Shown: positions 1 through 64,000 of the stretch, one piece after another
How positions within the stretch are numbered: the first letter of the stretch is position 1
Layout: every line of letters begins with the position of its first letter
NCBI RefSeq assembly: GCF_000170755.1
Contig: NZ_ABCK01000015.1
Coordinates: forward strand, 62,001 to 126,000
Length of the DNA: 64,000 bases
DNA from: Lentisphaera araneosa HTCC2155
GTDB taxonomy: Bacteria; Verrucomicrobiota; Lentisphaeria; Lentisphaerales; Lentisphaeraceae
Reading direction: 5' to 3'
Program-made: the position numbers and the translations under genes
Notes under the pieces: model-generated
Database searches by the model: none
What the model saw: only the letters and a program-made list of their open reading frames with translations
What the model was told of the DNA's origin: nothing

Positions 1-570
1 GTTTTCCACATAAACATAAGGCGGGATATCTAAGGAACTCGGAATAGAATAGTAATAGTCAAAGCCATGAACATCAGGACCATTTTCCACTCCTTTAGCA
101 TAGTCAATTTTTGTCCCAGGAGTATACCCCCAATACAAGGGATCAATTTTTACACTATCGGGGTGAAAACTAAAGTCCCAGCCCAAATGCCACTTACCGA
201 TCATGCCCGTATGATAGCCCTGACCTTTCAAGAGTGAGGCTAGAGTCATGCGACCTGGTTTAATGAGAGATGGTGAGGTGCCGCCAATCACGCTCTTTTT
301 CAGATGCGTGCGCCAAGCATAGCGCCCCGTAAGAATTCCGTATCGCGTTGGAGTACACACTGAAGAATTGGTATGGGTATCAGTAAACATCATGCCATTT
401 TTTGCCAAGGCATCTATCTGCGGCGTATGAATTTTTGACGAAGGATTAAAACAGCTCACATCGCCCTGCCCCATGTCATCCATGAGTACATAAATTATAT
501 GAGGTTTCTCCATAGCCTGGAGACCAAGGATGAAAAATAGATAGGCGATTAAAAACTCACTTTTTTGCAT
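1..570 (-). CDS. Sulfatase, N-terminal part (cut by window edge)
   Basis: This is the first 190 codons of a sulfatase that runs off the left edge. Reading from ATG at 570 gives a short hydrophobic signal-like N-terminus, then a metal-site motif VLMDDMG and the signature CTPTR, with the cysteine at residue 72. That cysteine is normally converted to formylglycine in this family. The enzyme is expected to be exported and to remove sulfate from a carbohydrate ester. The start lies inside the last codons of the upstream beta-propeller gene (14-base overlap), so the two are probably translated from one mRNA. The C-terminal half and the true substrate class cannot be seen. Confidence 0.85.
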   Translation of the reverse strand, partial: MQKSEFLIAYLFFILGLQAMEKPHIIYVLMDDMGQGDVSCFNPSSKIHTPQIDALAKNGMMFTDTHTNSSVCTPTRYGILTGRYAWRTHLKKSVIGGTSPSLIKPGRMTLASLLKGQGYHTGMIGKWHLGWDFSFHPDSVKIDPLYWGYTPGTKIDYAKGVENGPDVHGFDYYYSIPSSLDIPPYVYVEN

Positions 571-2110
571 TAACTTCTTCCTTATTTTCGATGCAGATAA
601 TTTCTTTCATTGTACGAGCAAAGAGTTTCCCTTGGGAATAGGTAAAGGAACTTAAAGTCCAAGTTCTTCCCGCTTCTCCTAAATCATTTATAGCGACCAA
701 GGCTTTTCCTTTTTCTAAAGTTTTTGTCGTATCAATCACATAAACGGTCCCTGTAACAACAGGGAAGATGAGGTGCTTGCCAACAAGAATGGGACTTGCG
801 GATTGCATGTGCCCAAAGCCTGCTGTGTTATGTCCTTTATGACCGACCGCAAAGCCTTTTTGATTAATAGGAATATTTTTCACTTCCTTAATTGAATTTT
901 TGAATTGATCTTCGGATCTGGAATTCTTTCCTGGAATAACTTGAGCTGGCAATTCAAGGTACTCAACTGAACCGGTGCGGACATTAATTTTTCCCAAATG
1001 AGCTGAGGCATGTGCTAAAAAATAATGATCATCTCCCACAAGGATATTTGTTGAATATGTTGCGGGTTTATTTTTTTTGCTTTGTAAATCGGTTTCCTTT
1101 GAAGGCTCATCACTTTTATGAAGAATGACATTTTTAAGAAAATTAACTTTTTTAAAGATACTGCCATCTTTTGTGTTCAAAGTGTAGTGGTACTCCCCGG
1201 CAAAAAGCGGAATAAATTCACTATTCCAATGAAGATTTGTCTGAACAAAATGAGCAAAATCTTTCGTCCAAATTGCTTCACCCTCACGCCCTTTTTCTAA
1301 GCTCATCAAAGTTAAACCTGCGGGTCCTTCCACTGGAGCGTGTGGCCCTCCACGTACTTCTACGAGGGCTCGCTCACCATTTTTCAATGTATTGACAAGC
1401 GGATTACTGTGAACTGTAATTCCATGTTTATCGCGCCACAGAATTTCCCCAGTGTTTTTATCTATCCCGTGAATATAGGTCCAAAATTCGCGATTTTGAC
1501 TGAACTCTTTTTTCTTCTTCAAATCCTTTTTTCCAAGAGACGTGTATTCCTCTTTTTTATTCGCCATTTCCACATAGAGAATCGCATCGCCTTCAATACG
1601 GGGTTCGGCCTGACGATTCGTGTGCATATAGCGCGGCTTGAAAGAACGTCGCCAAATCTCTTTGCCATCTAAATCAAAGCAAGCCATTTGACCACAGCGA
1701 TTAAAAAACCACACTTTTTCTCCATCACATAAAGGAGAAAAAACAGTGCCATCAGAAAAACCACTTGATAATTGAATCGTCACTAAACCTGGAAGCTCTT
1801 TTTGCCAAAGTATTTCACCTGTCTTGCCATCTAGACATAAAGCTATCACATCTTTCACCGCCATTTTTTGATCTTCTGATTCAATCGCTTTATGCATGGT
1901 AGTAAAGAGTTTATCTCCCCAAACAATGACCGCTGATTGCCCTGCTTCAGCAAGTGCCCTACGCCATTTAATATTTTCATTGCGCACTAGGCTCCACTTA
2001 ATGGGCGCATCACCTTCGACTTGGTAATTGCTATTAGGCCCCATAGCACTGGACCAATTTTGCGCAATGAGCACAGAGGGTAATAACAATAATAAAAATT
2101 TCATATACAT
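557..2110 (-). CDS. Secreted PQQ-like (BamB-type) beta-propeller protein
   Basis: The 517-residue protein starts with a signal peptide (hydrophobic residues about 4-16, ending near AQN). It then shows the repeated Trp/Gly-rich blades of the PQQ/BamB propeller family, for example motifs GEILWQKEL, GKEIWRRSF and GEILWRDKH. Such proteins are very common in PVC bacteria beside sulfatases. No catalytic residue can be named, and a binding or scaffold role in the periplasm is only inferred. A second ATG two codons in (2104) is an equally possible start. The stop overlaps the start of the downstream sulfatase, indicating an operon. The upstream region is shared with a divergent IclR regulator. Confidence 0.75.
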   Translation of the reverse strand: MYMKFLLLLLPSVLIAQNWSSAMGPNSNYQVEGDAPIKWSLVRNENIKWRRALAEAGQSAVIVWGDKLFTTMHKAIESEDQKMAVKDVIALCLDGKTGEILWQKELPGLVTIQLSSGFSDGTVFSPLCDGEKVWFFNRCGQMACFDLDGKEIWRRSFKPRYMHTNRQAEPRIEGDAILYVEMANKKEEYTSLGKKDLKKKKEFSQNREFWTYIHGIDKNTGEILWRDKHGITVHSNPLVNTLKNGERALVEVRGGPHAPVEGPAGLTLMSLEKGREGEAIWTKDFAHFVQTNLHWNSEFIPLFAGEYHYTLNTKDGSIFKKVNFLKNVILHKSDEPSKETDLQSKKNKPATYSTNILVGDDHYFLAHASAHLGKINVRTGSVEYLELPAQVIPGKNSRSEDQFKNSIKEVKNIPINQKGFAVGHKGHNTAGFGHMQSASPILVGKHLIFPVVTGTVYVIDTTKTLEKGKALVAINDLGEAGRTWTLSSFTYSQGKLFARTMKEIICIENKEEVNAKK

Positions 2111-2359
2111 AAATACTCCTAGATTTATTACACACCATACGGGTAAGCCTAAAAAACTTGACTCCTAAAAGCACTCTAAGTAAAGAAATACTTATAATAA
2201 TTCTTACGACTAATTCCTAATGAAAATGTTAAGTTAAGAGCACAACAACGATTATCCTCTAAAAACACCATAAAAAATTACGTAAAAACACTCTTTTTTT
2301 CTATATATCAAAAAAAGTAGATTAAGTTATGCAAATTATAAATAGAAAGTGAACGCGAT

Positions 2360-3139
2360 ATGTCTGCCGAAAAAGAAATAAAAAGCTCTTACATCATCCC
2401 CAATCTCGACCGTGCCTTGAGAGTCATGGAATTACTTGCTGATAATCCAAAGGGCTTAACTATGTCCGAGATTTCCGATGCTTTAGAAATCCCAAAAAAC
2501 TCCGCCTTTCGGATAACTGCCACAATGGAGCATCGCGGTTTTTTAGAACGTGACCCACTTAGTAAAGCCTTCATTCTAACCAACAAGATGACAAATATCT
2601 CCCATTCAACCATTGCCGAAAAAAGCCTCGTTGAAAACGCTTGGGAATCAATGCTTAAACTCAGGGACGAGAGTATGGAAACCGTACTCTTTGGTACTCT
2701 CGTCAATACTCAGGGAGTTGTTTTGGAGCAGGCTCCTGCACGCCATAGCTTTAAATTCACTGTTGATATTGGCACGCAATTTGATCTCCATACCGCTGCT
2801 CCTGGGAAAGCCGTCTTAGCCTACATGAGTGCTCGTGAACAAAGTCATTATATCAAAGCTATGAGCTTTGAACAATTCACCAAAAACACCATTTCTAATG
2901 CCGATGATTACTACGAAGAACTAAAAAAAGTTAAAGTCCAAGGTTTTGGCGTTGATTGCGATGAAGAACGTGAAGGCATGCGCTGTGTTGCCGCTCCAGT
3001 ATTCAACTCTAAACGTCAGCCCATTGCTGCCATTTGGTTGACTGGCCCCTCCAGCCGCATTCCCATCAAGAACTTTCCAAAACTCGGCCAACTCTGCATC
3101 AACGCAGCCACCGAAATCTCCAAAAAACTCGGAGCTTAA
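2360..3139 (+). CDS. IclR-family transcriptional regulator
   Basis: The 259-residue protein has an N-terminal winged helix-turn-helix at about residues 14-75 (LTMSEISDALEIPKNS is the recognition region). A C-terminal IclR effector domain follows at about 80-255, with the typical segments HTAAPGKAVLAYMS and GFGVDCDEEREGMRCVAAPV. IclR proteins usually control catabolic operons in response to a small aromatic or sugar-derived acid. The gene is divergent from the beta-propeller/sulfatase operon across a 249-base AT-rich gap, so that operon is a plausible target. An AraC-type gene follows 86 bases downstream in the same direction. Confidence 0.9.
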   Translation: MSAEKEIKSSYIIPNLDRALRVMELLADNPKGLTMSEISDALEIPKNSAFRITATMEHRGFLERDPLSKAFILTNKMTNISHSTIAEKSLVENAWESMLKLRDESMETVLFGTLVNTQGVVLEQAPARHSFKFTVDIGTQFDLHTAAPGKAVLAYMSAREQSHYIKAMSFEQFTKNTISNADDYYEELKKVKVQGFGVDCDEEREGMRCVAAPVFNSKRQPIAAIWLTGPSSRIPIKNFPKLGQLCINAATEISKKLGA

Positions 3140-3225
3140 GTTCGAGTAATTTCATTGCTTAAAAAAGGCATAATAAATACCAGGTTAGATTAAATCTGAT
3201 TCAGAATATAATTCATTAAAATTTT

Positions 3226-3975
3226 ATGAGCCCAGATAAAAAAGATAAACAAAAAGAATTTCTCAATCAATTACGTCCTGATTTGAACTTCTCCTTATTA
3301 TTTCAGGATCTACCGCAAACGCTCTTTTTTGCGAAAGACGCCAATGCTCGTCTGATTATGGGAAATAAACTTTTTGTGCATCACTGCGGCTTTCGCGAAG
3401 AAGAAGAAATTATTGGATTAAGCGATGATGATATCTTTCCACCCGAACTCGCTGAACAGTACAAAAACGACGATATAAAACTCCTTAGTACTGGCGCAGC
3501 AAAAAATAATATCATTGAACTATTCCCCAATTATCTAGGTGATCCCACTTGGTTCTCCACAACAAAAATTCCGCTCTTTAATCAAGATGGAAAAATCATT
3601 GGTCTTTGCGGCACTTGCCAAAGTCTCGATGAATCCTCTCAATTCGTTCGTCCCTATAAAGAACTGGCTAAAGCTCTCGACTATATAAAAGAGAACTATC
3701 ACAAAAAGATTACCGAGGAGCATCTAGCCCAAATTTCCTGCTTATCTGTTCGTCAATTTGAACGTAGATTCAAAGATACTTTTAAGACCACGAGTCACCA
3801 GTACATAATTAAACTTCGCATACTCAAATCCTGTAAGCAGTTGCTCAAAGCTAATAAATCTATTTCTGAGCTCGCCCTAGATCTAGGATTTTACGATCAA
3901 AGTGCTTTCACTAAAGCCTTCAAGAAATACGTCAAAACTACGCCTCTTAAATATCAGAAAAAGCATCTCAAATAA
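3226..3975 (+). CDS. PAS-domain AraC-family regulator
   Basis: The 249-residue protein has an N-terminal PAS-like sensor at about residues 20-140 (segments FFAKDANARLIMGNKLF and IPLFNQDGKIIGLCGTC). A C-terminal AraC DNA-binding domain with two helix-turn-helix motifs follows at about 150-247 (ITEEHLAQISCLSVRQFERR and ISELALDLGFYDQSAFTKAF). This PAS-AraC arrangement is common in Lentisphaerae and Planctomycetes next to sugar catabolism genes. The ligand is unknown. It lies 86 bases after the IclR gene in the same direction and ends 16 bases before the convergent fasciclin-SOUL gene. Confidence 0.88.
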   Translation: MSPDKKDKQKEFLNQLRPDLNFSLLFQDLPQTLFFAKDANARLIMGNKLFVHHCGFREEEEIIGLSDDDIFPPELAEQYKNDDIKLLSTGAAKNNIIELFPNYLGDPTWFSTTKIPLFNQDGKIIGLCGTCQSLDESSQFVRPYKELAKALDYIKENYHKKITEEHLAQISCLSVRQFERRFKDTFKTTSHQYIIKLRILKSCKQLLKANKSISELALDLGFYDQSAFTKAFKKYVKTTPLKYQKKHLK

Positions 3976-3991
3976 TTACAACTCAATAAGT

Positions 3992-5266
3992 TTATTTAGA
4001 ACTGACAGGTAGTTGCACTTCCCAATAGCGATTTTCTCGAGGTACCATAGGACTATTGTAACCCAGGAGTCGAGGCTCACCTGTAACTTCCCACTGATTT
4101 TTCTCGAGAAGATACGCTTCAATTTTCTCTATTGCCTCAGCAATTTTTTGTTTTGATTCACTCCCTCTAATTCCAATGCTTAAATAAGCTTGAGCTGGCA
4201 AGTCAACAACTTCGACTCCATTACCTTTCTCTCCTGTAGAACCTATGTTTTGATTGGCATAGAGAAAGGCCATATTTTTACGCGACTGGCCCTCTGTATC
4301 TAACTGCATTTCTACTGGCGCAGTCATAGAAATACCAGATTTTTTAATATGATAAAACAACTTCATAAACGTACTGCTTTGACCTGAAGAATCCGCTTGT
4401 GCTGCTCGATAAGCAGGATACTCTTTCAAAACCACTTGGTTCACTGGTCCAGGATCGGGAAAACCCTTAGGCAAGTTAGACTCAATAATTGGTTTAAATG
4501 AACTCGTCATTGTTTTTGTTTCCATTTCCTGGCTCAATACTCCATATGCTTTATTTAATAATTTTCTTAAGGCCCAAGCATTATTATCAGCTTTGTGGTG
4601 ATTTTTACTCTCAGAAAGAGCCCTCTTGATAGATTTTTTCAGATCATTATTGAAAGTTCCTTGGTTCCAGTAAAGCAAGGATTCTAATGCCAAGCTATAG
4701 ACATCTACGCAAGACTGATGTTCCCCTGAATTATATAAGCGAACTCCTTTTTCTATGGCAGACTCAATCAGCTTGGTCATTTTTTCTTTATTCGCCATTT
4801 CTGCTTGGGGAAGAAGAACTTGATCAATAACGTGAATGACCCCATTGGAAGTACTTATGTCATTGGCAATTATTTTTGCTTTATCGATGAATAGTTGACC
4901 ATCTTTCACATTCGTTTTTAGACTTTGACCTTGCAGTGTGTAAAGTTCTTCAGCAAACAAATCATTTGCTTTGAAGACACCAGAAATAACATGAAACTTT
5001 AGGATATCGATCAGTTTTTGTTTATTTTCAGGTTTCAAGAGATCTTCAACAGTCCCAGGTGCTAAGCGTCCAAAAGCCTGATCCGTAGGTGCTAAGACAG
5101 TTAATTCACCCTCACCTTTTAAAACCTCGGATAAGCAAGCCGCATCTACTGCCGCCAAAAGAATTTTAAAATTACCACTTGCAGATGCAGTCGCATAAAT
5201 ATTGTTCTTTTCACTTGCCGATGCAGTCAAAACTGCCAAGCTTATCATTAATAATATTTTGTACAT
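3992..5266 (-). CDS. Fasciclin (FAS1) - SOUL heme-binding fusion, exported
   Basis: The start is ATG at 5266, because a strong Shine-Dalgarno (TAAGGAG) lies just upstream and the protein then begins with a clean signal peptide (MYKILLMISLAVLTASAS). A longer reading to 5338 would bury that signal. The 424-residue product has a FAS1 domain at about 20-150, with the conserved segments LTVLAPTDQAF and NGVIHVIDQVLLP. A linker follows, then a SOUL/HBP domain at about 255-424 (ISMTAPVEMQ, LLGYNSPMVPRENRYWEVQL). FAS1 domains mediate adhesion; SOUL domains are linked with heme or tetrapyrrole binding. The combination is unusual, and its role outside the cytoplasm is not known. Confidence 0.85.
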   Translation of the reverse strand: MYKILLMISLAVLTASASEKNNIYATASASGNFKILLAAVDAACLSEVLKGEGELTVLAPTDQAFGRLAPGTVEDLLKPENKQKLIDILKFHVISGVFKANDLFAEELYTLQGQSLKTNVKDGQLFIDKAKIIANDISTSNGVIHVIDQVLLPQAEMANKEKMTKLIESAIEKGVRLYNSGEHQSCVDVYSLALESLLYWNQGTFNNDLKKSIKRALSESKNHHKADNNAWALRKLLNKAYGVLSQEMETKTMTSSFKPIIESNLPKGFPDPGPVNQVVLKEYPAYRAAQADSSGQSSTFMKLFYHIKKSGISMTAPVEMQLDTEGQSRKNMAFLYANQNIGSTGEKGNGVEVVDLPAQAYLSIGIRGSESKQKIAEAIEKIEAYLLEKNQWEVTGEPRLLGYNSPMVPRENRYWEVQLPVSSK

Positions 5267-5502
5267 TTTTTTACTCCTTATTTGAAAAAATCGTTCAAAA
5301 CGTTCACTGAATGATGTTCCAAAAAAATTGCTTAGCAAAAAAATTTATAAATATTATCTATTAAGTATTTATAAATGTAGCTCTTATTAAAATCTAAGAA
5401 TTTTTATTGAGTATTAATGATCAAAATTTATATATACTTTTCATCTTAAATCTAAAAACTATGTCTAAATTTTACACGTCCTGTTATGTTGTCATGAAAA
5501 TT

Positions 5503-5539
5503 AAAAACCCAGTAGAAATAAAATTCATACTGGGTTTAA
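5503..5539 (-). terminator. Intrinsic terminator of the Gfo/Idh-propeller pair
   Basis: A 10-base inverted repeat, AAACCCAGTA (5505-5514) and TACTGGGTTT (5528-5537), is followed on the minus strand by a T-run. It lies about 20 bases after the stop of the beta-propeller gene ending at 5560. Confidence 0.7.
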
Positions 5540-5559
5540 AATAAGACTGTAGAGTAAAA

Positions 5560-6525
5560 CTATTTAAACTCTAGAAGCTTATCGTTTACACGAGTTTCAG
5601 CGGGAATAGATTTGAGTTTGTTTAGAGTTTGCTGTGCTTGTGCTCCATCAAGTACAAGACCTGCGGCTAAACCATTACCAAAGTTCTTAAAGTCCTCCAT
5701 CTCCCACACGAGTTTTTTATCACGAGTGATTTCAAACATCTGCGGACTTCCTTGGCCAGCGTGACAATTACCGATGATCAAATTACCATTATCACGTTCG
5801 ACTAAAGTCGTCATCCATTTCATATTTTTATCTGTACCAGGAATTTTCTTCGAAATTTCCCAGACAATCTCTTTACCTTTATTAACTTCGATGACGCTAT
5901 TACCCCCACCCGTTGCAATTAAGTAATTGCCATTTTTGAGGCCAATTGCACCGTAAACTTTGTTGCCTGTATCATACTCCCAGACTACTTCGCTCTTAGC
6001 ATTATATTCACGTACAAAATGATCATTTTCGTGGCAGGCTAACCAATTGCCATTGGCGAGTTGGCGCACCAAGCGCGTATCGCGATGAACATCAGGCTTA
6101 TCAACTTTTAAGTCAATTTTCTTGATCTGTTTGTTTTCTTTATCTACAAATACGAGCCTCTTCGGGCCACTCTCTGCAATCATTGTAATGCCATCATCTA
6201 AACGAACAAAGGCGTGTACTTCGACTCCTTTCCCTTTATTGCCATTCATATTCCCCGCATCATAGGACCACACAACTTTTTTATCGAGAGTGATTTCGAC
6301 GATGCGACGCCAATCATCCTGTAATAAAATATTTCCGTTGGCAAGCATGTGAACGTCGTGTTGACCTGTACGAACTTTTTGCTTCCATAAAATCTCGCCC
6401 GCTTCATTGCGAATCGCCACGTGATTTTTACCATAAGATTCACAGAGTAAAGTCAGGCGTTTTGAAAAATCTTCTGCCTGAACGGAGAACAATAATAAAC
6501 TAATTAATATCAATACTTTTTTCAT
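5560..6525 (-). CDS. Secreted beta-propeller protein (PQQ/arylsulfotransferase-like)
   Basis: The 321-residue protein starts with a signal peptide (MKKVLILISLLLFSVQAED). Repeated blade motifs follow, such as GEILWKQKVRTGQHDVHMLA, LANGNWLACHE and NGNYLIATGGGNSVIEV. The pattern of NGN-ILL turns and W-containing strands is that of the PQQ-like or arylsulfotransferase propeller families. No sulfotransferase histidine can be confidently assigned. The stop-to-start gap to the upstream Gfo/Idh gene is a single base, so the two form an operon ending at a terminator near 5520. A role in handling an oxidised sugar outside the cytoplasm is inference only. Confidence 0.7.
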   Translation of the reverse strand: MKKVLILISLLLFSVQAEDFSKRLTLLCESYGKNHVAIRNEAGEILWKQKVRTGQHDVHMLANGNILLQDDWRRIVEITLDKKVVWSYDAGNMNGNKGKGVEVHAFVRLDDGITMIAESGPKRLVFVDKENKQIKKIDLKVDKPDVHRDTRLVRQLANGNWLACHENDHFVREYNAKSEVVWEYDTGNKVYGAIGLKNGNYLIATGGGNSVIEVNKGKEIVWEISKKIPGTDKNMKWMTTLVERDNGNLIIGNCHAGQGSPQMFEITRDKKLVWEMEDFKNFGNGLAAGLVLDGAQAQQTLNKLKSIPAETRVNDKLLEFK

Positions 6526-6526
6526 C

Positions 6527-7510
6527 TTAAGCCTTCGTTCCTGTTTTGTAATTCACACCCATTATATCTCGTAAGTCATCCATGAGTTGCATCATATTCA
6601 TCGTCCATTCAAAAGAGTTCACTGAACTTTCTTTCAAACCTTGCCTTAGGCACTGATTAACTTCTTCCACTTGCAGGAGGTAATCACTACCTTCATATGA
6701 AGTGTCAAAAGTTTTCTCAACGCCGTTTTTAAGGGTGATTTTCTGAAGAGTCCAAGCCTTCGCATGAATCGTGAGCGTACCTTCTTCACCCTCAATGATT
6801 GCCTGCCCTGGACTCTCCTTGACTACACTTGAATAAAGCTCAGCTTTTGCGCCATTCGCAAAATTCAAAAAATAAGTACTGGTCGCATCGACACCCTTAT
6901 CTGTTAAATCAGCTTCAGCCTCTATTGATTTTGGGAAACCAAAAAAACTGCACGCTAGAGTCAGAGGGTAAATGCCCACATCAAGCAATGCACCGCCACC
7001 TAAGGCCGGCTCAAAGAGCCTTGGCTTATCTTCTGGGCTCGAAGTAAAACAAAAATCTGCGCTCATCATTTTAATAGGCCCAATGGCATTAGCGGCTAAA
7101 AGCTCTTGAACCTTTTTCATACCAGGTAACAAGCGGCTCCACATCGCCTCCATGAGAAAGACATTATTATCTTTAGCACATTGAATCATTTTTTGAGCTT
7201 CACCAGCATCCAGAGCAAAGGGTTTTTCGCACAGAACGTTGCGACCGTGCTTCATTGCCAACATTGAATGTTCACAATGATAGCTATGTGGTGTAGCAAT
7301 GTAGATAACATCCAGTTTATCATCACTACAGAGTTCTTCATATGATGAATAGGACTGACTAGCCCCGAAACGTTTTGCGAAGTTCGCAGCTTTATCTAAA
7401 CTTCTCGAACCCACTGCGTAAAGCTCTGCATTTTCGCTTTGTTGAATAGCTACTGCAAGCTTCTCCGCAATCCTGCCTGGGCCTAGTATTCCCCATTTTA
7501 TCTTTTTCAT
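6527..7510 (-). CDS. Gfo/Idh/MocA-family oxidoreductase
   Basis: The 327-residue cytoplasmic protein has an N-terminal Rossmann fold (GILGPGRIAEKLA near residues 7-19) and the family EKP motif at 95-97, which positions the nicotinamide. A C-terminal alpha/beta domain contains GGGALLDVGIYPL, the site of the usual catalytic D...H pair; here the last position is Y/P rather than H. Overall it resembles the glucose-fructose oxidoreductase/dihydrodiol dehydrogenase branch. Substrates of this family are sugars, inositols or amino sugars and cannot be read from sequence. It is the first gene of a two-gene operon with a beta-propeller protein and is divergent from the PSCyt/DUF1553 operon. Confidence 0.85.
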   Translation of the reverse strand: MKKIKWGILGPGRIAEKLAVAIQQSENAELYAVGSRSLDKAANFAKRFGASQSYSSYEELCSDDKLDVIYIATPHSYHCEHSMLAMKHGRNVLCEKPFALDAGEAQKMIQCAKDNNVFLMEAMWSRLLPGMKKVQELLAANAIGPIKMMSADFCFTSSPEDKPRLFEPALGGGALLDVGIYPLTLACSFFGFPKSIEAEADLTDKGVDATSTYFLNFANGAKAELYSSVVKESPGQAIIEGEEGTLTIHAKAWTLQKITLKNGVEKTFDTSYEGSDYLLQVEEVNQCLRQGLKESSVNSFEWTMNMMQLMDDLRDIMGVNYKTGTKA

Positions 7511-7566
7511 ATTTCAAAACTCCTTTTTTGATATCTAGAACTTTATTTATATTTTAAAAAATAGGT

Positions 7567-7595
7567 TTGATTTTTCAAAATACTAGCACTATTAT
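7567..7595 (+). promoter_or_regulatory. Candidate sigma70-type promoter for the DUF1553 operon
   Basis: TTGATT (7567-7572) and TATTAT (7590-7595) are separated by 17 bases and lie about 50 bases before the start at 7643. The region is AT-rich, so chance matches are possible. Confidence 0.4.
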
Positions 7596-7642
7596 TATTT
7601 AACTTTTAATATTTTAATTAAAACACACGGAGACGCCTAAGC

Positions 7643-10600
7643 ATGAAGCTGAACTCACTACTCGCTTTCACCACCCTCAGTAGCCCTCTCTTTGCCGTCG
7701 ACTTCCATAAAGAAGTTAAACCCATTCTCGAAGAGCAATGTATAAAATGTCACGGACCCAAAAAAGATAAGGGCTCTCTACGACTCGATACTTTAAGTGC
7801 TGCTCAAAAAGGAGGAGACGAAGGTGAAGCGATTATTCCTGGAAACATTGAAGACAGTCTTTTAATTGAAAGAATAGCTCTCCCTGCCGACCACGACGAT
7901 ATCATGCCTCCCAAAGGTGACCCCCTAAATAAAAAACAGATAGAGCTCTTAAGCCAGTGGATTAAAGACGGAGCTAAATGGCCCGCTGGAACGGTTCTAC
8001 AGGATCGCTCAACTAAAATTAACGGTGGTAAGCTCCCCGTTCTCAAACAAATTAGAGATGACTTAGATACAGAAAAATTCTTTGCCGAAAAAGTTCACCC
8101 CATTCTTAAAAAGAATTGTTTTGAGTGCCATGGACATGACGAAAAACATATGAAATCAGATTTCTGGCTCGCTTCGCGCACAGATTTACTCAAAGGTGGT
8201 GACTTGGGCAATGTGGTCGACTTAGAAAAACCTCACATGTCTCGCCTCCTCTACTATATCAATCATATGGATCCCGATATCCAGATGCCCCCAAAGAAGA
8301 AGCTCAAGGATAAAGAAATTGCTATTATAACTGAATGGATTCAGCGTGGCGCTCCCTACAAAAAAGATCTTGAGCATGTATTGGTCAAGAAAAATGAAGT
8401 CAACGAACAAACTAAGCAGTACTGGGCTTACCAGCCTGAGAAAATGCCGACTCTTCCCCAAGTGCAAAATGAATCATGGCTTAATAATAATATTGACCGC
8501 TTCATTCTAAAAAAATTAGAAGACAAGGGCCTTAACCCAGCTCAAAAAGCCGATAAAAAGACACTTATCCGCCGAGCTTACTACGACCTCATTGGCCTTG
8601 CTCCTTCACAAGAAAAAATCAATACTTTCCTAGCCGACAAGTCGCCTCAAGCCTTCGAAAAAGTGCTTGATGAACTTCTCGCCTCAAAGCAATACGGTGA
8701 AAAATGGGGCCGTCACTGGCTCGACCTCGTGCGTTATGCTGAAACGAATGGTTATGAAAGAGATGGCGCCAAGCCACAAGCATGGCAATACCGTCAATGG
8801 GTTATTGATTCATTCAATAAAGATAAACCTTATGACCAAATGATCATGGAACAACTTGCAGGCGATGAACTCGACAATCCAACTCGCGAAACCATCACCG
8901 CCACAGGCTACTATCACTTAGGCCTTTTCGACGATGAACCCGCCGATCGACTCCAATCCGTCTATGATGGCTATGACGATATTCTCAAAACCACATCAGA
9001 GGTCTTTATGGGCATGACTGTGGGCTGTGCCCGTTGCCACTCCCATAAAATTGACCCTATCCCCATGAAGGATTACTATGGCATGTTGGCCTTTTTTCAC
9101 AATATCAAACCTTATTCACGTGGCAACCATCAAAATAGTATCTTAAGCAATGTCATAAGTGATAAACGCAAGCAGGAAATCAATGCTTATAACGCTTCTA
9201 TCAATGTCAAAAGGGCTCCCTTACTTAAAGAAATAAGTCGAATCGAGGATGAACTCTCTCGCATTAGTATGATTGAAAAGCCTGACATCAAGCAACTGAA
9301 ATTTAAATTCTATCGTTCTTCTTGGGATAAGCTTCCCGATTTCGATATGATAAAAGCCGAAGAGGAAGGCGAGCTTGAGCATGGCTACTTTGATATTTCT
9401 CAAGCATCCAGAAAAACGGCCTTCGGCTATGTTTTTGAAGGTAAACTGCAAGTTCCTGAAAATGGGCTCTACACTTTTCACCTCAACTCAGATGATGGTT
9501 CTCGACTTTCGATCAACGGCAAGAAAGTATTAGAATTTGATGGCATTCATCGATTCGACAAAAATGATCATAATAATAGTATCACACTCACTGCTGGCGA
9601 GCACGATATTAAACTCGAGTACTTTCAAAACCTGCAGGGCTTAGGCCTTCGAGTTTTATGGAGCGGTCCTGGCTTCGATAAAAAACACCTCTCATTGCCA
9701 AACGTAAGCTTAAATTCAAAAAGCCTTGCAAAAATCATGCGTAGAGATGGTTCGAGGCTACTTGGTAAAGACACATTCGATCGTTATCAACAAATCAAAC
9801 ACCAACTCAATGATAAATTAAGACTCCGTACTGCAGCAGAATATGTTCTCGCAGTTAGAGAGCATGGAACCAAAGCACCCAAAACTCACCTACTCATTCG
9901 TGGCAGTGCCCATGCGAAAGGCGATATTGTTGAACCTCATTTCCCAACTATTCTCACCGATAAAAAACCAAACGTTCAAGCGACAGAAAACACTAGTGGA
10001 CATCGACGTGCTCTTGCCGAATGGTTGGTACAAGAAAGCCCCATGACCGCAAAAGTAATGGTCAATCGCATTTGGCAATACCACTTTGGACGCGGCATTG
10101 TTCGTAGTACCAATGATTACGGCAACTTAGGCGACAAACCCACTCACGAAGAATTATTGCACTACCTCTCGGTCACTTTCAAAGAACAGGATTGGAGCTG
10201 GAAAAAAATGCATAAGCATATCATGCTGAGTTCAACTTATCAGATGAGTTCACAAGCCGACAACAAAGCTCTTCAAGTCGATCCACAAAATGACCTCTTC
10301 TGGAGATTTAATATGCGACGCCTTACTTCCGAAGAAGTTCGCGATTCCATCCTAGCGGCTACTGGTAAGTTGATGCTCAATTACGGTGGCCCTAGTGTCT
10401 ACCCAAAAATCAGTGATGAAGTCCTAAAGAGTCAGTCTAAAATAACTTGGAATACTAAAGTCGATAAAGATCCTAAGCATCAGTATCGCCGCTCGGTTTA
10501 TACCTTTACCAAACGCTCACTGATCCTTCCCGTTATCGAGAGTTTCGATGGGGCCACCACCGATACATCCTGTGCGGTGCGTTTCGAAACTACTACTCCG

Positions 10601-10873
10601 ACACAGTCACTCAGTATGATTAACTCAGACTTCATCAATCAAGCTGCAGAAGACTTTTATCAACGCCTCAAAAAAGAAGCCGGCGACAATGAAACGGCTC
10701 GCATTAAACTCGCATGGCAACTGATCACCGCTTCAGAAGCGAGCCCCGATGAAATCAAAACTGCCCAAGATTTCCTCACTGCTTTCAGCAAAGAAAACGG
10801 CAATAAAGACAAAGCCTGGCAACAATTTTGCCTGATTATGCTTAACCTCAACGAATTTATTTACTTAGATTAA
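7643..10873 (+). CDS. Planctomycete-cytochrome PSCyt1/DUF1549/PA14/DUF1553 protein
   Basis: The 1076-residue exported protein has a signal peptide to about residue 18. Two successive PSCyt1-type heme-binding motifs follow, CIKCH (33-37) and CFECH (159-163), each with a downstream MPP motif that may supply the axial ligand. A DUF1549 domain comes next, including WGRHWLDLVRYAETNGYERD and a third CxxCH (CARCHSH). A PA14-like carbohydrate-binding domain (about 575-685, segment GLYTFHLNSDDGSRLSING) precedes a C-terminal DUF1553. The partner DUF1501 gene follows after 10 bases, as in Planctomycetes and Verrucomicrobia generally. The family has no settled biochemical role; electron transfer coupled to extracellular polysaccharide handling is a common guess. 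Confidence 0.88.
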   Translation: MKLNSLLAFTTLSSPLFAVDFHKEVKPILEEQCIKCHGPKKDKGSLRLDTLSAAQKGGDEGEAIIPGNIEDSLLIERIALPADHDDIMPPKGDPLNKKQIELLSQWIKDGAKWPAGTVLQDRSTKINGGKLPVLKQIRDDLDTEKFFAEKVHPILKKNCFECHGHDEKHMKSDFWLASRTDLLKGGDLGNVVDLEKPHMSRLLYYINHMDPDIQMPPKKKLKDKEIAIITEWIQRGAPYKKDLEHVLVKKNEVNEQTKQYWAYQPEKMPTLPQVQNESWLNNNIDRFILKKLEDKGLNPAQKADKKTLIRRAYYDLIGLAPSQEKINTFLADKSPQAFEKVLDELLASKQYGEKWGRHWLDLVRYAETNGYERDGAKPQAWQYRQWVIDSFNKDKPYDQMIMEQLAGDELDNPTRETITATGYYHLGLFDDEPADRLQSVYDGYDDILKTTSEVFMGMTVGCARCHSHKIDPIPMKDYYGMLAFFHNIKPYSRGNHQNSILSNVISDKRKQEINAYNASINVKRAPLLKEISRIEDELSRISMIEKPDIKQLKFKFYRSSWDKLPDFDMIKAEEEGELEHGYFDISQASRKTAFGYVFEGKLQVPENGLYTFHLNSDDGSRLSINGKKVLEFDGIHRFDKNDHNNSITLTAGEHDIKLEYFQNLQGLGLRVLWSGPGFDKKHLSLPNVSLNSKSLAKIMRRDGSRLLGKDTFDRYQQIKHQLNDKLRLRTAAEYVLAVREHGTKAPKTHLLIRGSAHAKGDIVEPHFPTILTDKKPNVQATENTSGHRRALAEWLVQESPMTAKVMVNRIWQYHFGRGIVRSTNDYGNLGDKPTHEELLHYLSVTFKEQDWSWKKMHKHIMLSSTYQMSSQADNKALQVDPQNDLFWRFNMRRLTSEEVRDSILAATGKLMLNYGGPSVYPKISDEVLKSQSKITWNTKVDKDPKHQYRRSVYTFTKRSLILPVIESFDGATTDTSCAVRFETTTPTQSLSMINSDFINQAAEDFYQRLKKEAGDNETARIKLAWQLITASEASPDEIKTAQDFLTAFSKENGNKDKAWQQFCLIMLNLNEFIYLD

Positions 10874-10883
10874 GGAGACCACG

Positions 10884-12317
10884 ATGAATAGAAGAAACTT
10901 CCTCCGCGATATGGGCGCTGGCTTTACTTCCCTCGCCTTAGCCGATATGATGAGCCAAGATGGTTTTTTAAGCTCCACTGCCCACGCAGCCGATGGCTCA
11001 GCCTGGCAAAACCCCCTCAAAGCTAAAGCGCCCATGTTTGCGCCCAAAGCCAAATCAGTCATCTTCCTCTTTATGTATGGTGGCCCTTCACAAGTCGATA
11101 CTTTTGACTACAAACCCCTACTCTATAAACTCGATGGTAAAACCATACCCGTAAAAACACATGGTCGTGGTGGCCATAAAAATACGGGTCGAGTTGTTGG
11201 CCCCAAGTGGAACTTTAAACAACACGGTCAAAGTGGCCAATGGGTTTCTGATTTATTCCCCCACCTCTCAAAACACGTCGATGACATCGCTTTCATTAAA
11301 TCCATGCAAGCCGACTCGCCCATTCACGGCTCGGCCATGCTTCAAATGAACTCAGGTCAAATTATTTCCGGAAGCCCCACCATGGGTTCTTGGGTAAATT
11401 ATGGCTTGGGCTCCGTTAACCAAAATCTCCCCGGCTACGTGGTTATGCTCGACTCAAAGGGCGGACCTATTAGTGGCGCTAAAAACTGGACTTCCGGTTA
11501 CATGCCCGCCGCTTATCAAGGCACCATGATGCGCTCCAAAGGCAACCCAATCCTCGACCTCAACCCGCAGAAGGGGATGACGCGTGAACAACAACGCATC
11601 ATGCTCGACACACTCAAAAAATACAATTCTCAGCATCTAGCTGATCGCGTTGACAACTCCAACTTGGCGGCAAGAATCTCTTCTTACGAACTCGCTTTCA
11701 ATATGCAAAAGCACGCTCCCGAAGCAGTCGATTGGCAAAGCGAAAGTACCGCCACCAAAGAAATGTATGGCATCAACGATAATTATACTCGTGAATACGG
11801 TACTAAATGCCTCATGGCTCGTCGTATGGTGGAACGTGGCGTGCGCTTTATTCAACTCTATTCCGGTGGTGGCCACAATGACGATAATTGGGATGCCCAC
11901 GGCGACCTCGTCAAAAACCATACCCATCATTGCCGCAGGACCGACATGCCCATTGCCGCCCTGCTTCAAGACCTCAAGCAACGCGGACTGCTCGATGAAA
12001 CACTCGTGGTCTGGGGCGGAGAATTTGGCCGTCAACCCACTGCGGAATACGCTAAAGGAACTGGCCGTGACCACAACGCCAAAGGCTTCACCATGTGGAT
12101 GGCTGGCGGTGGCATAAAAGGTGGTATTTCTGTTGGTCAGACCGATGAACTCGGTAACGAAGCCGTAGAAAACCCCTACCACGTCAATAGCCTTCATGCG
12201 ACCATTCTTCAACTCATGGGCCTCGATCCCAATGCCCTCAGTTACTTCTATGGTGGCTTAGAACGCAAACTCGTCGGCGTCGAACACACCAAGCCCATCC
12301 ACCAAATTATGGCTTAA
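10884..12317 (+). CDS. DUF1501 Tat-exported protein
   Basis: The 477-residue protein starts with a twin-arginine signal (MNRRNFLRDMGAG...STAHA), so it is exported folded. The body belongs to DUF1501, an alkaline-phosphatase-superfamily relative of sulfatases. It has conserved segments SVIFLFMYGGPSQVDTFD, GGGHNDDNWDAHGDL and VVWGGEFGRQPT. It follows the PSCyt1/DUF1553 gene by 10 bases with a GGAG ribosome site, the usual two-gene arrangement, which suggests the products act together. No sulfatase CxPxR motif is present. A 191-residue open frame on the opposite strand inside this gene is a codon-bias shadow. Confidence 0.88.
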   Translation: MNRRNFLRDMGAGFTSLALADMMSQDGFLSSTAHAADGSAWQNPLKAKAPMFAPKAKSVIFLFMYGGPSQVDTFDYKPLLYKLDGKTIPVKTHGRGGHKNTGRVVGPKWNFKQHGQSGQWVSDLFPHLSKHVDDIAFIKSMQADSPIHGSAMLQMNSGQIISGSPTMGSWVNYGLGSVNQNLPGYVVMLDSKGGPISGAKNWTSGYMPAAYQGTMMRSKGNPILDLNPQKGMTREQQRIMLDTLKKYNSQHLADRVDNSNLAARISSYELAFNMQKHAPEAVDWQSESTATKEMYGINDNYTREYGTKCLMARRMVERGVRFIQLYSGGGHNDDNWDAHGDLVKNHTHHCRRTDMPIAALLQDLKQRGLLDETLVVWGGEFGRQPTAEYAKGTGRDHNAKGFTMWMAGGGIKGGISVGQTDELGNEAVENPYHVNSLHATILQLMGLDPNALSYFYGGLERKLVGVEHTKPIHQIMA

Positions 12318-12374
12318 ACACTTTCACCCGTCTGCAGGGTAACACCTTTTTAACCGCCTCCCAAGGTGGGCACA

Positions 12375-12459
12375 CCTCGCAGAGATGGGGACAGCGCCCC
12401 TACACTTCCAACTCAACCCTTTTAATTGGGTACGCCAAGCACCAGCTTGGCATCAACTC
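12375..12459. repeat. 85-base direct repeat, copy 1
   Basis: The core 12384-12459 matches 12516-12591 at nearly every position, with a 132-base period. It contains GCCAAGC-ACCA-GCTTGGC, a perfect 7-base stem with a 4-base loop, and a GGGGACAGCGCCCC near-palindrome. Confidence 0.85.
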
Positions 12460-12506
12460 ACTATTCAAAATCCCCCTCTCCCCTACTGCCCGCGGCGGCT
12501 GGCAAG

Positions 12507-12591
12507 CCTCGTAGGGATGGGGACAGCGTCCCTACACATCCTACTCAACCCTTTTAATTGGGTACGCCAAGCACCAGCTTGGCATCAACTC
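12507..12591. repeat. 85-base direct repeat, copy 2
   Basis: Second copy of the repeat that begins at 12375, with a few substitutions (for example GCGTCCCT instead of GCGCCCCT). The palindromic GCCAAGC-ACCA-GCTTGGC stem is kept exactly. Confidence 0.85.
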
Positions 12592-12957
12592 CAGCAAAAA
12601 CTTCCTCACCCCTTACCGCCCGCGGTGGCAGCCGCAACCCGCTGTTAAGCGAAGCGATCCAACAAATTGTCTCATTTTATTGCGAACCATGCAACTTAAA
12701 ATATCCTTCACCTCTTTCTTGGCGGCTTAGCGACTTGGCGTGAAAATTATCTATTTATTCCAACGAAATTGGTACAGGGCAATGATTTTTCGATTCTCTC
12801 GCGAAGGCGCCAAGACACGAAGTTTTTGTTCAGCAAATAATTTCAAAAAGTATTTCACCACAGAGTACACGGAGAACTCATAGAAAAGAGGAGTTTTAAG
12901 ATTGTTCTTTTTGAACAGTTGGCAGATCGGCTTCGCAGGCTCGACTTGTTTTTATGC

Positions 12958-12982
12958 TGGGAGCGCGGGCATCTTGCCCGCA
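12958..12982. repeat. REP-like palindrome (GGGAGCGCGGGC family)
   Basis: The unit TGGGAGCGCGGGC-ATCTT-GCCCGCA folds as GCGGGC/GCCCGC. It belongs to the same family as the two elements inside the transposase gene at 25070 and 25365, differing in the loop. Confidence 0.75.
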
Positions 12983-13125
12983 ACTGCGGATAACTCTTCC
13001 TTTTCAAAATTGCCCTTCATGTCTTGCTTGGCGCAAAAAAGAGACTTGGGGTAAAATCCAAAAGATCAAGAATAAATAACTGTCTGAATTAGTTTATACG
13101 ACAAGCCATGAGACTTTATCATTTA

Positions 13126-13200
13126 ATAAGGGTAGGGAAGACTCCTTGCGGAGTCTCCCCTCCTTCCGAACCGTACGTGCGGTTCTCCCGCATACGGCTC
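13126..13200 (-). ncRNA. Group II intron domains V and VI
   Basis: Domain V (13168-13200) reads GAGCCGTATGCGGG, then AGAA, then CCGCACGTACGGTTC: a helix with the catalytic AGC triad and a terminal GAAN-type loop. Domain VI (13126-13165) is a helix with GCAA loop (GACTCC-GCAA-GGAGTC) and an unpaired A at 13133 as the likely branch point. Confidence 0.85.
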
Positions 13201-13205
13201 TCCAG

Positions 13206-14547
13206 TCAGTGCTTACTCCGAAGAGACTGAAATTCCAGTTTCCAGGCTTCCTCCAGTGAAAAGAAGCCTAGATCTGTAAAGTAGGCTTTATTGTATTTAC
13301 GAGTATCAATCATGCGATGAGAACCTTTCTTGCGATTATATTTGGCTATAATGCTGCGCAGTCTTCTGCGTGTAAATTCATCTATACCTCGCATTGCATA
13401 CACAGTGGAGTGCTTGAAGTATTGATACCATCCGAGAAGATTTGGCCGAAGGTAAGCAATTATGTCCTCTATTGAGTCCTTATTGCTTCTCCTCGTTTTC
13501 TTGCGTATGGCATCTTTGCATTTCTTCAGGCTCTGCTTCCTTGGCCAACGTTTAATGCGATGTGTATTTCGCGTTCTCTCGAAATGGTATCCGAGAAACT
13601 CGAAGTACTCGCACTTCTCTGTCATGTCGGCAATTCGCGTTTTTTCTGGATGAAGTTTCAGCCCATTGGCTTTCATCCACCTTCGCGTTTTGCGCAATGC
13701 CCTTTTTGGCTGATTCTTTACTTTTACACATGATCAGGAAATCGTCTGCATAGCGCACTATCTCGAATCCAGCCTCGGTCATCTTGTGATCAAAGGGATC
13801 AAGATAGATATTTGCTAACAGAGGACTGATAATTCCTCCCTGCGGTGTACCTTCTTCAGGTTCCCAATGTTTGAGTCCATCAAAGATATTGGCTTTGAGG
13901 AATTGTTCGATCAGATCAAGAATTTTACCATCAATGATCTTTTCCTTGACTCGACTCATGAGTTTCTCATGTGGTATAGTATCGAAGTAGCTTTGGATGT
14001 CGGCATCCATAACATAGAGATAGCCCTGCTTTAACAATTCATTCACTCGTCTAAGTGCATCCTTGCAACCCAGCTTTGGACGAAATCCAAAACTGTAGGG
14101 CGAGAAGTCGATATCGAATATCGGCTCTATCACATGTTTCAGAGCTGTTTGAACTACTCGATCACGCACTGTGGGTATTCCCAGAGGTCTGGTCTTTCGA
14201 CCATCACCTTTTGGGATTTCCACTCGGCGCACTGCACTGGGATCATACCTTCCATCTTGCAGTTCTTCGAGAAGCTTAGCATTATTATACTCCAGCTCTG
14301 ATTCGTAGCGCTCGATTGATACCATGTCCACTCCATGTTTGCCCTTATTTGAGCAGACTTTTTCCCAAGCTTCCATGATATTATTCTTACGCATCAACTT
14401 ATCTGATAAGCTGTACCACTTGCCTCTTTCAACTCCTCTATGAAGAGTTTTCAGCATCTGATCCGTCCAGACAGAAGGTGACGCCCACGCTTGTATTTCC
14501 ACAAAGCGTTCATCTCGTCCTAATATTTGTTTAGCCATTTCTGACAT
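13206..14547 (-). pseudogene. ltrA: Group II intron reverse transcriptase/maturase, frameshifted
   Basis: The gene would encode about 446 residues but is split between two frames. The first part starts at 14547 with a good ribosome site (AGAAGGAA). It carries the reverse transcriptase fingers and palm, including [33 protein letters not shown] and the catalytic YADD. At the GGG run opposite 13700-13702 one extra base breaks the frame. The second part resumes at [19 protein letters not shown] and holds the maturase (GIIM) domain with FLGYHF and LRPNLLGWYQYF, ending at 13206. There is no HNH endonuclease domain. The shift may be a real inactivation or an assembly error in a homopolymer. Confidence 0.85.
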
Positions 14548-15039
14548 TCTTATATTCCTTCTACTCTTTTCTTCTCAGTTTCACCTTCCTACCCCCCTTT
14601 GCTCCAGTGGCTTTCACCACCTTCATCGCTACTATGAGGGCTCTGACTCCTGCGTGGCGGATTAATCCGTACTGACCACACAGGTCTCCCTACTTAATCC
14701 ACAACATCTTCATACCATTCCATCACCAATCACCTGTCAGCGTTTATACACCGCTTTTCTTTCCGTCTTTCTTCAGCGTGTACAACTTGAGCAGTTGGCT
14801 TACTTCGCCCTCAGGCTACGCAGCTCTTCCTCCCGCTCTCTGGTCTTCGCCATGACACAGCAGGCTCGACACCCTGACCGGCCGAAACATGTTCGTCATC
14901 CTACGGACTGGTATTTCGTCTAGGCCCTACTACCCACCCCGTTTCACAACGACGCAGTTGGCTTCGACTACAGGGCTGACGGCCAACCCTGACGAGGTCT
15001 TTCACCTCGCTGTTGTTGTGTACGCATAGGCGTACTGTA

Positions 15040-15123
15040 CCGTTCCTTTAGAACGGAATGAAGGGGGAACTCAGGTCCTATGGTTGAAATCGTAGGCGCA
15101 GTTATGCTACGTACCTTCGGCAC
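15040..15123. repeat. 84-base dispersed palindromic repeat, copy 1
   Basis: Three short palindromes in a row: CCGTTC-CTTTA-GAACGG, a decayed CCTATGGTTGAAATCGTAGG, and GTACCTTCGGCAC. The same order and spacing occur at 39131-39215. The group II intron is inserted right beside its left edge. Confidence 0.75.
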
Positions 15124-15535
15124 GACCAGGATCGTCACTCAAAATAAAGAACTACATAGTTAACATATATAAGTTATGTTGGAGCCACTAGACTAAAAAT
15201 AGCTTAAGACAAAGAAATGAACATGAACCATGCCTATAGATATGGAACCAAGAAGACTATTTATGTCGTGTAGCTAAAGGCACACATGTTTTTACCCTTG
15301 TACTAAAACCCACATTACACGTGGGGCTATTTAAAGTGACATCGCTCTGCGATGTATATACATCTACAGCATATATAACTTATGGTGAAACCATTAAACT
15401 TTAAATAGCTTAGGGCAATGCCCTAAGACAAACGAAGGAAGAAACAGATAAGGCTATTTTAGTAGTGGGCCTAAGTGAAGTAACTTCACTCTGCGATGTC
15501 AGTTTTCTTTGTTAAGGGATAATCGCATGAAAATC
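15124..15535. repeat. Degenerate tandem repeat, no genes
   Basis: No gene is seen. Two imperfect units recur in the same order. Each has ATATATAAGTTATG or ATATATAACTTATG, then an AATAGCTTA segment with AAGACAAA, then GTGGGGCTA or GTGGGCCTA, and ends with CACTCTGCGATGT or CGCTCTGCGATGT. Unit 1 spans about 15164-15357, unit 2 about 15371-15501. The units differ by indels. Function is unknown. Confidence 0.5.
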
Positions 15536-15540
15536 ATACT

Positions 15541-15576
15541 AAAAAAGCCCCTGAGTCGAAACTCAGGGGCTTTTTG
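15541..15576 (-). terminator. Intrinsic terminator of typA
   Basis: A perfect 15-base inverted repeat (15542-15556 and 15561-15575, core GCCCCTGAGT/ACTCAGGGGC) with a CGAA loop and T-runs on both sides. It sits 17 bases after the typA stop and could act in both directions. Confidence 0.9.
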
Positions 15577-15592
15577 ATAAATCTATACTTTC

Positions 15593-17392
15593 TTAAGAAA
15601 GTTTTGATCCACGCTTACGTTCAACTTCTTTGAGAAGTTTTTTACGCAAACGGATATTCTTTGGCGTACATTCTACGAGCTCGTCGGCACCTACGTATTC
15701 GAGGTATTCTTCGAGACTCTTAACGCTTGCTGGAGTAATTTTAATTGCCTTATCTGTACCACTAGAACGAACGTTAGTAAGCTGCTTGTTCTTAAGTACG
15801 TTCACCATCAAATCACCTTCACGGCTATTTTCACCAACGACCATACCTTCGTATACGTCAATATTTGGATCGATGAAGAAAATACCACGCTGCTGAAGTG
15901 CATCAATGGCGAAAGCTGTTGATTCACCCTGAGCCATAGAAATGAGTACACCATTACGACGGTGTGGGAAATCACCTTTCATGGGCTCGTAAGCTTCGAA
16001 TGAGTGACCAATGATTGCTTCACCCTGAGTTGCTGTAAGCAAACGGCTACGAAGGCCAATGATACCACGTGTAGGAATTGAGAAGTTGAGCATCGTTCTA
16101 CCAGAACGAGTTTCCATGGTTTTCATTTCACCGCGGCGACCGCCAACGATTTCAATTACTTTACCACCAGATTCTTCTGGAACTTCAACTGAAAGGTTTT
16201 CGATTGGCTCATGTTTTACACCATCGATGTCACGCGTGATAACTTGTGGCTGAGAAACTGAAAGTTCATAGCCTTCACGACGCATACTTTCGATAAGGAT
16301 TGAGAGGTGAAGAATACCTCGACCAGAAACTCGGAAAGCTTCGCCATTCACATCTTCAACTTCAAGTGCCACGTCTTTTTCAACTTCTTTAAAGAGGCGA
16401 TCAGAAACCTGACGACTCGTTACGAGCTCACCTTCTTGGCCGAATAATGGGGAATCGTTAACACGGAAAAGCATGGATAAGGTTGGTTTATCAAGCTCTA
16501 ATTTAGGAAGTGCTTCAGGCTCTTCGGCATCACAAACGGTTAAACCGATATCACAGTTAGTTAAACCAACGATTGCACAAATATCACCGCACTCAACTGA
16601 CTCAACTTCACGACGACCAAGACCATCGAAAACAAAGAGTTGTTTGATGTTGGCACGAATTTGCGTTCCATCATCTGCAATCGTCATAACTGGCTTATTT
16701 TTATCGAGTGTACCACGGTAAACACGACCAATACCAATACGACCAACGTAAGAGCTGTAGTCAATTGTTGTGATTTGAAGCTGTACTGGACCTTCGATTT
16801 GCGCAGGAGGCTTAATATCATTTACAATGCAATTAAGAAGTGGCTTGATATCTTCCTGTGATCCTTCTGGAGAGTCGGCGAACCAACCATCACGGCCAGA
16901 ACCATAGAATACTGGGCAGAAAACTTGTTCTTCACTAGCACCGAGTTCAAAGAAGAGATCGTGGACTTCATCGAGAACTTCGTCACAACGCGCATCATCT
17001 TTGTCCACTTTGTTAATAACAACAATTGGCTGAAGGTTAAGCTGAATCGCTTTATTTAATACGAAACGCGTCTGAGGCATGGGGCCTTCTGCCGCATCCA
17101 CAAGAAGCAATACACAGTCTGCTTTTTTGAGTACGCGTTCAACTTGACCACCGAAGTCGGCGTGACCAGGAGTATCAATGATATTTAACTTACATCCACC
17201 GTAGTTTACGGAGATGATTTTTGAAAGGATTGTAATACCACGCTCACGCTCTTGATCATTAGAGTCGAGTACGCATGTTTCAGTTTCTTCATTTTCGCGA
17301 AAAACTTGTGCCTGCTTGAGGATCTCATCTACAAGTGTTGTCTTACCATGGTCAACGTGCGCAATGATCGCGACATTTCTAATTTGGCTCAT
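15593..17392 (-). CDS. typA: Ribosome-associated GTPase BipA/TypA
   Basis: The 599-residue translation-factor GTPase is close to the usual length (about 605). The G1 motif AHVDHGKTT is at residues 11-19, followed by the effector region with RERGITI, DTPGH at 73-77 and NKVD at 127-130. After the G domain come EF-Tu domain 2, EF-G-like domains III and V, and the BipA-specific C-terminal region (IIGHSFEAYEPMKGDFPHRR, GMVVGENSREGDLMVN). BipA binds the 70S ribosome and helps late 50S assembly and stress adaptation, notably in the cold. It is a single-gene unit divergent from a TetR gene and ends at a strong terminator. Confidence 0.97.
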   Translation of the reverse strand: MSQIRNVAIIAHVDHGKTTLVDEILKQAQVFRENEETETCVLDSNDQERERGITILSKIISVNYGGCKLNIIDTPGHADFGGQVERVLKKADCVLLLVDAAEGPMPQTRFVLNKAIQLNLQPIVVINKVDKDDARCDEVLDEVHDLFFELGASEEQVFCPVFYGSGRDGWFADSPEGSQEDIKPLLNCIVNDIKPPAQIEGPVQLQITTIDYSSYVGRIGIGRVYRGTLDKNKPVMTIADDGTQIRANIKQLFVFDGLGRREVESVECGDICAIVGLTNCDIGLTVCDAEEPEALPKLELDKPTLSMLFRVNDSPLFGQEGELVTSRQVSDRLFKEVEKDVALEVEDVNGEAFRVSGRGILHLSILIESMRREGYELSVSQPQVITRDIDGVKHEPIENLSVEVPEESGGKVIEIVGGRRGEMKTMETRSGRTMLNFSIPTRGIIGLRSRLLTATQGEAIIGHSFEAYEPMKGDFPHRRNGVLISMAQGESTAFAIDALQQRGIFFIDPNIDVYEGMVVGENSREGDLMVNVLKNKQLTNVRSSGTDKAIKITPASVKSLEEYLEYVGADELVECTPKNIRLRKKLLKEVERKRGSKLS

Positions 17393-17576
17393 TTAATTTC
17401 TCTTTAATTATATATAGTTATAAAAATCGTCGCTAGATTAGTCACCTCACGCCAATAATCAAATCAAACATGAATAAAAAAAAGGCGGGTTTTCGTCGTA
17501 AGCTATTGAAAATCAGATTTTTCCTTTTAAAATTAAACTTATATGTACAAAGAAAAACTAACAATTGAGTCAGATT

Positions 17577-18131
17577 ATGCGCAAAAACAGTAAGTTGAAG
17601 TATGACAAAATTCTTCATACAACTATTGCTCTCTTTAATGAGCAGGGGATAAATATTAGTGGTGTGGACCTAATAAGTGCACGTTCGGGCGTGGCTAAAA
17701 TGACTCTTTATAAATATTTTGAATCGAAAAATGGTCTCATTAAGGCTTATTTAGAGTTCATTTCAAAGCAAAGCATTGATAAGTTTAATGAAATTTGCGC
17801 TTCTCGCGAAACGCAAGAGTGTATAAACAACTTCTTCACACTTGCGATAGAGAAAAGTAAACTAGAAAATAATCGAGCCTGCCCCCTGCTCTGTTCTGCT
17901 TTAGAACTGGGCAATGAGCACCCTGAATTCGTTAAAATTGTTCGTGATGCTTATGAGAACATTCGTCACTCCATAGATATGAAGCTCTATGACTTTCAGC
18001 ACCCGAGTGCCGATGCAACTTCAAAGTTAATCATGAGCCTCTACCAAGGTGCTGTGGTCTCGTCTTACATTAATAAAACGAGTGAACCCCTAGAGCTTGC
18101 CAAGCAACAAGCCCTGGCTTTCTTAAAGTAA
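17577..18131 (+). CDS. TetR-family transcriptional regulator
   Basis: The roughly 184-residue protein has an N-terminal TetR helix-turn-helix (LFNEQGINISGVDLISARSG then VAKMTLYKYFESKNGLI) and an alpha-helical ligand domain that includes RACPLLCSALELGNEHPEF. That segment is typical of the TetR_C branch seen in AcrR/NemR-like repressors. The start used here is the ATG at 17577; a TTG at 17565 would add four residues, and neither has a clear ribosome site. It is divergent from typA across about 180 bases, but there is no evidence that it regulates typA. The ligand is unknown. Confidence 0.87.
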   Translation: MRKNSKLKYDKILHTTIALFNEQGINISGVDLISARSGVAKMTLYKYFESKNGLIKAYLEFISKQSIDKFNEICASRETQECINNFFTLAIEKSKLENNRACPLLCSALELGNEHPEFVKIVRDAYENIRHSIDMKLYDFQHPSADATSKLIMSLYQGAVVSSYINKTSEPLELAKQQALAFLK

Positions 18132-18153
18132 GAACCCACTTCATTTTAAAACT

Positions 18154-18179
18154 GTCCGCATTTTTGCGGACTTTTTTTT
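18154..18179 (+). terminator. Intrinsic terminator of the tetR gene
   Basis: GTCCGCA-TTTT-TGCGGAC (18154-18171) is followed by eight Ts, 22 bases after the TetR stop. Confidence 0.9.
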
Positions 18180-18189
18180 GCTTGGACAC

Positions 18190-18223
18190 AAAAAAAGCGA
18201 AGTCAAACTACCTCGCTTTTTTA
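18190..18223 (-). terminator. Probable terminator of the S1-domain gene
   Basis: AAAAAAGCGA and TCGCTTTTTT frame a short imperfect stem. On the minus strand it lies just after the stop of the S1-domain protein and ends in a T-run. Confidence 0.6.
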
Positions 18224-18240
18224 TGAGTGGCAAAGAAATC

Positions 18241-19632
18241 TTAGAGATCTAAACCATCAAACATACCACCTAAGCTACCAAAGCTTCCAGAGTTACTCTT
18301 CTTGTGAAGGTCGTTAAGGAGCTTTGATGTATTTTCTGCTGCAGCTGCTTTACCAGGTAAACAGAGAGAAATCTTGCCAGCTTCTACTTTGAGAATTTCA
18401 ATCTTATGTTCAGAACCTTTGGCGTAGTTCTTTTCTAAAGTTTTTGTGGCATCACCGCTCTTTGGTACATCTAATTGACTAACATGAAGTAAACCACTAC
18501 GACCATCTGAGAGTCCCATGAAAACGCCATAAGGCTTGATATTTTCAACTGTACCGGTTAGTTCTTTAGCTTCCACTATTTCAACTGCTTCACCGACTTC
18601 GCCTTTGTGAAGGCTTAAAGAAATGCGGTGTTGATCAAAGTCAACGGAATCAATTTTCACTTTGAGCGTTTCGCCAATTTGTGGTTGAATACCTTTAAAT
18701 TGACTGATATGAAGAAGTCCATCAACGCCCTCAATTAACTCGACAAATGCGCCAAAATCTTGAACCGAACTCACTTTTGCTTCGAACGTTGCACCATTAA
18801 AGAGTTCATCAGAATCCCATGGGTCTTGTAAGCAAGCACGGAGAGAAAGAGTAATTCTACCTTTTTCCCAATCGAGGGCCAAGATCTTGCAACTGACCTG
18901 GTCGCCAACAGAAACAAATTCATTAAGGTCAACATTGCGCTTCCAAGAAACTTCTGATGCAGGAACAAGTCCGTCAACGCCACCTAAGTCGACAAAGAAG
19001 CCAAAGCGTTCTATGCGGCGGATCACACCTTCGATTTCGTCGCCTTCTACGAGTTCTTCTTGGAGTTTCTCTCTTTGTTTTTCCGCGAGGATCTTGAGAT
19101 AATCGCGACGAGATACTACGGCGCCGCGATCGTCAATTTTTGTGATTAAGAAACTAAAAGTTTGACCGAGATACAGTGAGGCATCACCAGGACGTGAATC
19201 CATTTGTGAGTAAGGACAAAAGGCCATATTACCGCTGAGATTTACTGTGTAACCACCTTTGCGCTCTTCGATAACTTTACCTTCTACCGGGATTTTCTCA
19301 GAGTATGCTGCTTCAAAAGTTTCGTTAAGAGCATCGCCAGAGAGCTTCACTGTAAGGCTAATTTCACCACCGCGGTCATTAAGCACCCATGCTTCAATTT
19401 CGTCGCCAACCTTGAGTTCGAGTTCGCCTTTATTATCGAGTACTTCTCCGAGTGGGATTATACCTTCGCAACGAGCACCAAAGTCAACAAAAATAGAACT
19501 TTTATCAATTAGAGTAATTTTTCCTTTAACGGCTTCGCCCGATTTAAATTCAATTTTCATACTTCTAGAATTTTCTTCAAAGAGAGAAGCAAAATCTTCA
19601 TCAACACTAATAAAATCAGGTATATCGTTCAT
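18241..19632 (-). CDS. Five-S1-domain RNA-binding protein (ribosomal protein S1-like)
   Basis: The 463-residue protein is made of five OB-fold S1 repeats at about residues 30-97, 112-180, 195-265, 278-346 and 357-430. Repeats 3 and 4 are the most canonical (GFFVDLGGVDGLVPASEVSW, GAFVELIEGVDGLLHISQF). A Gly/Ser-rich tail ends the protein. E. coli S1 has six repeats and 557 residues, so this is a shorter version; several phyla use four- or five-repeat S1 proteins. It probably helps mRNA binding to the 30S subunit, but the first two repeats are weak and a separate RNA-binding role is possible. It is transcribed alone and divergently from the FHA operon. Confidence 0.85.
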   Translation of the reverse strand: MNDIPDFISVDEDFASLFEENSRSMKIEFKSGEAVKGKITLIDKSSIFVDFGARCEGIIPLGEVLDNKGELELKVGDEIEAWVLNDRGGEISLTVKLSGDALNETFEAAYSEKIPVEGKVIEERKGGYTVNLSGNMAFCPYSQMDSRPGDASLYLGQTFSFLITKIDDRGAVVSRRDYLKILAEKQREKLQEELVEGDEIEGVIRRIERFGFFVDLGGVDGLVPASEVSWKRNVDLNEFVSVGDQVSCKILALDWEKGRITLSLRACLQDPWDSDELFNGATFEAKVSSVQDFGAFVELIEGVDGLLHISQFKGIQPQIGETLKVKIDSVDFDQHRISLSLHKGEVGEAVEIVEAKELTGTVENIKPYGVFMGLSDGRSGLLHVSQLDVPKSGDATKTLEKNYAKGSEHKIEILKVEAGKISLCLPGKAAAAENTSKLLNDLHKKSNSGSFGSLGGMFDGLDL

Positions 19633-19750
19633 TTTGGATACTTTTGTTTAATTAAAATTATTTTCGGCTCTTACTATCACGCAAGGCATTTATTTTTAAA
19701 GTCGGCAAACAAAACTCCTTAGATAAAAAATTCTCGGCTTGATGGTCGCT

Positions 19751-19779
19751 TTTACTCATATAAATTAACGTACTATAAA
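19751..19779 (+). promoter_or_regulatory. Candidate promoter of the FHA-rsmI-TPR-dnaG operon
   Basis: TTTACT (19751-19756) and TATAAA (19774-19779) are separated by 17 bases. They lie about 30 bases before the start codon at 19811, which has a GGAG ribosome site. The sequence is AT-rich, so chance remains possible. Confidence 0.45.
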
Positions 19780-19810
19780 TTACAATTGAAAACCTTTCTA
19801 TGGAGTACCA

Positions 19811-21475
19811 ATGGCGAACTTAATTCGACTCGACAATGGGCAAACTTATTCACTTAAAAAAGAAAATATTATTGGCCGCTTGTCAGCTGCCGATATCTTT
19901 GTCGACGATGTAAGTGTTTCTCGTCATCACGCACAAATCAACCTCCATGGAACTGGCCAGTATCAACTCGTCGACATGGCAAGCTGCAATGGTGTAGCTA
20001 TTAATGGTTCAAAGCTTGCAAAAGGCTTAGTAAGGACTGGAGACAAAATTACCATCGGTAAAGTTGACCTCATTTTCTCCGATGACTCGTACCCAAGCTC
20101 ACCACCTACCCAAAATACTTCTGCAGGAAATAAAACTTTAGCTATCGGCGGAAAGATTCCCACGCCCTCGAGTTCCTCAACACGTTCAGGTTCCTCCAAT
20201 CGCACGGCGACTTCAGTGGAAGACTTCATTGAACTCACTCCGAGTGCCTCAATCAATTCTGCGATCCACGACGACTTCAGTAGTGAATGGCTTAAAAAAG
20301 TTGTCCTGACAAATCTAGCTGTAAACGCCGCTAAAAATGAAATGGAGGTCTACGAAGCTCTCAATGACGCATTGCAATCCTCTATTCAATGCAGCCAAAT
20401 TTATCTCACCGTCATCAAGGATGATAATGAAGGTAACATTGCCCTAGCAACTGGTGATGATGATAACTTACGTATGAGTTCAGACCTCATGAGAAAGACC
20501 TTGAATGAAGGTTGCTCTTTTATGATCCGCGACGTCTCCAACTCAAAACTTGTCGACTCGAATCAACTCATGCGCCACGGAGTGCGCTCCATCTTAACTG
20601 CACCCTTATTCAACTCACAGAAGAAGCCTATCGGTTTCATCTATATTGATAGCAAGCTCGACCAAGTCATCACAAATACTGAATTTGCTTTTGCACGCCT
20701 TATCTGTATGCACGCGGGTCTTCTACTTTGCAAACTCCTTAACACAACTGTCACTGCAGATTCCGAAGGAAGTAAAATCCTTGCACTTCCAGGTCACTCA
20801 GAATACGTTCAAAAATTGATGAAAAAGATCGAGATCTACTCGAGTCTTGACTCACCCATTCTCGTTGAGGGTCACGAAGGCAATGACTTTGCGGAAGTCG
20901 CAAATATCATTCATGGAAATAGTAGTCGTCAACACATGAGACTCATAAGCCTAAATTGTGAAGACACGAGTGGTCTTCCCATTTACGAACAACTTTTTGG
21001 TGCCGCAAGTAAAATCACTCAAGCCAATCAAGGCACGCTACTGATTGAAAACATCGATAAACTCGATTTGGCTAGCCAGAAAAAGATTTACGAATTTATT
21101 GCCTCTGGAAAAATCAATGAACACGATAGTAAGCCTATCGACACGCGCTTAATTTGCACGACTAAGGTAGCTTTCGAAGAAGCCCTTGCTCAAGGCATTC
21201 TACATCCTATGTTTAGAAGCATCTTCCAAAACAGTATTTTGCAATTGTTACCTGTACTTCAGCACCACGAAGATATTGCCGATATTGTGGAACACTATTT
21301 TATAGAAGCCTGTAAACAGTCGAGTAAGAAAGACCTCCAACTCGAAAACGGGGCTCACCTCGCATTTTATGATTGCCAAGGCAACGAGCTAGAAATTGCC
21401 TTTATTCTCAAATTCGCCGCTATGAAAGCAAAAACAAATATAATCACGAAAGAACAACTGGAGAACTTCATTTGA
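19811..21475 (+). CDS. FHA-GAF protein with degenerate sigma54-activator domain
   Basis: The 554-residue protein has an N-terminal FHA domain (about 1-95; GRLSAADIFVDDVSVSRHHA then NGVAINGSKL), which binds phosphothreonine. A Ser/Thr-rich linker and a GAF sensor follow (about 150-310). The C-terminal region (about 320-554) has the outline of an NtrC-type AAA+ ATPase. The P-loop position reads VEGHEGNDF (352-360) instead of a GxxGxGK motif, Walker B reads LLIENID (410-416), and the GAFTGA loop is absent. No DNA-binding helix-turn-helix is seen. It therefore probably neither hydrolyses ATP nor activates sigma54, and may be a phospho-dependent scaffold. It heads an operon with rsmI, a TPR lipoprotein and dnaG. 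Confidence 0.85.
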   Translation: MANLIRLDNGQTYSLKKENIIGRLSAADIFVDDVSVSRHHAQINLHGTGQYQLVDMASCNGVAINGSKLAKGLVRTGDKITIGKVDLIFSDDSYPSSPPTQNTSAGNKTLAIGGKIPTPSSSSTRSGSSNRTATSVEDFIELTPSASINSAIHDDFSSEWLKKVVLTNLAVNAAKNEMEVYEALNDALQSSIQCSQIYLTVIKDDNEGNIALATGDDDNLRMSSDLMRKTLNEGCSFMIRDVSNSKLVDSNQLMRHGVRSILTAPLFNSQKKPIGFIYIDSKLDQVITNTEFAFARLICMHAGLLLCKLLNTTVTADSEGSKILALPGHSEYVQKLMKKIEIYSSLDSPILVEGHEGNDFAEVANIIHGNSSRQHMRLISLNCEDTSGLPIYEQLFGAASKITQANQGTLLIENIDKLDLASQKKIYEFIASGKINEHDSKPIDTRLICTTKVAFEEALAQGILHPMFRSIFQNSILQLLPVLQHHEDIADIVEHYFIEACKQSSKKDLQLENGAHLAFYDCQGNELEIAFILKFAAMKAKTNIITKEQLENFI

Positions 21476-22212
21476 AAGGAAAACTAATCATGGCTTCTGG
21501 GGCCATCGGAAATAGCGACGACATACCGAAGCGCACCCTAGATGCTGTAAGAGATAGTGACATGCTCGTATTCGAAGAAGATCGCCCTGCTCGTGCCGTT
21601 TTAAAAGCTGCCAAAGTTCACCGTGAATACTGGAAATACTCTGAGCAAGACGAAGTCCACACTCTTCGTGAAGTTGAAAAAGCCCTCAAACGTGGCGAAA
21701 CCGTTTGTTACATGAGTGACCAAGGTTGCCCCACACTAGAAGACCCTGGTTCACCCGTACTCAAATCCGCTTGGTCGGTGAAAGCCCAAATTCAGGTTAT
21801 CCCTGGACCCAGTTCGGTGACGGCAGCCATTTCTGCCTGCCCATTCACCGTCAAGGGTATCGTCGTTGCAGGTTTCCTTTCTCGCGATCAAGAACTTCGA
21901 GAAAAAGAACTTCGCAAACTCTCCGGTTCAGGTCACCCTTTCTTGATCATGGATACCCCCTACAGAATCAAGCATATTCTCGAGAGCTTGAAGACAGTTT
22001 TAGACGTTCAAAAGAAGTTTGTTCTTGCCATCGACATTAGTGGTGAACACGAATGCTTTTTTTATGATAATGCGACCACTATTCTTGCTGAAGCAGAGAA
22101 ACTACCTCCTAAGCTCAACTTCGTGATTATTGTTGAAGGTAAAAAAGAAAAGAAGCAACTCAAACAAGCTGTGCGTGGCAACGGCTACAAACAAAACCGT
22201 AGGAGAAGGTAA
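21472..22212 (+). CDS. RsmI-like tetrapyrrole-methylase-family SAM methyltransferase
   Basis: The 246-residue protein belongs to the tetrapyrrole (corrin/porphyrin) methylase fold and is closest to RsmI, which 2'-O-methylates C1402 of 16S rRNA. Visible family features are GAIGNSDDIPKRTLDAVRDS near the N-terminus, CYMSDQGCPTLEDPGS and VIPGPSSVTAAISACPF. The start is taken as TTG at 21472. It lies 9 bases after GGAG and overlaps the TGA stop of the FHA gene, which suggests translational coupling; ATG at 21490 is the alternative. It is shorter than E. coli RsmI (286 residues), and the core motifs are somewhat altered (SGAIGN for TPIGN), so the exact substrate is not certain. Confidence 0.8.
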   Translation: MKGKLIMASGAIGNSDDIPKRTLDAVRDSDMLVFEEDRPARAVLKAAKVHREYWKYSEQDEVHTLREVEKALKRGETVCYMSDQGCPTLEDPGSPVLKSAWSVKAQIQVIPGPSSVTAAISACPFTVKGIVVAGFLSRDQELREKELRKLSGSGHPFLIMDTPYRIKHILESLKTVLDVQKKFVLAIDISGEHECFFYDNATTILAEAEKLPPKLNFVIIVEGKKEKKQLKQAVRGNGYKQNRRRR

Positions 22213-22219
22213 GGCCCTC

Positions 22220-23029
22220 ATGAATTCACCTTCAAGAAAGTTCTTTCTCGCTTCGAAGCTTTTCGCCCTAAGTCTCCTCAGCACAATTTTCTTTGCTTCG
22301 TGTCAACGCCCCGATGCAACAGAAGCTTTAGCTGAAGTTGAAAAGCTTTTCGAAGAGAACAACTGGGAAAAAGCTGCCTACCAACTCAAAAGCATGCTCG
22401 ACCTCGGCGAGGAACACCCACGCATTTACGCTCTTTATGCCTATGTGCAAAATCGCCGTGGCCTAAACCAGGAAGTGGAGAAGTTCATTCTCAAGGCCTA
22501 CCCAACCGATTCAACTCCCGACCCACAAATCATGGCCATGATTGGCAGAATCTACCTCGAACGAGGCGATTATCCCGAAGCCATCAAAGCTCTTGATTTA
22601 GCTTACAGAAACGATTTAAATAACCCCATCCCCTTGCGTTTACTGATGCTTGCAGAAATCAACAACTGCCGAAAAGCTGATGGTTCCTATGATATTGAGA
22701 AATACATCAAATCTGCCAAGGGACTCAAATACCTCATGGGTAGAAAACAACTAAGAGACGAAGTTTTTTATAATCATGTGGCAATCAAAGAAATCACCCG
22801 AGAAGGTAATAAAAATTATATCATGCCCTTTTTACAAAAAGCAGATACCCTCGCTCCAGGAAATCCTAGTACCACACTCAATGCAGCTATTGCCCTCGAC
22901 ACGATTTATAAGGTCCCTAAACTGGCTCGCATTCGTTATGCCAAATTCCTCAAAATGACTGAGGGAACAAAGGATCCACAGATACCCGCCGTTGAACGTC
23001 GCTTAAGGCAGCTACAGGGCCTGCAGTAA
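22220..23029 (+). CDS. TPR-repeat lipoprotein
   Basis: The 269-residue protein starts at ATG 22220, which follows an AGGAGAAGG ribosome site. Its lipoprotein signal ends in TIFFASC, the cysteine being the likely lipidated residue. The mature part consists of tetratricopeptide-like helical pairs (ALAEVEKLFEENNWEKAAYQ, IGRIYLERGDYPEAIKALDL), as in assembly or scaffold lipoproteins. The partner is unknown. The gene lies 7 bases after the RsmI-like gene and 2 bases before dnaG, so it is co-transcribed with both. A reading from 22130 would bury the signal peptide and was not chosen. Confidence 0.8.
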   Translation: MNSPSRKFFLASKLFALSLLSTIFFASCQRPDATEALAEVEKLFEENNWEKAAYQLKSMLDLGEEHPRIYALYAYVQNRRGLNQEVEKFILKAYPTDSTPDPQIMAMIGRIYLERGDYPEAIKALDLAYRNDLNNPIPLRLLMLAEINNCRKADGSYDIEKYIKSAKGLKYLMGRKQLRDEVFYNHVAIKEITREGNKNYIMPFLQKADTLAPGNPSTTLNAAIALDTIYKVPKLARIRYAKFLKMTEGTKDPQIPAVERRLRQLQGLQ

Positions 23030-23031
23030 GA

Positions 23032-24867
23032 ATGTCTCAGGATTTCGAAAGGGCTAAACAACAAGTTAAAGACCGCAATGATATAGTCGATATTATTGGC
23101 GCTCATGTTAAGCTAAAGAAAAATGGCCCGACTTTCTTAGGCCTATGCCCCTTTCACAACGAAAAAACGCCCTCTTTTAACGTCAACCAAAACGATCAAT
23201 TCTACCATTGCTTTGGCTGTGGCGCGAGTGGTGACGTACTTAAATTCGTACAAGAATATGAGAGCTTGGACTTTCGCGATGCACTAGAAAAACTCGCCTC
23301 GCGGGCCAATGTCATTTTACCAGAATGGGGCAAAGGACAAAGCCCCGAAGAACGTCTCAAGCAAAAAAATGAAAAAGAAGCGCTTTTCGATGTCCTCGAT
23401 AAAGCCACAAACTTTTTCAAGCAGCAACTTTTATTACCTCAGGGTGCAGAAGCCCTAAAATACGCTCAAAATCGCGGACTCAATCAAGAAGTCATCAATA
23501 ATTATCGCCTCGGTTATGCTCCCAATTCTTGGGATGCCGTAATGAAATGGGCCAAGCAACATTCGATTTCTGATGAACTTCTCGCTACTGCGGGCCTCAC
23601 TAAGCAAAATGAACAGGGAAAAACTTACGACCGCTTTCGCAATCGCCTCATGTTCCCCATCCAGGACATCAGTGGACGCGTCATTGCTTTCTCGGCACGA
23701 GTACTCGAAAAGGATAGTAAAGCCGCCAAATACATCAATAGCCCCGAAACTCCCGTTTTTCACAAAGGTAACGTGCTCTACGGGCTTCACATTGCCCATA
23801 AACACCTGAAAGAAAGCGAGCATTTTGTCATTTGCGAAGGTCAGCTCGACGTCATTGCCTGCCACCGTGCGGGAGTCAAAAATGCGATTGCCGCACAAGG
23901 CACAGCTTTTACTGATCAACATGCCTCGATGATTGCGCGTTACGCAAAACACGTTAAGCTCTGTTTTGATGCCGATAATGCAGGAAAAAAAGCTGCCGTC
24001 AAATGTTTAAATATTTTACTTCCCAAGGGCGTCATTCCCGAGATCATCTCACTTGAAGAAGGCGAAGACCCCGACACGGTTTTAAGTGAACAAGGTGCCG
24101 AAGTCCTCAAAGAAAAACTTTCGGGTGGCATGAATTTTGTGGATTTTATCCTCTCTGATTACGGGCCTTCGAGTCCTTCACAAGAAAAAGTCAAAATCAG
24201 TGAATTTCTTCTAGACATTTTAGCTAAGATGCCCAACGTCCTCATGGGTGATTGGCACCTCCGCTTAGCCAGTAAACTTCAGCTCGACGCTCAAGCGATA
24301 AGTGAACAATTGCGCTACCTCGTTTACAACAAGCGCGATCATAAGCAGTATATGAAGCCCCAGGCGGAATTCCAACAAGCTCCCCAAAATGTCGCACCCC
24401 CTCCTCTCAGACTTAACAAAATATCAAAGCGCTCCGTTGCCGAAATTGAGCTCATTGCCTTGGCCTTAAGTCAGGAAGTTTTTGCGAATTTGGTTTTTGA
24501 AAATACCATGGATCTTGAACCTGAGACAAGCGAATCTTCTCTAGCCCTACACTTTATCAATTCTCATATTGAGATGGGCAATTGGAAAGATTGCTCACAG
24601 GATCTCGCCAATTCATACCCCAATGTTTATGAACTTGTTATAAAACAAAATAAAATATCTTCTTATCACTCTAGGAGTACCGAGGGTGATGACTTTGATG
24701 AACTGATGCAATTAATCAATGATTGCCTCAATCAAATCAGTAAAGCATCGATTGAACAGAAGTATGAAGTCATCAAAGAAAAATTATTAAGCGAACAAGA
24801 TCCGCAAATCAAGCAAGACTTACTGAAAGAATACATGGCCTTAAATCAAGATCTTAAAAGCCTTTAA
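23032..24867 (+). CDS. dnaG: DNA primase
   Basis: The 611-residue protein is a standard bacterial primase, making RNA primers at the replication fork. The N-terminal zinc ribbon uses C39, H42, C60 and C63 (LCPFHNEKTPSF, HCFGCGASGD). The RNA polymerase core follows with NRLMFPIQD and a TOPRIM region (FVICEGQLDVIACHRAG, LCFDADNAGKKA). The C-terminal part, from about 430, is the helicase-interaction region and is less conserved. It is the last gene of a four-gene operon and overlaps the 3' end of the convergent REP-associated transposase by 14 bases. The usual rpsU-dnaG-rpoD arrangement is not present. Confidence 0.97.
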   Translation: MSQDFERAKQQVKDRNDIVDIIGAHVKLKKNGPTFLGLCPFHNEKTPSFNVNQNDQFYHCFGCGASGDVLKFVQEYESLDFRDALEKLASRANVILPEWGKGQSPEERLKQKNEKEALFDVLDKATNFFKQQLLLPQGAEALKYAQNRGLNQEVINNYRLGYAPNSWDAVMKWAKQHSISDELLATAGLTKQNEQGKTYDRFRNRLMFPIQDISGRVIAFSARVLEKDSKAAKYINSPETPVFHKGNVLYGLHIAHKHLKESEHFVICEGQLDVIACHRAGVKNAIAAQGTAFTDQHASMIARYAKHVKLCFDADNAGKKAAVKCLNILLPKGVIPEIISLEEGEDPDTVLSEQGAEVLKEKLSGGMNFVDFILSDYGPSSPSQEKVKISEFLLDILAKMPNVLMGDWHLRLASKLQLDAQAISEQLRYLVYNKRDHKQYMKPQAEFQQAPQNVAPPPLRLNKISKRSVAEIELIALALSQEVFANLVFENTMDLEPETSESSLALHFINSHIEMGNWKDCSQDLANSYPNVYELVIKQNKISSYHSRSTEGDDFDELMQLINDCLNQISKASIEQKYEVIKEKLLSEQDPQIKQDLLKEYMALNQDLKSL

Positions 24868-25450
24868 ATCCTTGTTTATTAACTAAAATAGCTGACCAAT
24901 TCCATCCATTAGTTCTCTTACATAAACCTGCTTTTACTGGATTATTCATTATATATTCAACTGCACGGTTTAAATGATTTTGATCACGAATAAACCGATC
25001 CCAATACTCTTCTTGCCAAACCTTGCCCTTTAAATATTTCTTGTCTATAAGTTCCAAGGATTTATCTGCTGGGAGCGCGGGCGTCTCGCCCGCACAATCA
25101 TCTTTTAAAATTTTATATATCTCATGTGAAGTAAAAGATTTCCAAGAATGTACAATGTCTTTTAAACTATAAGCTTCATATGTTTTTATTAAGACATGTA
25201 CATGATTTGGCATCACCATGTATGCCAATAAGTTATAACGTTGACCATCAAAATATCGCCATGCATCAATAACTAGCTGAGCACACTCTGGCTTTTTCAA
25301 AATACATGAATCATAACTTTGATCTAGATAATTTTCTAAACACTTTCTTTTTTCTATATTTCTTTGTGCGGGCGAGACGCCCGCGCTCCCATCACCCAAA
25401 TCCCTCAGCACAGATTTGGGTAAAGCATCTGCCAAACGATAAGTTATCAT
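24854..25450 (-). CDS. REP-associated tyrosine transposase (RAYT) with in-frame REPs
   Basis: The 198-residue protein is a Y1/HUH nuclease of the REP-associated transposase group. It has the metal-binding motif MPNHVHVLIK (HVH at 83-85), a downstream helix with QEEYWDRFIRDQ that should carry the catalytic tyrosine, and the family end motif EYIMNNPVKAGL. Two REP palindromes lie inside the coding sequence in frame and are translated as DGSAGVSPA (about residues 20-28) and DCAGETPALP (118-127). Neither breaks the reading frame or the catalytic motifs. Such enzymes are thought to spread REP elements rather than themselves. Its 3' end overlaps dnaG. Confidence 0.87.
   Translation of the reverse strand: MITYRLADALPKSVLRDLGDGSAGVSPAQRNIEKRKCLENYLDQSYDSCILKKPECAQLVIDAWRYFDGQRYNLLAYMVMPNHVHVLIKTYEAYSLKDIVHSWKSFTSHEIYKILKDDCAGETPALPADKSLELIDKKYLKGKVWQEEYWDRFIRDQNHLNRAVEYIMNNPVKAGLCKRTNGWNWSAILVNKQGFKGF
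25070..25096. repeat. REP palindrome inside the transposase, copy A
   Basis: A 27-base element, TGGGAGCGCGGGC then GTCTCGCCCGCACA, with a GCGGGC/GCCCGC stem. It is the exact reverse complement of 25365-25391. Confidence 0.9.
25365..25391. repeat. REP palindrome inside the transposase, copy B
   Basis: Exact 27-base reverse complement of 25070-25096. The pair encloses 268 bases that include the HVH codons. Confidence 0.9.
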
Positions 25451-25600
25451 TTGATACTTATCACTAGCGTCATAGTTCGGTAAATAGCCTCGGCTACGCT
25501 AATTTTTATCATCCTCAAATTCAAGTCGATTCATTTTTCTCTCCATACACTCAGAACTTACTCTTCCTTATGGTGATAACAAAATTAGTTGAGTAAAAAC

Positions 25601-25634
25601 AAAAAAGGCCGAACTCATGAGTTCGGCCTTTAAA
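25601..25634 (-). terminator. Terminator of the GPH symporter gene
   Basis: AAAGGCCGAACTC and GAGTTCGGCCTTT form a 13-base inverted repeat (25604-25631), 16-20 bases after the symporter stop, with A/T runs on both sides. Confidence 0.85.
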
Positions 25635-25650
25635 ATTTATGTGAGCTTAA

Positions 25651-27501
25651 TTAGGCTTCGGCTGTTGCCTCTGAAGCTTCACTTTCTTCACGACGCTTTG
25701 TTAAGTCTTCACTTATGCCTTTAAGCTTCTCATCTGTGAGTGGGTAGAAAAGCATGAGGACAAAGCCGAGTACACATGGGATTGCCGACATCCAGCTCAC
25801 CATACCGGAAATACCATCTTGGGCTTCTTGTGACTGAACTGTATTAGCTTCAAATCCGATCCAAACGAGAACCGCCATGGTGAGCATGCCACCAAGTGTG
25901 TAACCAAATTTTTGTGCCATTGTACAAGCCGACATCACGAGGCCTGTTGCACGACGTCCCGTCTTCCATTCCGAGTAATCGGCCGCATCTGTATACATCG
26001 CAAAGACGAGTGCTGCTGTAGGACCAAACATGAGGTTAATTGCGATATTAACGGCAAATAACATGCCGATATTTTCTGGAGAGATCATGCCAAAAACAAA
26101 TGTTAGGATAGCCGTCATAATCATTAACAAGGCAAAACCTTTTTTCTTCCCTAGTTTACTTTCGAGGAAGCCGACCGCGGCGAGGGAAACAAGGTTGGCA
26201 ATTGTGCCTGAAAGCATGAAGAGAGGCACAACACCCGTATTACCCACAACATATTTGAAGTAGTACATAATCGCACCATTTCTTAAACAAACGTGGAAAA
26301 GTGTGATGATACCTAGTGCAAAGAGAATGAGCCAAGGTTTGTTTGTCAGTAAATCTTTAATATCAGTCTTCAGTGGAGTCTTTTTCTCTTGCTTAGGTGG
26401 TTTTACACGTTCTTTGGTTGTCGAGAAAGTAATTAAGAACATCAATGTTGCCGAGATACCAAAAACCGTTGTCGCCCATTGGAAACCATTTTGTTCATTA
26501 ATCACTTCAATGGAAATGTCGGCACCGGTAAGATCTACAGGAACCATTTCATCAGAGATGGTATCTTTATTTTTCTTAAAAACTGTACCCATATCAACAG
26601 ATGTGGATTTGAAGCCTTCTAGGCAATATTTAATTTGGGCAAAAGGTTCTGTATCGCTGCCTGCTTTGTGCGCGTTCTTTAAATCTTTATCGAGGAAGAG
26701 CTGATCTTGTTCACCTTTGTGAAGAATCTTTGATTCTAAGAAATAGGTTTCGTTATTGATGTAATAAGTTTTCTTACTTTTGTAAATTTTACCTTCATTT
26801 TTTGAGTCAGGTACATTGGCAACTTTCATAAGGATTTTCTGGAAAGTACTGGGCTCTTCATAACCTGGAAGCTTTGCAGTCGCTTCAATTCGCGATGCAC
26901 CATTCCCCACTTCATTAACTAAAATCACTTGCTTATTATCAATTGTTTCAATCTTTGCTTCAATTACTGATGTATCTCCACTCCCAAAGTGGGCCACCAT
27001 AGGAAGAGTCGTTGCTTGAACAATAATACCGCCAGAAAAAGCCATGATAAAACGCCATTGAGAAAAGCTTGTTCTCACTTTTGAATCCGGGGAAACAACT
27101 CCCATAAGTGATGAATAAGGAATATTTACCACAGTATAAATGAGCACAAAAGCCCCGTGAGTAATGTAGGCCCACGTGAGTTTCCCTCCCGCAGAGAGGT
27201 TGGGTGTCGTGAACATAAGTATACCAATGATGCCGAATGGAACAGCACCAAAAAGTAGATAGGGGCGAAATTTACCCCAACGCGACTCAGTACGGTCAGC
27301 AATGATACCGACAGCTGGATCATTAAAACCATCCCAAATACGAACGACGCCCATAAGAGTAACTAGTACGGCTGGGGCAAGTCCAAAAACATCTGTATAG
27401 AAGTAATTCAGGTACCAAATAAATTGCATCCAGAAGAGGTTTGAAGCCAAGTCACCAAGTCCGTAACCGAACTTTTCTTTAAAAGTAATTTTGTCGCTCA
27501 T
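25651..27501 (-). CDS. GPH-family (MelB-like) sugar:cation symporter with large inserted loop
   Basis: The 616-residue membrane protein belongs to the glycoside-pentoside-hexuronide:cation symporter branch of the MFS. It has YGLGDLASNLFWMQF, WDGFNDPAVGIIADRTESRW and TALVFAMYTDAADYSEWKTG. Usual length is about 450-500 residues. The excess is one hydrophilic block at about residues 172-338, between TM5 and TM6, where the family normally has a short periplasmic loop. The C-terminal half shows the remaining six helices. The likely substrate is a sugar or uronide taken up with H+ or Na+. It is transcribed alone, divergently from a solute-binding lipoprotein, and ends at a terminator. Confidence 0.88.
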   Translation of the reverse strand: MSDKITFKEKFGYGLGDLASNLFWMQFIWYLNYFYTDVFGLAPAVLVTLMGVVRIWDGFNDPAVGIIADRTESRWGKFRPYLLFGAVPFGIIGILMFTTPNLSAGGKLTWAYITHGAFVLIYTVVNIPYSSLMGVVSPDSKVRTSFSQWRFIMAFSGGIIVQATTLPMVAHFGSGDTSVIEAKIETIDNKQVILVNEVGNGASRIEATAKLPGYEEPSTFQKILMKVANVPDSKNEGKIYKSKKTYYINNETYFLESKILHKGEQDQLFLDKDLKNAHKAGSDTEPFAQIKYCLEGFKSTSVDMGTVFKKNKDTISDEMVPVDLTGADISIEVINEQNGFQWATTVFGISATLMFLITFSTTKERVKPPKQEKKTPLKTDIKDLLTNKPWLILFALGIITLFHVCLRNGAIMYYFKYVVGNTGVVPLFMLSGTIANLVSLAAVGFLESKLGKKKGFALLMIMTAILTFVFGMISPENIGMLFAVNIAINLMFGPTAALVFAMYTDAADYSEWKTGRRATGLVMSACTMAQKFGYTLGGMLTMAVLVWIGFEANTVQSQEAQDGISGMVSWMSAIPCVLGFVLMLFYPLTDEKLKGISEDLTKRREESEASEATAEA

Positions 27502-27709
27502 ATTGATCCTATCATTAATTTAAAACTGTGCGCGAAATTTATTTCTGCTTATTAAACTAATTAATAGCCATGCCACGCTGCTAATTGACATGTTCTAGGA
27601 AAAATCTTTCAATTAAAGTCCATGAACTAAGAACTTTATAAAATCGAGCGATCTCCGAATGACATTTTCTTGCCTCAGAGTAAACTAAAGTCACTAATAG
27701 GAGCTCTTC

Positions 27710-28486
27710 ATGAAACACTTTATCCCCCTCATTTTCTTTCTGTCCGCCCTCTTGCTTACTTCTTGCCAATCATCGAAAGAAAACGTCGCACCGATTCGCG
27801 TCGGCACCTCAGCCGATTACTACCCCATTATCTTTAAAAAGGATGGTCAGTATCAAGGAGTCGAAGCCGATTTGGCCGAGGCTTTAAGTATTGAACTCGG
27901 ACGCCCCATTCAATATGTGGAACTGCCCTTCTCCTCCCTCATCCCTGCACTCAATGGCCGCCGCATCGATATCATCATGGCTGGCATGTCGATCACGGAG
28001 GAACGCAAACGCAATGTAAAATTCATGGATTCCTATATGGACATCAGTCAAATGATGCTGATTCGTACAGCGGAAATGGGACGTTTTCGCAAACCCGGAA
28101 ATAATTATTACGTGAATTCGGGAATGATCATGGGCGTCATTGGTGATACAACTGGTGAGAGCCTGGCTCAAAAATACTTAACAAAAGATAAAATCAAAGC
28201 CTATGCAAATATTGATGATGCCGTCAAAGCTTTGAAATCCAAACAAATTGATTGCTTCATACACGACGCACCCTATATCTGGTCCTACACCAATAACACC
28301 AAGGACCGTAGCTTAACAGGAGTTTACTGGGATTTATCCAAAGAACACCTAGCCTGGGGGGTTAGCCTCACAAACTTTGCTCTCCAAAAAGATCTTGAAA
28401 AGATTTTGCTCAAATGGAAACTCAGTGGCTTCACTTCTCGCATCGTGCAGAAATGGGTCCCCTACAGAGTGAATTACGCCTATTAA
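27710..28486 (+). CDS. Family-3 solute-binding lipoprotein
   Basis: The 258-residue protein has a lipoprotein signal ending LLLTSC, followed by a family-3 (amino-acid type) periplasmic binding fold: VGTSADYYPIIFK, VEADLAEALSIELGRP, IDIIMAGMSITEERKRNVKF and VGVIGDT-type hinge sequence near MGVIGDTTGESLA. The GMSITEERK motif is the family signature. No ABC permease or ATPase gene adjoins it, so it may serve a transporter encoded elsewhere or act as a sensor subunit. Its stop abuts the convergent GntR-LacI gene with no gap. Confidence 0.87.
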   Translation: MKHFIPLIFFLSALLLTSCQSSKENVAPIRVGTSADYYPIIFKKDGQYQGVEADLAEALSIELGRPIQYVELPFSSLIPALNGRRIDIIMAGMSITEERKRNVKFMDSYMDISQMMLIRTAEMGRFRKPGNNYYVNSGMIMGVIGDTTGESLAQKYLTKDKIKAYANIDDAVKALKSKQIDCFIHDAPYIWSYTNNTKDRSLTGVYWDLSKEHLAWGVSLTNFALQKDLEKILLKWKLSGFTSRIVQKWVPYRVNYAY

Positions 28487-29476
28487 CTAATAGTGAATGA
28501 TTTCTGGCATGACGAGTACCTGAGGGCTCAGAAGCTCGTCATCTGACGCCCAAGAAATCGCTTGTTCAAACATTGCCTTCCAATCTTGACGTATGGTCAT
28601 TGAGCCCTTGTAAAAAGGATCAAGTTCACCATCAAAGGAAATGATTTTCACTCTTTCTGAGTGACCTTTTTCAGCCATATAGGTCAAAACAACGGGCAAC
28701 ATATCGTGATCGGGAACGAAAAGGTAATCTAGATCGGTACCTTTGAAAACTGAGCTCAAAATACACGTGACATCATTAATTGATTTACTCGCCGTTCTTT
28801 GATGAATCGCGAGTGGCAAGTCATGTTTATGAAGGGATTCTTGGAAATAGATTTCTCTCACAGCAAGAAAGGGCTCTTCTTCGCTAAGTGGCGGAACTAA
28901 TAAGCCAATTCGCGGCGATTCTTTTTGCCTTTTCATAAACTGACTCACTTGCTCGATCGCTTGATAAGTATCTGTTGCAAAATAATTAAAATTAGGATCT
29001 GAGCGATTGATTAAAATCTGAGCAATTTTGCTTTCTTTTAATTTCTTGATGTAGTAGCGAGCTCGTATGGAAGGACGGCTCCAAATCACCCGACTACTCG
29101 GGTTGAGGATGATCTCTGAAAAGTATTCTTCTATATTTGAACTGCAGTGAATACTGTAGTCCAAATCATTAATTTCCGACAACATCATCGAAAGGATGCC
29201 ATTAAACTTGTTGGACTCTGCACATTCTACATCATTATTTAAAATGATGTAGATATGATGCTTATTGTCTTGCGATCGCACATAAGTTCCAGAACCTTGA
29301 TGCGATTCTAAGACTCCCTCTTCCACTAATTGACGAATAACTTTATCAATTGAACCACGTGAAATTGAGTACTTTTCCATCAAAGCATGACGCGTAGGCA
29401 ACAGGCACCCACCGGGATATAAACCCGAATTGATATCGACTCTTAAGTCCTGCTTTACTTTTTCTGTTATACTCAT
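28487..29476 (-). CDS. GntR-type regulator with LacI-like effector domain
   Basis: The 329-residue protein joins a GntR winged helix (about residues 1-75; CLLPTRHALMEKYSISRGS, LESHQGSGTYVRS) to a periplasmic-binding-protein-like effector domain (about 80-329; RIGLLVPPLSEEEPFL, DYLFVPDHDMLPVVLTYMAE, VKIISFDGE). This is the AraR-type architecture, which in other bacteria senses sugars. It is the last gene of the long minus-strand operon, 18 bases after the CxxCH protein, with a good AAGGA ribosome site. It is therefore probably an autoregulated or operon-specific regulator. The sugar is unknown. Confidence 0.88.
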   Translation of the reverse strand: MSITEKVKQDLRVDINSGLYPGGCLLPTRHALMEKYSISRGSIDKVIRQLVEEGVLESHQGSGTYVRSQDNKHHIYIILNNDVECAESNKFNGILSMMLSEINDLDYSIHCSSNIEEYFSEIILNPSSRVIWSRPSIRARYYIKKLKESKIAQILINRSDPNFNYFATDTYQAIEQVSQFMKRQKESPRIGLLVPPLSEEEPFLAVREIYFQESLHKHDLPLAIHQRTASKSINDVTCILSSVFKGTDLDYLFVPDHDMLPVVLTYMAEKGHSERVKIISFDGELDPFYKGSMTIRQDWKAMFEQAISWASDDELLSPQVLVMPEIIHY

Positions 29477-29494
29477 GAGGAAGTCCTTTACTTC

Positions 29495-31810
29495 TTATTC
29501 CAACTCTTTTACTGCGTAAGGAGTTTTTTGATCTTTTGTTTCCTGACGAACCTTTTTGAATAGTGATTCCTGCACTGCACCCGACTTATTACCAAAATGA
29601 TTGCGAATAAAAGTGGCGATAGCCGCAAGATCTTTATCTTTAAACATCGGGTTGGCACCAAGACCTGGCATTGGCATGGGAGTGTTATATTTCTTCTTGT
29701 TGACTGTAATCGGTCCATACAAACCATGCAACATGACTTTGGCTAAACGTTCGGGAGAATCATTAACCCATTCACTTTTGACAAGTGGCGGTCCCATATT
29801 AGGCAAGCCTTCGGCATCTGGTCCGTGACAACCAAAGCAGTTGGCATGTCCAAAATAAAGTTCTTTACCTTTATTGAATAAATCTTTATCGTTTTTCTTT
29901 AATTTTGCATAGTTACTTTGAACCTTCTTTTTGCCTATTTTTTTATAAGTCGCCAAAGCCTGTTTATCTTTAAGCTGTTCAGCATAGCTTGCGAAGTTTT
30001 TGTAATCATTGCCCAAACCACTCAATAAACTTTCCTTAATAAATTTCTGACCCTTGAATTTATTAGCCAAATCTAGAGCGAACTTAAGATCATCTCCTGC
30101 AAAAAATGATGAAGAAACTAGAAGTAATTGAAGAGCTTCTTCGTATTGAACTTTTTGACCATGTTCAATCAGTGCCTTTGCCAAAAGATCACGATCTGAT
30201 TTATTCATTGACTCGGCAACTGCTATTGCTGAAACTCTCACTTTAACATGTGAATTCTGCAAGGCCGATTTAATGAGGCCTAGTCTTACTGCACTTAAAC
30301 CTTCAAGAGTCCACAAGGCATTGATCACTGCTAGGTGATTTTTATCGCTCGTGATAACTTTTTCAATCAGAGAAACAACGGAGGCGTCTTGCTTAAAAAT
30401 GATTAACTGACGCGCCTTATCGCGGATGATACCATTTGTATGAGCCAGGTATTTGACTAAGTCTTTTGAGCTCAAGTTATTTAATTTTGGAACCGTGGAT
30501 AAGTTATTTTCAGTAGATTTTAAACGATAAATTCTACCCCGGTCATTATTACCTTTATCCAATGAACGGGATAAAATTTGACGACGTAAATAAGAAGTCA
30601 CAAACACCCGGTGCTGAAGAATACCATGGTAGATGTCTATAATATAAATTGATCCATCTGGAGCTGTGTAGAGATTTACTGGACGAAAACGTTCGTCTGT
30701 GGAGGTTAAAATCTCCGATTTTGGAAAAACTTCTTTACCGTAGAGTGAACCTTCTTTTTCTGAGATAAAACGTGCTGAAATCAAATTACCTGCAGGCTCG
30801 GGGGTTAAAGCCATGCCATAATATTTTTCAGGGAATTGATCGCCGCGATAAACGAGTGAGCCCGATGCCGCTGTGAAATTCTTCAATTTACCTTCACCAT
30901 TAAGCGTTCCTTTCATATAAGCACGGTTAACACCAGGATTTATACGACTTGAGTAAACTCCATTAGCGCCGATTCTAGCTGAACCCATTTTTGTTGAATA
31001 TAAAGAATTTTTTAAAAGTGAACCAGGTCTTAAGTACTCTCCAGTTATGGGCGAACTATTACCATTGTGATAAAGGCGACCATAATCATCCATGGTCAAA
31101 CCCCATTGCCCACGGTTTTCGGTCTTACGCTTAATGAGTTTAAAGTATTTATTTTTATAAATTTCTGTCGAATTTACAGGTAGTTCTCTATCCAATGGCA
31201 GAGCTCGATAAGAGGTCGATGATTTAGCATTATAATACCAGTTGTCTAAGGCATAAAGCATGGTGTTGGGCTTGTGCTCAACACTGCCGCCTTTGGCATA
31301 ATCTTTATCAACAACTTCATGAATCCCCAGTTTTAAACCCGGAAGAACTTCTGCGAAATACAGTTGATTATTATCGCCATAAAGTATTCCCCCTGGAACA
31401 AAAGTGATGGCACGTGGTAGAATAATCTCATCCAAAAAAACTGTTCTTTTGTCTACTTGACCATCGCCATTGCTATCTTCTAAAATAACAATTTTCGAGC
31501 CTTTTACTTCTTCATCTTTCCCGTCAATATTCGGCATATAGGTATTCATTTCACAAACCCACATACGGCCGTCACCATCAAATACCATCGTCACAGGATT
31601 GATCACATGTTGATCACCGGCCACAAGATCTAAAGCGAAACCATCTTGTACTTTGAAAGATTTCATTGCTTCCGAAACTTCTAAAACTGGCGCAGCTGGA
31701 ATTTGATCTGCGGGAATGGGGTCAGTCATCACATGACCTTTTCTATCTCCTGACTGACCAAAAACTGCAAGAGATAAAGACACACTTATTAAAAACGCAC
31801 TAAACTTCAT
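29495..31810 (-). CDS. PVC-type heme-binding CxxCH protein (sorbosone-dehydrogenase-like propeller)
   Basis: The 771-residue exported protein has a signal peptide (to about residue 19). A beta-propeller related to L-sorbosone/glucose dehydrogenases follows (VTMVFDGDGRMWVCEMN, NLYTAPDGSIYIIDIYHG), then HEAT-like helical repeats (about 440-610) and a C-terminal cytochrome c domain with CFGCH near residue 660. This order is typical of a very common PVC family of unknown substrate. A periplasmic dehydrogenase passing electrons to its own heme is a reasonable inference. The gene overlaps the upstream isomerase gene by 11 bases. Confidence 0.87.
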   Translation of the reverse strand: MKFSAFLISVSLSLAVFGQSGDRKGHVMTDPIPADQIPAAPVLEVSEAMKSFKVQDGFALDLVAGDQHVINPVTMVFDGDGRMWVCEMNTYMPNIDGKDEEVKGSKIVILEDSNGDGQVDKRTVFLDEIILPRAITFVPGGILYGDNNQLYFAEVLPGLKLGIHEVVDKDYAKGGSVEHKPNTMLYALDNWYYNAKSSTSYRALPLDRELPVNSTEIYKNKYFKLIKRKTENRGQWGLTMDDYGRLYHNGNSSPITGEYLRPGSLLKNSLYSTKMGSARIGANGVYSSRINPGVNRAYMKGTLNGEGKLKNFTAASGSLVYRGDQFPEKYYGMALTPEPAGNLISARFISEKEGSLYGKEVFPKSEILTSTDERFRPVNLYTAPDGSIYIIDIYHGILQHRVFVTSYLRRQILSRSLDKGNNDRGRIYRLKSTENNLSTVPKLNNLSSKDLVKYLAHTNGIIRDKARQLIIFKQDASVVSLIEKVITSDKNHLAVINALWTLEGLSAVRLGLIKSALQNSHVKVRVSAIAVAESMNKSDRDLLAKALIEHGQKVQYEEALQLLLVSSSFFAGDDLKFALDLANKFKGQKFIKESLLSGLGNDYKNFASYAEQLKDKQALATYKKIGKKKVQSNYAKLKKNDKDLFNKGKELYFGHANCFGCHGPDAEGLPNMGPPLVKSEWVNDSPERLAKVMLHGLYGPITVNKKKYNTPMPMPGLGANPMFKDKDLAAIATFIRNHFGNKSGAVQESLFKKVRQETKDQKTPYAVKELE

Positions 31811-32708
31811 TAAAAACCTCTTTATTTAGAGAAAACTTATTCCACTTATAATCAATTGCTTGTAAAAGCTCCATTAATTTCTGCCCGTACTGAACATAAA
31901 CCTTATAATTCCAATCCCAGTCGATATCACCTTTATCTTTAGCGTGAAAAACTGTCGCCATGTGAGGTTCAATTGAAATACCGCCATCGTAATTTCTTGC
32001 TTTGAGATCCGAAAGAATTTCTTTGACGTAACCCTGACCCTCACCTGGAAGAGTGTACTTTTCTGGAGCGCCACCTACTGGGTTGAGTGAGTCTTTGATA
32101 TGAATATAAGCAATATGCTCTTTGATATTGGAATAAAACTCCCAACTATCTTGCCAAACATCACCACCTTTGGAGTAATCCTTCATGAAAGGACTATTGC
32201 CCGTATCATAAATAAGCTTGAGACCTGGAACATTTTCCATGAGTTCAAGAGTGTGTTTCCAGCTCATACCACCATAGTTCATGCAGTTTTCGTGAACGGG
32301 CTGTATACCACCCTCTTTAAAAAGGCGAACGACTTCAGTCAAACGCTTAAAACGCTCTTCTTTGTATTGTTCTTCACCTTCGCAGCGAGCATAGGACATG
32401 ATGCGGATCATCTTTGTTCCTAGACGCTGCATGCGGGGAATCGCACGTTCCACTTCCTCTAAAGTAATAGAAAAGTCATCTTTGATATTTTTTGCCCAGT
32501 TGGCAACCGCCGATCCAAAGCAATTAATAAAGACGCCTTCTTGATCGAGAAGAGCTACGGTTTTCTCAAAATCTTCTTCACTGATATCATGAATATTTTT
32601 GCCATTGATATTTCTTGATTCAATCGCGTTCCACCCCAATTCTTTCGTGACTTTAATCTGTGTGGCTAAATCTTGTGCAGCTTCGTCTGCAAATCCAGTT
32701 AAATACAT
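31800..32708 (-). CDS. Sugar phosphate isomerase/epimerase (AP endonuclease-2 TIM barrel)
   Basis: The 302-residue cytoplasmic protein is a xylose-isomerase-like TIM barrel, with metal-binding type residues spread along the chain (PVHENCMNYGGM, LKLIYDTGNSPF, YIHIKDS, GGISIEPHM). These match the E-D-H-E pattern of the family. Members interconvert ketoses or act on 3-keto-sugars and inositol derivatives. Its position between a Gfo/Idh oxidoreductase and a heme protein, with DUF1080 in the same operon, fits the 3-keto-glycoside type of pathway. The real substrate is not determined. It follows the Gfo/Idh gene by 10 bases. Confidence 0.85.
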   Translation of the reverse strand: MYLTGFADEAAQDLATQIKVTKELGWNAIESRNINGKNIHDISEEDFEKTVALLDQEGVFINCFGSAVANWAKNIKDDFSITLEEVERAIPRMQRLGTKMIRIMSYARCEGEEQYKEERFKRLTEVVRLFKEGGIQPVHENCMNYGGMSWKHTLELMENVPGLKLIYDTGNSPFMKDYSKGGDVWQDSWEFYSNIKEHIAYIHIKDSLNPVGGAPEKYTLPGEGQGYVKEILSDLKARNYDGGISIEPHMATVFHAKDKGDIDWDWNYKVYVQYGQKLMELLQAIDYKWNKFSLNKEVFNEV

Positions 32709-32718
32709 AAAACTTTCC

Positions 32719-33816
32719 TTATCTAAAACTTCTGAGTTCTGGCGCTTTTTCGAGTGGCAAAGTCACTTTGGCTCCACCGTTAAGTGCCGATTGATAGATC
32801 GCTTGAATCAACTCAACTGACTTGCGCCCTTCGTAGGCATCGGCTGGAATTTTGCGACCTTCGCGAATGGCGTCGAGAACTTCTTCAAAATTCTTTTGGT
32901 GCCAAGAGAAGTCAATTGCGGAAGGATCCGCAGCCCCTGCACCACCCGCATCGGGGTCAAAACCAAACTCATTCATAAATTCCTTGTCACCCGCTTGTTC
33001 TTCTCTGAATTCCCAATGAGTGAATTTATCGTCTTTCAGGAAAGCTGAGCCATTTACGCCGCAGATGTTCACTTCTGCTGCGTGTCCCTCTTCCGAGTAA
33101 CAAGCCGTCGAACCTTGAATAATACCCTTAGCTCCATTTTTAAAATTGAGGATGGCTACTGCCGTATCTTCCACTTCAATATTTTCATGGGCAAGAAGAT
33201 CCGCAAAAGCACAAACTGAGTCAACTTCACCTGCCACATTGAGGAGCAGGTCAATGGTATGAATCGATTGATTCATCAAGGCTCCGCCGCCATCGAGGGC
33301 CCACGTCCCACGCCAAGCACCAGAGTCATAATACTCTTGAGTGCGGTACCATTTGGTCACAGCCTCAATTAAGCTTAACTGACCGAAACGGCCCGATTCT
33401 ACTGCTTCTTTTAATTTGATTGTACCGCCATTAAAACGACGAGGGAGAATACTGGCTAATTGAACACCATTTTCTTCTGCAGCTGCAATCATGGCGTCGA
33501 TTTTATCGATGCTCACATCTACAGGTTTTTCTACGAGAATATGCTTACCTGCCTTCGCCGCTGCAATCGCAGGATCCATATGAGCTCCACTTGGCGTACA
33601 GATGGTCACCACGTCAACTGCAGGATTCGCAAGCATTTCATCGAGTTCTGCATAAGCTTGGCATCCGTAAGTTTCACCAAACTCTTGTCCACGCTCAGGA
33701 TTTCTTTCAAAACAGGCAAGGACTTCCGCACCTTCCATTGCGGCAATGGCTTTCGCATGAAAATGCGCAATCATACCGCAGCCAATAATTCCAATTCCAA
33801 ATGTTTGTTTACTCAT
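32719..33816 (-). CDS. Gfo/Idh/MocA-family oxidoreductase
   Basis: The 365-residue protein has a Rossmann motif (GIIGCGMIAHFHAKAI), the EKP motif (ILVEKPVDVS) that contacts the nicotinamide, and the catalytic region DGGGALMNQSIHTIDLLL. Here the D and H expected for hydride transfer are both present. It is a soluble NAD(P)-dependent enzyme acting on a sugar or polyol. The first oxidoreductase of this window (ending at 6527) is only distantly similar. It lies 8 bases after the sulfatase gene and 10 before the isomerase, in the middle of an eight-gene operon. Confidence 0.9.
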   Translation of the reverse strand: MSKQTFGIGIIGCGMIAHFHAKAIAAMEGAEVLACFERNPERGQEFGETYGCQAYAELDEMLANPAVDVVTICTPSGAHMDPAIAAAKAGKHILVEKPVDVSIDKIDAMIAAAEENGVQLASILPRRFNGGTIKLKEAVESGRFGQLSLIEAVTKWYRTQEYYDSGAWRGTWALDGGGALMNQSIHTIDLLLNVAGEVDSVCAFADLLAHENIEVEDTAVAILNFKNGAKGIIQGSTACYSEEGHAAEVNICGVNGSAFLKDDKFTHWEFREEQAGDKEFMNEFGFDPDAGGAGAADPSAIDFSWHQKNFEEVLDAIREGRKIPADAYEGRKSVELIQAIYQSALNGGAKVTLPLEKAPELRSFR

Positions 33817-33824
33817 AATAGTTC

Positions 33825-35243
33825 CTAGAGTTTATTTTCTTTTTTAATGATTTTTAAAAGTTGATCCACCACTTCCGGATTTTGCTGGGCAATATTCTTG
33901 CTTTCATTGGGATCTATTCGGTGGTCATACAACTCAATTTTGCTGTACTCGTCTTTTTTGCCTTTTGTGGCAATCAATCGATAATTTTTATTTCTGAGTG
34001 AAACTGCCTTGCCCCAGAAAGAAAGGGCTGAGTCTCGGCCGAGAGTATCAACTGAATTTAAAATTGGCACGAGACTCTGCCCTGAGAGTGGTTGTGAAAG
34101 TTTATTAAAAGTGAGTTGGCAAAGCTCTATGAGTGTGGGGAATAAATCGGTCGTTTCTACAACTGCCGAACTCATCTTGCCTTTAATGTCTGGCACGCGA
34201 ATCATAAAGGGGGATTTCAGAGCCTGTTCATGTAGGTTGTGCTTACCCCAAATCTGATGATCGCCCAAGTGCCAACCATGATCTGACCATAAGACGACGA
34301 TAGTATTTTTATCTAAGCCTAAATCTTTCAATCTCTGCATAACTTTACCGAGCTGAGCATCCACATAAGAAATGCACGCGTAATAAGCACGACGATGTTT
34401 CACTTGTTCTTCAGTACTTAAAGGCTTGGTTTTATCACCCTGATATTTATAAAACTCACCACTTCCATGCCAGTACGCAGTCTCACCTTTTTTATCGTGT
34501 GGAGCTAAGTTAATATCTACTCCATCATACATATCCCAGTACTTTTTAGGTGCCACAAAAGGCAAGTGGGGTTTATAAAAACCTAAGCTGAGAAAGAAAC
34601 GTTTATCTTTGAGTTTATCTAGCTGACGAATGGCTTCATTTGCACTCAGCCCGTCGGGAAGTTCCTCATCTTCGAGGTCTTTAAATTCCATCCGGGGTTT
34701 ATAGCCTGAGCCATCTTCGCGGTGCTTTCCGTCAGCATAGGCAAAAAACACACCCCAACCGCGCTTCCAAGGGCCAAAAGGTGTTTTCTTCCAATCCCAT
34801 GCAAATGGCAATTCATCGCTACCATTGCCTTTGCCATTATAGGCATAATTACGTCCATCTGCCGTATGAGAAACCTTACCAATTACTGAAGTTAAGTAAT
34901 TACTTCTTTTGAACAACTCGGGAATCGTTTGAGCTCCATCGAGCTGAGTCCTGCTCAATTGCTTAAAAGCACCATTGCCCATACTTTGTTTATTCTGGGG
35001 ACGCAGCCCCGTCAACAGAGCATAACGTGAAGCTCCACAAGTGGGAACCTGAACATAATGGTGGTCAAAAGCTACAGACTCACTCGCCAACTTATCAAAA
35101 TTTGGGCTAATGACATCTTTATTGCCGTAACAGCCTAAGGAATTCCTTAAGTCATCAACGCAGATCATCAGTACATTATATTTATTTTCAGCACAGAGAT
35201 TTGCGATCATCGCAAAAATACATATGGCGAAAACCTTATTCAT
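33825..35243 (-). CDS. Exported sulfatase, iduronate-2-sulfatase-like
   Basis: The 472-residue protein has a signal peptide (to about residue 18) and the sulfatase fold. Calcium-site residues are D30 and D31 (ICVDDLR), and the formylglycine motif is CGASR with the cysteine at 69. WSDHGWHLGDHQIWGKHN provides the second metal-ligand cluster. The CxASR form and the DDLR...YGN start resemble iduronate-2-sulfatase-type enzymes, suggesting a sulfated uronic acid or similar 2-O-sulfate, but this is not proof. A sulfatase-maturating enzyme is not in the window. Its start overlaps the end of a small membrane gene by 8 bases. Confidence 0.9.
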   Translation of the reverse strand: MNKVFAICIFAMIANLCAENKYNVLMICVDDLRNSLGCYGNKDVISPNFDKLASESVAFDHHYVQVPTCGASRYALLTGLRPQNKQSMGNGAFKQLSRTQLDGAQTIPELFKRSNYLTSVIGKVSHTADGRNYAYNGKGNGSDELPFAWDWKKTPFGPWKRGWGVFFAYADGKHREDGSGYKPRMEFKDLEDEELPDGLSANEAIRQLDKLKDKRFFLSLGFYKPHLPFVAPKKYWDMYDGVDINLAPHDKKGETAYWHGSGEFYKYQGDKTKPLSTEEQVKHRRAYYACISYVDAQLGKVMQRLKDLGLDKNTIVVLWSDHGWHLGDHQIWGKHNLHEQALKSPFMIRVPDIKGKMSSAVVETTDLFPTLIELCQLTFNKLSQPLSGQSLVPILNSVDTLGRDSALSFWGKAVSLRNKNYRLIATKGKKDEYSKIELYDHRIDPNESKNIAQQNPEVVDQLLKIIKKENKL

Positions 35244-35361
35244 GTGATGAACCCGATTGTTTTACGGCAAACAAAATAAGTAGGCCTAAAGCTAAAATTG
35301 ATGCGACAGTAGCCTCGTGAAAATGATGCTGCATGGCATGGCTGAAAAGAGAATTATTCAC
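35236..35361 (-). CDS. Small single-pass membrane protein coupled to the Nramp-like gene
   Basis: A 41-codon frame starts at GTG 35361, within the last codons of the Nramp-like gene, and ends inside the start region of the sulfatase gene. AAGGA lies about 9 bases upstream. The product has one hydrophobic helix (TVASILALGLLILFAV) between a His-rich N-terminus and a short polar tail. The overlap at both ends and the membrane helix argue for a real coupled gene, perhaps a small transporter subunit. The alternative is chance coding, since the frame is short; ATG at residue 10 could also be the start. Confidence 0.5.
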   Translation of the reverse strand: MNNSLFSHAMQHHFHEATVASILALGLLILFAVKQSGSSHE

Positions 35362-37048
35362 TCGCAGGTGTTCCTTCAATAGCAGCTTCCTTGCGATGTT
35401 TGCTCATGGTGTAGAACTGTCCGGCGACAACTAAGATGATAAAGAAAATTAAGAAATACTTACCAAAGGCCACATCGTCACCACCAATATTCATTTTCTT
35501 ATGCCAGGCCGTATGACCTGCTGCCACACCGGTAATTAGTAGAGAGATTCCCGTTAGTGAGTTCCAAATGACACGATTTTTCCCTTTAGGGATATTCTCT
35601 CCTAAGACTTTTTTCGAATTCATCATCATAAAGAATGCGAGGAATGCCACAGGTAGGAGAATGTATCCAAAAGTGGAGGTAACAATCGCTAAATATGTAC
35701 CCGAACCTGAGCCCCAAATAAAGGGCCATAATACGCCTGTTGTCGCTAGAAATGTTCCTTTCCGATGAGCTGATCCACCATGCTCAAGGTTGAACATCTC
35801 ACAAACGACAAAACCACAAATCAACATCAGCATCGAAATAGTTGACAATGCCATTGCCAAAACGCCAAAACCAAAAATGATATGTGCCATTTTAGGACCC
35901 ACAGCTACTTCAAGCGCCTTGGGGAACTCTTTGGTGTCTCGCTTAACAAGCATGCTCGCTAATAAGACTTCATCATTATCGATGGTCGCCTCGACACCAG
36001 CATTTCTTTTTTCGAGAATCGCCTGAACTTTAGGTGCTTGTTTATGACCCTCAACTAACTGCACAAGTCCAGCCTTATTTTCTGTTAAGCCTTCAAAGGG
36101 TTTTGCGTGAAAGGTTACTGCCGCAGCAATAGCTACACAAGAAGTAGCCAAAACGTAAGGAATCACCATGCCCGTGGATAAGTCAAAAATTGCTAGACCA
36201 CGATGTTTCTTACCCCAACCCTTATTGAGCATAGAGAAAGGTAAAAGAAAAGTCATGTTAATCCCCACGGCAGTCGCAGCTGCAGAAACCATGATATCTC
36301 TTTGAGTTTTCACTACGTTCTGAGTCCAAAATTCACGTGCTGCGGGATCTGCAATTTGATCAATTACCAATTGGATTTCTGAAGCTGGTTCGAATAACTT
36401 TTTAATATTTGGAATAAAACCTTTTAAAATTTCACCAAAGCCTATATTCCCTGCTGCAATAAGCTTGCCCGCTACAATCATAAAACAGAGAACAATTGCT
36501 GCAACAATTAACTTAAGGACATTTTCATAGATTTTCATACCCTTACCCTGCTTACCATAACACATCGTAATAAAAGCAGAAAACGCAAATATAACGGCCG
36601 TAATAAGCAATTTGGTTCCAGTACTATCTGGATTAGGAATTGACGGGAAAAGATTTTGTGTCATTGCTGAGTACGCAAGTGAGTACTGAGGTAAAACCCA
36701 AATCATATTTGCCATCAAAGAAGCGAGTAACCAACCCCATGCTAAGACAGGGTTAATATTTTCTTTCATGGCTTTAAAAGGTGATTTCTCTGTACTTAAA
36801 GTTATATAAGAAATAGCCGAAAGCATGATCACTCCCATTGCCATAGCTATAAGTTGAACCCAGAGGAATTCAACACCACCAATTACCCCCAGAAATAAGG
36901 CACTCGCTAATGAACCACCTCCGAGAGTGATCGCCGATTGTAACCATCCGGGGCCTGACAACTTCATATACGTCTTGAGTGTTGCCCCCTTACCTGCTGC
37001 ATGTGCCTCATCCAACATTTGAACTTCTGTATTTATTTTGTCGCTCAT
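35354..37048 (-). CDS. Nramp-fold transporter lacking the metal-binding motifs
   Basis: The 564-residue membrane protein has the LeuT/Nramp-type arrangement of 11-12 helices. The TM1 signature, normally DPGN, reads GPGW (32-35, followed by LQSAITLGGGS). The TM6 region, normally with an MPH motif, reads INMTFLLPFSML. The residues that bind Mn or Fe in Nramp are thus missing. There is an extra hydrophilic segment between helices around residues 225-245 and 325-375. It sits between DUF1080 and sulfatase genes, so transport of an organic (sugar-like) substrate is more likely than metal uptake. Its start overlaps the DUF1080 stop (TAATG). Confidence 0.8.
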   Translation of the reverse strand: MSDKINTEVQMLDEAHAAGKGATLKTYMKLSGPGWLQSAITLGGGSLASALFLGVIGGVEFLWVQLIAMAMGVIMLSAISYITLSTEKSPFKAMKENINPVLAWGWLLASLMANMIWVLPQYSLAYSAMTQNLFPSIPNPDSTGTKLLITAVIFAFSAFITMCYGKQGKGMKIYENVLKLIVAAIVLCFMIVAGKLIAAGNIGFGEILKGFIPNIKKLFEPASEIQLVIDQIADPAAREFWTQNVVKTQRDIMVSAAATAVGINMTFLLPFSMLNKGWGKKHRGLAIFDLSTGMVIPYVLATSCVAIAAAVTFHAKPFEGLTENKAGLVQLVEGHKQAPKVQAILEKRNAGVEATIDNDEVLLASMLVKRDTKEFPKALEVAVGPKMAHIIFGFGVLAMALSTISMLMLICGFVVCEMFNLEHGGSAHRKGTFLATTGVLWPFIWGSGSGTYLAIVTSTFGYILLPVAFLAFFMMMNSKKVLGENIPKGKNRVIWNSLTGISLLITGVAAGHTAWHKKMNIGGDDVAFGKYFLIFFIILVVAGQFYTMSKHRKEAAIEGTPASE

Positions 37049-37752
37049 TATTTCGCAGGCTCCAATTCTTGAATTGTGATGTTTCTAAATTGTACCATAT
37101 TTTTAGTCTTAGCCGTTTTAGCAAACTCTTTACTTCCGTGATGCTGAATCGCGATGTGACCCTCCGCATCTTTGGTATCAATCACATGGGTCATGAGCGT
37201 GCCATTTAAGAAAATTTTGATATCAGAACCACGGCATTCCACACGGTATTTGTTCCACTCGAGGTGCTTGTAAACTTTTTTCTTTTCTTCAGTCCAAGGC
37301 TCTAATTGACTTCCTTTAAAATCTTCATCATACTTTGAGCGTGTAGCGTGCTTAGGATAGAGCCAGCCTCTACGACCTTGGTCATAAAGACCTCCGCTCC
37401 AAGCACGTTCACTAGGATCTACTTCGGCTTGGTAACCAATAACAGTTTTACCTTTCTTACCTTCTTTAATTTGAGCTCTGAAAATCAAACCTGAATTGGA
37501 GTACTCTTCCACATCCGGCATTTTCACTTCATACTCAAGAATGAAATCAGCATAGCGTTTCTTAGTCGGGAAGAAGAAATTCTTTTTAGAGGTCATGTGA
37601 ACCACGCCATCTTTAAGTTCGTAGTGTCCGTCATTATAGACATTCATACAGTCTTTAAATTCTGGATCTGAATAAAGAGCTTGTTTTTGTGGTGTGCTAA
37701 CACATGAGAAGACTAAGCCTGCGATTAACATAAGGAGGATTTTGTTTTTCAT
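37048..37752 (-). CDS. DUF1080 (3-keto-disaccharide hydrolase-like) lipoprotein
   Basis: The 234-residue protein starts best at ATG 37752 with a lipoprotein signal (KILLMLIAGLVFSC). The mature part is a concanavalin-like DUF1080 domain, with ADFILEYEVKMP, NSGLIFRAQ, WNKYRVECRGSDIKIFLNG and GHIAIQHHGS as hallmark strands. Some DUF1080 proteins cleave 3-keto-glycosides made by a dehydrogenase, and here two candidate partners (Gfo/Idh and a sugar isomerase) are in the same operon. It is the first gene of that operon. A start at 37773 would extend the N-terminus by seven residues without a ribosome site. Confidence 0.88.
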   Translation of the reverse strand: MKNKILLMLIAGLVFSCVSTPQKQALYSDPEFKDCMNVYNDGHYELKDGVVHMTSKKNFFFPTKKRYADFILEYEVKMPDVEEYSNSGLIFRAQIKEGKKGKTVIGYQAEVDPSERAWSGGLYDQGRRGWLYPKHATRSKYDEDFKGSQLEPWTEEKKKVYKHLEWNKYRVECRGSDIKIFLNGTLMTHVIDTKDAEGHIAIQHHGSKEFAKTAKTKNMVQFRNITIQELEPAK

Positions 37753-37878
37753 AATTTGCCTATTTTTAGTCATTATTATAATATTTGATCAAAAATAAGG
37801 CCTCAAGAAACCTAAAACAATTTTGTTACAGCTTAAATCAAAAGGAACATTTGACTAATTTGCTCGTTTTTGAGCTAA

Positions 37879-37886
37879 TTTGCAAA
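37879..37886. promoter_or_regulatory. TTTGCAAA palindrome, candidate operator
   Basis: One of two TTTGCAAA-type palindromes in the gap between the DUF1080 operon and the XylR-like gene. A matching site lies in front of uxaC. Confidence 0.3.
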
Positions 37887-37906
37887 AAATCATAAGTTCA
37901 TTTATA

Positions 37907-37916
37907 TTTTGCAAAA
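37907..37916. promoter_or_regulatory. TTTTGCAAAA palindrome, candidate operator
   Basis: A perfect 10-base palindrome 15 bases before the start codon of the XylR-like regulator. It fits an autoregulatory site and matches a sequence near the uxaC promoter. Confidence 0.35.
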
Positions 37917-37931
37917 TCAAGGAAATTGCAA

Positions 37932-39059
37932 ATGAACAAAAAAAGGATTGCCTTAGCCTTCCCCATGGGCTCTAGTCATTGGGAAAAAACAGCTTACGGA
38001 ATTCGTTCCTACTGCAACCAAGAACGCGACAAATGGAAGTTGATTACCAATCCAGAAACTCACGACTTAAAAATCTCCGAAATTAATCTTGATGCCATAG
38101 ATGGAATCATTGCCGTCGTGCGCAATAAAACTGATCTCGACCACCTCAAAAAACATTCGGTTCCCTGCGTCAACATTTCTGGCACTCTACAGAAATCGGA
38201 TTTACCACGTGTTTGCCCTGACTTTTATCAGATGGGTCAATTAGCTGCCCAACACTTTTTTGAACGCGGATTTCAAAACTTTGCCTACTTTGGATTAAGT
38301 GAAACCGTTTTTTCTGAACGCATGTACCAAGGATTCCATAAGGAGCTCTCTAAGAAAACAAAAACATGCGAAAAACTCGAGGTTACTTTTGGCGCCAACT
38401 TCCTGGAGCAAGATGAACTGATTCATGAATTCCTTAAAAGCCTCAAACTTCCCTGTGCCATCTTAGCTGCGCACGATCCTCGAGCTCAAATACTCTTAGA
38501 AGCTTGTGAAGAAATGGCTTTGCGCGTCCCCGAAGACATCGCCATCCTCGGCTCTAATAATGATACAGTGAGTTGTGAGTTCTCCTCTCCTCCCCTCTCG
38601 AGCATTGAACGAGATGACCAGAAAATTGGTTTTGAAGCGGCAAAAGCTTTAGATATGTTGATGCGCCAAGAAGCCTGCCAACATGAGCTCATTATTCCTC
38701 CTCTCAAAGTCAAAACCAGAAAGTCCACCGAAATCTTCACCCCGAAACACCCTGAAATCAAACGCGCCCTCGATTTCATTGAAGAACAATTTGATCAATC
38801 ACTCAATGTACAAATGATTTGTGATTACTTGGGCAGATCAAGACGATGGCTCGAATACGCTTTCCGAGAAGAACTGCAGCAGAGTCCCAAACATTTTATT
38901 GATGAACGACGCCTAAAAAAAGCCTTGCAATTATTACAGGGCTCATCACAGCTCAATTTATCACAAATCTCACAGCAAAGTGGTTTTTCATCCGTGGACC
39001 AAATGAATCAACTTTTCATTAAAAAACACGGACGTCGCGCCATCTTTTTTAAGAAATAG
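37932..39059 (+). CDS. XylR-like AraC-family regulator with LacI-type sensor
   Basis: The 375-residue protein has an N-terminal periplasmic-binding-like domain (about 1-265; LAAQHFFERGFQNFAYFGLS, VPEDIAILGSNND are LacI/XylR signatures). A C-terminal AraC helix-turn-helix pair follows (about 275-375; VQMICDYLGRSRRWLEYAFR, LSQISQQSGFSSVDQM). XylR of this type senses a sugar directly. The start is ATG 37932, preceded by AAGGA at a normal distance. It is divergent from the DUF1080/Nramp/sulfatase operon and lies beside the uronate operon, so it may control both. The ligand is unknown. Confidence 0.88.
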   Translation: MNKKRIALAFPMGSSHWEKTAYGIRSYCNQERDKWKLITNPETHDLKISEINLDAIDGIIAVVRNKTDLDHLKKHSVPCVNISGTLQKSDLPRVCPDFYQMGQLAAQHFFERGFQNFAYFGLSETVFSERMYQGFHKELSKKTKTCEKLEVTFGANFLEQDELIHEFLKSLKLPCAILAAHDPRAQILLEACEEMALRVPEDIAILGSNNDTVSCEFSSPPLSSIERDDQKIGFEAAKALDMLMRQEACQHELIIPPLKVKTRKSTEIFTPKHPEIKRALDFIEEQFDQSLNVQMICDYLGRSRRWLEYAFREELQQSPKHFIDERRLKKALQLLQGSSQLNLSQISQQSGFSSVDQMNQLFIKKHGRRAIFFKK

Positions 39060-39130
39060 CTTGCAGGTTGGAGGTTGGAGGTTGCAGAAAAAATCATTGA
39101 TTACATCAACAATCGTTCATGGTCTGTGCG

Positions 39131-39215
39131 CCGTTCCTTCAGAACGGGACTTACTTTTTAATTAAACTCCTATGGTTAAAACCATAGGCTAAATTATGCT
39201 TAGTACCTTCGGCAC
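39131..39215. repeat. 85-base dispersed palindromic repeat, copy 2
   Basis: Same order of palindromes as 15040-15123: CCGTTC-CTTCA-GAACGG, then the perfect palindrome CCTATGGTTAAAACCATAGG (39169-39188), then GTACCTTCGGCAC. This copy is better preserved. Confidence 0.75.
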
Positions 39216-39285
39216 CTCCACTATTATCATTAAAAAAATCAATTTATATATTATCTATGAGTTTCTCTGAAAATGTTAAAACACA

Positions 39286-39354
39286 TGGGAACACCGAGCT
39301 CCTGTCCGGCATACCGCCTCAAACAGTTGGGATCGCCGGGCTCCTGTCCGGCAT
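39286..39354. repeat. Two direct copies of a GAGCTCCTGTCCGGC-type palindrome
   Basis: Units at 39286-39312 and 39328-39354 differ at a few bases: TGGGAACACCGAGCTCC and TGGGATCGCCGGGCTCC, each followed by TGTCCGGCAT. The second forms a GCCGG...CCGGC hairpin. The family differs from the GGGAGCGCGGGC elements. Confidence 0.7.
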
Positions 39355-39429
39355 ATGTCTTCCATATCTTTAGAAATATTCAACCCTCCAAACTGCACGC
39401 GAAGTGTACTGCGAACTGACGACTTCCCC

Positions 39430-40689
39430 TTAAACCGTCCAGAGACCTAAAGCTGGATTAGAAACGAAAAAGACTTCTTCACCGTCCACATCATTCCAAC
39501 CATCTTTGAGTTTGTTTGGGTCATATTTTTTTGAAGCTTCTTCGTAAGTTTGATAATCAAAACCAACTGAACAAATCTCTTCACGACTCACGTCAGGCCC
39601 TGGGCAATAAGTGATTTTGAAACGCCCATCTGAAGTCCCGTGGATGAGGTGTGCCGCTGCAGATAAATTATTTGCGAGTTCCGCATTCTCCGCCACGTCT
39701 TTTAATGTTTGATCCGTTCCTATATAACCATACTTTCTAATGAGGCGATCAATTTCACTATCTTCACCAAAAGTATGCAATTCGGGCGCTAAAACAATGA
39801 GCTCACCATTATCAGCCATAGCTTTGCGAGTACGATAAACGGCCTTATTACCAAGCCAAGTTGAGTTAAATTCCTCTGGATCGAGGTAAACCACACATTT
39901 ATTTATGGGTTTCTCAAGCTTGTCGAGGTTAACTTCACGACTGAGTTCACAAGCGGTTTCAAAAACATCATCGTTCTCTCCGGAGTAGAGACCTCGTAGG
40001 ACAAGTTCATCATCTTCTTTAGCAATGACGGTAAGGATGAATTGTAGGTTAACGCGAGGACGGACAAATTGGTCGTAGCTTTCATTGAGCGCACGACGAA
40101 CAGGACTATCTGTCTCACCCATAATGCGCTCCATTCCGTAGACTGCACCAAGGTAATGAGATTTATTAATGGTATCGCCACCGCCCACACCAATCATCAC
40201 GTTTTTGGTGTAATTGGCCATACCAATCACTTCGTGAGGAACAATTTGTCCAATAGAAATGATTAGGTCATAATTATTGAGAACTTCTTTATTAACCGCG
40301 ACCTCCATAGGAAAGTCTAACTTGCCTTCCGAGAGTTCTTGAATTCTTTGGGCAGATAATTCACCCAAAATTTCTAGGGCATTGCGCCAATCGTGAGGCA
40401 TATAAGAATCTAAAGGTATGTCCTTGCCAAACATTAAATGCAATTGTTCAGGTGTCATCGGAACATGAGTTCCTAAAGCAGGCATAATATTGATTTCACA
40501 GCGGTCTTTGAGTTGCTGGTATAAATAGGCCGTAATCTCACCTGCACGGGAATTCAAACGCGTATGATCGGGTGGCAGTAGAAGCAAACGACGAACACCC
40601 TCGGCATGAACTTTAATAAATTGATCAAGATGAGCGTGAAGTTCATCACGGCTAATCACTCTCTCTGCTGAACCATCATTAATTAACAT
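39430..40689 (-). CDS. LarA-family nickel-dependent racemase/epimerase (possible gluconate/mannonate 2-epimerase)
   Basis: The 419-residue protein belongs to the LarA (DUF2088) superfamily, which uses a nickel-pincer nucleotide to move hydride at the C2 of hydroxy acids. The key features of lactate racemase are visible: DHTR (41-44), H75 in GTH, H152 in VPHEVIG, K162 (would bind the cofactor) and H178. The 10- and 16-residue spacings from H152 to K162 to H178 equal those of LarA H174, K184 and H200. It overlaps the upstream gluconokinase gene by 11 bases and closes an operon beginning with uxaC. This context points to D-mannonate/D-gluconate epimerisation, but that is inference. LarB, LarC and LarE maturation genes are not in this window. 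Confidence 0.85.
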   Translation of the reverse strand: MLINDGSAERVISRDELHAHLDQFIKVHAEGVRRLLLLPPDHTRLNSRAGEITAYLYQQLKDRCEINIMPALGTHVPMTPEQLHLMFGKDIPLDSYMPHDWRNALEILGELSAQRIQELSEGKLDFPMEVAVNKEVLNNYDLIISIGQIVPHEVIGMANYTKNVMIGVGGGDTINKSHYLGAVYGMERIMGETDSPVRRALNESYDQFVRPRVNLQFILTVIAKEDDELVLRGLYSGENDDVFETACELSREVNLDKLEKPINKCVVYLDPEEFNSTWLGNKAVYRTRKAMADNGELIVLAPELHTFGEDSEIDRLIRKYGYIGTDQTLKDVAENAELANNLSAAAHLIHGTSDGRFKITYCPGPDVSREEICSVGFDYQTYEEASKKYDPNKLKDGWNDVDGEEVFFVSNPALGLWTV

Positions 40690-41158
40690 TGATCTTCTCC
40701 TGTAATTCTTTTATAATCTCATCCGTACTTTGACTAATATCAACCGTAAGTGCCTCTTGAGGCTCCTCTAATGTGGCAAATTGACTGTCGAGCATTTCGG
40801 GCTTCATAAAGTGATCGCGTTGCTTCATTCTTTCTAAGATAACTTCGCGACTTCCTTTGAGATAAACAAATGTCACCTCACCAAATTTCGATAAAGTTTC
40901 GCGGTATTTTTCTTTGAGTGCTGAACAAGCCAAAACCGCACCTTCGCCACGGTTCCAAAGTTGGATATTAACAGCTAAAATATCTAACCAAGGTTGACGA
41001 TCATCGTCATTAAGAGCTTGCCCCGATGACATTTTGTCAATATTCGCTTTGGGGTGGAAGTCATCACCATCATGAAAAGGGAAATTGAGTAAGTCTGCCA
41101 AAGCTTCTCCAATGGTAGATTTTCCACAGCCGCTCACCCCCATTACCACGAAAACCAT
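40679..41158 (-). CDS. gntK: Gluconokinase (GntK-type)
   Basis: The 159-residue protein phosphorylates D-gluconate to 6-phosphogluconate. Its P-loop is GVSGCGKST (7-15), followed by the gluconokinase signature FHDGDDFHPKANIDKMSSGQ and the DDDRQPWL motif. Length and motifs match the small GntK family rather than the larger FGGY kinases. The presence of this kinase in a uronate operon is unexpected, because the standard pathway needs a 2-keto-3-deoxygluconate kinase instead; the LarA-family neighbour could supply its substrate. It lies 2 bases after the SDR gene and overlaps the LarA gene. Confidence 0.93.
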   Translation of the reverse strand: MVFVVMGVSGCGKSTIGEALADLLNFPFHDGDDFHPKANIDKMSSGQALNDDDRQPWLDILAVNIQLWNRGEGAVLACSALKEKYRETLSKFGEVTFVYLKGSREVILERMKQRDHFMKPEMLDSQFATLEEPQEALTVDISQSTDEIIKELQEKINVN

Positions 41159-41160
41159 GC

Positions 41161-41988
41161 TTAAACTCCTGAGAAAGCTGAGAAACCGCCGTCAACTGGC
41201 AAGACGATACCCGTGATAAAACGCGATCCTGGCCCTGCTAAAAACTTCATTGAACCCTTGAGATCTTCAGGCTCACCGAACTCATGCATCGGCGTATTAT
41301 TAATAATTTTTTGTCCACGTGCTGTAAGGGTTTCACCATCTTGTTCATAGAGTAGGAAACGGTTTTGATCGGACACAAAAAAGCCCGGCGCAATAGCATT
41401 GACACGAATATTTTTCTCCGCCAAATGAACCGAGAGCCACTGAGTGAAACTATCCACGGCGGCTTTCGCATTTGAATAAGCGCCTACTTTTGTTAGCGGA
41501 CGCGATGCCGACATGGAGGAGATATTGATAATATTTCCCTCACCCACTTCGATCATGTCTTCCCCAAAGATTTGTGCCGGGATAAATGAACCCTTGAAAT
41601 TCAAATCAAAAACCTGAGAATAAGCATCGGCATCAAGTCCAAAGAAGCTATCTTCCATGGCTGTGTCATCGCCCATTTGTTCTGCGGGTGCAGTTGCTTT
41701 TGGATGATTGCCACCCGCTCCATTGACGAGAAGGTAAACCGGACCCCAATTCTTGTTGATACTTTCTTTGGCTAGTTTTAAACTTTGAGGATCGAGCACA
41801 TCGGCGGCTACTACTAGAGTTTGATCATAGCCCTTATCCGCCAAACGATTCTTAAGATCAATTAATTTACTTTCTGTACGACCGAGAAGTGCGACTTTTG
41901 CACCCTCTTCCAATAAAGCTTCCACAAGTGCTGAACAAAGAACTCCAGCCGCGCCAGTCACTACACATATTTTATCTTTTAAACTCAT
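41161..41988 (-). CDS. uxuB: SDR-family fructuronate reductase / D-mannonate oxidoreductase
   Basis: The 275-residue short-chain dehydrogenase has an NAD(P)-binding TGAAGVLCSAL motif near residue 11 and the catalytic serine in NISSM (about 157-158), with Y171 and K175 completing the triad (YSNAK). The segment VNGAGGNHPKAT is typical of the SDR-type mannonate oxidoreductases, as in Bacillus UxuB, rather than of the larger E. coli UxuB. It should reduce D-fructuronate to D-mannonate. It follows uxaC by 9 bases and precedes gluconokinase by 2. A role in another sugar acid cannot be excluded. Confidence 0.88.
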   Translation of the reverse strand: MSLKDKICVVTGAAGVLCSALVEALLEEGAKVALLGRTESKLIDLKNRLADKGYDQTLVVAADVLDPQSLKLAKESINKNWGPVYLLVNGAGGNHPKATAPAEQMGDDTAMEDSFFGLDADAYSQVFDLNFKGSFIPAQIFGEDMIEVGEGNIINISSMSASRPLTKVGAYSNAKAAVDSFTQWLSVHLAEKNIRVNAIAPGFFVSDQNRFLLYEQDGETLTARGQKIINNTPMHEFGEPEDLKGSMKFLAGPGSRFITGIVLPVDGGFSAFSGV

Positions 41989-41997
41989 TGTTTTCTC

Positions 41998-43398
41998 CTA
42001 AAATTTAAAGTAATTTTTCGCATTATTATAACAGATATCTTCGATCAACTGAGCCAAGAACTTGCGGTCATCAGGTAGTTTCCCCTGGGCCACATCTCGC
42101 GCAAATAAGTCGCAGAGTAAGCGACGGAAGTATTCGTGCCGAGGAAAGGACAAGAAAGAACGCGAGTCCGTCAACATGCCCACAAATTTACTAATGAGGC
42201 CGAAGTTAGAGAGGTCATTCATTTGCTTCTCCATTCCGTCGAGTTGATCGAGAAACCACCAACCTGAACCAAACTGGATTTTACCGGCTTGTCCACCATC
42301 TTGGAAATTGCCAATCATTGTTCCGAGAACGGCATTGTCTTTCGGATTGAGGTTATACAAGATCGTTTTGGGAAGCTCATTTTTCACATCGAGACTATCC
42401 ATAAAACGCGAGAGTTTTTCAGCAATTGGTAGGTCATTCATGGAGTCAAAACCCGCGTCTCGTCCCACAGTTTCAAAGCGGCGAGTGCTATTGTTTCTCA
42501 TGGGGCCTAAATGCAATTGCATTGCCCAGCCCTTCTCGGCATTCCAACGTCCAAATCCCTGCATAAAAGCTGTACACAGAATTTCTTTTTCTTGATCACT
42601 CAGCTCCGTCTTGGCACGAGCTTTTGCGAAGGCCGCATCAAGTTCACTCGCCGTATAGTCCGTGTAATAAGCTCTTGGTAAACCATGATCCGAGAGGCGG
42701 CAACCGCGTTCGTGGAAATAGTTGTGGCGATCTTTGAGCACCTGTAAGGCACCGTCAAAACTCTTGACTTCTTGATCCGCAATCTGTGCGAGTTTATCAA
42801 TCCATTCATTCCAAGCATATAAATCATCCAGAGCTAAAGCTTTGTCAGGTCTAAAAGTTGGCAAAGCTTTAAAGTCTTCGATTTCTTCACTGCAAACTTG
42901 GTGAAACTGCAAATTATCCGCTGGATCATCAGTCGTACATAAAACCTCGACATTTTGCTGTCTTAGCAAATTCCTACAGGAATGCGATTGATTCGCCAGT
43001 TGTTCATTACATGTCTCATAAATTTTTCGGGCCTTATCACCATTGAGTAAATCATTAACACCAAAATAACGTTGCAGTTCAAGGTGCTGCCAGTGATACA
43101 AGGGATTGCGCATGGTGAAAGGAATGGTCTCAGCCCATTTCTGCCACTTCTCTTCTGGCTTGGCATCGCCAGTGATGAAGCGCTCTTCAATGCCATTGCT
43201 GCGCATTCCGCGCCATTTATAATGGTCACCTTCTAAAGTCGCCTCTGCCATATTGGCAAAACAACGGTCGCTAGCAATATCTTCTGGAGGTAAATGGTTG
43301 TGGTAGTCAATAATAGGCATTTTAGCCGCATGATTGTGATAGAGGTCTTCTGCCACCGCGTTACTCAGCAGAAAATTGTCATCCATAAATTTTTTCAT
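41998..43398 (-). CDS. uxaC: Uronate (glucuronate) isomerase
   Basis: The 466-residue protein is UxaC, the amidohydrolase-like TIM barrel that converts D-glucuronate to D-fructuronate (and galacturonate to tagaturonate). The metal-binding motif DYHNH gives H33 and H35. Other conserved parts are CTTDDPADNLQFH, GMLTDSRSFLSFPRHEYFRR near the C-terminus and MQLHLGPMRNNSTR. The length is normal for the family. It is the first gene of the four-gene operon and is divergent from a cupin gene. Its upstream region has a TATAAT box (reverse strand, 43468-43473) followed by a TTTGCAAA palindrome. Confidence 0.95.
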   Translation of the reverse strand: MKKFMDDNFLLSNAVAEDLYHNHAAKMPIIDYHNHLPPEDIASDRCFANMAEATLEGDHYKWRGMRSNGIEERFITGDAKPEEKWQKWAETIPFTMRNPLYHWQHLELQRYFGVNDLLNGDKARKIYETCNEQLANQSHSCRNLLRQQNVEVLCTTDDPADNLQFHQVCSEEIEDFKALPTFRPDKALALDDLYAWNEWIDKLAQIADQEVKSFDGALQVLKDRHNYFHERGCRLSDHGLPRAYYTDYTASELDAAFAKARAKTELSDQEKEILCTAFMQGFGRWNAEKGWAMQLHLGPMRNNSTRRFETVGRDAGFDSMNDLPIAEKLSRFMDSLDVKNELPKTILYNLNPKDNAVLGTMIGNFQDGGQAGKIQFGSGWWFLDQLDGMEKQMNDLSNFGLISKFVGMLTDSRSFLSFPRHEYFRRLLCDLFARDVAQGKLPDDRKFLAQLIEDICYNNAKNYFKF

Positions 43399-43451
43399 TT
43401 CTTAATCCTTACTTGTTTGAGCTAAACTAAAGATAGTGGGACAAATTCACA

Positions 43452-43462
43452 ATTTGCAAAAT
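43452..43462. promoter_or_regulatory. ATTTGCAAAAT palindrome near the uxaC promoter
   Basis: The palindrome sits just downstream of the TATAAT box (43468-43473 on the minus strand), where a repressor would block transcription. It matches the sites in front of the XylR-like gene at 37879 and 37907. Confidence 0.35.
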
Positions 43463-43535
43463 ACGAAATTATATAGGTTTTTACGCAATTATTCCTTTTA
43501 GGCAAATTTATTCAAAATCCAGTATTTGAATTATT

Positions 43536-43545
43536 TGCATGCAAT
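43536..43545. promoter_or_regulatory. TTGCATGCAA palindrome before the cupin gene
   Basis: A perfect 10-base palindrome 38 bases before the cupin start at 43584. It shares the TTGCA half-site with the ATTTGCAAAAT element on the uxaC side. Confidence 0.25.
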
Positions 43546-43583
43546 TAAACACCATTGTACCTTAAAAACAAAAAGGTTGATTT

Positions 43584-43928
43584 ATGGATAAAAATTATTC
43601 TGTGGTGAATTTTGATGAGCTCTATACAGTGAATTGCCCTTGCGGGACCACACGTCGCGCCTTTACAGATGACCCCGATCAAATTGCCAGCATTCATATG
43701 GTTGACATTAAGCAAGATTCAGAATTGCACTACCACAAAAAGATGACCGAAATCTATCTCATTTTAGAAGGTGAAGGTCACATGGAACTCGATGGCGAAC
43801 TCATCCCCGTTCGCAAGGATTCAACTATACTAATCAAACCAGGTTGCCGTCATAGCGCCATTGGTAAAATGAAAATAGTCAATATCCCCGTTCCCGCTTT
43901 CGACCCCGACGACGAATACTTTGATTAA
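43584..43928 (+). CDS. Small cupin-domain protein
   Basis: The 114-residue protein is a single cupin barrel with the metal-binding set H49 and H51 (HYHKKMTE), E56 and H90. Two Cys (C18, C20) precede it in NCPCGTTRR. Such small cupins occur near sugar-acid genes, where some act as isomerases or sensors; no specific activity can be named. It is divergent from uxaC and probably co-regulated with it. The stop overlaps the end of a convergent small membrane gene by 4 bases. Confidence 0.85.
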   Translation: MDKNYSVVNFDELYTVNCPCGTTRRAFTDDPDQIASIHMVDIKQDSELHYHKKMTEIYLILEGEGHMELDGELIPVRKDSTILIKPGCRHSAIGKMKIVNIPVPAFDPDDEYFD

Positions 43929-44128
43929 GACTTAGGTTTCCAGCAGGCTGCATCCCAAATTGACCAAATGTGGACAATCCAACCCAACAAAATAATCCAA
44001 AGTAAAGAACATAAAACAAAATGGATGGCGGCTTTCATTAAGCGCCCTTGGACTAATTGACCTAGTCCGGGGATAAAAAAGCTACAGATCGCAGCTAAAA
44101 CATTTCCTGTAGAACCTTGATTGGACAT
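43925..44128 (-). CDS. Small membrane protein, TM2-like
   Basis: The 67-residue protein has two hydrophobic segments, about residues 8-28 (LAAICSFFIPGLGQLVQGR) and 33-58 (IHFVLCSLLWIILLGWIVHI), joined by a short polar turn. The segment FFIPGLGQLVQG resembles TM2-domain and related small integral membrane families. The start has a good ribosome site (GAGGAA). No function can be assigned. It is not obviously in an operon with other genes. Confidence 0.7.
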   Translation of the reverse strand: MSNQGSTGNVLAAICSFFIPGLGQLVQGRLMKAAIHFVLCSLLWIILLGWIVHIWSIWDAACWKPKS

Positions 44129-44341
44129 ATCTATTTCCTCATAATTTAAGTCAATCTAATCCATTTCTTTTGGATCTCAATGACTTCTTTTCAGCGAGGA
44201 TAAATATAATTATTAAGATATATGATAAATAGATCTATAATTATTGACTAGATCAATGATCTCCAAAGAAAATAACTTCTGTCTCATTGAGCTTTATTGA
44301 AGTACACTCAATTGATTACTTATGATTAGGATATTTAGTGT

Positions 44342-44506
44342 ATGAAATTGAGCGTAAAAATAATATTGGCCTTACTATTTATCTGCTTTCTTTGCTTTTC
44401 TTGTGTTAGGGAAGAGCAAGACCAGTTAAGCCATGAGGATCTTGATGACAGATTTTATATAGAGAAAATCTACGTTAACACAAATTTTGAAGTCGTCCCT
44501 TTTTAA
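44342..44506 (+). CDS. Small predicted lipoprotein
   Basis: A 54-codon frame starts at ATG 44342. It has a hydrophobic N-terminus ending CFLCFSC, which could be a lipobox although the -3 residue is unusual. A short acidic tail follows (VREEQDQLSHEDLDDRFYIE). TAGGA lies 12 bases upstream. It is not in an operon and has no recognisable family. The frame could be chance; the signal-like start is the main support. Confidence 0.45.
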   Translation: MKLSVKIILALLFICFLCFSCVREEQDQLSHEDLDDRFYIEKIYVNTNFEVVPF

Positions 44507-44509
44507 TTT

Positions 44510-44707
44510 CTAAAGCCAGCCACTCTGCCATTTTTGCGGATTGCGCAACTCAACTAAACTAACGGCGCGGCTCTTACCTTTTAATAAAGGTTTGAGCTGA
44601 GCCGTTTTTGCTTTCTCATTCGTAGCAATCACCGTAAAATGCTTTTGACGATCAATAATTTCGACCGCCGTCCACTTGGAGTCTAAAAGGTGCTTAAAAT
44701 CCATCAT
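44510..44707 (-). CDS. TIGR02450-like Trp-rich protein, coupled to uvrA
   Basis: The 65-residue protein has the pattern KHLLDSKWTAVEIIDRQKHF ... SLVELRNPQKWQSGWL, which matches the small Trp-rich TIGR02450 family of unknown function. The start at 44707 (or the next ATG at 44704) overlaps the uvrA stop as AAATGATGG, so translation is probably coupled. A longer reading to 44752 is less likely. It is the second gene of the uvrA operon. Confidence 0.75.
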   Translation of the reverse strand: MMDFKHLLDSKWTAVEIIDRQKHFTVIATNEKAKTAQLKPLLKGKSRAVSLVELRNPQKWQSGWL

Positions 44708-47523
44708 TTCAGTATGGGCTTCAAATACTGACCCGTAAATGATGCTGCGCACTTCGCAACTTTTTCAGGTGTCCCACTGACCATAACTTGACCGCCGCCG
44801 GCACCGCCTTCAGGTCCCATATCTATAATCCAGTCCGCAGTCTTGATAACGTCTAAATTGTGCTCGATGACAATCAAACTATTACCTGCATCACGCAAAC
44901 GATGAAGTACTTGTAAGAGTCGATCAATATCGGCTATATGCAAACCCGTTGTCGGTTCATCCAAAATATACATCGTATGACCACGTGGAATACGACAAAG
45001 TTCAGAAGCTAATTTCACACGTTGGGCCTCACCACCCGATAAAGTCGTTGCCGCTTGTCCCATGTGTAAGTAACCCAAACCGACTTCTTCTAATGTCCCC
45101 AAAATCTTTTTGAGCTTCGGCACCTTATCAAAGAACTCGTAGGCTTCGTCAATGGTCATTTCTAAAACATCGGCAATACTGCGACCTTTGTAGAGCACAC
45201 TCAAAGTTTCGGTATTGTAGCGACGCCCGCGACAAACTTCGCATTCCACAAAAACGTCCGGAAGAAAGTTCATTTCAATCTTGCGATAACCATCGCCTTT
45301 GCACTCTTCGCAACGGCCACCTTTGACATTAAAACTAAAGCGTCCCGGTTTATAAGCCCGTGCCTTTGCATCTGGTGTGGAGGCATAAAGAGTTCGGATT
45401 TGATCAAAAGCTCCCGTGTACGTCGCAGGGTTTGATCGAGGAGTTTTGCCAATGGGTGACTGCGTAATTACGATCTGCTTGTCGATTTCTTCTAGACCTT
45501 CAACCGAACGAACTTTTCCTGGACGTTCACGCCCAATGCCTAAATGCTTGTTGATACTTTTCTTGAGAATTTCGTGAACAAGTGTTGATTTACCCGAACC
45601 CGAAACACCCGTCACACAGACAAATTTACCTAGCGGCACGCTCACATTCACTTTCTGTAAATTATTCTCTGCCGCAGCCTTAATTTTAATACTCTTACCA
45701 TTGCCCTTTTCTCGCTTTGCGGGAATCGCGATTTCCTTCTTGCCACTCATGTACTGGCCCGTAAGTGTATCGGCTTTCATAATTTCTTTTGGCGGACCTG
45801 CAAAAACAATTTCACCACCTAAGCGACCTGCCATGGGCCCCATGTCGATGAGATAATCCGCACGTAAAATGGTGTCTGTATCGTGCTCGACAACAACAAC
45901 GGTATTTCCCAAACCACGTAAATGTTCTAGGGTAGCTAAAAGTCTGTCGTTATCGCGTTGGTGTAAACCAATGCTCGGTTCATCTAGAATGTAGAGAACT
46001 CCCACTAAGCCCGCCCCCAACTGAGTCGCTAAGCGAATTCGCTGCGCTTCCCCACCAGAGAGAGAAGAAGATTCACGATTGAGGTTGAGATAATTAAGAC
46101 CTACAGCGTTAAGAAAACCTAAGCGTGAATCAATTTCGCGACTCACTTCTCCTGCAATGACTTTTTCGGTTTCATTAAAGTCTAGATTCTGGATGAATTC
46201 TGCGGCGTCCGCAATCGACATGCGTAAAAAATGGTTAATGGGCATATCTTTGACAGTGACCGCCAATGATTCCGGTTTGAGGCGATCCCCGTGACATGAT
46301 CCACATTCGCGTCGAACCATGAGGCTAAGAATTTTTTCACGTTGACGATCTGAACCCGTTTCATTCATGCGCCGAGTGATATTTCGCGCTACACCTTCAA
46401 AAGGTTTATTGACATCATACCAACGTCCAGCATTCTTATACACCATGCGGATAGCTTTTCCGGTACCGTAAAGCAAGACATCACGTTGTTTCTCGCTTAA
46501 GTCTTCAAAGCGAGTGGTCAGTTCAAAGTCATAGGCCTTGCCAACTGACTCAAGTAAATTCTTGTAGTAGAAAACCAAGCGGCGAGGACCTTTTTTCCAG
46601 AATGGGAAAGCATCTTTCACTGGCTTGCGTTTATCGGGAACAATCATGTCGATATCAAGAGTCTGAACAGACCCTAAACCATGACATTCTCCACAAGCAC
46701 CATAGGGACTATTGAATGAAAAGTCACGTGCTTGCAGTTCCGAAAAGCTTATATTGCAGGCATCACAAGCTAAATGTTCTGAAAGCTTGTGTTCATCCCA
46801 TTCCCCCTGCTCATTTTCTACTTGAAAAATAATCGAGCCGCCACCATAAGTGAGCGCAGTCTCCACTGAATCAGTCAGACGACTACTCTTTGAGCCCGTT
46901 TTGATACGGTCCACAACAAGGTCGACATTGTGCTTGAAATTTTTATCTAAATTGGGCACGTCTTCTAAACGACACATTTCGCCATCTACGCGAACGCGAG
47001 CAAAACCGTCGCGCACGGCTTTTTCAAAAACTTCCTTGTGTTCACCTTTTCTTCCCTCAACTAAGGGAGAGAGGATAAGCATTTTTTTCTCTTCAGGAAA
47101 ACTTTGCGCTTTGCGCACAATCGCTTCGGCACTCTGACTCTGAACTCGTTCACCGCATTGAGGACAATGACGTTTACCCACATGCGCATACATCAATCGC
47201 AAGTAGTCATAGATTTCAGTACTTGTTGCGACAATCGAACGTGGACTACCCACGCCCCCACGCTGCTCAATGGCAATAGCGGGTGAAAGCCCCGTGATTT
47301 GCTCTACTTCCGGCTTTTCCATCTGATCCATGAATTGACGTGCATAAGATGACAAGCTCTCCACATAACGTCTTTGCCCTTCAGCATAGAGCGTGTCAAA
47401 AGCGAGAGATGATTTACCTGAACCACTCAGGCCGGTGACAACCACTAGCTTATTTCGCGGAATTCGCACATCCACATTTTTTAAATTGTGGTGGCGAGCC
47501 CCTTTAATAAAAATATCTTCCAT
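44704..47523 (-). CDS. uvrA: Excinuclease ABC subunit A
   Basis: The 939-residue protein is UvrA, the damage-recognition ATPase of nucleotide excision repair. Two ABC modules are visible: Walker A at 31-39 (GLSGSGKSS) and a second GVSGSGKST. Signature motifs are [13 protein letters not shown] and [13 protein letters not shown]. Zinc-finger cysteine clusters occur at CPQCGE, CDAC...[12 protein letters not shown] and CEECKGDG...CEVCRGRR. Length is the usual about 940. It is transcribed divergently from a CobS-like gene and followed by a small Trp-rich gene. Confidence 0.97.
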
Positions 47524-47736
47524 TTGAAGTCCTTTAAATTTAATTCACTAAATATGGAAGACTGGCTGAATATATCAATTCTCCAGCGCAAAAAGGCCAT
47601 GTAAAGATTAATTTGTCATCTCGAAGTGATTAGACTGCTGACTTTCTAGGCTTTTTTCAATAAAGCGAGAAATTCTTTAGGTGATAAAAAAGCTCTTCGT
47701 GCTAACTTAGCCGAAACATTATGGAGATAGCAAATC

Positions 47737-48435
47737 TTGAAAACCTTCGAAAATAATAGCCACCTAGAAGCACTACAGCGCGCATGGGCAATCTTCTCTG
47801 GACACAAACGCGATCAAGTCAGTGAATTTAACTGTGAAAACTGTGTCTACCTTCCCATCGCTGGATTTATCAATGGCCTTGCGCTCTGGCTCTGTGCGCA
47901 GATTATTTTATTTTTCCAGCAACAATCCAATGCTGGTGCCGTGATTCTTGGAAGTTTTATCATCAACGCCCTCTTATCTTGGTCAAATAATTTCCAAATA
48001 CTCAACTTTGGCAACTCCATCAACAAAGCCCATGACCTGAAGCTTTCTCAAGCCCCCGTCGCCATCACTCAAATTGTTATTTTATTCCGCTTAGCCGCCA
48101 TTGCCTATCTACTCCATAAAGGCTTAAGTTGGTGGCTCATTCTCGTACCTCTTTTTCCTGCATATACTTTAAGTGTTAGATTCTTAGCAGAACTCAAAAA
48201 CAAAGATGCCAACATTCAAAATATGTGCCTCTACCTAACGATTGGCTGTGCCGTCATTCCTTGTTTATTTACTGAACAGATCGTTCCCGTAGCCCTCTGC
48301 TTTGCAGGCATCTATTTCCTTTCTCCCTACCTTAAAACTAAACTGCAAAACTTAGAATTCGAAGACCAAATCAATAGTCACCGAGAATACCTTGAGCTCG
48401 CGACTCTATGCTTTGCCTTACTTATCCTCAAATAG
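47737..48435 (+). CDS. Integral membrane protein, distantly CobS-like
   Basis: The 232-residue protein has about six hydrophobic helices. Start is TTG 47737, ten bases after GGAG. The layout resembles cobalamin synthase CobS: a segment YLPIAGFINGLALWL where CobS has FPLIGLLLG, and a C-terminal LELATLCFALLIL where CobS has IELGELVF. The CobS catalytic motifs HLDGxxDxxDG and GGxTGD are not present, reading NFGNSINKAHD and similar. It may be a non-catalytic relative, or unrelated with a similar shape. It heads a seven-gene operon that includes bioB and metX. No function is proposed. Confidence 0.55.
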   Translation: MKTFENNSHLEALQRAWAIFSGHKRDQVSEFNCENCVYLPIAGFINGLALWLCAQIILFFQQQSNAGAVILGSFIINALLSWSNNFQILNFGNSINKAHDLKLSQAPVAITQIVILFRLAAIAYLLHKGLSWWLILVPLFPAYTLSVRFLAELKNKDANIQNMCLYLTIGCAVIPCLFTEQIVPVALCFAGIYFLSPYLKTKLQNLEFEDQINSHREYLELATLCFALLILK

Positions 48436-48448
48436 GATTCCCTAAACC

Positions 48449-49690
48449 ATGAAATATATTTTATTATCCATTTGTCTACTTTTAAATTTATTTAGCCTTG
48501 CCAACGAACAGCCTGTCATTGAAGGTATTGAAGCTCCAAAGACTGAGCCAAAAGCTGTAAACGAAGTCGCTCCAATAAAAGAAAAAGTTGAGCCTCCTGC
48601 TAAAATCGTCCTCGAACGTCAACAGGGGGTGGTTATTACAAATCGCCTCAATGTTCGCGCCCGCCCTTCTGTTCGTTTTGAAATTATTGATCGCATCAAA
48701 CGCGATAGCAAAGTTGAAATTATTAAAGAAACTGATGATTGGCTACAAATTGTTGCCCCCGAACACAGCTCAGCGTGGATTGCTGCCAAGCACGTTGATG
48801 AAGAAGGCAAAGTAAAGCCTAAGAATGTTCAAGCCTATGCAGGAGCAGGAATTGAATTTTCTCCACTGGGCACGGCGCCCGTAGGAGCAAGAGTTGAAGT
48901 CCTTTATCGCAAAAATAATACTTGGTTAAAAATCAAAGCTCAACCCTGGATGAACGCTTGGGTCAGCAAACAATTTGTCAAAATAGATAAAACTGAAACT
49001 AAGACCGCAAAAGTCGAAGAAACTGAAACTCAGGATATTAAGGCTATCCCCATAAAACCAGCGAATCCAACTGCTGACAATGAAGTTAGTAAAGAGGTTA
49101 ATGCGGCCATTAAAAAGAGTTATAACTTTGATGAGCGACGTGCTGAACTCGCAAAAATCGAACAACAATTTCGTGATGAGATCGCACAAGCCGAAAAAGA
49201 GCGTGACGAACTTGAGAAGAAATTAACTGAGTTAAAAAAGAATAATGAAAACAAAATCAGCGAAATTAACCAAGCTGAAAAAGAAATTTATGAGAAAAAT
49301 GAAGATATCCTAAGAGGCAAAGAAAAAATCGAAGTGGTCAACAATGTTGAAAATGACATCAGCCGAGATGAATTCGAAATCCAAGCCTCAGAAGAAATCA
49401 CTGCTCAATTAGGGAATATCGATGAGATTGAACTCCTTGTCCAGCAAGGGCAAACGGCTATCAAAGGTATCATCATGCCAGTTCGAGAAGAAGATAGACA
49501 AATAGTTGATTTCGCTTTGGCTGTAAAAATTGACAAAGAGTATTATCCTCTGTGCTATGTAATCGGCAAGGTAGAAAACCTGCACACTTTGTATGAGCAG
49601 GAGATCGCCATGACTGGAATAAAAAAACGTAAGGAAGGCTGGTCTCGTCCTGTTTTCCATATGGACAAATATAAAATCATTAGGAAGTAA
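48449..49690 (+). CDS. Exported SH3b-domain protein with coiled coil
   Basis: The 413-residue protein has a signal peptide (to about residue 18) and two bacterial SH3-like domains (about 50-115, with VITNRLNVRARPSVRFEIID, and about 120-180, with VQAYAGAGIEFSPLG). A long Lys/Glu-rich coiled coil follows (about 225-320). The C-terminal region includes IDEIELLVQQG. SH3b domains often bind peptidoglycan, so a cell-envelope role is likely. It starts 13 bases after the CobS-like gene and ends 2 bases before bioB. Confidence 0.8.
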   Translation: MKYILLSICLLLNLFSLANEQPVIEGIEAPKTEPKAVNEVAPIKEKVEPPAKIVLERQQGVVITNRLNVRARPSVRFEIIDRIKRDSKVEIIKETDDWLQIVAPEHSSAWIAAKHVDEEGKVKPKNVQAYAGAGIEFSPLGTAPVGARVEVLYRKNNTWLKIKAQPWMNAWVSKQFVKIDKTETKTAKVEETETQDIKAIPIKPANPTADNEVSKEVNAAIKKSYNFDERRAELAKIEQQFRDEIAQAEKERDELEKKLTELKKNNENKISEINQAEKEIYEKNEDILRGKEKIEVVNNVENDISRDEFEIQASEEITAQLGNIDEIELLVQQGQTAIKGIIMPVREEDRQIVDFALAVKIDKEYYPLCYVIGKVENLHTLYEQEIAMTGIKKRKEGWSRPVFHMDKYKIIRK

Positions 49691-49692
49691 CA

Positions 49693-50799
49693 ATGACTTC
49701 AGAGTCAAATAAATACCAACTTTGGACAAGTAAAGCTCTCGCTAATGAGGACTTTAGCCGTGAAGAATGCTTAGAAATTCTTGCATCCCCAGAAATTGAC
49801 CTTCTCAAACTCGCCTCTGCTGCTGGCGATGTTCGCATGAAAACTTTTGGTAAGAAAGTTAAAATCCACCAAATCAACAATGTTCAAAATGGCCTCTGCC
49901 CTGAGGACTGTGGTTACTGTGGACAATCAAAGGATTCAGACCTCCCCGTCAATAAATATGCTTTAAAGCCAGAAGACGAGATTGTTGAAGAAGCTCGTCA
50001 AGCCAAAGAGCGCGGTGTCTACCGTTATTGCATGGTTTCGTCTGGTACGGGTTTAAATGACAAACGAACGGATCAGTTCGCAAATATCATCCAGCGAATC
50101 CAGGATGAAGTGGGAATTAAGACTTGTTTATCTGCCGGTTTCGTTGAATACGAACAAGCAAAAAAACTCAAGGATGCTGGTCTCGATCGCCTCAATCACA
50201 ATCTCAACACTTCTGAATCTCACACACCAGAAATCGTCACCACTCACACTTATGAAGATCGTCTCGAAACTTTGCGCAATTCGCGCAAAGCTGGTTTAGA
50301 GAACTGTTCTGGCATGATTGCTGGTATGGGTGAAAGCGATAATGACGTCGTCGATGTTGCTCTCGAAGTCCGTCGCTTGGGCGTTCCTTCTATCCCCGTG
50401 AATTTTCTCGTTCCTGTTGAGGGCAATCGCATCTTCGACTTCGACCAACTGGACCCAATTCGTTGCGTTCGCATCCTCTGCTTGTTCCGCTTCCTCAATC
50501 CAAAAGCTGAAATCCGTATGGGTGGTGGTCGTGAAGGTCATTTACGTGGACTCCAGAGTCTTGCACTCTACGCCGCCAACTCAGTTTTTGTGGAAGGTTA
50601 TTTAGTCACTCGCGGAGATCGCAAAAATAAAGTTTTCCGTCTCATTAAAGATGCTGGTTTTGAAATTGAAAATGAAGCAGCCTTCAATATCGAAGATGAT
50701 GAAGCTTCCTCTAAAAAGTTTTCGATTGATGATAATCCTTCAATCCTAAATCCAAAAACAACTAAACCCGAAGGTTGTGCCCCAAGCACCTGCAGCTAA
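49693..50799 (+). CDS. bioB: Biotin synthase
   Basis: The 368-residue radical-SAM enzyme inserts sulfur into dethiobiotin. The [4Fe-4S] cysteines are C69, C73 and C76 in GLCPEDCGYCGQS. The conserved LNHNLNTS segment, PVNFLVPVEGN and RMGGGREGHLRGLQ are characteristic. The C-terminal tail (CAPSTCS) has extra cysteines. Length is a little above the E. coli enzyme (346). It sits in an operon with an SH3 protein upstream and metX downstream rather than with other biotin genes. Confidence 0.96.
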   Translation: MTSESNKYQLWTSKALANEDFSREECLEILASPEIDLLKLASAAGDVRMKTFGKKVKIHQINNVQNGLCPEDCGYCGQSKDSDLPVNKYALKPEDEIVEEARQAKERGVYRYCMVSSGTGLNDKRTDQFANIIQRIQDEVGIKTCLSAGFVEYEQAKKLKDAGLDRLNHNLNTSESHTPEIVTTHTYEDRLETLRNSRKAGLENCSGMIAGMGESDNDVVDVALEVRRLGVPSIPVNFLVPVEGNRIFDFDQLDPIRCVRILCLFRFLNPKAEIRMGGGREGHLRGLQSLALYAANSVFVEGYLVTRGDRKNKVFRLIKDAGFEIENEAAFNIEDDEASSKKFSIDDNPSILNPKTTKPEGCAPSTCS

Positions 50800-50800
50800 A

Positions 50801-51934
50801 ATGCTCGTCAAAGAACAATTTTTCAGCTTCGCTTCAAAAGAGGAGCCCTTTCGACTTCGTTGTGGCAAAAATCTCAACGAAGTTCAAGTCTGCTATGAAA
50901 GCTATGGTGAACTCAATGCTGAAAAAAGTAATGCCATTCTTATTTGCCATGCCCTTACGGGCTCAGCACATGTAGCTGGCCGACATTCAGAAGATGACCG
51001 CAAGCCTGGTTGGTGGGACGAAATGGTTGGCCCGGGAAAAAGCTTTGACACAAATAAGTATTTTATCGTCTGCAGTAACATCTTAAGTTCCTGCTATGGA
51101 ACTACGGGTCCCCAGTCTACTTCTCCTGAAACTGGAGAAAGCTATAATTTAGATTTCCCCATGACAACTATCTACGACATGGTCAACGTTCAAAATGAAC
51201 TTATGAAACATCTAGACGTTGAAAAATGGTTGGCCGTTGCAGGTGGTTCTTTAGGTGGCATGCAAGCCTTGCAATGGGCGGTAACTTACCCTGAAAAAGT
51301 TCATTCATGCATCCCTATTGCAACTGCTGCTCAATGTTCTCCGTTGAGTATTGGTTTCAACTGGGTTGGACGTGAATCCATCATCAAAGACGAAAACTTT
51401 GATGACGGCAATTACCCGAAAGGAACTCAACCCGAAAAAGGCCTCTCTATTGCCCGAATGATTGCGCATATGACTTATCTATCTGATGTTTCGATGCAAA
51501 ATAAATTTGGTCGTAAACTCCAAGAAATGGATGATGTTAATTACGAATTCACCCACAATTTCCAAGTGGAAAGCTATCTTAATTACCAAGGTCGCCAATT
51601 CGTTAATCGTTTCGACGCCAATTCCTACCTGTATATCACCCGTGCAATGGATTATTTTAATTTAGCTGAGGAAGGTGAAGACAAAAGCCTTGCACAAGCT
51701 CTAGCTAAGAGTCTTTGTCAATTTTGTATCATCTCCTTTTCTAGTGATTGGCTTTTCCCGCCGTATCAATCAGTTGAAATCGTTAACGCTTTAGCAGAAA
51801 ATCATCGCACAGCAACTTATTGTAACATCAAAAGCGATGCAGGTCATGATGCTTTTTTGCTAGAAGTTGACGTACTCGCTCCTATCATTGGCAATTTCCT
51901 TGAACAACAACTCGAGAGTTGCTCCAATGCATAA
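50801..51934 (+). CDS. metX: Homoserine O-acetyltransferase
   Basis: The 377-residue alpha/beta hydrolase-fold enzyme acetylates (or succinylates) homoserine in methionine synthesis. The nucleophile elbow is GGSLGGMQALQWA. LICHALTGSAHVAG, SSDWLFPPYQ (Asp) and DAGHDAFLLE (His) complete the expected features. Start ATG 50801 lies just after the bioB stop; GTG at 50777 would add eight residues but has poor spacing. It overlaps metW by 8 bases. Confidence 0.94.
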   Translation: MLVKEQFFSFASKEEPFRLRCGKNLNEVQVCYESYGELNAEKSNAILICHALTGSAHVAGRHSEDDRKPGWWDEMVGPGKSFDTNKYFIVCSNILSSCYGTTGPQSTSPETGESYNLDFPMTTIYDMVNVQNELMKHLDVEKWLAVAGGSLGGMQALQWAVTYPEKVHSCIPIATAAQCSPLSIGFNWVGRESIIKDENFDDGNYPKGTQPEKGLSIARMIAHMTYLSDVSMQNKFGRKLQEMDDVNYEFTHNFQVESYLNYQGRQFVNRFDANSYLYITRAMDYFNLAEEGEDKSLAQALAKSLCQFCIISFSSDWLFPPYQSVEIVNALAENHRTATYCNIKSDAGHDAFLLEVDVLAPIIGNFLEQQLESCSNA

Positions 51935-52523
51935 ACAATTACTTGATGCCAACTTCTCGATCATCACATCTTTAATCAAAGAAAAATCTCGTGTCCTAGA
52001 CCTTGGTTGCGGCAAAGGCAAATTACTCAAACACCTTAAACTTGAAAAATCTTGCGAAGTCCAAGGGATTGATGTGAGTCAGCAAGAAGTCATCGACTGT
52101 ATTGCCAACGCAGTTCCCGTCCTACAACTCGACCTTGAAGAAGGCATGAGTTTTTTCCAGGATAAGAGCTTTGATTTTGTCGTAATTAGTCAAACAATGC
52201 AACAAGTTCACAACCCTGACAAACTCATTCGAGAAGCACTACGAGTTGGGAAGAAAGTTATTGTTTCTGTGCACAACCTAGCTTACTGGAAGTCACGACT
52301 CCAAATCACTCTCAAGGGAATGATGCCCAACACTAAACATCTTCCCTATGAATGGTATAACACTCCCAATATTCACCTAGGCTCTATCCGCGATTTTTAT
52401 TCCATGTGTGAAAAAGAAAGTTTTCGCATTACTCATGTGTATCCTGGCGGCGATCATTTTTTAAAGTCATTTAACAAAAATTTATTCTCAGAATTCAGTG
52501 TCTTCACCCTGGAGAGCCACTAA
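51927..52523 (+). CDS. metW: MetW-type SAM methyltransferase-like protein
   Basis: The 198-residue protein carries the SAM-binding motif VLDLGCGKGKLLKHL, the family QTMQQVHNPDKLI and IHLGSIRDFY, and PNTKHLPYEWYNTPN. MetW is almost always encoded next to metX and is needed for its function in methionine synthesis. The start at ATG 51927 overlaps the metX stop (ATGCATAA), giving a tightly coupled pair. A longer frame to 51867 is inside metX and was not used. Confidence 0.93.
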   Translation: MHKQLLDANFSIITSLIKEKSRVLDLGCGKGKLLKHLKLEKSCEVQGIDVSQQEVIDCIANAVPVLQLDLEEGMSFFQDKSFDFVVISQTMQQVHNPDKLIREALRVGKKVIVSVHNLAYWKSRLQITLKGMMPNTKHLPYEWYNTPNIHLGSIRDFYSMCEKESFRITHVYPGGDHFLKSFNKNLFSEFSVFTLESH

Positions 52524-53681
52524 ATGTATCCGGACTTTTGTGAAATCTTCGGCAAAGACATCTACATAGTTGGCGGCGCTGTACGAGATCGACTCTTAGG
52601 TATTGATGTAGTTGACATTGATATTGCCTCAGCTATACATCCTTACGATTTTAAAGACCTAAGTAAATCACTTGGGTATAAAACTTTTGACACCGGCATA
52701 GAGCACGGAACCGTAACCGTGTTAATTGATGGTAAGCCTTATGAGCATACAACTTTTCGTACTGATGTTTCTTGCGATGGTCGCAATGCCAATGTGAGCT
52801 TTTCAAAAACGATTGAAGAAGACCTCTCTCGTCGCGACTTTACGATCAATGCCATTGCTCTTCTTGGTAAAAAAATCATTGATCCTTTTAATGGACAAAA
52901 TGATTTAAAAAATAAAATTTTGAAAACAGTTGGCACTGCAGAAGAACGTTTTTCTGAGGATTACCTGCGAATTATACGTGCGGCTCGTTTCGCCTCTCGA
53001 CTTAAGATGTCAATCGATACTGATTTACTTATCGCTGCAAAAGAACTGGCGCCTAAAATAACTCAGCACGTTTCAGTAGAGCGTATAAGTGATGAATTCA
53101 AAAAAGCTCAAGGTCACGCCGAAGAGTTCCTAAAAGTTCTTTACTCAATGAATATCTTGGATGTTCTTTTCGACAGCACCAAAGATCATTACGCCAATGA
53201 ACTTTGGTGGGAAGAAGTTGGTCGTGCAGCTCAATATGATGGCGAGACTTATTTTGCTGCCCTCGTTAGACCTAGTGGTGATAAAAACAAAGTCGAAAGT
53301 ATTTGTAGAGAATACAAACTTAGTCGATCCATCATTCGCTTTTCTTGTCAATTAGTTGAACATCTTGCTTATTTTAACACAGGCGAATTTTCACTTGAAA
53401 AATCTTATCAAATTTTAAAGTCATGTGGCGATAATAGTTCTCGTTTACTTAATTATTTACATAATGTCATTGAACAAACAGAACCACGTCCTGCCCTTGA
53501 ACAAACATTAAATCAGCTGGATGATATTGACCAAGCAATTAAGAACCCTTTAATTAATGGTGGAGATCTCCACACAATGAATATTAAGCCTGGACCGGAA
53601 TTTCGCCATATACTCGATCGAGCCGCCCTCCTTCAGATTGAAGGCTTGAACAAAGAAGAAATATTAAATAAAATCGGCTAA
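52524..53681 (+). CDS. CCA tRNA nucleotidyltransferase / poly(A) polymerase family
   Basis: The 385-residue protein has the class II nucleotidyltransferase core: YIVGGAVRD (14-22), the DxD carboxylates DID (31-33), TTFRTDVSCDGR and the RRDFTINAIAL nucleotide-recognition motif (about 109-119). YLRIIRAARFASRL follows in the neck region. No HD domain is seen. It either adds CCA to tRNA ends or polyadenylates RNA; the sequence alone does not settle which. It starts directly after the metW stop and is followed at once by a GTG-started membrane gene. Confidence 0.9.
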   Translation: MYPDFCEIFGKDIYIVGGAVRDRLLGIDVVDIDIASAIHPYDFKDLSKSLGYKTFDTGIEHGTVTVLIDGKPYEHTTFRTDVSCDGRNANVSFSKTIEEDLSRRDFTINAIALLGKKIIDPFNGQNDLKNKILKTVGTAEERFSEDYLRIIRAARFASRLKMSIDTDLLIAAKELAPKITQHVSVERISDEFKKAQGHAEEFLKVLYSMNILDVLFDSTKDHYANELWWEEVGRAAQYDGETYFAALVRPSGDKNKVESICREYKLSRSIIRFSCQLVEHLAYFNTGEFSLEKSYQILKSCGDNSSRLLNYLHNVIEQTEPRPALEQTLNQLDDIDQAIKNPLINGGDLHTMNIKPGPEFRHILDRAALLQIEGLNKEEILNKIG

Positions 53682-54431
53682 GTGTCCTTAGCTAAATTCA
53701 AAGCATCTTTTCTCCACACAAGTCAGGTGACTTGTATTGTCACGAGCCTCTACGCATTCCTCTCTGAAACGCCACAATGGCAGCTCTTTTTATTTGTTTA
53801 TTTTGCCTGCTTTTTCACATACAATATTGAACGAGTCTACCAAAACTCACCTGAAGATCAAGTTAATCACCCTGAACGATGGTCTTTCTTACGCAAACAC
53901 CAAGGTTTCATTCAAAAACTCTGTATCACATCCTTGATTTGTTGTTTAGGCTTATCTTTCTTTCTCACAAAGAGACAGTGGCTTATTTTAATCCTTGCAA
54001 GCATCCCCACTTTATTATATCTCTCTCCTAAAATCTATTTTTATAAAAAGCGTCTCAAAGAACTCTTCCTAGCTAAAGAATTCTCTATCGCTTTTTCCTG
54101 GGCACTCATAACTGCTGTTTTACCATTTCTTCAGTTTAACGCACTTTTTTTCATCTCGTGCTTCATACTCGCCCTCATCAACGTCATTTTCTGTGACGAC
54201 TTAGATAAACTAGGAGATAGTAAACAAAAGATAAAAACCATCGCCAACACCTCTCAAAAAAACACTCCTATTGCCATTGGATTATGTATTTTATTAAGTG
54301 TCACGTTTTTCTTTATAAATATGAAAGGCTTTTCTCTAGCATATATCCATCTTTTGATTGCCCAGTATTTCAGAGCGAATTCAACTCAATATGACCTTGC
54401 TTTAATTTGGCCTATCATTGCTCCTTTCTAA
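53682..54431 (+). CDS. Integral membrane protein, UbiA-prenyltransferase-like
   Basis: The 249-residue protein has seven or eight hydrophobic helices. Start is GTG 53682, immediately after the upstream stop. A segment CFFTYNIERVYQN occupies the place of the first UbiA Asp-rich motif, and FCDDLDKLGDSKQKIKTIA resembles the second (DxxxD). It may therefore be a divergent prenyltransferase-fold protein, but the first motif has only E where N/D are expected. No pathway partner is visible in the operon. Function is unknown. Confidence 0.65.
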   Translation: MSLAKFKASFLHTSQVTCIVTSLYAFLSETPQWQLFLFVYFACFFTYNIERVYQNSPEDQVNHPERWSFLRKHQGFIQKLCITSLICCLGLSFFLTKRQWLILILASIPTLLYLSPKIYFYKKRLKELFLAKEFSIAFSWALITAVLPFLQFNALFFISCFILALINVIFCDDLDKLGDSKQKIKTIANTSQKNTPIAIGLCILLSVTFFFINMKGFSLAYIHLLIAQYFRANSTQYDLALIWPIIAPF

Positions 54432-54524
54432 AAAGAAAAAAAACCTCCAATTATTCTTGCCTAAAGTCCTCACAAGAACTACTGTTCGAGAATTTCAAAA
54501 ATAATTTCACATAACGGATGGATC

Positions 54525-55652
54525 ATGAATTTTACACACTTTAAGGCTATAAGTTTACTTCTTCTACTCAGTTTCTATTCTACCTTTGCTGATGAAGTCA
54601 CCTTAAAAAATGGTGCAGTCTTGCCGGGTAAAATCACAAAAATCACCAAAGGCTCTATTACTTTTCAGACTGATTTCGCAGGAGAAATCGTCATCAAACT
54701 CAGCAAAGTTGAATCTTTTAAAACAGAGAAAGATGCCAACCTCGAATACGATAATCGACAAACCGTAGTTGGTTTAATTGATTACATGAATGGGCAAGCA
54801 GTCATTACTCCTAAGAAACAAGTGAAAGAACAAGATTTCAAAAAGTCTGAAACTGCACCAACTGAAGAAAATGAAACCACTAAAGTTGAAGCACTCGAAC
54901 CCGTTGTCGCAACTGAAGATTTTAAAAATTTATGGCCCATTGGCTCCAAACACCCAGATTATGTGAAACCTCTTAAGCTTTGGCATTATAGCATTGATCT
55001 AAACGTTCTTAAGGAAACTGGCAATACTGATGAAGATGAATACGAAGGTGGATTCAAAGCAACATATGAAAAAGATGGAAAGATTTTTAAGTTATTCGCT
55101 GCTTTCGATCTTGGTAATAAAAATGGTGCAAATACTGATGAAGAATATACTGGAGGTTTTGATTATGAATCACCGATTAGCCTCGATCACATGCAAGCTT
55201 GGTATTCGCGCTATCGCTGGGAAAAAGACCGTTTCGATGACTTGGATGCTCGTCACACCTTAGCTGTTGGTTACAGTCATTATTTCCTACGCGACCCCAA
55301 AGACATTACTCTGAGAGTTCGTACCGGTATTGCTGAAAGGATTGAACGTTACCGTGAAGATGATAGTGCTGACAATGAAAAACTAGCTGGGGACTTTCAG
55401 GCATTATTTGTTAAAAACTTTGGCCAATGGGGTAAGTTTAGAACCGAAGCCCTATATGCACCAGTTTTTGAGGACCCACAAGAGGATTACATATATTACT
55501 TAGATGTAAGCCACGAGCTACCATATAGTTTATCAGAAACGATGACACTTAGTCTAAAAGTGGGATACAATCGTGAATACACAAGTTTACCTTCCGACGA
55601 AAGTGAAAAAGCTGACAACGAATTCTACTTAAAACTCCTTCTTAATTTCTAA
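54525..55652 (+). CDS. DUF481 outer-membrane beta-barrel-like protein (copy 1)
   Basis: The 375-residue protein has a signal peptide (to about residue 22). A small N-terminal domain follows (DEVTLKNGAVLPGKITKITK, YDNRQTVVGLIDY), then a DUF481 region predicted to be a beta-barrel (WHYSIDLNVLKETGNTDEDE to the C-terminal LKLLLNF, ending in an aromatic residue as outer-membrane proteins do). The segment RWEKDRFDDLDARH recurs in the next gene. It stands in a two-gene unit with a paralog. Substrate or partner is unknown. Confidence 0.85.
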   Translation: MNFTHFKAISLLLLLSFYSTFADEVTLKNGAVLPGKITKITKGSITFQTDFAGEIVIKLSKVESFKTEKDANLEYDNRQTVVGLIDYMNGQAVITPKKQVKEQDFKKSETAPTEENETTKVEALEPVVATEDFKNLWPIGSKHPDYVKPLKLWHYSIDLNVLKETGNTDEDEYEGGFKATYEKDGKIFKLFAAFDLGNKNGANTDEEYTGGFDYESPISLDHMQAWYSRYRWEKDRFDDLDARHTLAVGYSHYFLRDPKDITLRVRTGIAERIERYREDDSADNEKLAGDFQALFVKNFGQWGKFRTEALYAPVFEDPQEDYIYYLDVSHELPYSLSETMTLSLKVGYNREYTSLPSDESEKADNEFYLKLLLNF

Positions 55653-56728
55653 TGAAAGAAAGGTTTCTACACCTTCTTCTCTTAGGCATTAGTACAACTT
55701 TATCAGCAGATATAATAAGACTTACTGATGGCTCTCGAATTTTTGGAAATATAAAAAAAGTCTACAAAGACCAACTCAGTATAGAAACTGAATTTACTGG
55801 ACTCATCATTATCCCTATGGTTCACGTTGATTCATACGAAACCGACACTGTCAAGAATATTGAATATGACGAAAATGATACCACTAAAGGTAAGCTCGCT
55901 TACACAATTGAAGAGACAATCATTTACCCCTCTAAAGATGAATTATTAGAGCAAGATTCTGCCTTCATCGAGAACGATTTAGCTCCTATTGAAACAAAGT
56001 CCATCCTCTCCTTGTGGGAACCTAATAACAACCATCCATCTTACATTAAACCCGTCAGCCCGTGGGAGTATAAACTCTACTTAAATTTGGCGAAACAAAC
56101 TGGCAACTCGGACAAAGATAACTACCGCGGTGGTGGTTCTGTCGGATGGGAAAGAGATGGGGTCAAACTTCTGAATTACGGTTCCTTTATCTTGGGTGAA
56201 AACAATAAAGTAAACAACGAAGAAGAATATGTAGTCGGCTCCGACTATGAGCACCCTAAAGCCCTCAATGACCCGAGTTCACTTTACCTTCGCTCACGAT
56301 GGGAAAAAGACCGTTTTGAAGATATACAAAATCGCTACGATTTAGCTGGTGGTTTTGGTTATTATATTTTAGATGATGAACGTCATGTTTTACGTAGTCG
56401 CTTGGGACTTGCTATGCGTCACGAAGATTATCAAAAAGAAAGTGATAAAGATAACACCGGCCACGGTCTAGAAATAGAAGTAAGCTTCAAACGAAAAGCA
56501 AACATCTGGGGCTCTGTTTACAGTAAAGTTCGTTACAACCCCTCTATCGATGAGTTCAGTCACTACATAATTAACCAAGAGAGCGGTTATGAAATCCCTT
56601 TTACAATGGATGAAACCCTCAAATTAAGCCTCAACATGGGCATGGATCAAGAGTATGTCAGTCACCCCAATGGTTCACGTTCCAAAGATGACACAAAATA
56701 TTTTCTTCGTTTAGGCCTTACTTTTTAA
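55652..56728 (+). CDS. DUF481 outer-membrane beta-barrel-like protein (copy 2)
   Basis: The 358-residue protein has the same plan as the preceding gene: signal peptide, DIIRLTDGSRIFGNIKKV N-terminal domain, then the DUF481 barrel ending in LRLGLTF. RWEKDRFEDIQNRYD is the counterpart of RWEKDRFDDLDARH, and both share the N-P-H-P-Y-K linker region (LWEPNNNHPSYIKPV and LWPIGSKHPDYVKPL). The two clearly arose by duplication but are now only partly similar. The start shares one base with the upstream stop (TAATG), so translation is coupled. Confidence 0.85.
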   Translation: MKERFLHLLLLGISTTLSADIIRLTDGSRIFGNIKKVYKDQLSIETEFTGLIIIPMVHVDSYETDTVKNIEYDENDTTKGKLAYTIEETIIYPSKDELLEQDSAFIENDLAPIETKSILSLWEPNNNHPSYIKPVSPWEYKLYLNLAKQTGNSDKDNYRGGGSVGWERDGVKLLNYGSFILGENNKVNNEEEYVVGSDYEHPKALNDPSSLYLRSRWEKDRFEDIQNRYDLAGGFGYYILDDERHVLRSRLGLAMRHEDYQKESDKDNTGHGLEIEVSFKRKANIWGSVYSKVRYNPSIDEFSHYIINQESGYEIPFTMDETLKLSLNMGMDQEYVSHPNGSRSKDDTKYFLRLGLTF

Positions 56729-56811
56729 AATCCCTCGACTTATCTACTTCTCTTATATAGAAAAGTTCTGTAAAGAGAGTAAAATCTTGCAAACTAAACG
56801 AGGGAATCATT

Positions 56812-57393
56812 ATGAATAAAATTGCTATTATCGCCGCCTGCTTTATCGCACCCATTTTAATACTTGTTACAATGGGAATCATGTATTGGGTCAACCACAA
56901 TACCTTAGTAAAATTAGATGTCGCCTGCGATTCTCAATTCGCAGAAATTGACAATATGCTCAAACGCCGAGCAGACCTCTTACCTAATCTAGTCAACACT
57001 GTCAAAGGTTACGCAAAACACGAAAAGGAAATCTTTGTAGCAGTTGCCGAAGCTCGTACCAAAATTGGTTCGGCTAAAACTGTTAAAGAAAAATCTCTTG
57101 CTTCTTCAATGATGGATAAAGCTCTTGGTCGCCTCTTAGTCGTTGTGGAAAAATATCCTGATTTAAAAGCGAATCAAAATTTTATTCGTCTCCAAGACGA
57201 GCTTACAGGCACAGAAAACCGTATCGCCGTTGCAAGAACTCGCTATAATGAAGCTGTCAAAAAATATAATACTAAGATTCGTTCTTTTATTGGTCGTTTA
57301 GTCGCTGGGGGAATGGGCCTCGAAAAACGTGATTTCTTTGAAATCGAAAACCCGGAAGATAAAGAAGTTCCTAAAGTTGATTTCGAATCATGA
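56812..57393 (+). CDS. lemA: LemA-family membrane protein
   Basis: The 193-residue protein has one N-terminal transmembrane helix (about 5-25, IIAACFIAPILILVTMGIMY) and then the helical LemA domain. That domain includes the hallmark VACDSQFAEIDNMLKRRADL, LVNTVKGYAKHE and TENRIAVARTRYNEAVKKYN. LemA proteins are widespread and of uncertain function. It begins an operon with two TPM-domain genes; the stop overlaps the next start by 4 bases. Confidence 0.92.
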   Translation: MNKIAIIAACFIAPILILVTMGIMYWVNHNTLVKLDVACDSQFAEIDNMLKRRADLLPNLVNTVKGYAKHEKEIFVAVAEARTKIGSAKTVKEKSLASSMMDKALGRLLVVVEKYPDLKANQNFIRLQDELTGTENRIAVARTRYNEAVKKYNTKIRSFIGRLVAGGMGLEKRDFFEIENPEDKEVPKVDFES

Positions 57394-57818
57394 GTTTTCT
57401 CAACAAAGAGCAACAAGCTCAAATTGGCGATGCCATTACTGCAGCCGAACTTAATACTTCTGGCGAAGTCGTACTCTACCTCTGCAAGAAATGCAAAGGC
57501 GACATTTATGAGCATGCGCAAGAAGTTTTTAACAAAAAAGAACTCTATAAAACTGAGCAAAGAAACGGAGTACTCATTGTGCTCTCTTACCAAGATCACA
57601 AACTCGCAGTTTTAGGTGATGAAGGTATTAATAATGTAGTGGAAGATGGTTTCTGGGACGATGTGATCAAACACATGGTTGATCAATTTAAAAAAGACGC
57701 CTACGCTGATGCTTTAGCCGAAGGTATTCACATGATTGGCGAGAAGCTTAAAGTTCATTTCCCTTATCAATCAGATGACGTTAATGAACTATCTAATGAG
57801 ATCCTCCATGAAGATTAA
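57390..57818 (+). CDS. TPM-domain protein (no signal peptide)
   Basis: The 142-residue protein is a TPM domain (TLP18.3, Psb32 and MOLO-1 type), with ITAAELNTSGEVVLYLCK, RNGVLIVLSYQDHKLAVLGD and MVDQFKKDAYADAL. It lacks the signal and membrane segments of most members and appears cytosolic or peripheral. It lies between lemA and a second, secreted TPM gene, overlapping both. LemA-TPM operons are common; the molecular role is unknown, although some TPM proteins have phosphatase activity. Confidence 0.87.
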   Translation: MSFLNKEQQAQIGDAITAAELNTSGEVVLYLCKKCKGDIYEHAQEVFNKKELYKTEQRNGVLIVLSYQDHKLAVLGDEGINNVVEDGFWDDVIKHMVDQFKKDAYADALAEGIHMIGEKLKVHFPYQSDDVNELSNEILHED

Positions 57819-58530
57819 ACTATTTTTCCTCTTACTTTTAAATTTATCTCAATTCCTTTTTGCTGAACTTCCCGTCCCTAAAAGACCGAGCCTAAAATCT
57901 CACATTATTGACCAAGCCCAAGTCTACTCCGCAAGAGAAGAAGCTCAGCTCTCTGCTTATTTAGAGCAGTACTTTAAATCGGCTAAAGTCACGATGACTA
58001 TCCTTACTGTAAAAAGCTTAGAAGGTGAAGCCATTGAATCCTTTTCAATACGCGTTCTCGATGAATGGGCCAAAGACGAGCTCTTTAAAAAAGAATATAA
58101 ATCTGACCTCTTATTTGTTTTTTCAATAAATGATCGCAAATGGCGTTTGGAGGTAGGTAAAAATCTAGAAGGCGATATCCCTGATGCGAAAGCAGGCGAT
58201 TTCTTAAGAGCCCTTCCGCCCTACTTCAAAAAAGGGGATTTCTTTGGCGGCACGGTGATGATTATTGCGAGTTGCGCAAAGGCCTCTGGTGGCAAGATCA
58301 ACGCCAAGGTAAAACCCGCTCCTAAACGCAAGAAAAAATCGGCAGTCGACTACATTATCTTCGTTATTTTTGTCATCTTCTTTGTCATGAGCATGTTTTC
58401 CCGCGGTGGACGCGGGGGTGGCATATTCATCATGGGAAGCGGACGCGGTGGCGGAGGTTTCTCCGGCGGCGGTGGCTGGGGTGGTGGAGGCGGAGGTTTC
58501 TCAGGTGGAGGAGCCTCAGGCAGTTGGTAA
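57808..58530 (+). CDS. TPM-domain protein with signal, membrane helix and Gly-rich tail
   Basis: The 240-residue protein starts at ATG 57808, whose signal peptide (MKIKLFFLLLLNLSQFLFAE) supports this choice over a longer frame. The TPM domain follows (SLKSHIIDQAQVYSAREEAQ, LLFVFSINDRKWRLEVGKNL, IPDAKAGDFLRALPPYFKKG). Then come one transmembrane helix (VDYIIFVIFVIFFVMSMF) and a glycine-rich tail with GGGG runs. This is the YgcG-like form. It is the last gene of the LemA operon and its stop abuts the convergent GT81 gene. Confidence 0.88.
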   Translation: MKIKLFFLLLLNLSQFLFAELPVPKRPSLKSHIIDQAQVYSAREEAQLSAYLEQYFKSAKVTMTILTVKSLEGEAIESFSIRVLDEWAKDELFKKEYKSDLLFVFSINDRKWRLEVGKNLEGDIPDAKAGDFLRALPPYFKKGDFFGGTVMIIASCAKASGGKINAKVKPAPKRKKKSAVDYIIFVIFVIFFVMSMFSRGGRGGGIFIMGSGRGGGGFSGGGGWGGGGGGFSGGGASGSW

Positions 58531-59754
58531 TTATGGAGAAAACTCCTCGCTATCCAACTCAACCGCCTCTTTGATCATATCCAATACTTCTGGAATCGCA
58601 GATGTCACTCGGTTCCAGCAAGGAATAAAGGGCGTCTCGCTCGGATTCTCTAAGAAAATCTCTCCTGCGCGAATGATGTTTTGTGAAAATAATTCAATCG
58701 CATTTTCTTCTTGGTGACGGTCTAAAGCTAGACCGTTCATCACAGCATCCGCATGATATTGATCAACTAAATCCAAGGCCATTCGATAATAGGTGGCTTT
58801 GAGAGTACGGATAGTTTCAATCGAGAAAGTCTCTCCCTCAGTGGCAAGTTTTCTGAAAATCGCTTTACAAATATCTGTGCTCATTTTAGAAAGACCTTTC
58901 TCCACATCTTTAGGAGATAAATCTTGGTGCTTGTGATCGTACACATCACAAATATCTACTTGCGATAAGCGACTAGGTGAATAGTTCCTATAAACCTCAG
59001 ATAAAACTCCAATTTCTAAGCCCCAATCACTAGGAATGCGTATAGTTTTGACCACATCTGCTTGCATCGTAAATTCACCTGCTAAGGGATAGCGGAAGCT
59101 ATCGAGGTAGTCGAGGTAGTCTAATGGCCCTAAAATTTTCTTAAGAGCTCTAATAAGTGGTGTAACCAATAAGCGACTCACACGTCCATTCAACTTACCT
59201 CCTGCTGCTCGGTAATAAAAGCCTTTAGTGAATTTGTAACCAAAAGTTGGATTGGCCACAGGATATAAAAGACGCGCGGGCATCGATCGATCATAAGTCG
59301 TAATATCACAGTCGTGAAGTGCGATGGTTTGCGCGCGTTGTGAAGCTAGAAAATATCCATAACAGTACCAAACATTTCTTCCCTTTCCCATTTCTTTCGG
59401 CGCAAGATCTTCTTTCGCTAAAATCGAATCAATTTTCCGTAAACGCGGCCCATCATTCCACAGAACTCTAAAATCCGTATTGAGACGGGAAAAATATTTT
59501 TGTGCGTGGGTGTACTGGGCTTTATCGGCTCTATCGAGACCAATGATAATCTCCTCCAAGTATTTAACATCTTTAATTTCTTCAACAATATTATCCAGCG
59601 CAGGTGCCTCTAACTCAGAGTAGAGACTTGGTAGTAAGAGTGCCATTTTATTTGTCTTAGAAATATCAAGCAAACGCCTCTCTAATTCCTCTGTCGGTAG
59701 TTGCTTAAAGTTATGTAAAGTGGCAATGCTACCACCTTGAAAAAAATCACCCAT
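58531..59754 (-). CDS. GT81-family glucosyl-3-phosphoglycerate synthase-like
   Basis: The 407-residue glycosyltransferase has an N-terminal nucleotide-sugar fold (KMALLLPSLYSELEAPALDN), a DxD metal motif at D148-C-D150 (ALHDCDITTYD) and the conserved PLAGEFTMQADVV and GLEIGVLSEV segments. These are typical of GT81 enzymes such as GpgS, which transfer glucose from a nucleotide sugar to 3-phosphoglycerate. The neighbouring phosphatase (2 bases downstream of its own stop) and a divergent GH13_18 phosphorylase strengthen a glucosylglycerate role. Use of mannose instead cannot be excluded by sequence. Confidence 0.85.
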   Translation of the reverse strand: MGDFFQGGSIATLHNFKQLPTEELERRLLDISKTNKMALLLPSLYSELEAPALDNIVEEIKDVKYLEEIIIGLDRADKAQYTHAQKYFSRLNTDFRVLWNDGPRLRKIDSILAKEDLAPKEMGKGRNVWYCYGYFLASQRAQTIALHDCDITTYDRSMPARLLYPVANPTFGYKFTKGFYYRAAGGKLNGRVSRLLVTPLIRALKKILGPLDYLDYLDSFRYPLAGEFTMQADVVKTIRIPSDWGLEIGVLSEVYRNYSPSRLSQVDICDVYDHKHQDLSPKDVEKGLSKMSTDICKAIFRKLATEGETFSIETIRTLKATYYRMALDLVDQYHADAVMNGLALDRHQEENAIELFSQNIIRAGEIFLENPSETPFIPCWNRVTSAIPEVLDMIKEAVELDSEEFSP

Positions 59755-59756
59755 AT

Positions 59757-60536
59757 TTATTCTCCTTGTTTTAATATTTTAATCATTTCTGTATTCCACC
59801 CTCTTGGCCCTTTATCAGCGGCCAAGATATAATCTGTTCTATCGAGTTTTAAATTTTCACCTTTGCTAGCAGGAATGACTACTGCTATATCGGCCAGTTC
59901 CAACATCAGTTTATCATTGGCACTGTCACCAAGTGCTATCACACAAATTTCAGACTGATAGATAGCACCATAAACTTCTTTCAAGCGTTCAATGATCTCA
60001 CTCTTATCAACCATGCCCATGACGTGAAAAAAACGTCCTCCCTTTAGTAAATGTAAATTTTTCTGTGCTAAGACTAAGCGAAACTTTTTTAATTCATCCT
60101 CAGTCCCTAGCCATTTTATCGGTTCACTCCCTTGGCGATCTAAAGCTTGACTTGCTTGAGACTCCGTCAAACCCGTCTCTTTTGATAAATCGTGACTTGT
60201 CCATTCACTAAAGCCAATAAAATTGAATTGATCTTTGAGTTTTGATAAAATTTGTAATATTCCATCACGGTTAATCCCCGGAGTCTCCACCATCTCCGCT
60301 TCACCCCAACTGCCTGACCAGCAAATCACAGAGCCATTTTCAGAAACACAGGGGTCTATATTACCCATCTCTTCTTTGAGCTGTTGAAGCTCTGCTAAAG
60401 TTTTTGATGAATTAAATATAATAGGGATTTTTTTCGTCTTAAGTAAATCTAGAGCTTCTTGTGCTTTGTCCCACGAATAATCCGCGTGATCTAACAATGT
60501 CGAATCCAAATCAGTGACGACAACATACTTTTTCAT
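59757..60536 (-). CDS. HAD-type mannosyl/glucosyl-3-phosphoglycerate phosphatase
   Basis: The 259-residue protein is a HAD superfamily IIB phosphatase. Its start ATG 60536 has an AGGAAG ribosome site; a TTG four codons earlier (60548) is less likely. The nucleophile motif is DLDST (D9, D11), followed by IIFNSSKTLAELQ, PCVSENGSVICW, and the C-terminal metal ligand region VIALGDSANDKLML. These fit the MpgP/YedP group, which removes the phosphate from glycosyl-3-phosphoglycerate. It is the first gene of the operon with the GT81 synthase. Confidence 0.88.
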   Translation of the reverse strand: MKKYVVVTDLDSTLLDHADYSWDKAQEALDLLKTKKIPIIFNSSKTLAELQQLKEEMGNIDPCVSENGSVICWSGSWGEAEMVETPGINRDGILQILSKLKDQFNFIGFSEWTSHDLSKETGLTESQASQALDRQGSEPIKWLGTEDELKKFRLVLAQKNLHLLKGGRFFHVMGMVDKSEIIERLKEVYGAIYQSEICVIALGDSANDKLMLELADIAVVIPASKGENLKLDRTDYILAADKGPRGWNTEMIKILKQGE

Positions 60537-60628
60537 AACTTCCTGCAAAATGTAATTGATTAGTTTAAAAGTAACATTATTGTAATTTTAATTAAATCAA
60601 GTTACTAATTTGTAAAAAGGATAATTTT

Positions 60629-62335
60629 ATGATTTCTTATACTCCTTGCAGTATTTATGAACGCCTAACTCAACTTTATTCCGAAGAGGATTCGAAAGCG
60701 ACTCACATCTTAATACTCAATTTAATTGAGAATTATAAAGATAAAATAAGCAGTTCAAACAAACAACTCTCCGAAGAAGACATCATTCTCATAACATACG
60801 GCGATAGTATAAAAAAAGAAGGGCAAAAGCATTTAAAAACTCTCTATGATTTCGATGAAACCTTTTTAAAAGACATTATTAATACTATTCACATACTCCC
60901 CTTTTACCCCTATTCCTCGGATGATGGTTTCTCTGTTATTGATTACAAAGCCGTCGATCCCGAACTCGGTTCATGGGAAGATGTGGAAAATATAGCAAAA
61001 GGTTCGAGCTTGATGTTCGACGGAGTGATCAATCACATCTCTCAACATTCTGAATGGTTCAAAGGCTACCTACGTGGTGATGAGCAATATAAAAACTATT
61101 TTATTGACACCCCACCCGATGTGGACACCTCTATGGTGGTTCGTCCACGAGCTTTGCCCCTACTTTCTCCTTTCGAAGCTGCCGATGGAAAAATTCACTT
61201 GATTTGGACCACCTTCTCGCGAGACCAAGTCGACCTTAATTATGCCAACCCCAAAGTTCTTCTCGCTGTTTTAGATGTACTCTTATCCTATGTAGAAAAA
61301 GGGGCTAAACTCATTCGTCTTGATGCGATTGCCTTCGTATGGAAAAAATTTGGAACGAACTGTATTCACTTGGAAGAAACTCACCAGCTCATTCAATTGA
61401 TGCGAGATGTCCTGCATAAATTGGCTCCAGAAATCATCATGATTACAGAAACTAACGTCCCTCACAAAGAAAATATATCTTACTTTGGTTCAGGTGATGA
61501 CGAAGCACAAATGGTGTATAACTTCGCCCTCCCACCCCTTTTAGCTCATGGCATTATCACTGGCGACTGTCGTCATTTAAACAAATGGCATGGTGAACTC
61601 GAGCTGCCCAGCGACAAAGTCTGTTTCTTTAACTTCACTGCGAGTCACGATGGCATTGGACTCAGGCCCGTTAGCGGCATCCTCAATGATGCTGAAATCC
61701 AAGAACTCATAACTGCCGCAGAACATAGTGGAGGTCGCGTTTCCATGCGCTCTAATGGTGACGGAACTGAAAGTCCCTATGAACTCAACTGTAATTATAT
61801 GGACCTCCTCAGCCCACTGATTAATACACAGTCTGAAAAAGTGGGCCGTATGCTACTCTCGCAAAGCATTGCTCTTTGTATGCCTGGAGTTCCAGGGATT
61901 TATATCCATAGCTTAGTGGGCTCAAAAAACGACCTCGATGGTGTCATGCTAACGGGAGTCAATCGCTCAATCAATCGAGAAAAGCTAGATTGGGAAAAAC
62001 TTAAAAACGAACTCAACAATCCTCACCATCAACGCTACCTTGTCTTTGAAAACTATCGTCACATGCTCAAAGTCAGAAAATCCTCGGCATGCTTTAACCC
62101 CTTTGCTCCTTTCAAGATCTATGAGCTCTCCAATAGTCTTTTTTGCATGCTTCGCGAATCGGCTGATCGCAAAGAAAAAGTTCTCGTTCTCGCCAACTTT
62201 GCCCACTCCGCAAAAACTTACGAAAACTTACCTTTCCAAGGCAGATATAGTGATCTCATTACGCAAGAATTCTTTGACACAAATGTCCTGCAACTTGAGG
62301 CTCACCAATTCTTGTGGCTAAGCATTGAGGGCTAA
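60629..62335 (+). CDS. GH13_18 phosphorylase, probable glucosylglycerate phosphorylase
   Basis: The 568-residue enzyme belongs to the GH13 sucrose-phosphorylase-like subfamily. Catalytic residues appear as D232 (nucleophile, LIRLDAIAF), E274 (acid/base, ITETNVPH) and D341 (ASHDGIG). Its length and the FNFTASHDGIGLRP motif are closer to the glucosylglycerate phosphorylases than to sucrose phosphorylases of about 500 residues. It would release glucose 1-phosphate from glucosylglycerate. It is divergent from the synthase/phosphatase pair across an 80-base AT-rich gap, so build-up and breakdown could be oppositely regulated. The start has an AAGGA ribosome site. Confidence 0.85.
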   Translation: MISYTPCSIYERLTQLYSEEDSKATHILILNLIENYKDKISSSNKQLSEEDIILITYGDSIKKEGQKHLKTLYDFDETFLKDIINTIHILPFYPYSSDDGFSVIDYKAVDPELGSWEDVENIAKGSSLMFDGVINHISQHSEWFKGYLRGDEQYKNYFIDTPPDVDTSMVVRPRALPLLSPFEAADGKIHLIWTTFSRDQVDLNYANPKVLLAVLDVLLSYVEKGAKLIRLDAIAFVWKKFGTNCIHLEETHQLIQLMRDVLHKLAPEIIMITETNVPHKENISYFGSGDDEAQMVYNFALPPLLAHGIITGDCRHLNKWHGELELPSDKVCFFNFTASHDGIGLRPVSGILNDAEIQELITAAEHSGGRVSMRSNGDGTESPYELNCNYMDLLSPLINTQSEKVGRMLLSQSIALCMPGVPGIYIHSLVGSKNDLDGVMLTGVNRSINREKLDWEKLKNELNNPHHQRYLVFENYRHMLKVRKSSACFNPFAPFKIYELSNSLFCMLRESADRKEKVLVLANFAHSAKTYENLPFQGRYSDLITQEFFDTNVLQLEAHQFLWLSIEG

Positions 62336-62411
62336 TGGATTCTAATGGGAAATAGATCATCTAATTCCGTCATATTTCTACTTAAAAACCTTCCCACAAA
62401 GCAAAAGAGAT

Positions 62412-62440
62412 TTGCGTAAAACTTGTCTTCCTGCTAAGAT
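62412..62440 (+). promoter_or_regulatory. Candidate promoter of the TylF-like gene
   Basis: TTGCGT (62412-62417) and TAAGAT (62435-62440) are separated by 17 bases, 31 bases before the start at 62471. Confidence 0.35.
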
Positions 62441-62470
62441 AGAAAAAGTCGTTTTAACAATAGGATTCGG

Positions 62471-63223
62471 ATGAAACTAGCTAAGTCAATTTTAAAGAAG
62501 TTTACCCCCATTTTTCAAAACACCTCTTTTTTCATGCAAGGACAGATGGATATCAACCCAAAATCTCGTTGGACGAATCGTGAACTCCAACAAGAAACAG
62601 GTGGTTTTTACCCTAAAGATTCATCCCTTAAACGCACAATTAACAATCTTGAAGCTTGGGACAATACTCGACGTGACATGATCACGCTCATGCTCCGCAC
62701 CCTGATCGACAAAAAAATCGAGGGTAGTATGGCGGAACTCGGAGTCTACAAAGGCGGTACATCTAAGCTCATTCACAACTATATGCCTGAGCGCCCTTTT
62801 CATCTTTTCGATACTTTCGAAGGATTCACCGATCGCAGTGTCACAGCCGAAAAAGGCCACACTGAATTTGAAACGAAAGGCAGTAAGTTTTCTGATACCT
62901 CATTAGAAAAAGTTCGTGCACACATTGCGCCACAAAATGATAACGTTCATTTTCACAAAGGTTATTTCCCAGATAGCCTTCCCGATAATTTCCCAGAACA
63001 GAAATTTGCCTTTGTTCACCTCGATGCCGACCTTTATGAACCAACTTTTGAGGGCCTCAAATATTTCTACGAGCGCATGTCAAAAAAAGGCATCATTCTC
63101 GTTCACGATTACAACGCTTGGATTGGCGCTCGCAAAGCTGTAGATGATTTCTTTGCTGACAAGCCTGAACTTCCTGTGCCGATGCCCGACAAAAGTGGCT
63201 CTGTACTTATCACTAAGCAGTAA
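62471..63223 (+). CDS. TylF/MycF-like O-methyltransferase
   Basis: The 250-residue protein is a class I SAM methyltransferase of the macrocin-O-methyltransferase (TylF) family. It has MAELGVYKGGTSKLIH (SAM site), FHLFDTFEGFTDR, VHLDADLYEPTFEGLKYFYE and GIILVHDYNAWIGARKAVDD, which together supply the metal-binding acidic residues. In bacteria outside antibiotic clusters such enzymes often methylate sugars of polysaccharides or glycosides. A link with the neighbouring glucosylglycerate genes (for example methylation of the solute) is possible but not shown. A separate promoter is likely. Confidence 0.87.
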   Translation: MKLAKSILKKFTPIFQNTSFFMQGQMDINPKSRWTNRELQQETGGFYPKDSSLKRTINNLEAWDNTRRDMITLMLRTLIDKKIEGSMAELGVYKGGTSKLIHNYMPERPFHLFDTFEGFTDRSVTAEKGHTEFETKGSKFSDTSLEKVRAHIAPQNDNVHFHKGYFPDSLPDNFPEQKFAFVHLDADLYEPTFEGLKYFYERMSKKGIILVHDYNAWIGARKAVDDFFADKPELPVPMPDKSGSVLITKQ

Positions 63224-63251
63224 AATCTTAGGACTCGGCTAAATAGTCATC

Positions 63252-64000
63252 ATGCTATCACCTGAGCTTAAAAATCGAATCATTCGCCTTCTCAAAGGAG
63301 GCGAGATCTTATCGAGCCAAGTCATTCAAAACCTTTGGAGTGGCTATGGTAGTATTCTACGCATTGAATTAGATCACCCTCAGCATACAAGTTTAATTGT
63401 CAAACACGTCAAGCCGCCGAGTGTCAGCAATCATCCTCGAGGTTGGAATAGCGATTTATCTCACCAACGGAAACTCAAGTCCTACGAAGTTGAATCCAAT
63501 TGGTATAAAAATTTCAGCTCTCAAAGCCCAGAATTAGCTAGAGTTCCTAAACTCATTGTCTGTGAACAAGGAGACGATGACTTTCTGATCATACTTGAAG
63601 ACATGGATGCGAGCTCCTACCCAAAGCGTCTCACGTCCGTCAATCAGCAATCCTTGGAAGCTTGTTTAAAGTGGCTCGCTCATTTCCATGGTAAATTTCT
63701 TCAACACAACACCACGGGACTTTGGACGAGTGGTTGTTATTGGCACCTCGAAACCCGTCCCCAAGAACTGCAAGCTCTCGATGATATTGAACTAAAAAGT
63801 GCTGCTCAAGCCATCGATCAAAAACTCAAAAATTCTCCCTTTCAAACTATTGTTCATGGCGATGCGAAACTCGCAAACTTTTGCTTTAATCATGATGCCT
63901 CTGAAGTCTCCGCAGTGGACTTCCAATACGTCGGTGGTGGTTGTGGTATGAAAGACCTCGCTTATTTCGTAGGAAGTTGTCTCCACGAAGAAGATTGTGA
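63252..64000 (+). CDS. Aminoglycoside-phosphotransferase/choline-kinase-like protein (cut by window edge)
   Basis: The frame runs from ATG 63252 to the right edge (249 complete codons visible). The protein has an N-terminal lobe with lysine in [10 protein letters not shown], a [12 protein letters not shown] hinge, and the catalytic Brenner motif [10 protein letters not shown] (H202-G-D204) followed by [10 protein letters not shown], which supplies the magnesium ligand. It resembles the EcKinase-like/APH family that phosphorylates small hydroxyl compounds. The substrate is unknown. The end of the gene is outside the window. Confidence 0.8.

Follow-up and report, generated by a model that had tools for sequence, protein, structure and literature searches.

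In all six genomes studied of the marine family Lentisphaeraceae, a gene for a protein composed of an FHA domain, a GAF domain and a degenerate sigma54-type AAA+ domain lies next to a gene for a divergent second RsmI-family methyltransferase, called here RsmI2. We propose that the two genes constitute a lineage-specific module, in which the pseudo-ATPase would be the phospho- or ligand-responsive regulatory partner of the RNA methyltransferase paralog, a reading to which we give a probability of roughly 0.45. The evidence suggests a signal-controlled RNA-modification switch and not a decaying gene. The features of the window, that is the whole stretch of 64,000 nucleotides that was analysed, are collected in Table 1.

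Table 1. Positions of the gene pair, its domains and its neighbours in the window.
Feature	Position	Strand	Remarks
Divergent S1-domain (rpsA-like) gene, upstream	18241..19632	-	Lentisphaera only
FHA-GAF-degenerate sigma54-type AAA+ gene	19811..21475	+	554 aa; ATG start, GGAG a few bases 5' of it
FHA domain, residues 20-90	19868..20080	+	Pfam, GarA match, ortholog alignment
GAF domain, residues 179-305	20345..20725	+	Pfam
Degenerate AAA+ domain and lid, residues 328-554	20792..21472	+	Pfam, predicted structure, motif alignment
Degenerate P-loop GHEGNDFA, residues 354-361	20870..20893	+	Ortholog and motif alignment
Remnant of the L1 (GAFTGA) region, LFGAASKITQANQG, residues 395-408	20993..21034	+	Ortholog and motif alignment
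Degenerate Walker B TLLIENID, residues 409-416	21035..21058	+	Motif alignment
RsmI2, divergent second RsmI-family methyltransferase	21472..22212	+	246 aa; TTG start, GGAG upstream
TPR lipoprotein gene	22220..23029	+	7-nt gap; linked in Lentisphaera only
dnaG primase gene	23032..24867	+	2-nt gap; linked in Lentisphaera only

Domain anatomy and loss of the AAA+ motifs

Pfam profiles assign the FHA domain at 54.8 bits and Sigma54_activat at 59.6 bits (cut-off 20.2). The GAF match is weak (24.6 bits, cut-off 22.4; GAF_2 reaches 24.8 bits, under its own cut-off), and this domain is less conserved in two of the ortholog genomes. The lid of the AAA+ domain is the C-terminal end of the protein, and Pfam finds no HTH or other DNA-binding domain in the 554 residues. 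The same absence, with nothing after the lid, holds for all six orthologs by Pfam and alignment, which bears out what the initial annotation had said of this protein.

Six motifs, whose roles in sigma54 activators have been reviewed (PMC7175178), were read in one profile alignment of the sigma54-type AAA+ proteins of the six genomes, of which about fifty are intact (the AAA+ tree has 69 rows). Where the family has GESGTGKE as P-loop, TLFLDEIG as Walker B, FREDLYYRL as R-finger motif and WPGNVREL in the sensor-2 region, the window protein has GHEGNDFA, TLLIENID, LHPMFRSIF and CQGNELEI, respectively, the sensor-2 arginine being lost. The L1 loop with GAFTGA is deleted, leaving only 10 residues from LFG to GT. 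The losses of P-loop, Walker B and GAFTGA announced by the initial annotation are thus confirmed, and they recur in all six orthologs. The P-loop lysine is replaced by F in four of them and by R in two, and the last P-loop glycine is an invariant Asp (D359), with variants such as GHEGNDFA, GCSGSDFN and GPPGTDRR. The Walker B DE has become EN, GN or NR in every ortholog, the GAFTGA loop is deleted or unrecognisable in each, and the R-finger motif is missing from the window protein and the five others; the sensor-2 arginine is kept only in two (G236 and G388). Since the same sites are lost in 6/6 orthologs, the motif loss is not due to chance. Among the hallmarks of a functional sigma54 enhancer-binding protein, the AAA+ fold and the Sigma54_activat profile are present, and GAFTGA, the Walker A lysine, the Walker B DE and a C-terminal HTH are absent. 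Judged by its motifs, the AAA+ domain is predicted to be dead as an ATPase, yet it is maintained.

Such a protein might join oligomers of intact enhancer-binding proteins in the same cell, and poison or license them according to its phosphorylation. Intact sigma54 activators are indeed present in each of the six genomes, and FleT works through a partner activator. Truncated activators devoid of sensor and DNA-binding domains, such as FleT, are known (PMC3162934). However, with the L1 loop, R-fingers and P-loop all lost the protein has little interface chemistry to offer, and its constant neighbour is a methyltransferase and no activator, so that we consider this role unlikely.

Over residues 330-554 the AlphaFold model is confident, most block means lying at 75-92, and it resembles NtrC1, FlrC, PspF and VpsR, with TM scores by target of about 0.75-0.8 for isolated AAA+ domains; the domain has kept its outline, as had been supposed. 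With VpsR among the closest solved structures, one could think of a regulator of sigma70 promoters of the VpsR, TyrR or HupR kind, a known class (PMC3162934, PMC10274813) that has lost GAFTGA and kept its action at promoters. These proteins retain their DNA-binding domain, whereas none of the six orthologs has one, which makes this explanation highly unlikely.

The model of the FHA domain is poor (pLDDT about 30, from a shallow alignment), so the assignment of this domain rests on sequence: it aligns with GarA over residues 20-90 (E 5e-12). The phosphothreonine-pocket signature GR, SxxH and NGxxxN is present and invariant in 6/6 orthologs, as are R23, S37, R38, H40, S58, N60, G61 and N65, at overall identities of 26-87%. 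The domain should still read protein phosphorylation. T109, in a KT[LI] motif common to the ortholog linkers, is a candidate self-docking phosphothreonine and a weak lead: the motif is borderline against shuffles, the score of such 4-5-mers being reached by 11-33 of 400 shuffles, and the best motif of one trio differs.

Conservation, gene order and selection

Each of the six Lentisphaeraceae genomes holds one full-length ortholog (26-87% identity), and no full-length homolog was found in the 192 other genomes of the class or in a 388-genome sample of the phylum. The remaining sigma54-type AAA+ proteins of the family all lack an FHA domain of this kind, and no intact FHA-GAF-AAA relative was found in the family or the class.

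The pair is adjacent in all six genomes, with a 4-nt overlap in Lentisphaera, a 2-nt gap in G086, a 1-nt overlap in G236 and abutting genes in G388. Its outer neighbours vary among the three genera. In Lentisphaera these are the S1-domain gene, the TPR lipoprotein gene and dnaG; other genes flank the pair in 3/6 genomes, namely nadA-like and penicillin-binding protein genes in G086, and M16-type peptidase and DUF1080-like genes in G236 and G388 (outside the window, names were assigned by reading translations). Because the pair is constant and its flanks differ, the link to dnaG is a trait of the genus and the link to RsmI2 is an old one. The fixed place ahead of rsmI and dnaG put forward by the initial annotation therefore holds, more strongly than stated, for the RsmI-family gene, and a stable dnaG link was rejected outside Lentisphaera. 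Even there dnaG does not follow directly: it comes two genes after RsmI2, behind the TPR lipoprotein gene. Promoter and terminator patterns were not commoner than in shuffles. An open reading frame resembling a REP-associated (Y1) transposase lies at 24854-25450 of the minus strand, its end overlapping that of dnaG.

Selection was measured as pN/pS between the three Lentisphaera species. Synonymous sites being near saturation, the values are proportions: 0.08-0.10 for FHA, 0.06-0.14 for GAF, 0.16-0.20 for the degenerate AAA+ domain, 0.04-0.23 for the lid and 0.30-0.48 for the linker, compared with 0.14-0.23 for DnaG of the same operon. Every domain of the protein is under purifying selection. 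Moreover, the motif loss is old and fixed in Lentisphaeraceae, because all six orthologs share it. A gene in decay, retained through its position in an essential operon, would account for the lost catalytic motifs, but not for six full-length orthologs of six, for purifying selection on all domains, or for operon contexts that differ in the other genera; we rejected this reading, which is extremely unlikely. The survey of homologs that had been suggested brought up no intact copy in the same genomic place, all six orthologs showing the loss, and together with purifying selection and the preserved FHA pocket it upholds the view that the protein was repurposed.

RsmI2, the downstream methyltransferase

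The TTG start of RsmI2 overlaps the stop codon of the preceding gene by 4 nt. We prefer it to an alternative start, the in-frame ATG at 21490 with AAGGA in front, since all orthologs conserve the first strand (G-x-LIMA).

The gene had been taken for rsmI itself, an identification that we rejected. RsmI2 scores 110.4 bits against TIGR00096, under the equivalog cut-off of 167.9, and the canonical RsmI of the same genome is encoded elsewhere (G000:C20:93003-93695, 209.9 bits). Two RsmI-family genes are found in 6/6 Lentisphaeraceae; among the other genomes of the class only G129 has two, and both score like canonical RsmI. A profile built from the six RsmI2 sequences gives 369-462 bits for its own members and 131.5 bits for the next best, so that RsmI2 is confined to the six Lentisphaeraceae among the genomes searched. 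In the tree the RsmI2 sequences form one group (99); it falls with 1WYZ of Bacteroides and is separated from canonical RsmI (96), a placement to be read with caution given the long branches. The RsmI-like 1WYZ shares GCP, GPSS and TPYR with RsmI2; a limited literature search found nothing on it.

RsmI, the 16S rRNA C1402 2'-O-methyltransferase (5HW4, 9PZG), and RsmI2 have in common the TP_methylase fold and the equivalents of two E. coli residues, Asp100 (D91, invariant in 6/6) and Arg174. Asp100 is vital for AdoMet binding, and the role of Arg174 has been described in the same work (PMC5053481). They differ, beyond score and clade, in their signatures: the canonical TPIGN, HNE, SDAGTP, REATK and KGE are replaced in all six RsmI2 except for single shared letters, HNE by S/N-E-Q, SDAGTP by S[DS]QGCP, REATK by a DISG-like motif and KGE by KLN. 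The letters that replace HNE, REATK and KGE are largely invariant, and five of the six proteins have a basic C-terminal tail. RsmI entries are the top matches of the structure model, but its domains are poorly oriented (rmsd about 15), and we use it for fold identity only. Since the Asp100 and Arg174 equivalents are kept and the signatures swapped, RsmI2 probably still uses AdoMet and reads a different substrate or context; its catalysis could be altered as well. As the linked gene is a lineage-specific divergent paralog, neither the link to replication hinted at in the initial annotation nor one to ordinary C1402 methylation follows.

A possible regulatory module and its relatives

In the module that we propose, the product of the first gene would be a pseudo-ATPase with a sigma54 activator as its ancestor. 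A phosphothreonine protein would dock on its FHA domain, the GAF domain may add sensing or dimerisation, and the AAA+ fold, free of nucleotide, may provide a protein-protein interface. RsmI2, translated right behind it, would be an RsmI paralog that has taken on a new function. It would use bound AdoMet to methylate, instead of C1402 or besides it, a different position in an RNA, probably an rRNA or a tRNA. Most likely RsmI2 is bound by the pseudo-ATPase, which would act as an on/off switch or deliver the enzyme to its substrate, depending on Ser/Thr-kinase signalling, although adjacency is no proof that the two interact. In the simplest account of such a regulator-enzyme pair, phosphothreonine, perhaps together with a ligand, would be the input and methylation the output. 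A bolder version, in which a phosphothreonine-gated pseudo-AAA+ subunit would directly control RsmI2 and Ser/Thr-kinase signalling would alter ribosome (or tRNA) methylation, we hold to be doubtful.

The Pkinase family has 105 hits in the 6 Mb window genome, for the most part in open frames some 640-750 aa long, so that phosphothreonine partners may abound. In the same genome a protein encoded at L171:2654-4768 (G000:C17) comprises a receiver, a degenerate sigma54-type AAA+ domain without P-loop lysine, GAFTGA and Walker B DE, and a Ser/Thr kinase; its gene lies behind PP2C-like and histidine kinase genes, and with its orthologs (L152, L161) it is present in all three Lentisphaera genomes. The FHA protein could be a scaffold of a Ser/Thr kinase pathway whose dead AAA+ domain pairs with that of this kinase, the RsmI2 link being co-regulation only. 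The AAA+ tree joins both degenerate groups (SH-aLRT 98), which is a lead, and an FHA domain suits kinase docking. The branches that meet there are long, however, and the join may be false; moreover, the kinase occurs only in Lentisphaera, whereas the FHA protein occurs in all three genera. We regard such a scaffold as improbable.

Two further groups of activator-like proteins were observed in the family. A second conserved GAF-AAA+ group, with one member per genome (L005, L067, L074, L127, L129, L149), has intact Walker A and B and a deleted GAFTGA loop (motifs read in 5/6). A third, degenerate group is found in 5/6 genomes (L007, L169, L170, L162, L165); the copy of the window genome is GAF-like in its N-terminal part and ends in an HTH-like tail.

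Methylation of rRNA is usually regarded as constitutive. If our reading is true, the FHA phospho-reader, carried on a dead activator scaffold and conserved as the partner of an rRNA-methyltransferase paralog, would offer a tangible example of regulated RNA modification that experiments can address, in a genome where Hanks-type kinases give about a hundred hits. The protein also shows that a sigma54-activator AAA+ domain can persist after ATP, sigma54 and DNA binding have all been lost.

The actinobacterial switches GarA and OdhI are small proteins with an FHA domain that act as enzyme inhibitors. The window protein resembles them in its FHA domain with preserved pocket residues, but adds GAF and the degenerate AAA+ domain. 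With NtrC, NifA, PspF and FleQ/FlrC it shares the AAA+ fold and lid, the Sigma54_activat profile and N-terminal sensory domains; it differs from them in its FHA input and in the absence of GAFTGA, Walker A lysine, Walker B DE, R-finger motif and HTH. Activators without a proper GAFTGA, the loop being altered or deleted, are known (VpsR, TyrR, DhaR, HupR, and NtrC of Caulobacter and Rhodobacter), as are activators without DNA-binding domains (CtcC, FlgR and FleT) (PMC3162934, PMC10274813). Unlike the window protein, however, those of the former kind retain DNA-binding domains, and Caulobacter NtrC still uses ATP. Our search, short of the whole literature, found no description of an FHA-type dead activator in Lentisphaera. 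What looks new here is that one protein has lost its ATP site and sigma54 loop as well as DNA binding, takes its input through FHA and has a methyltransferase as its fixed partner.
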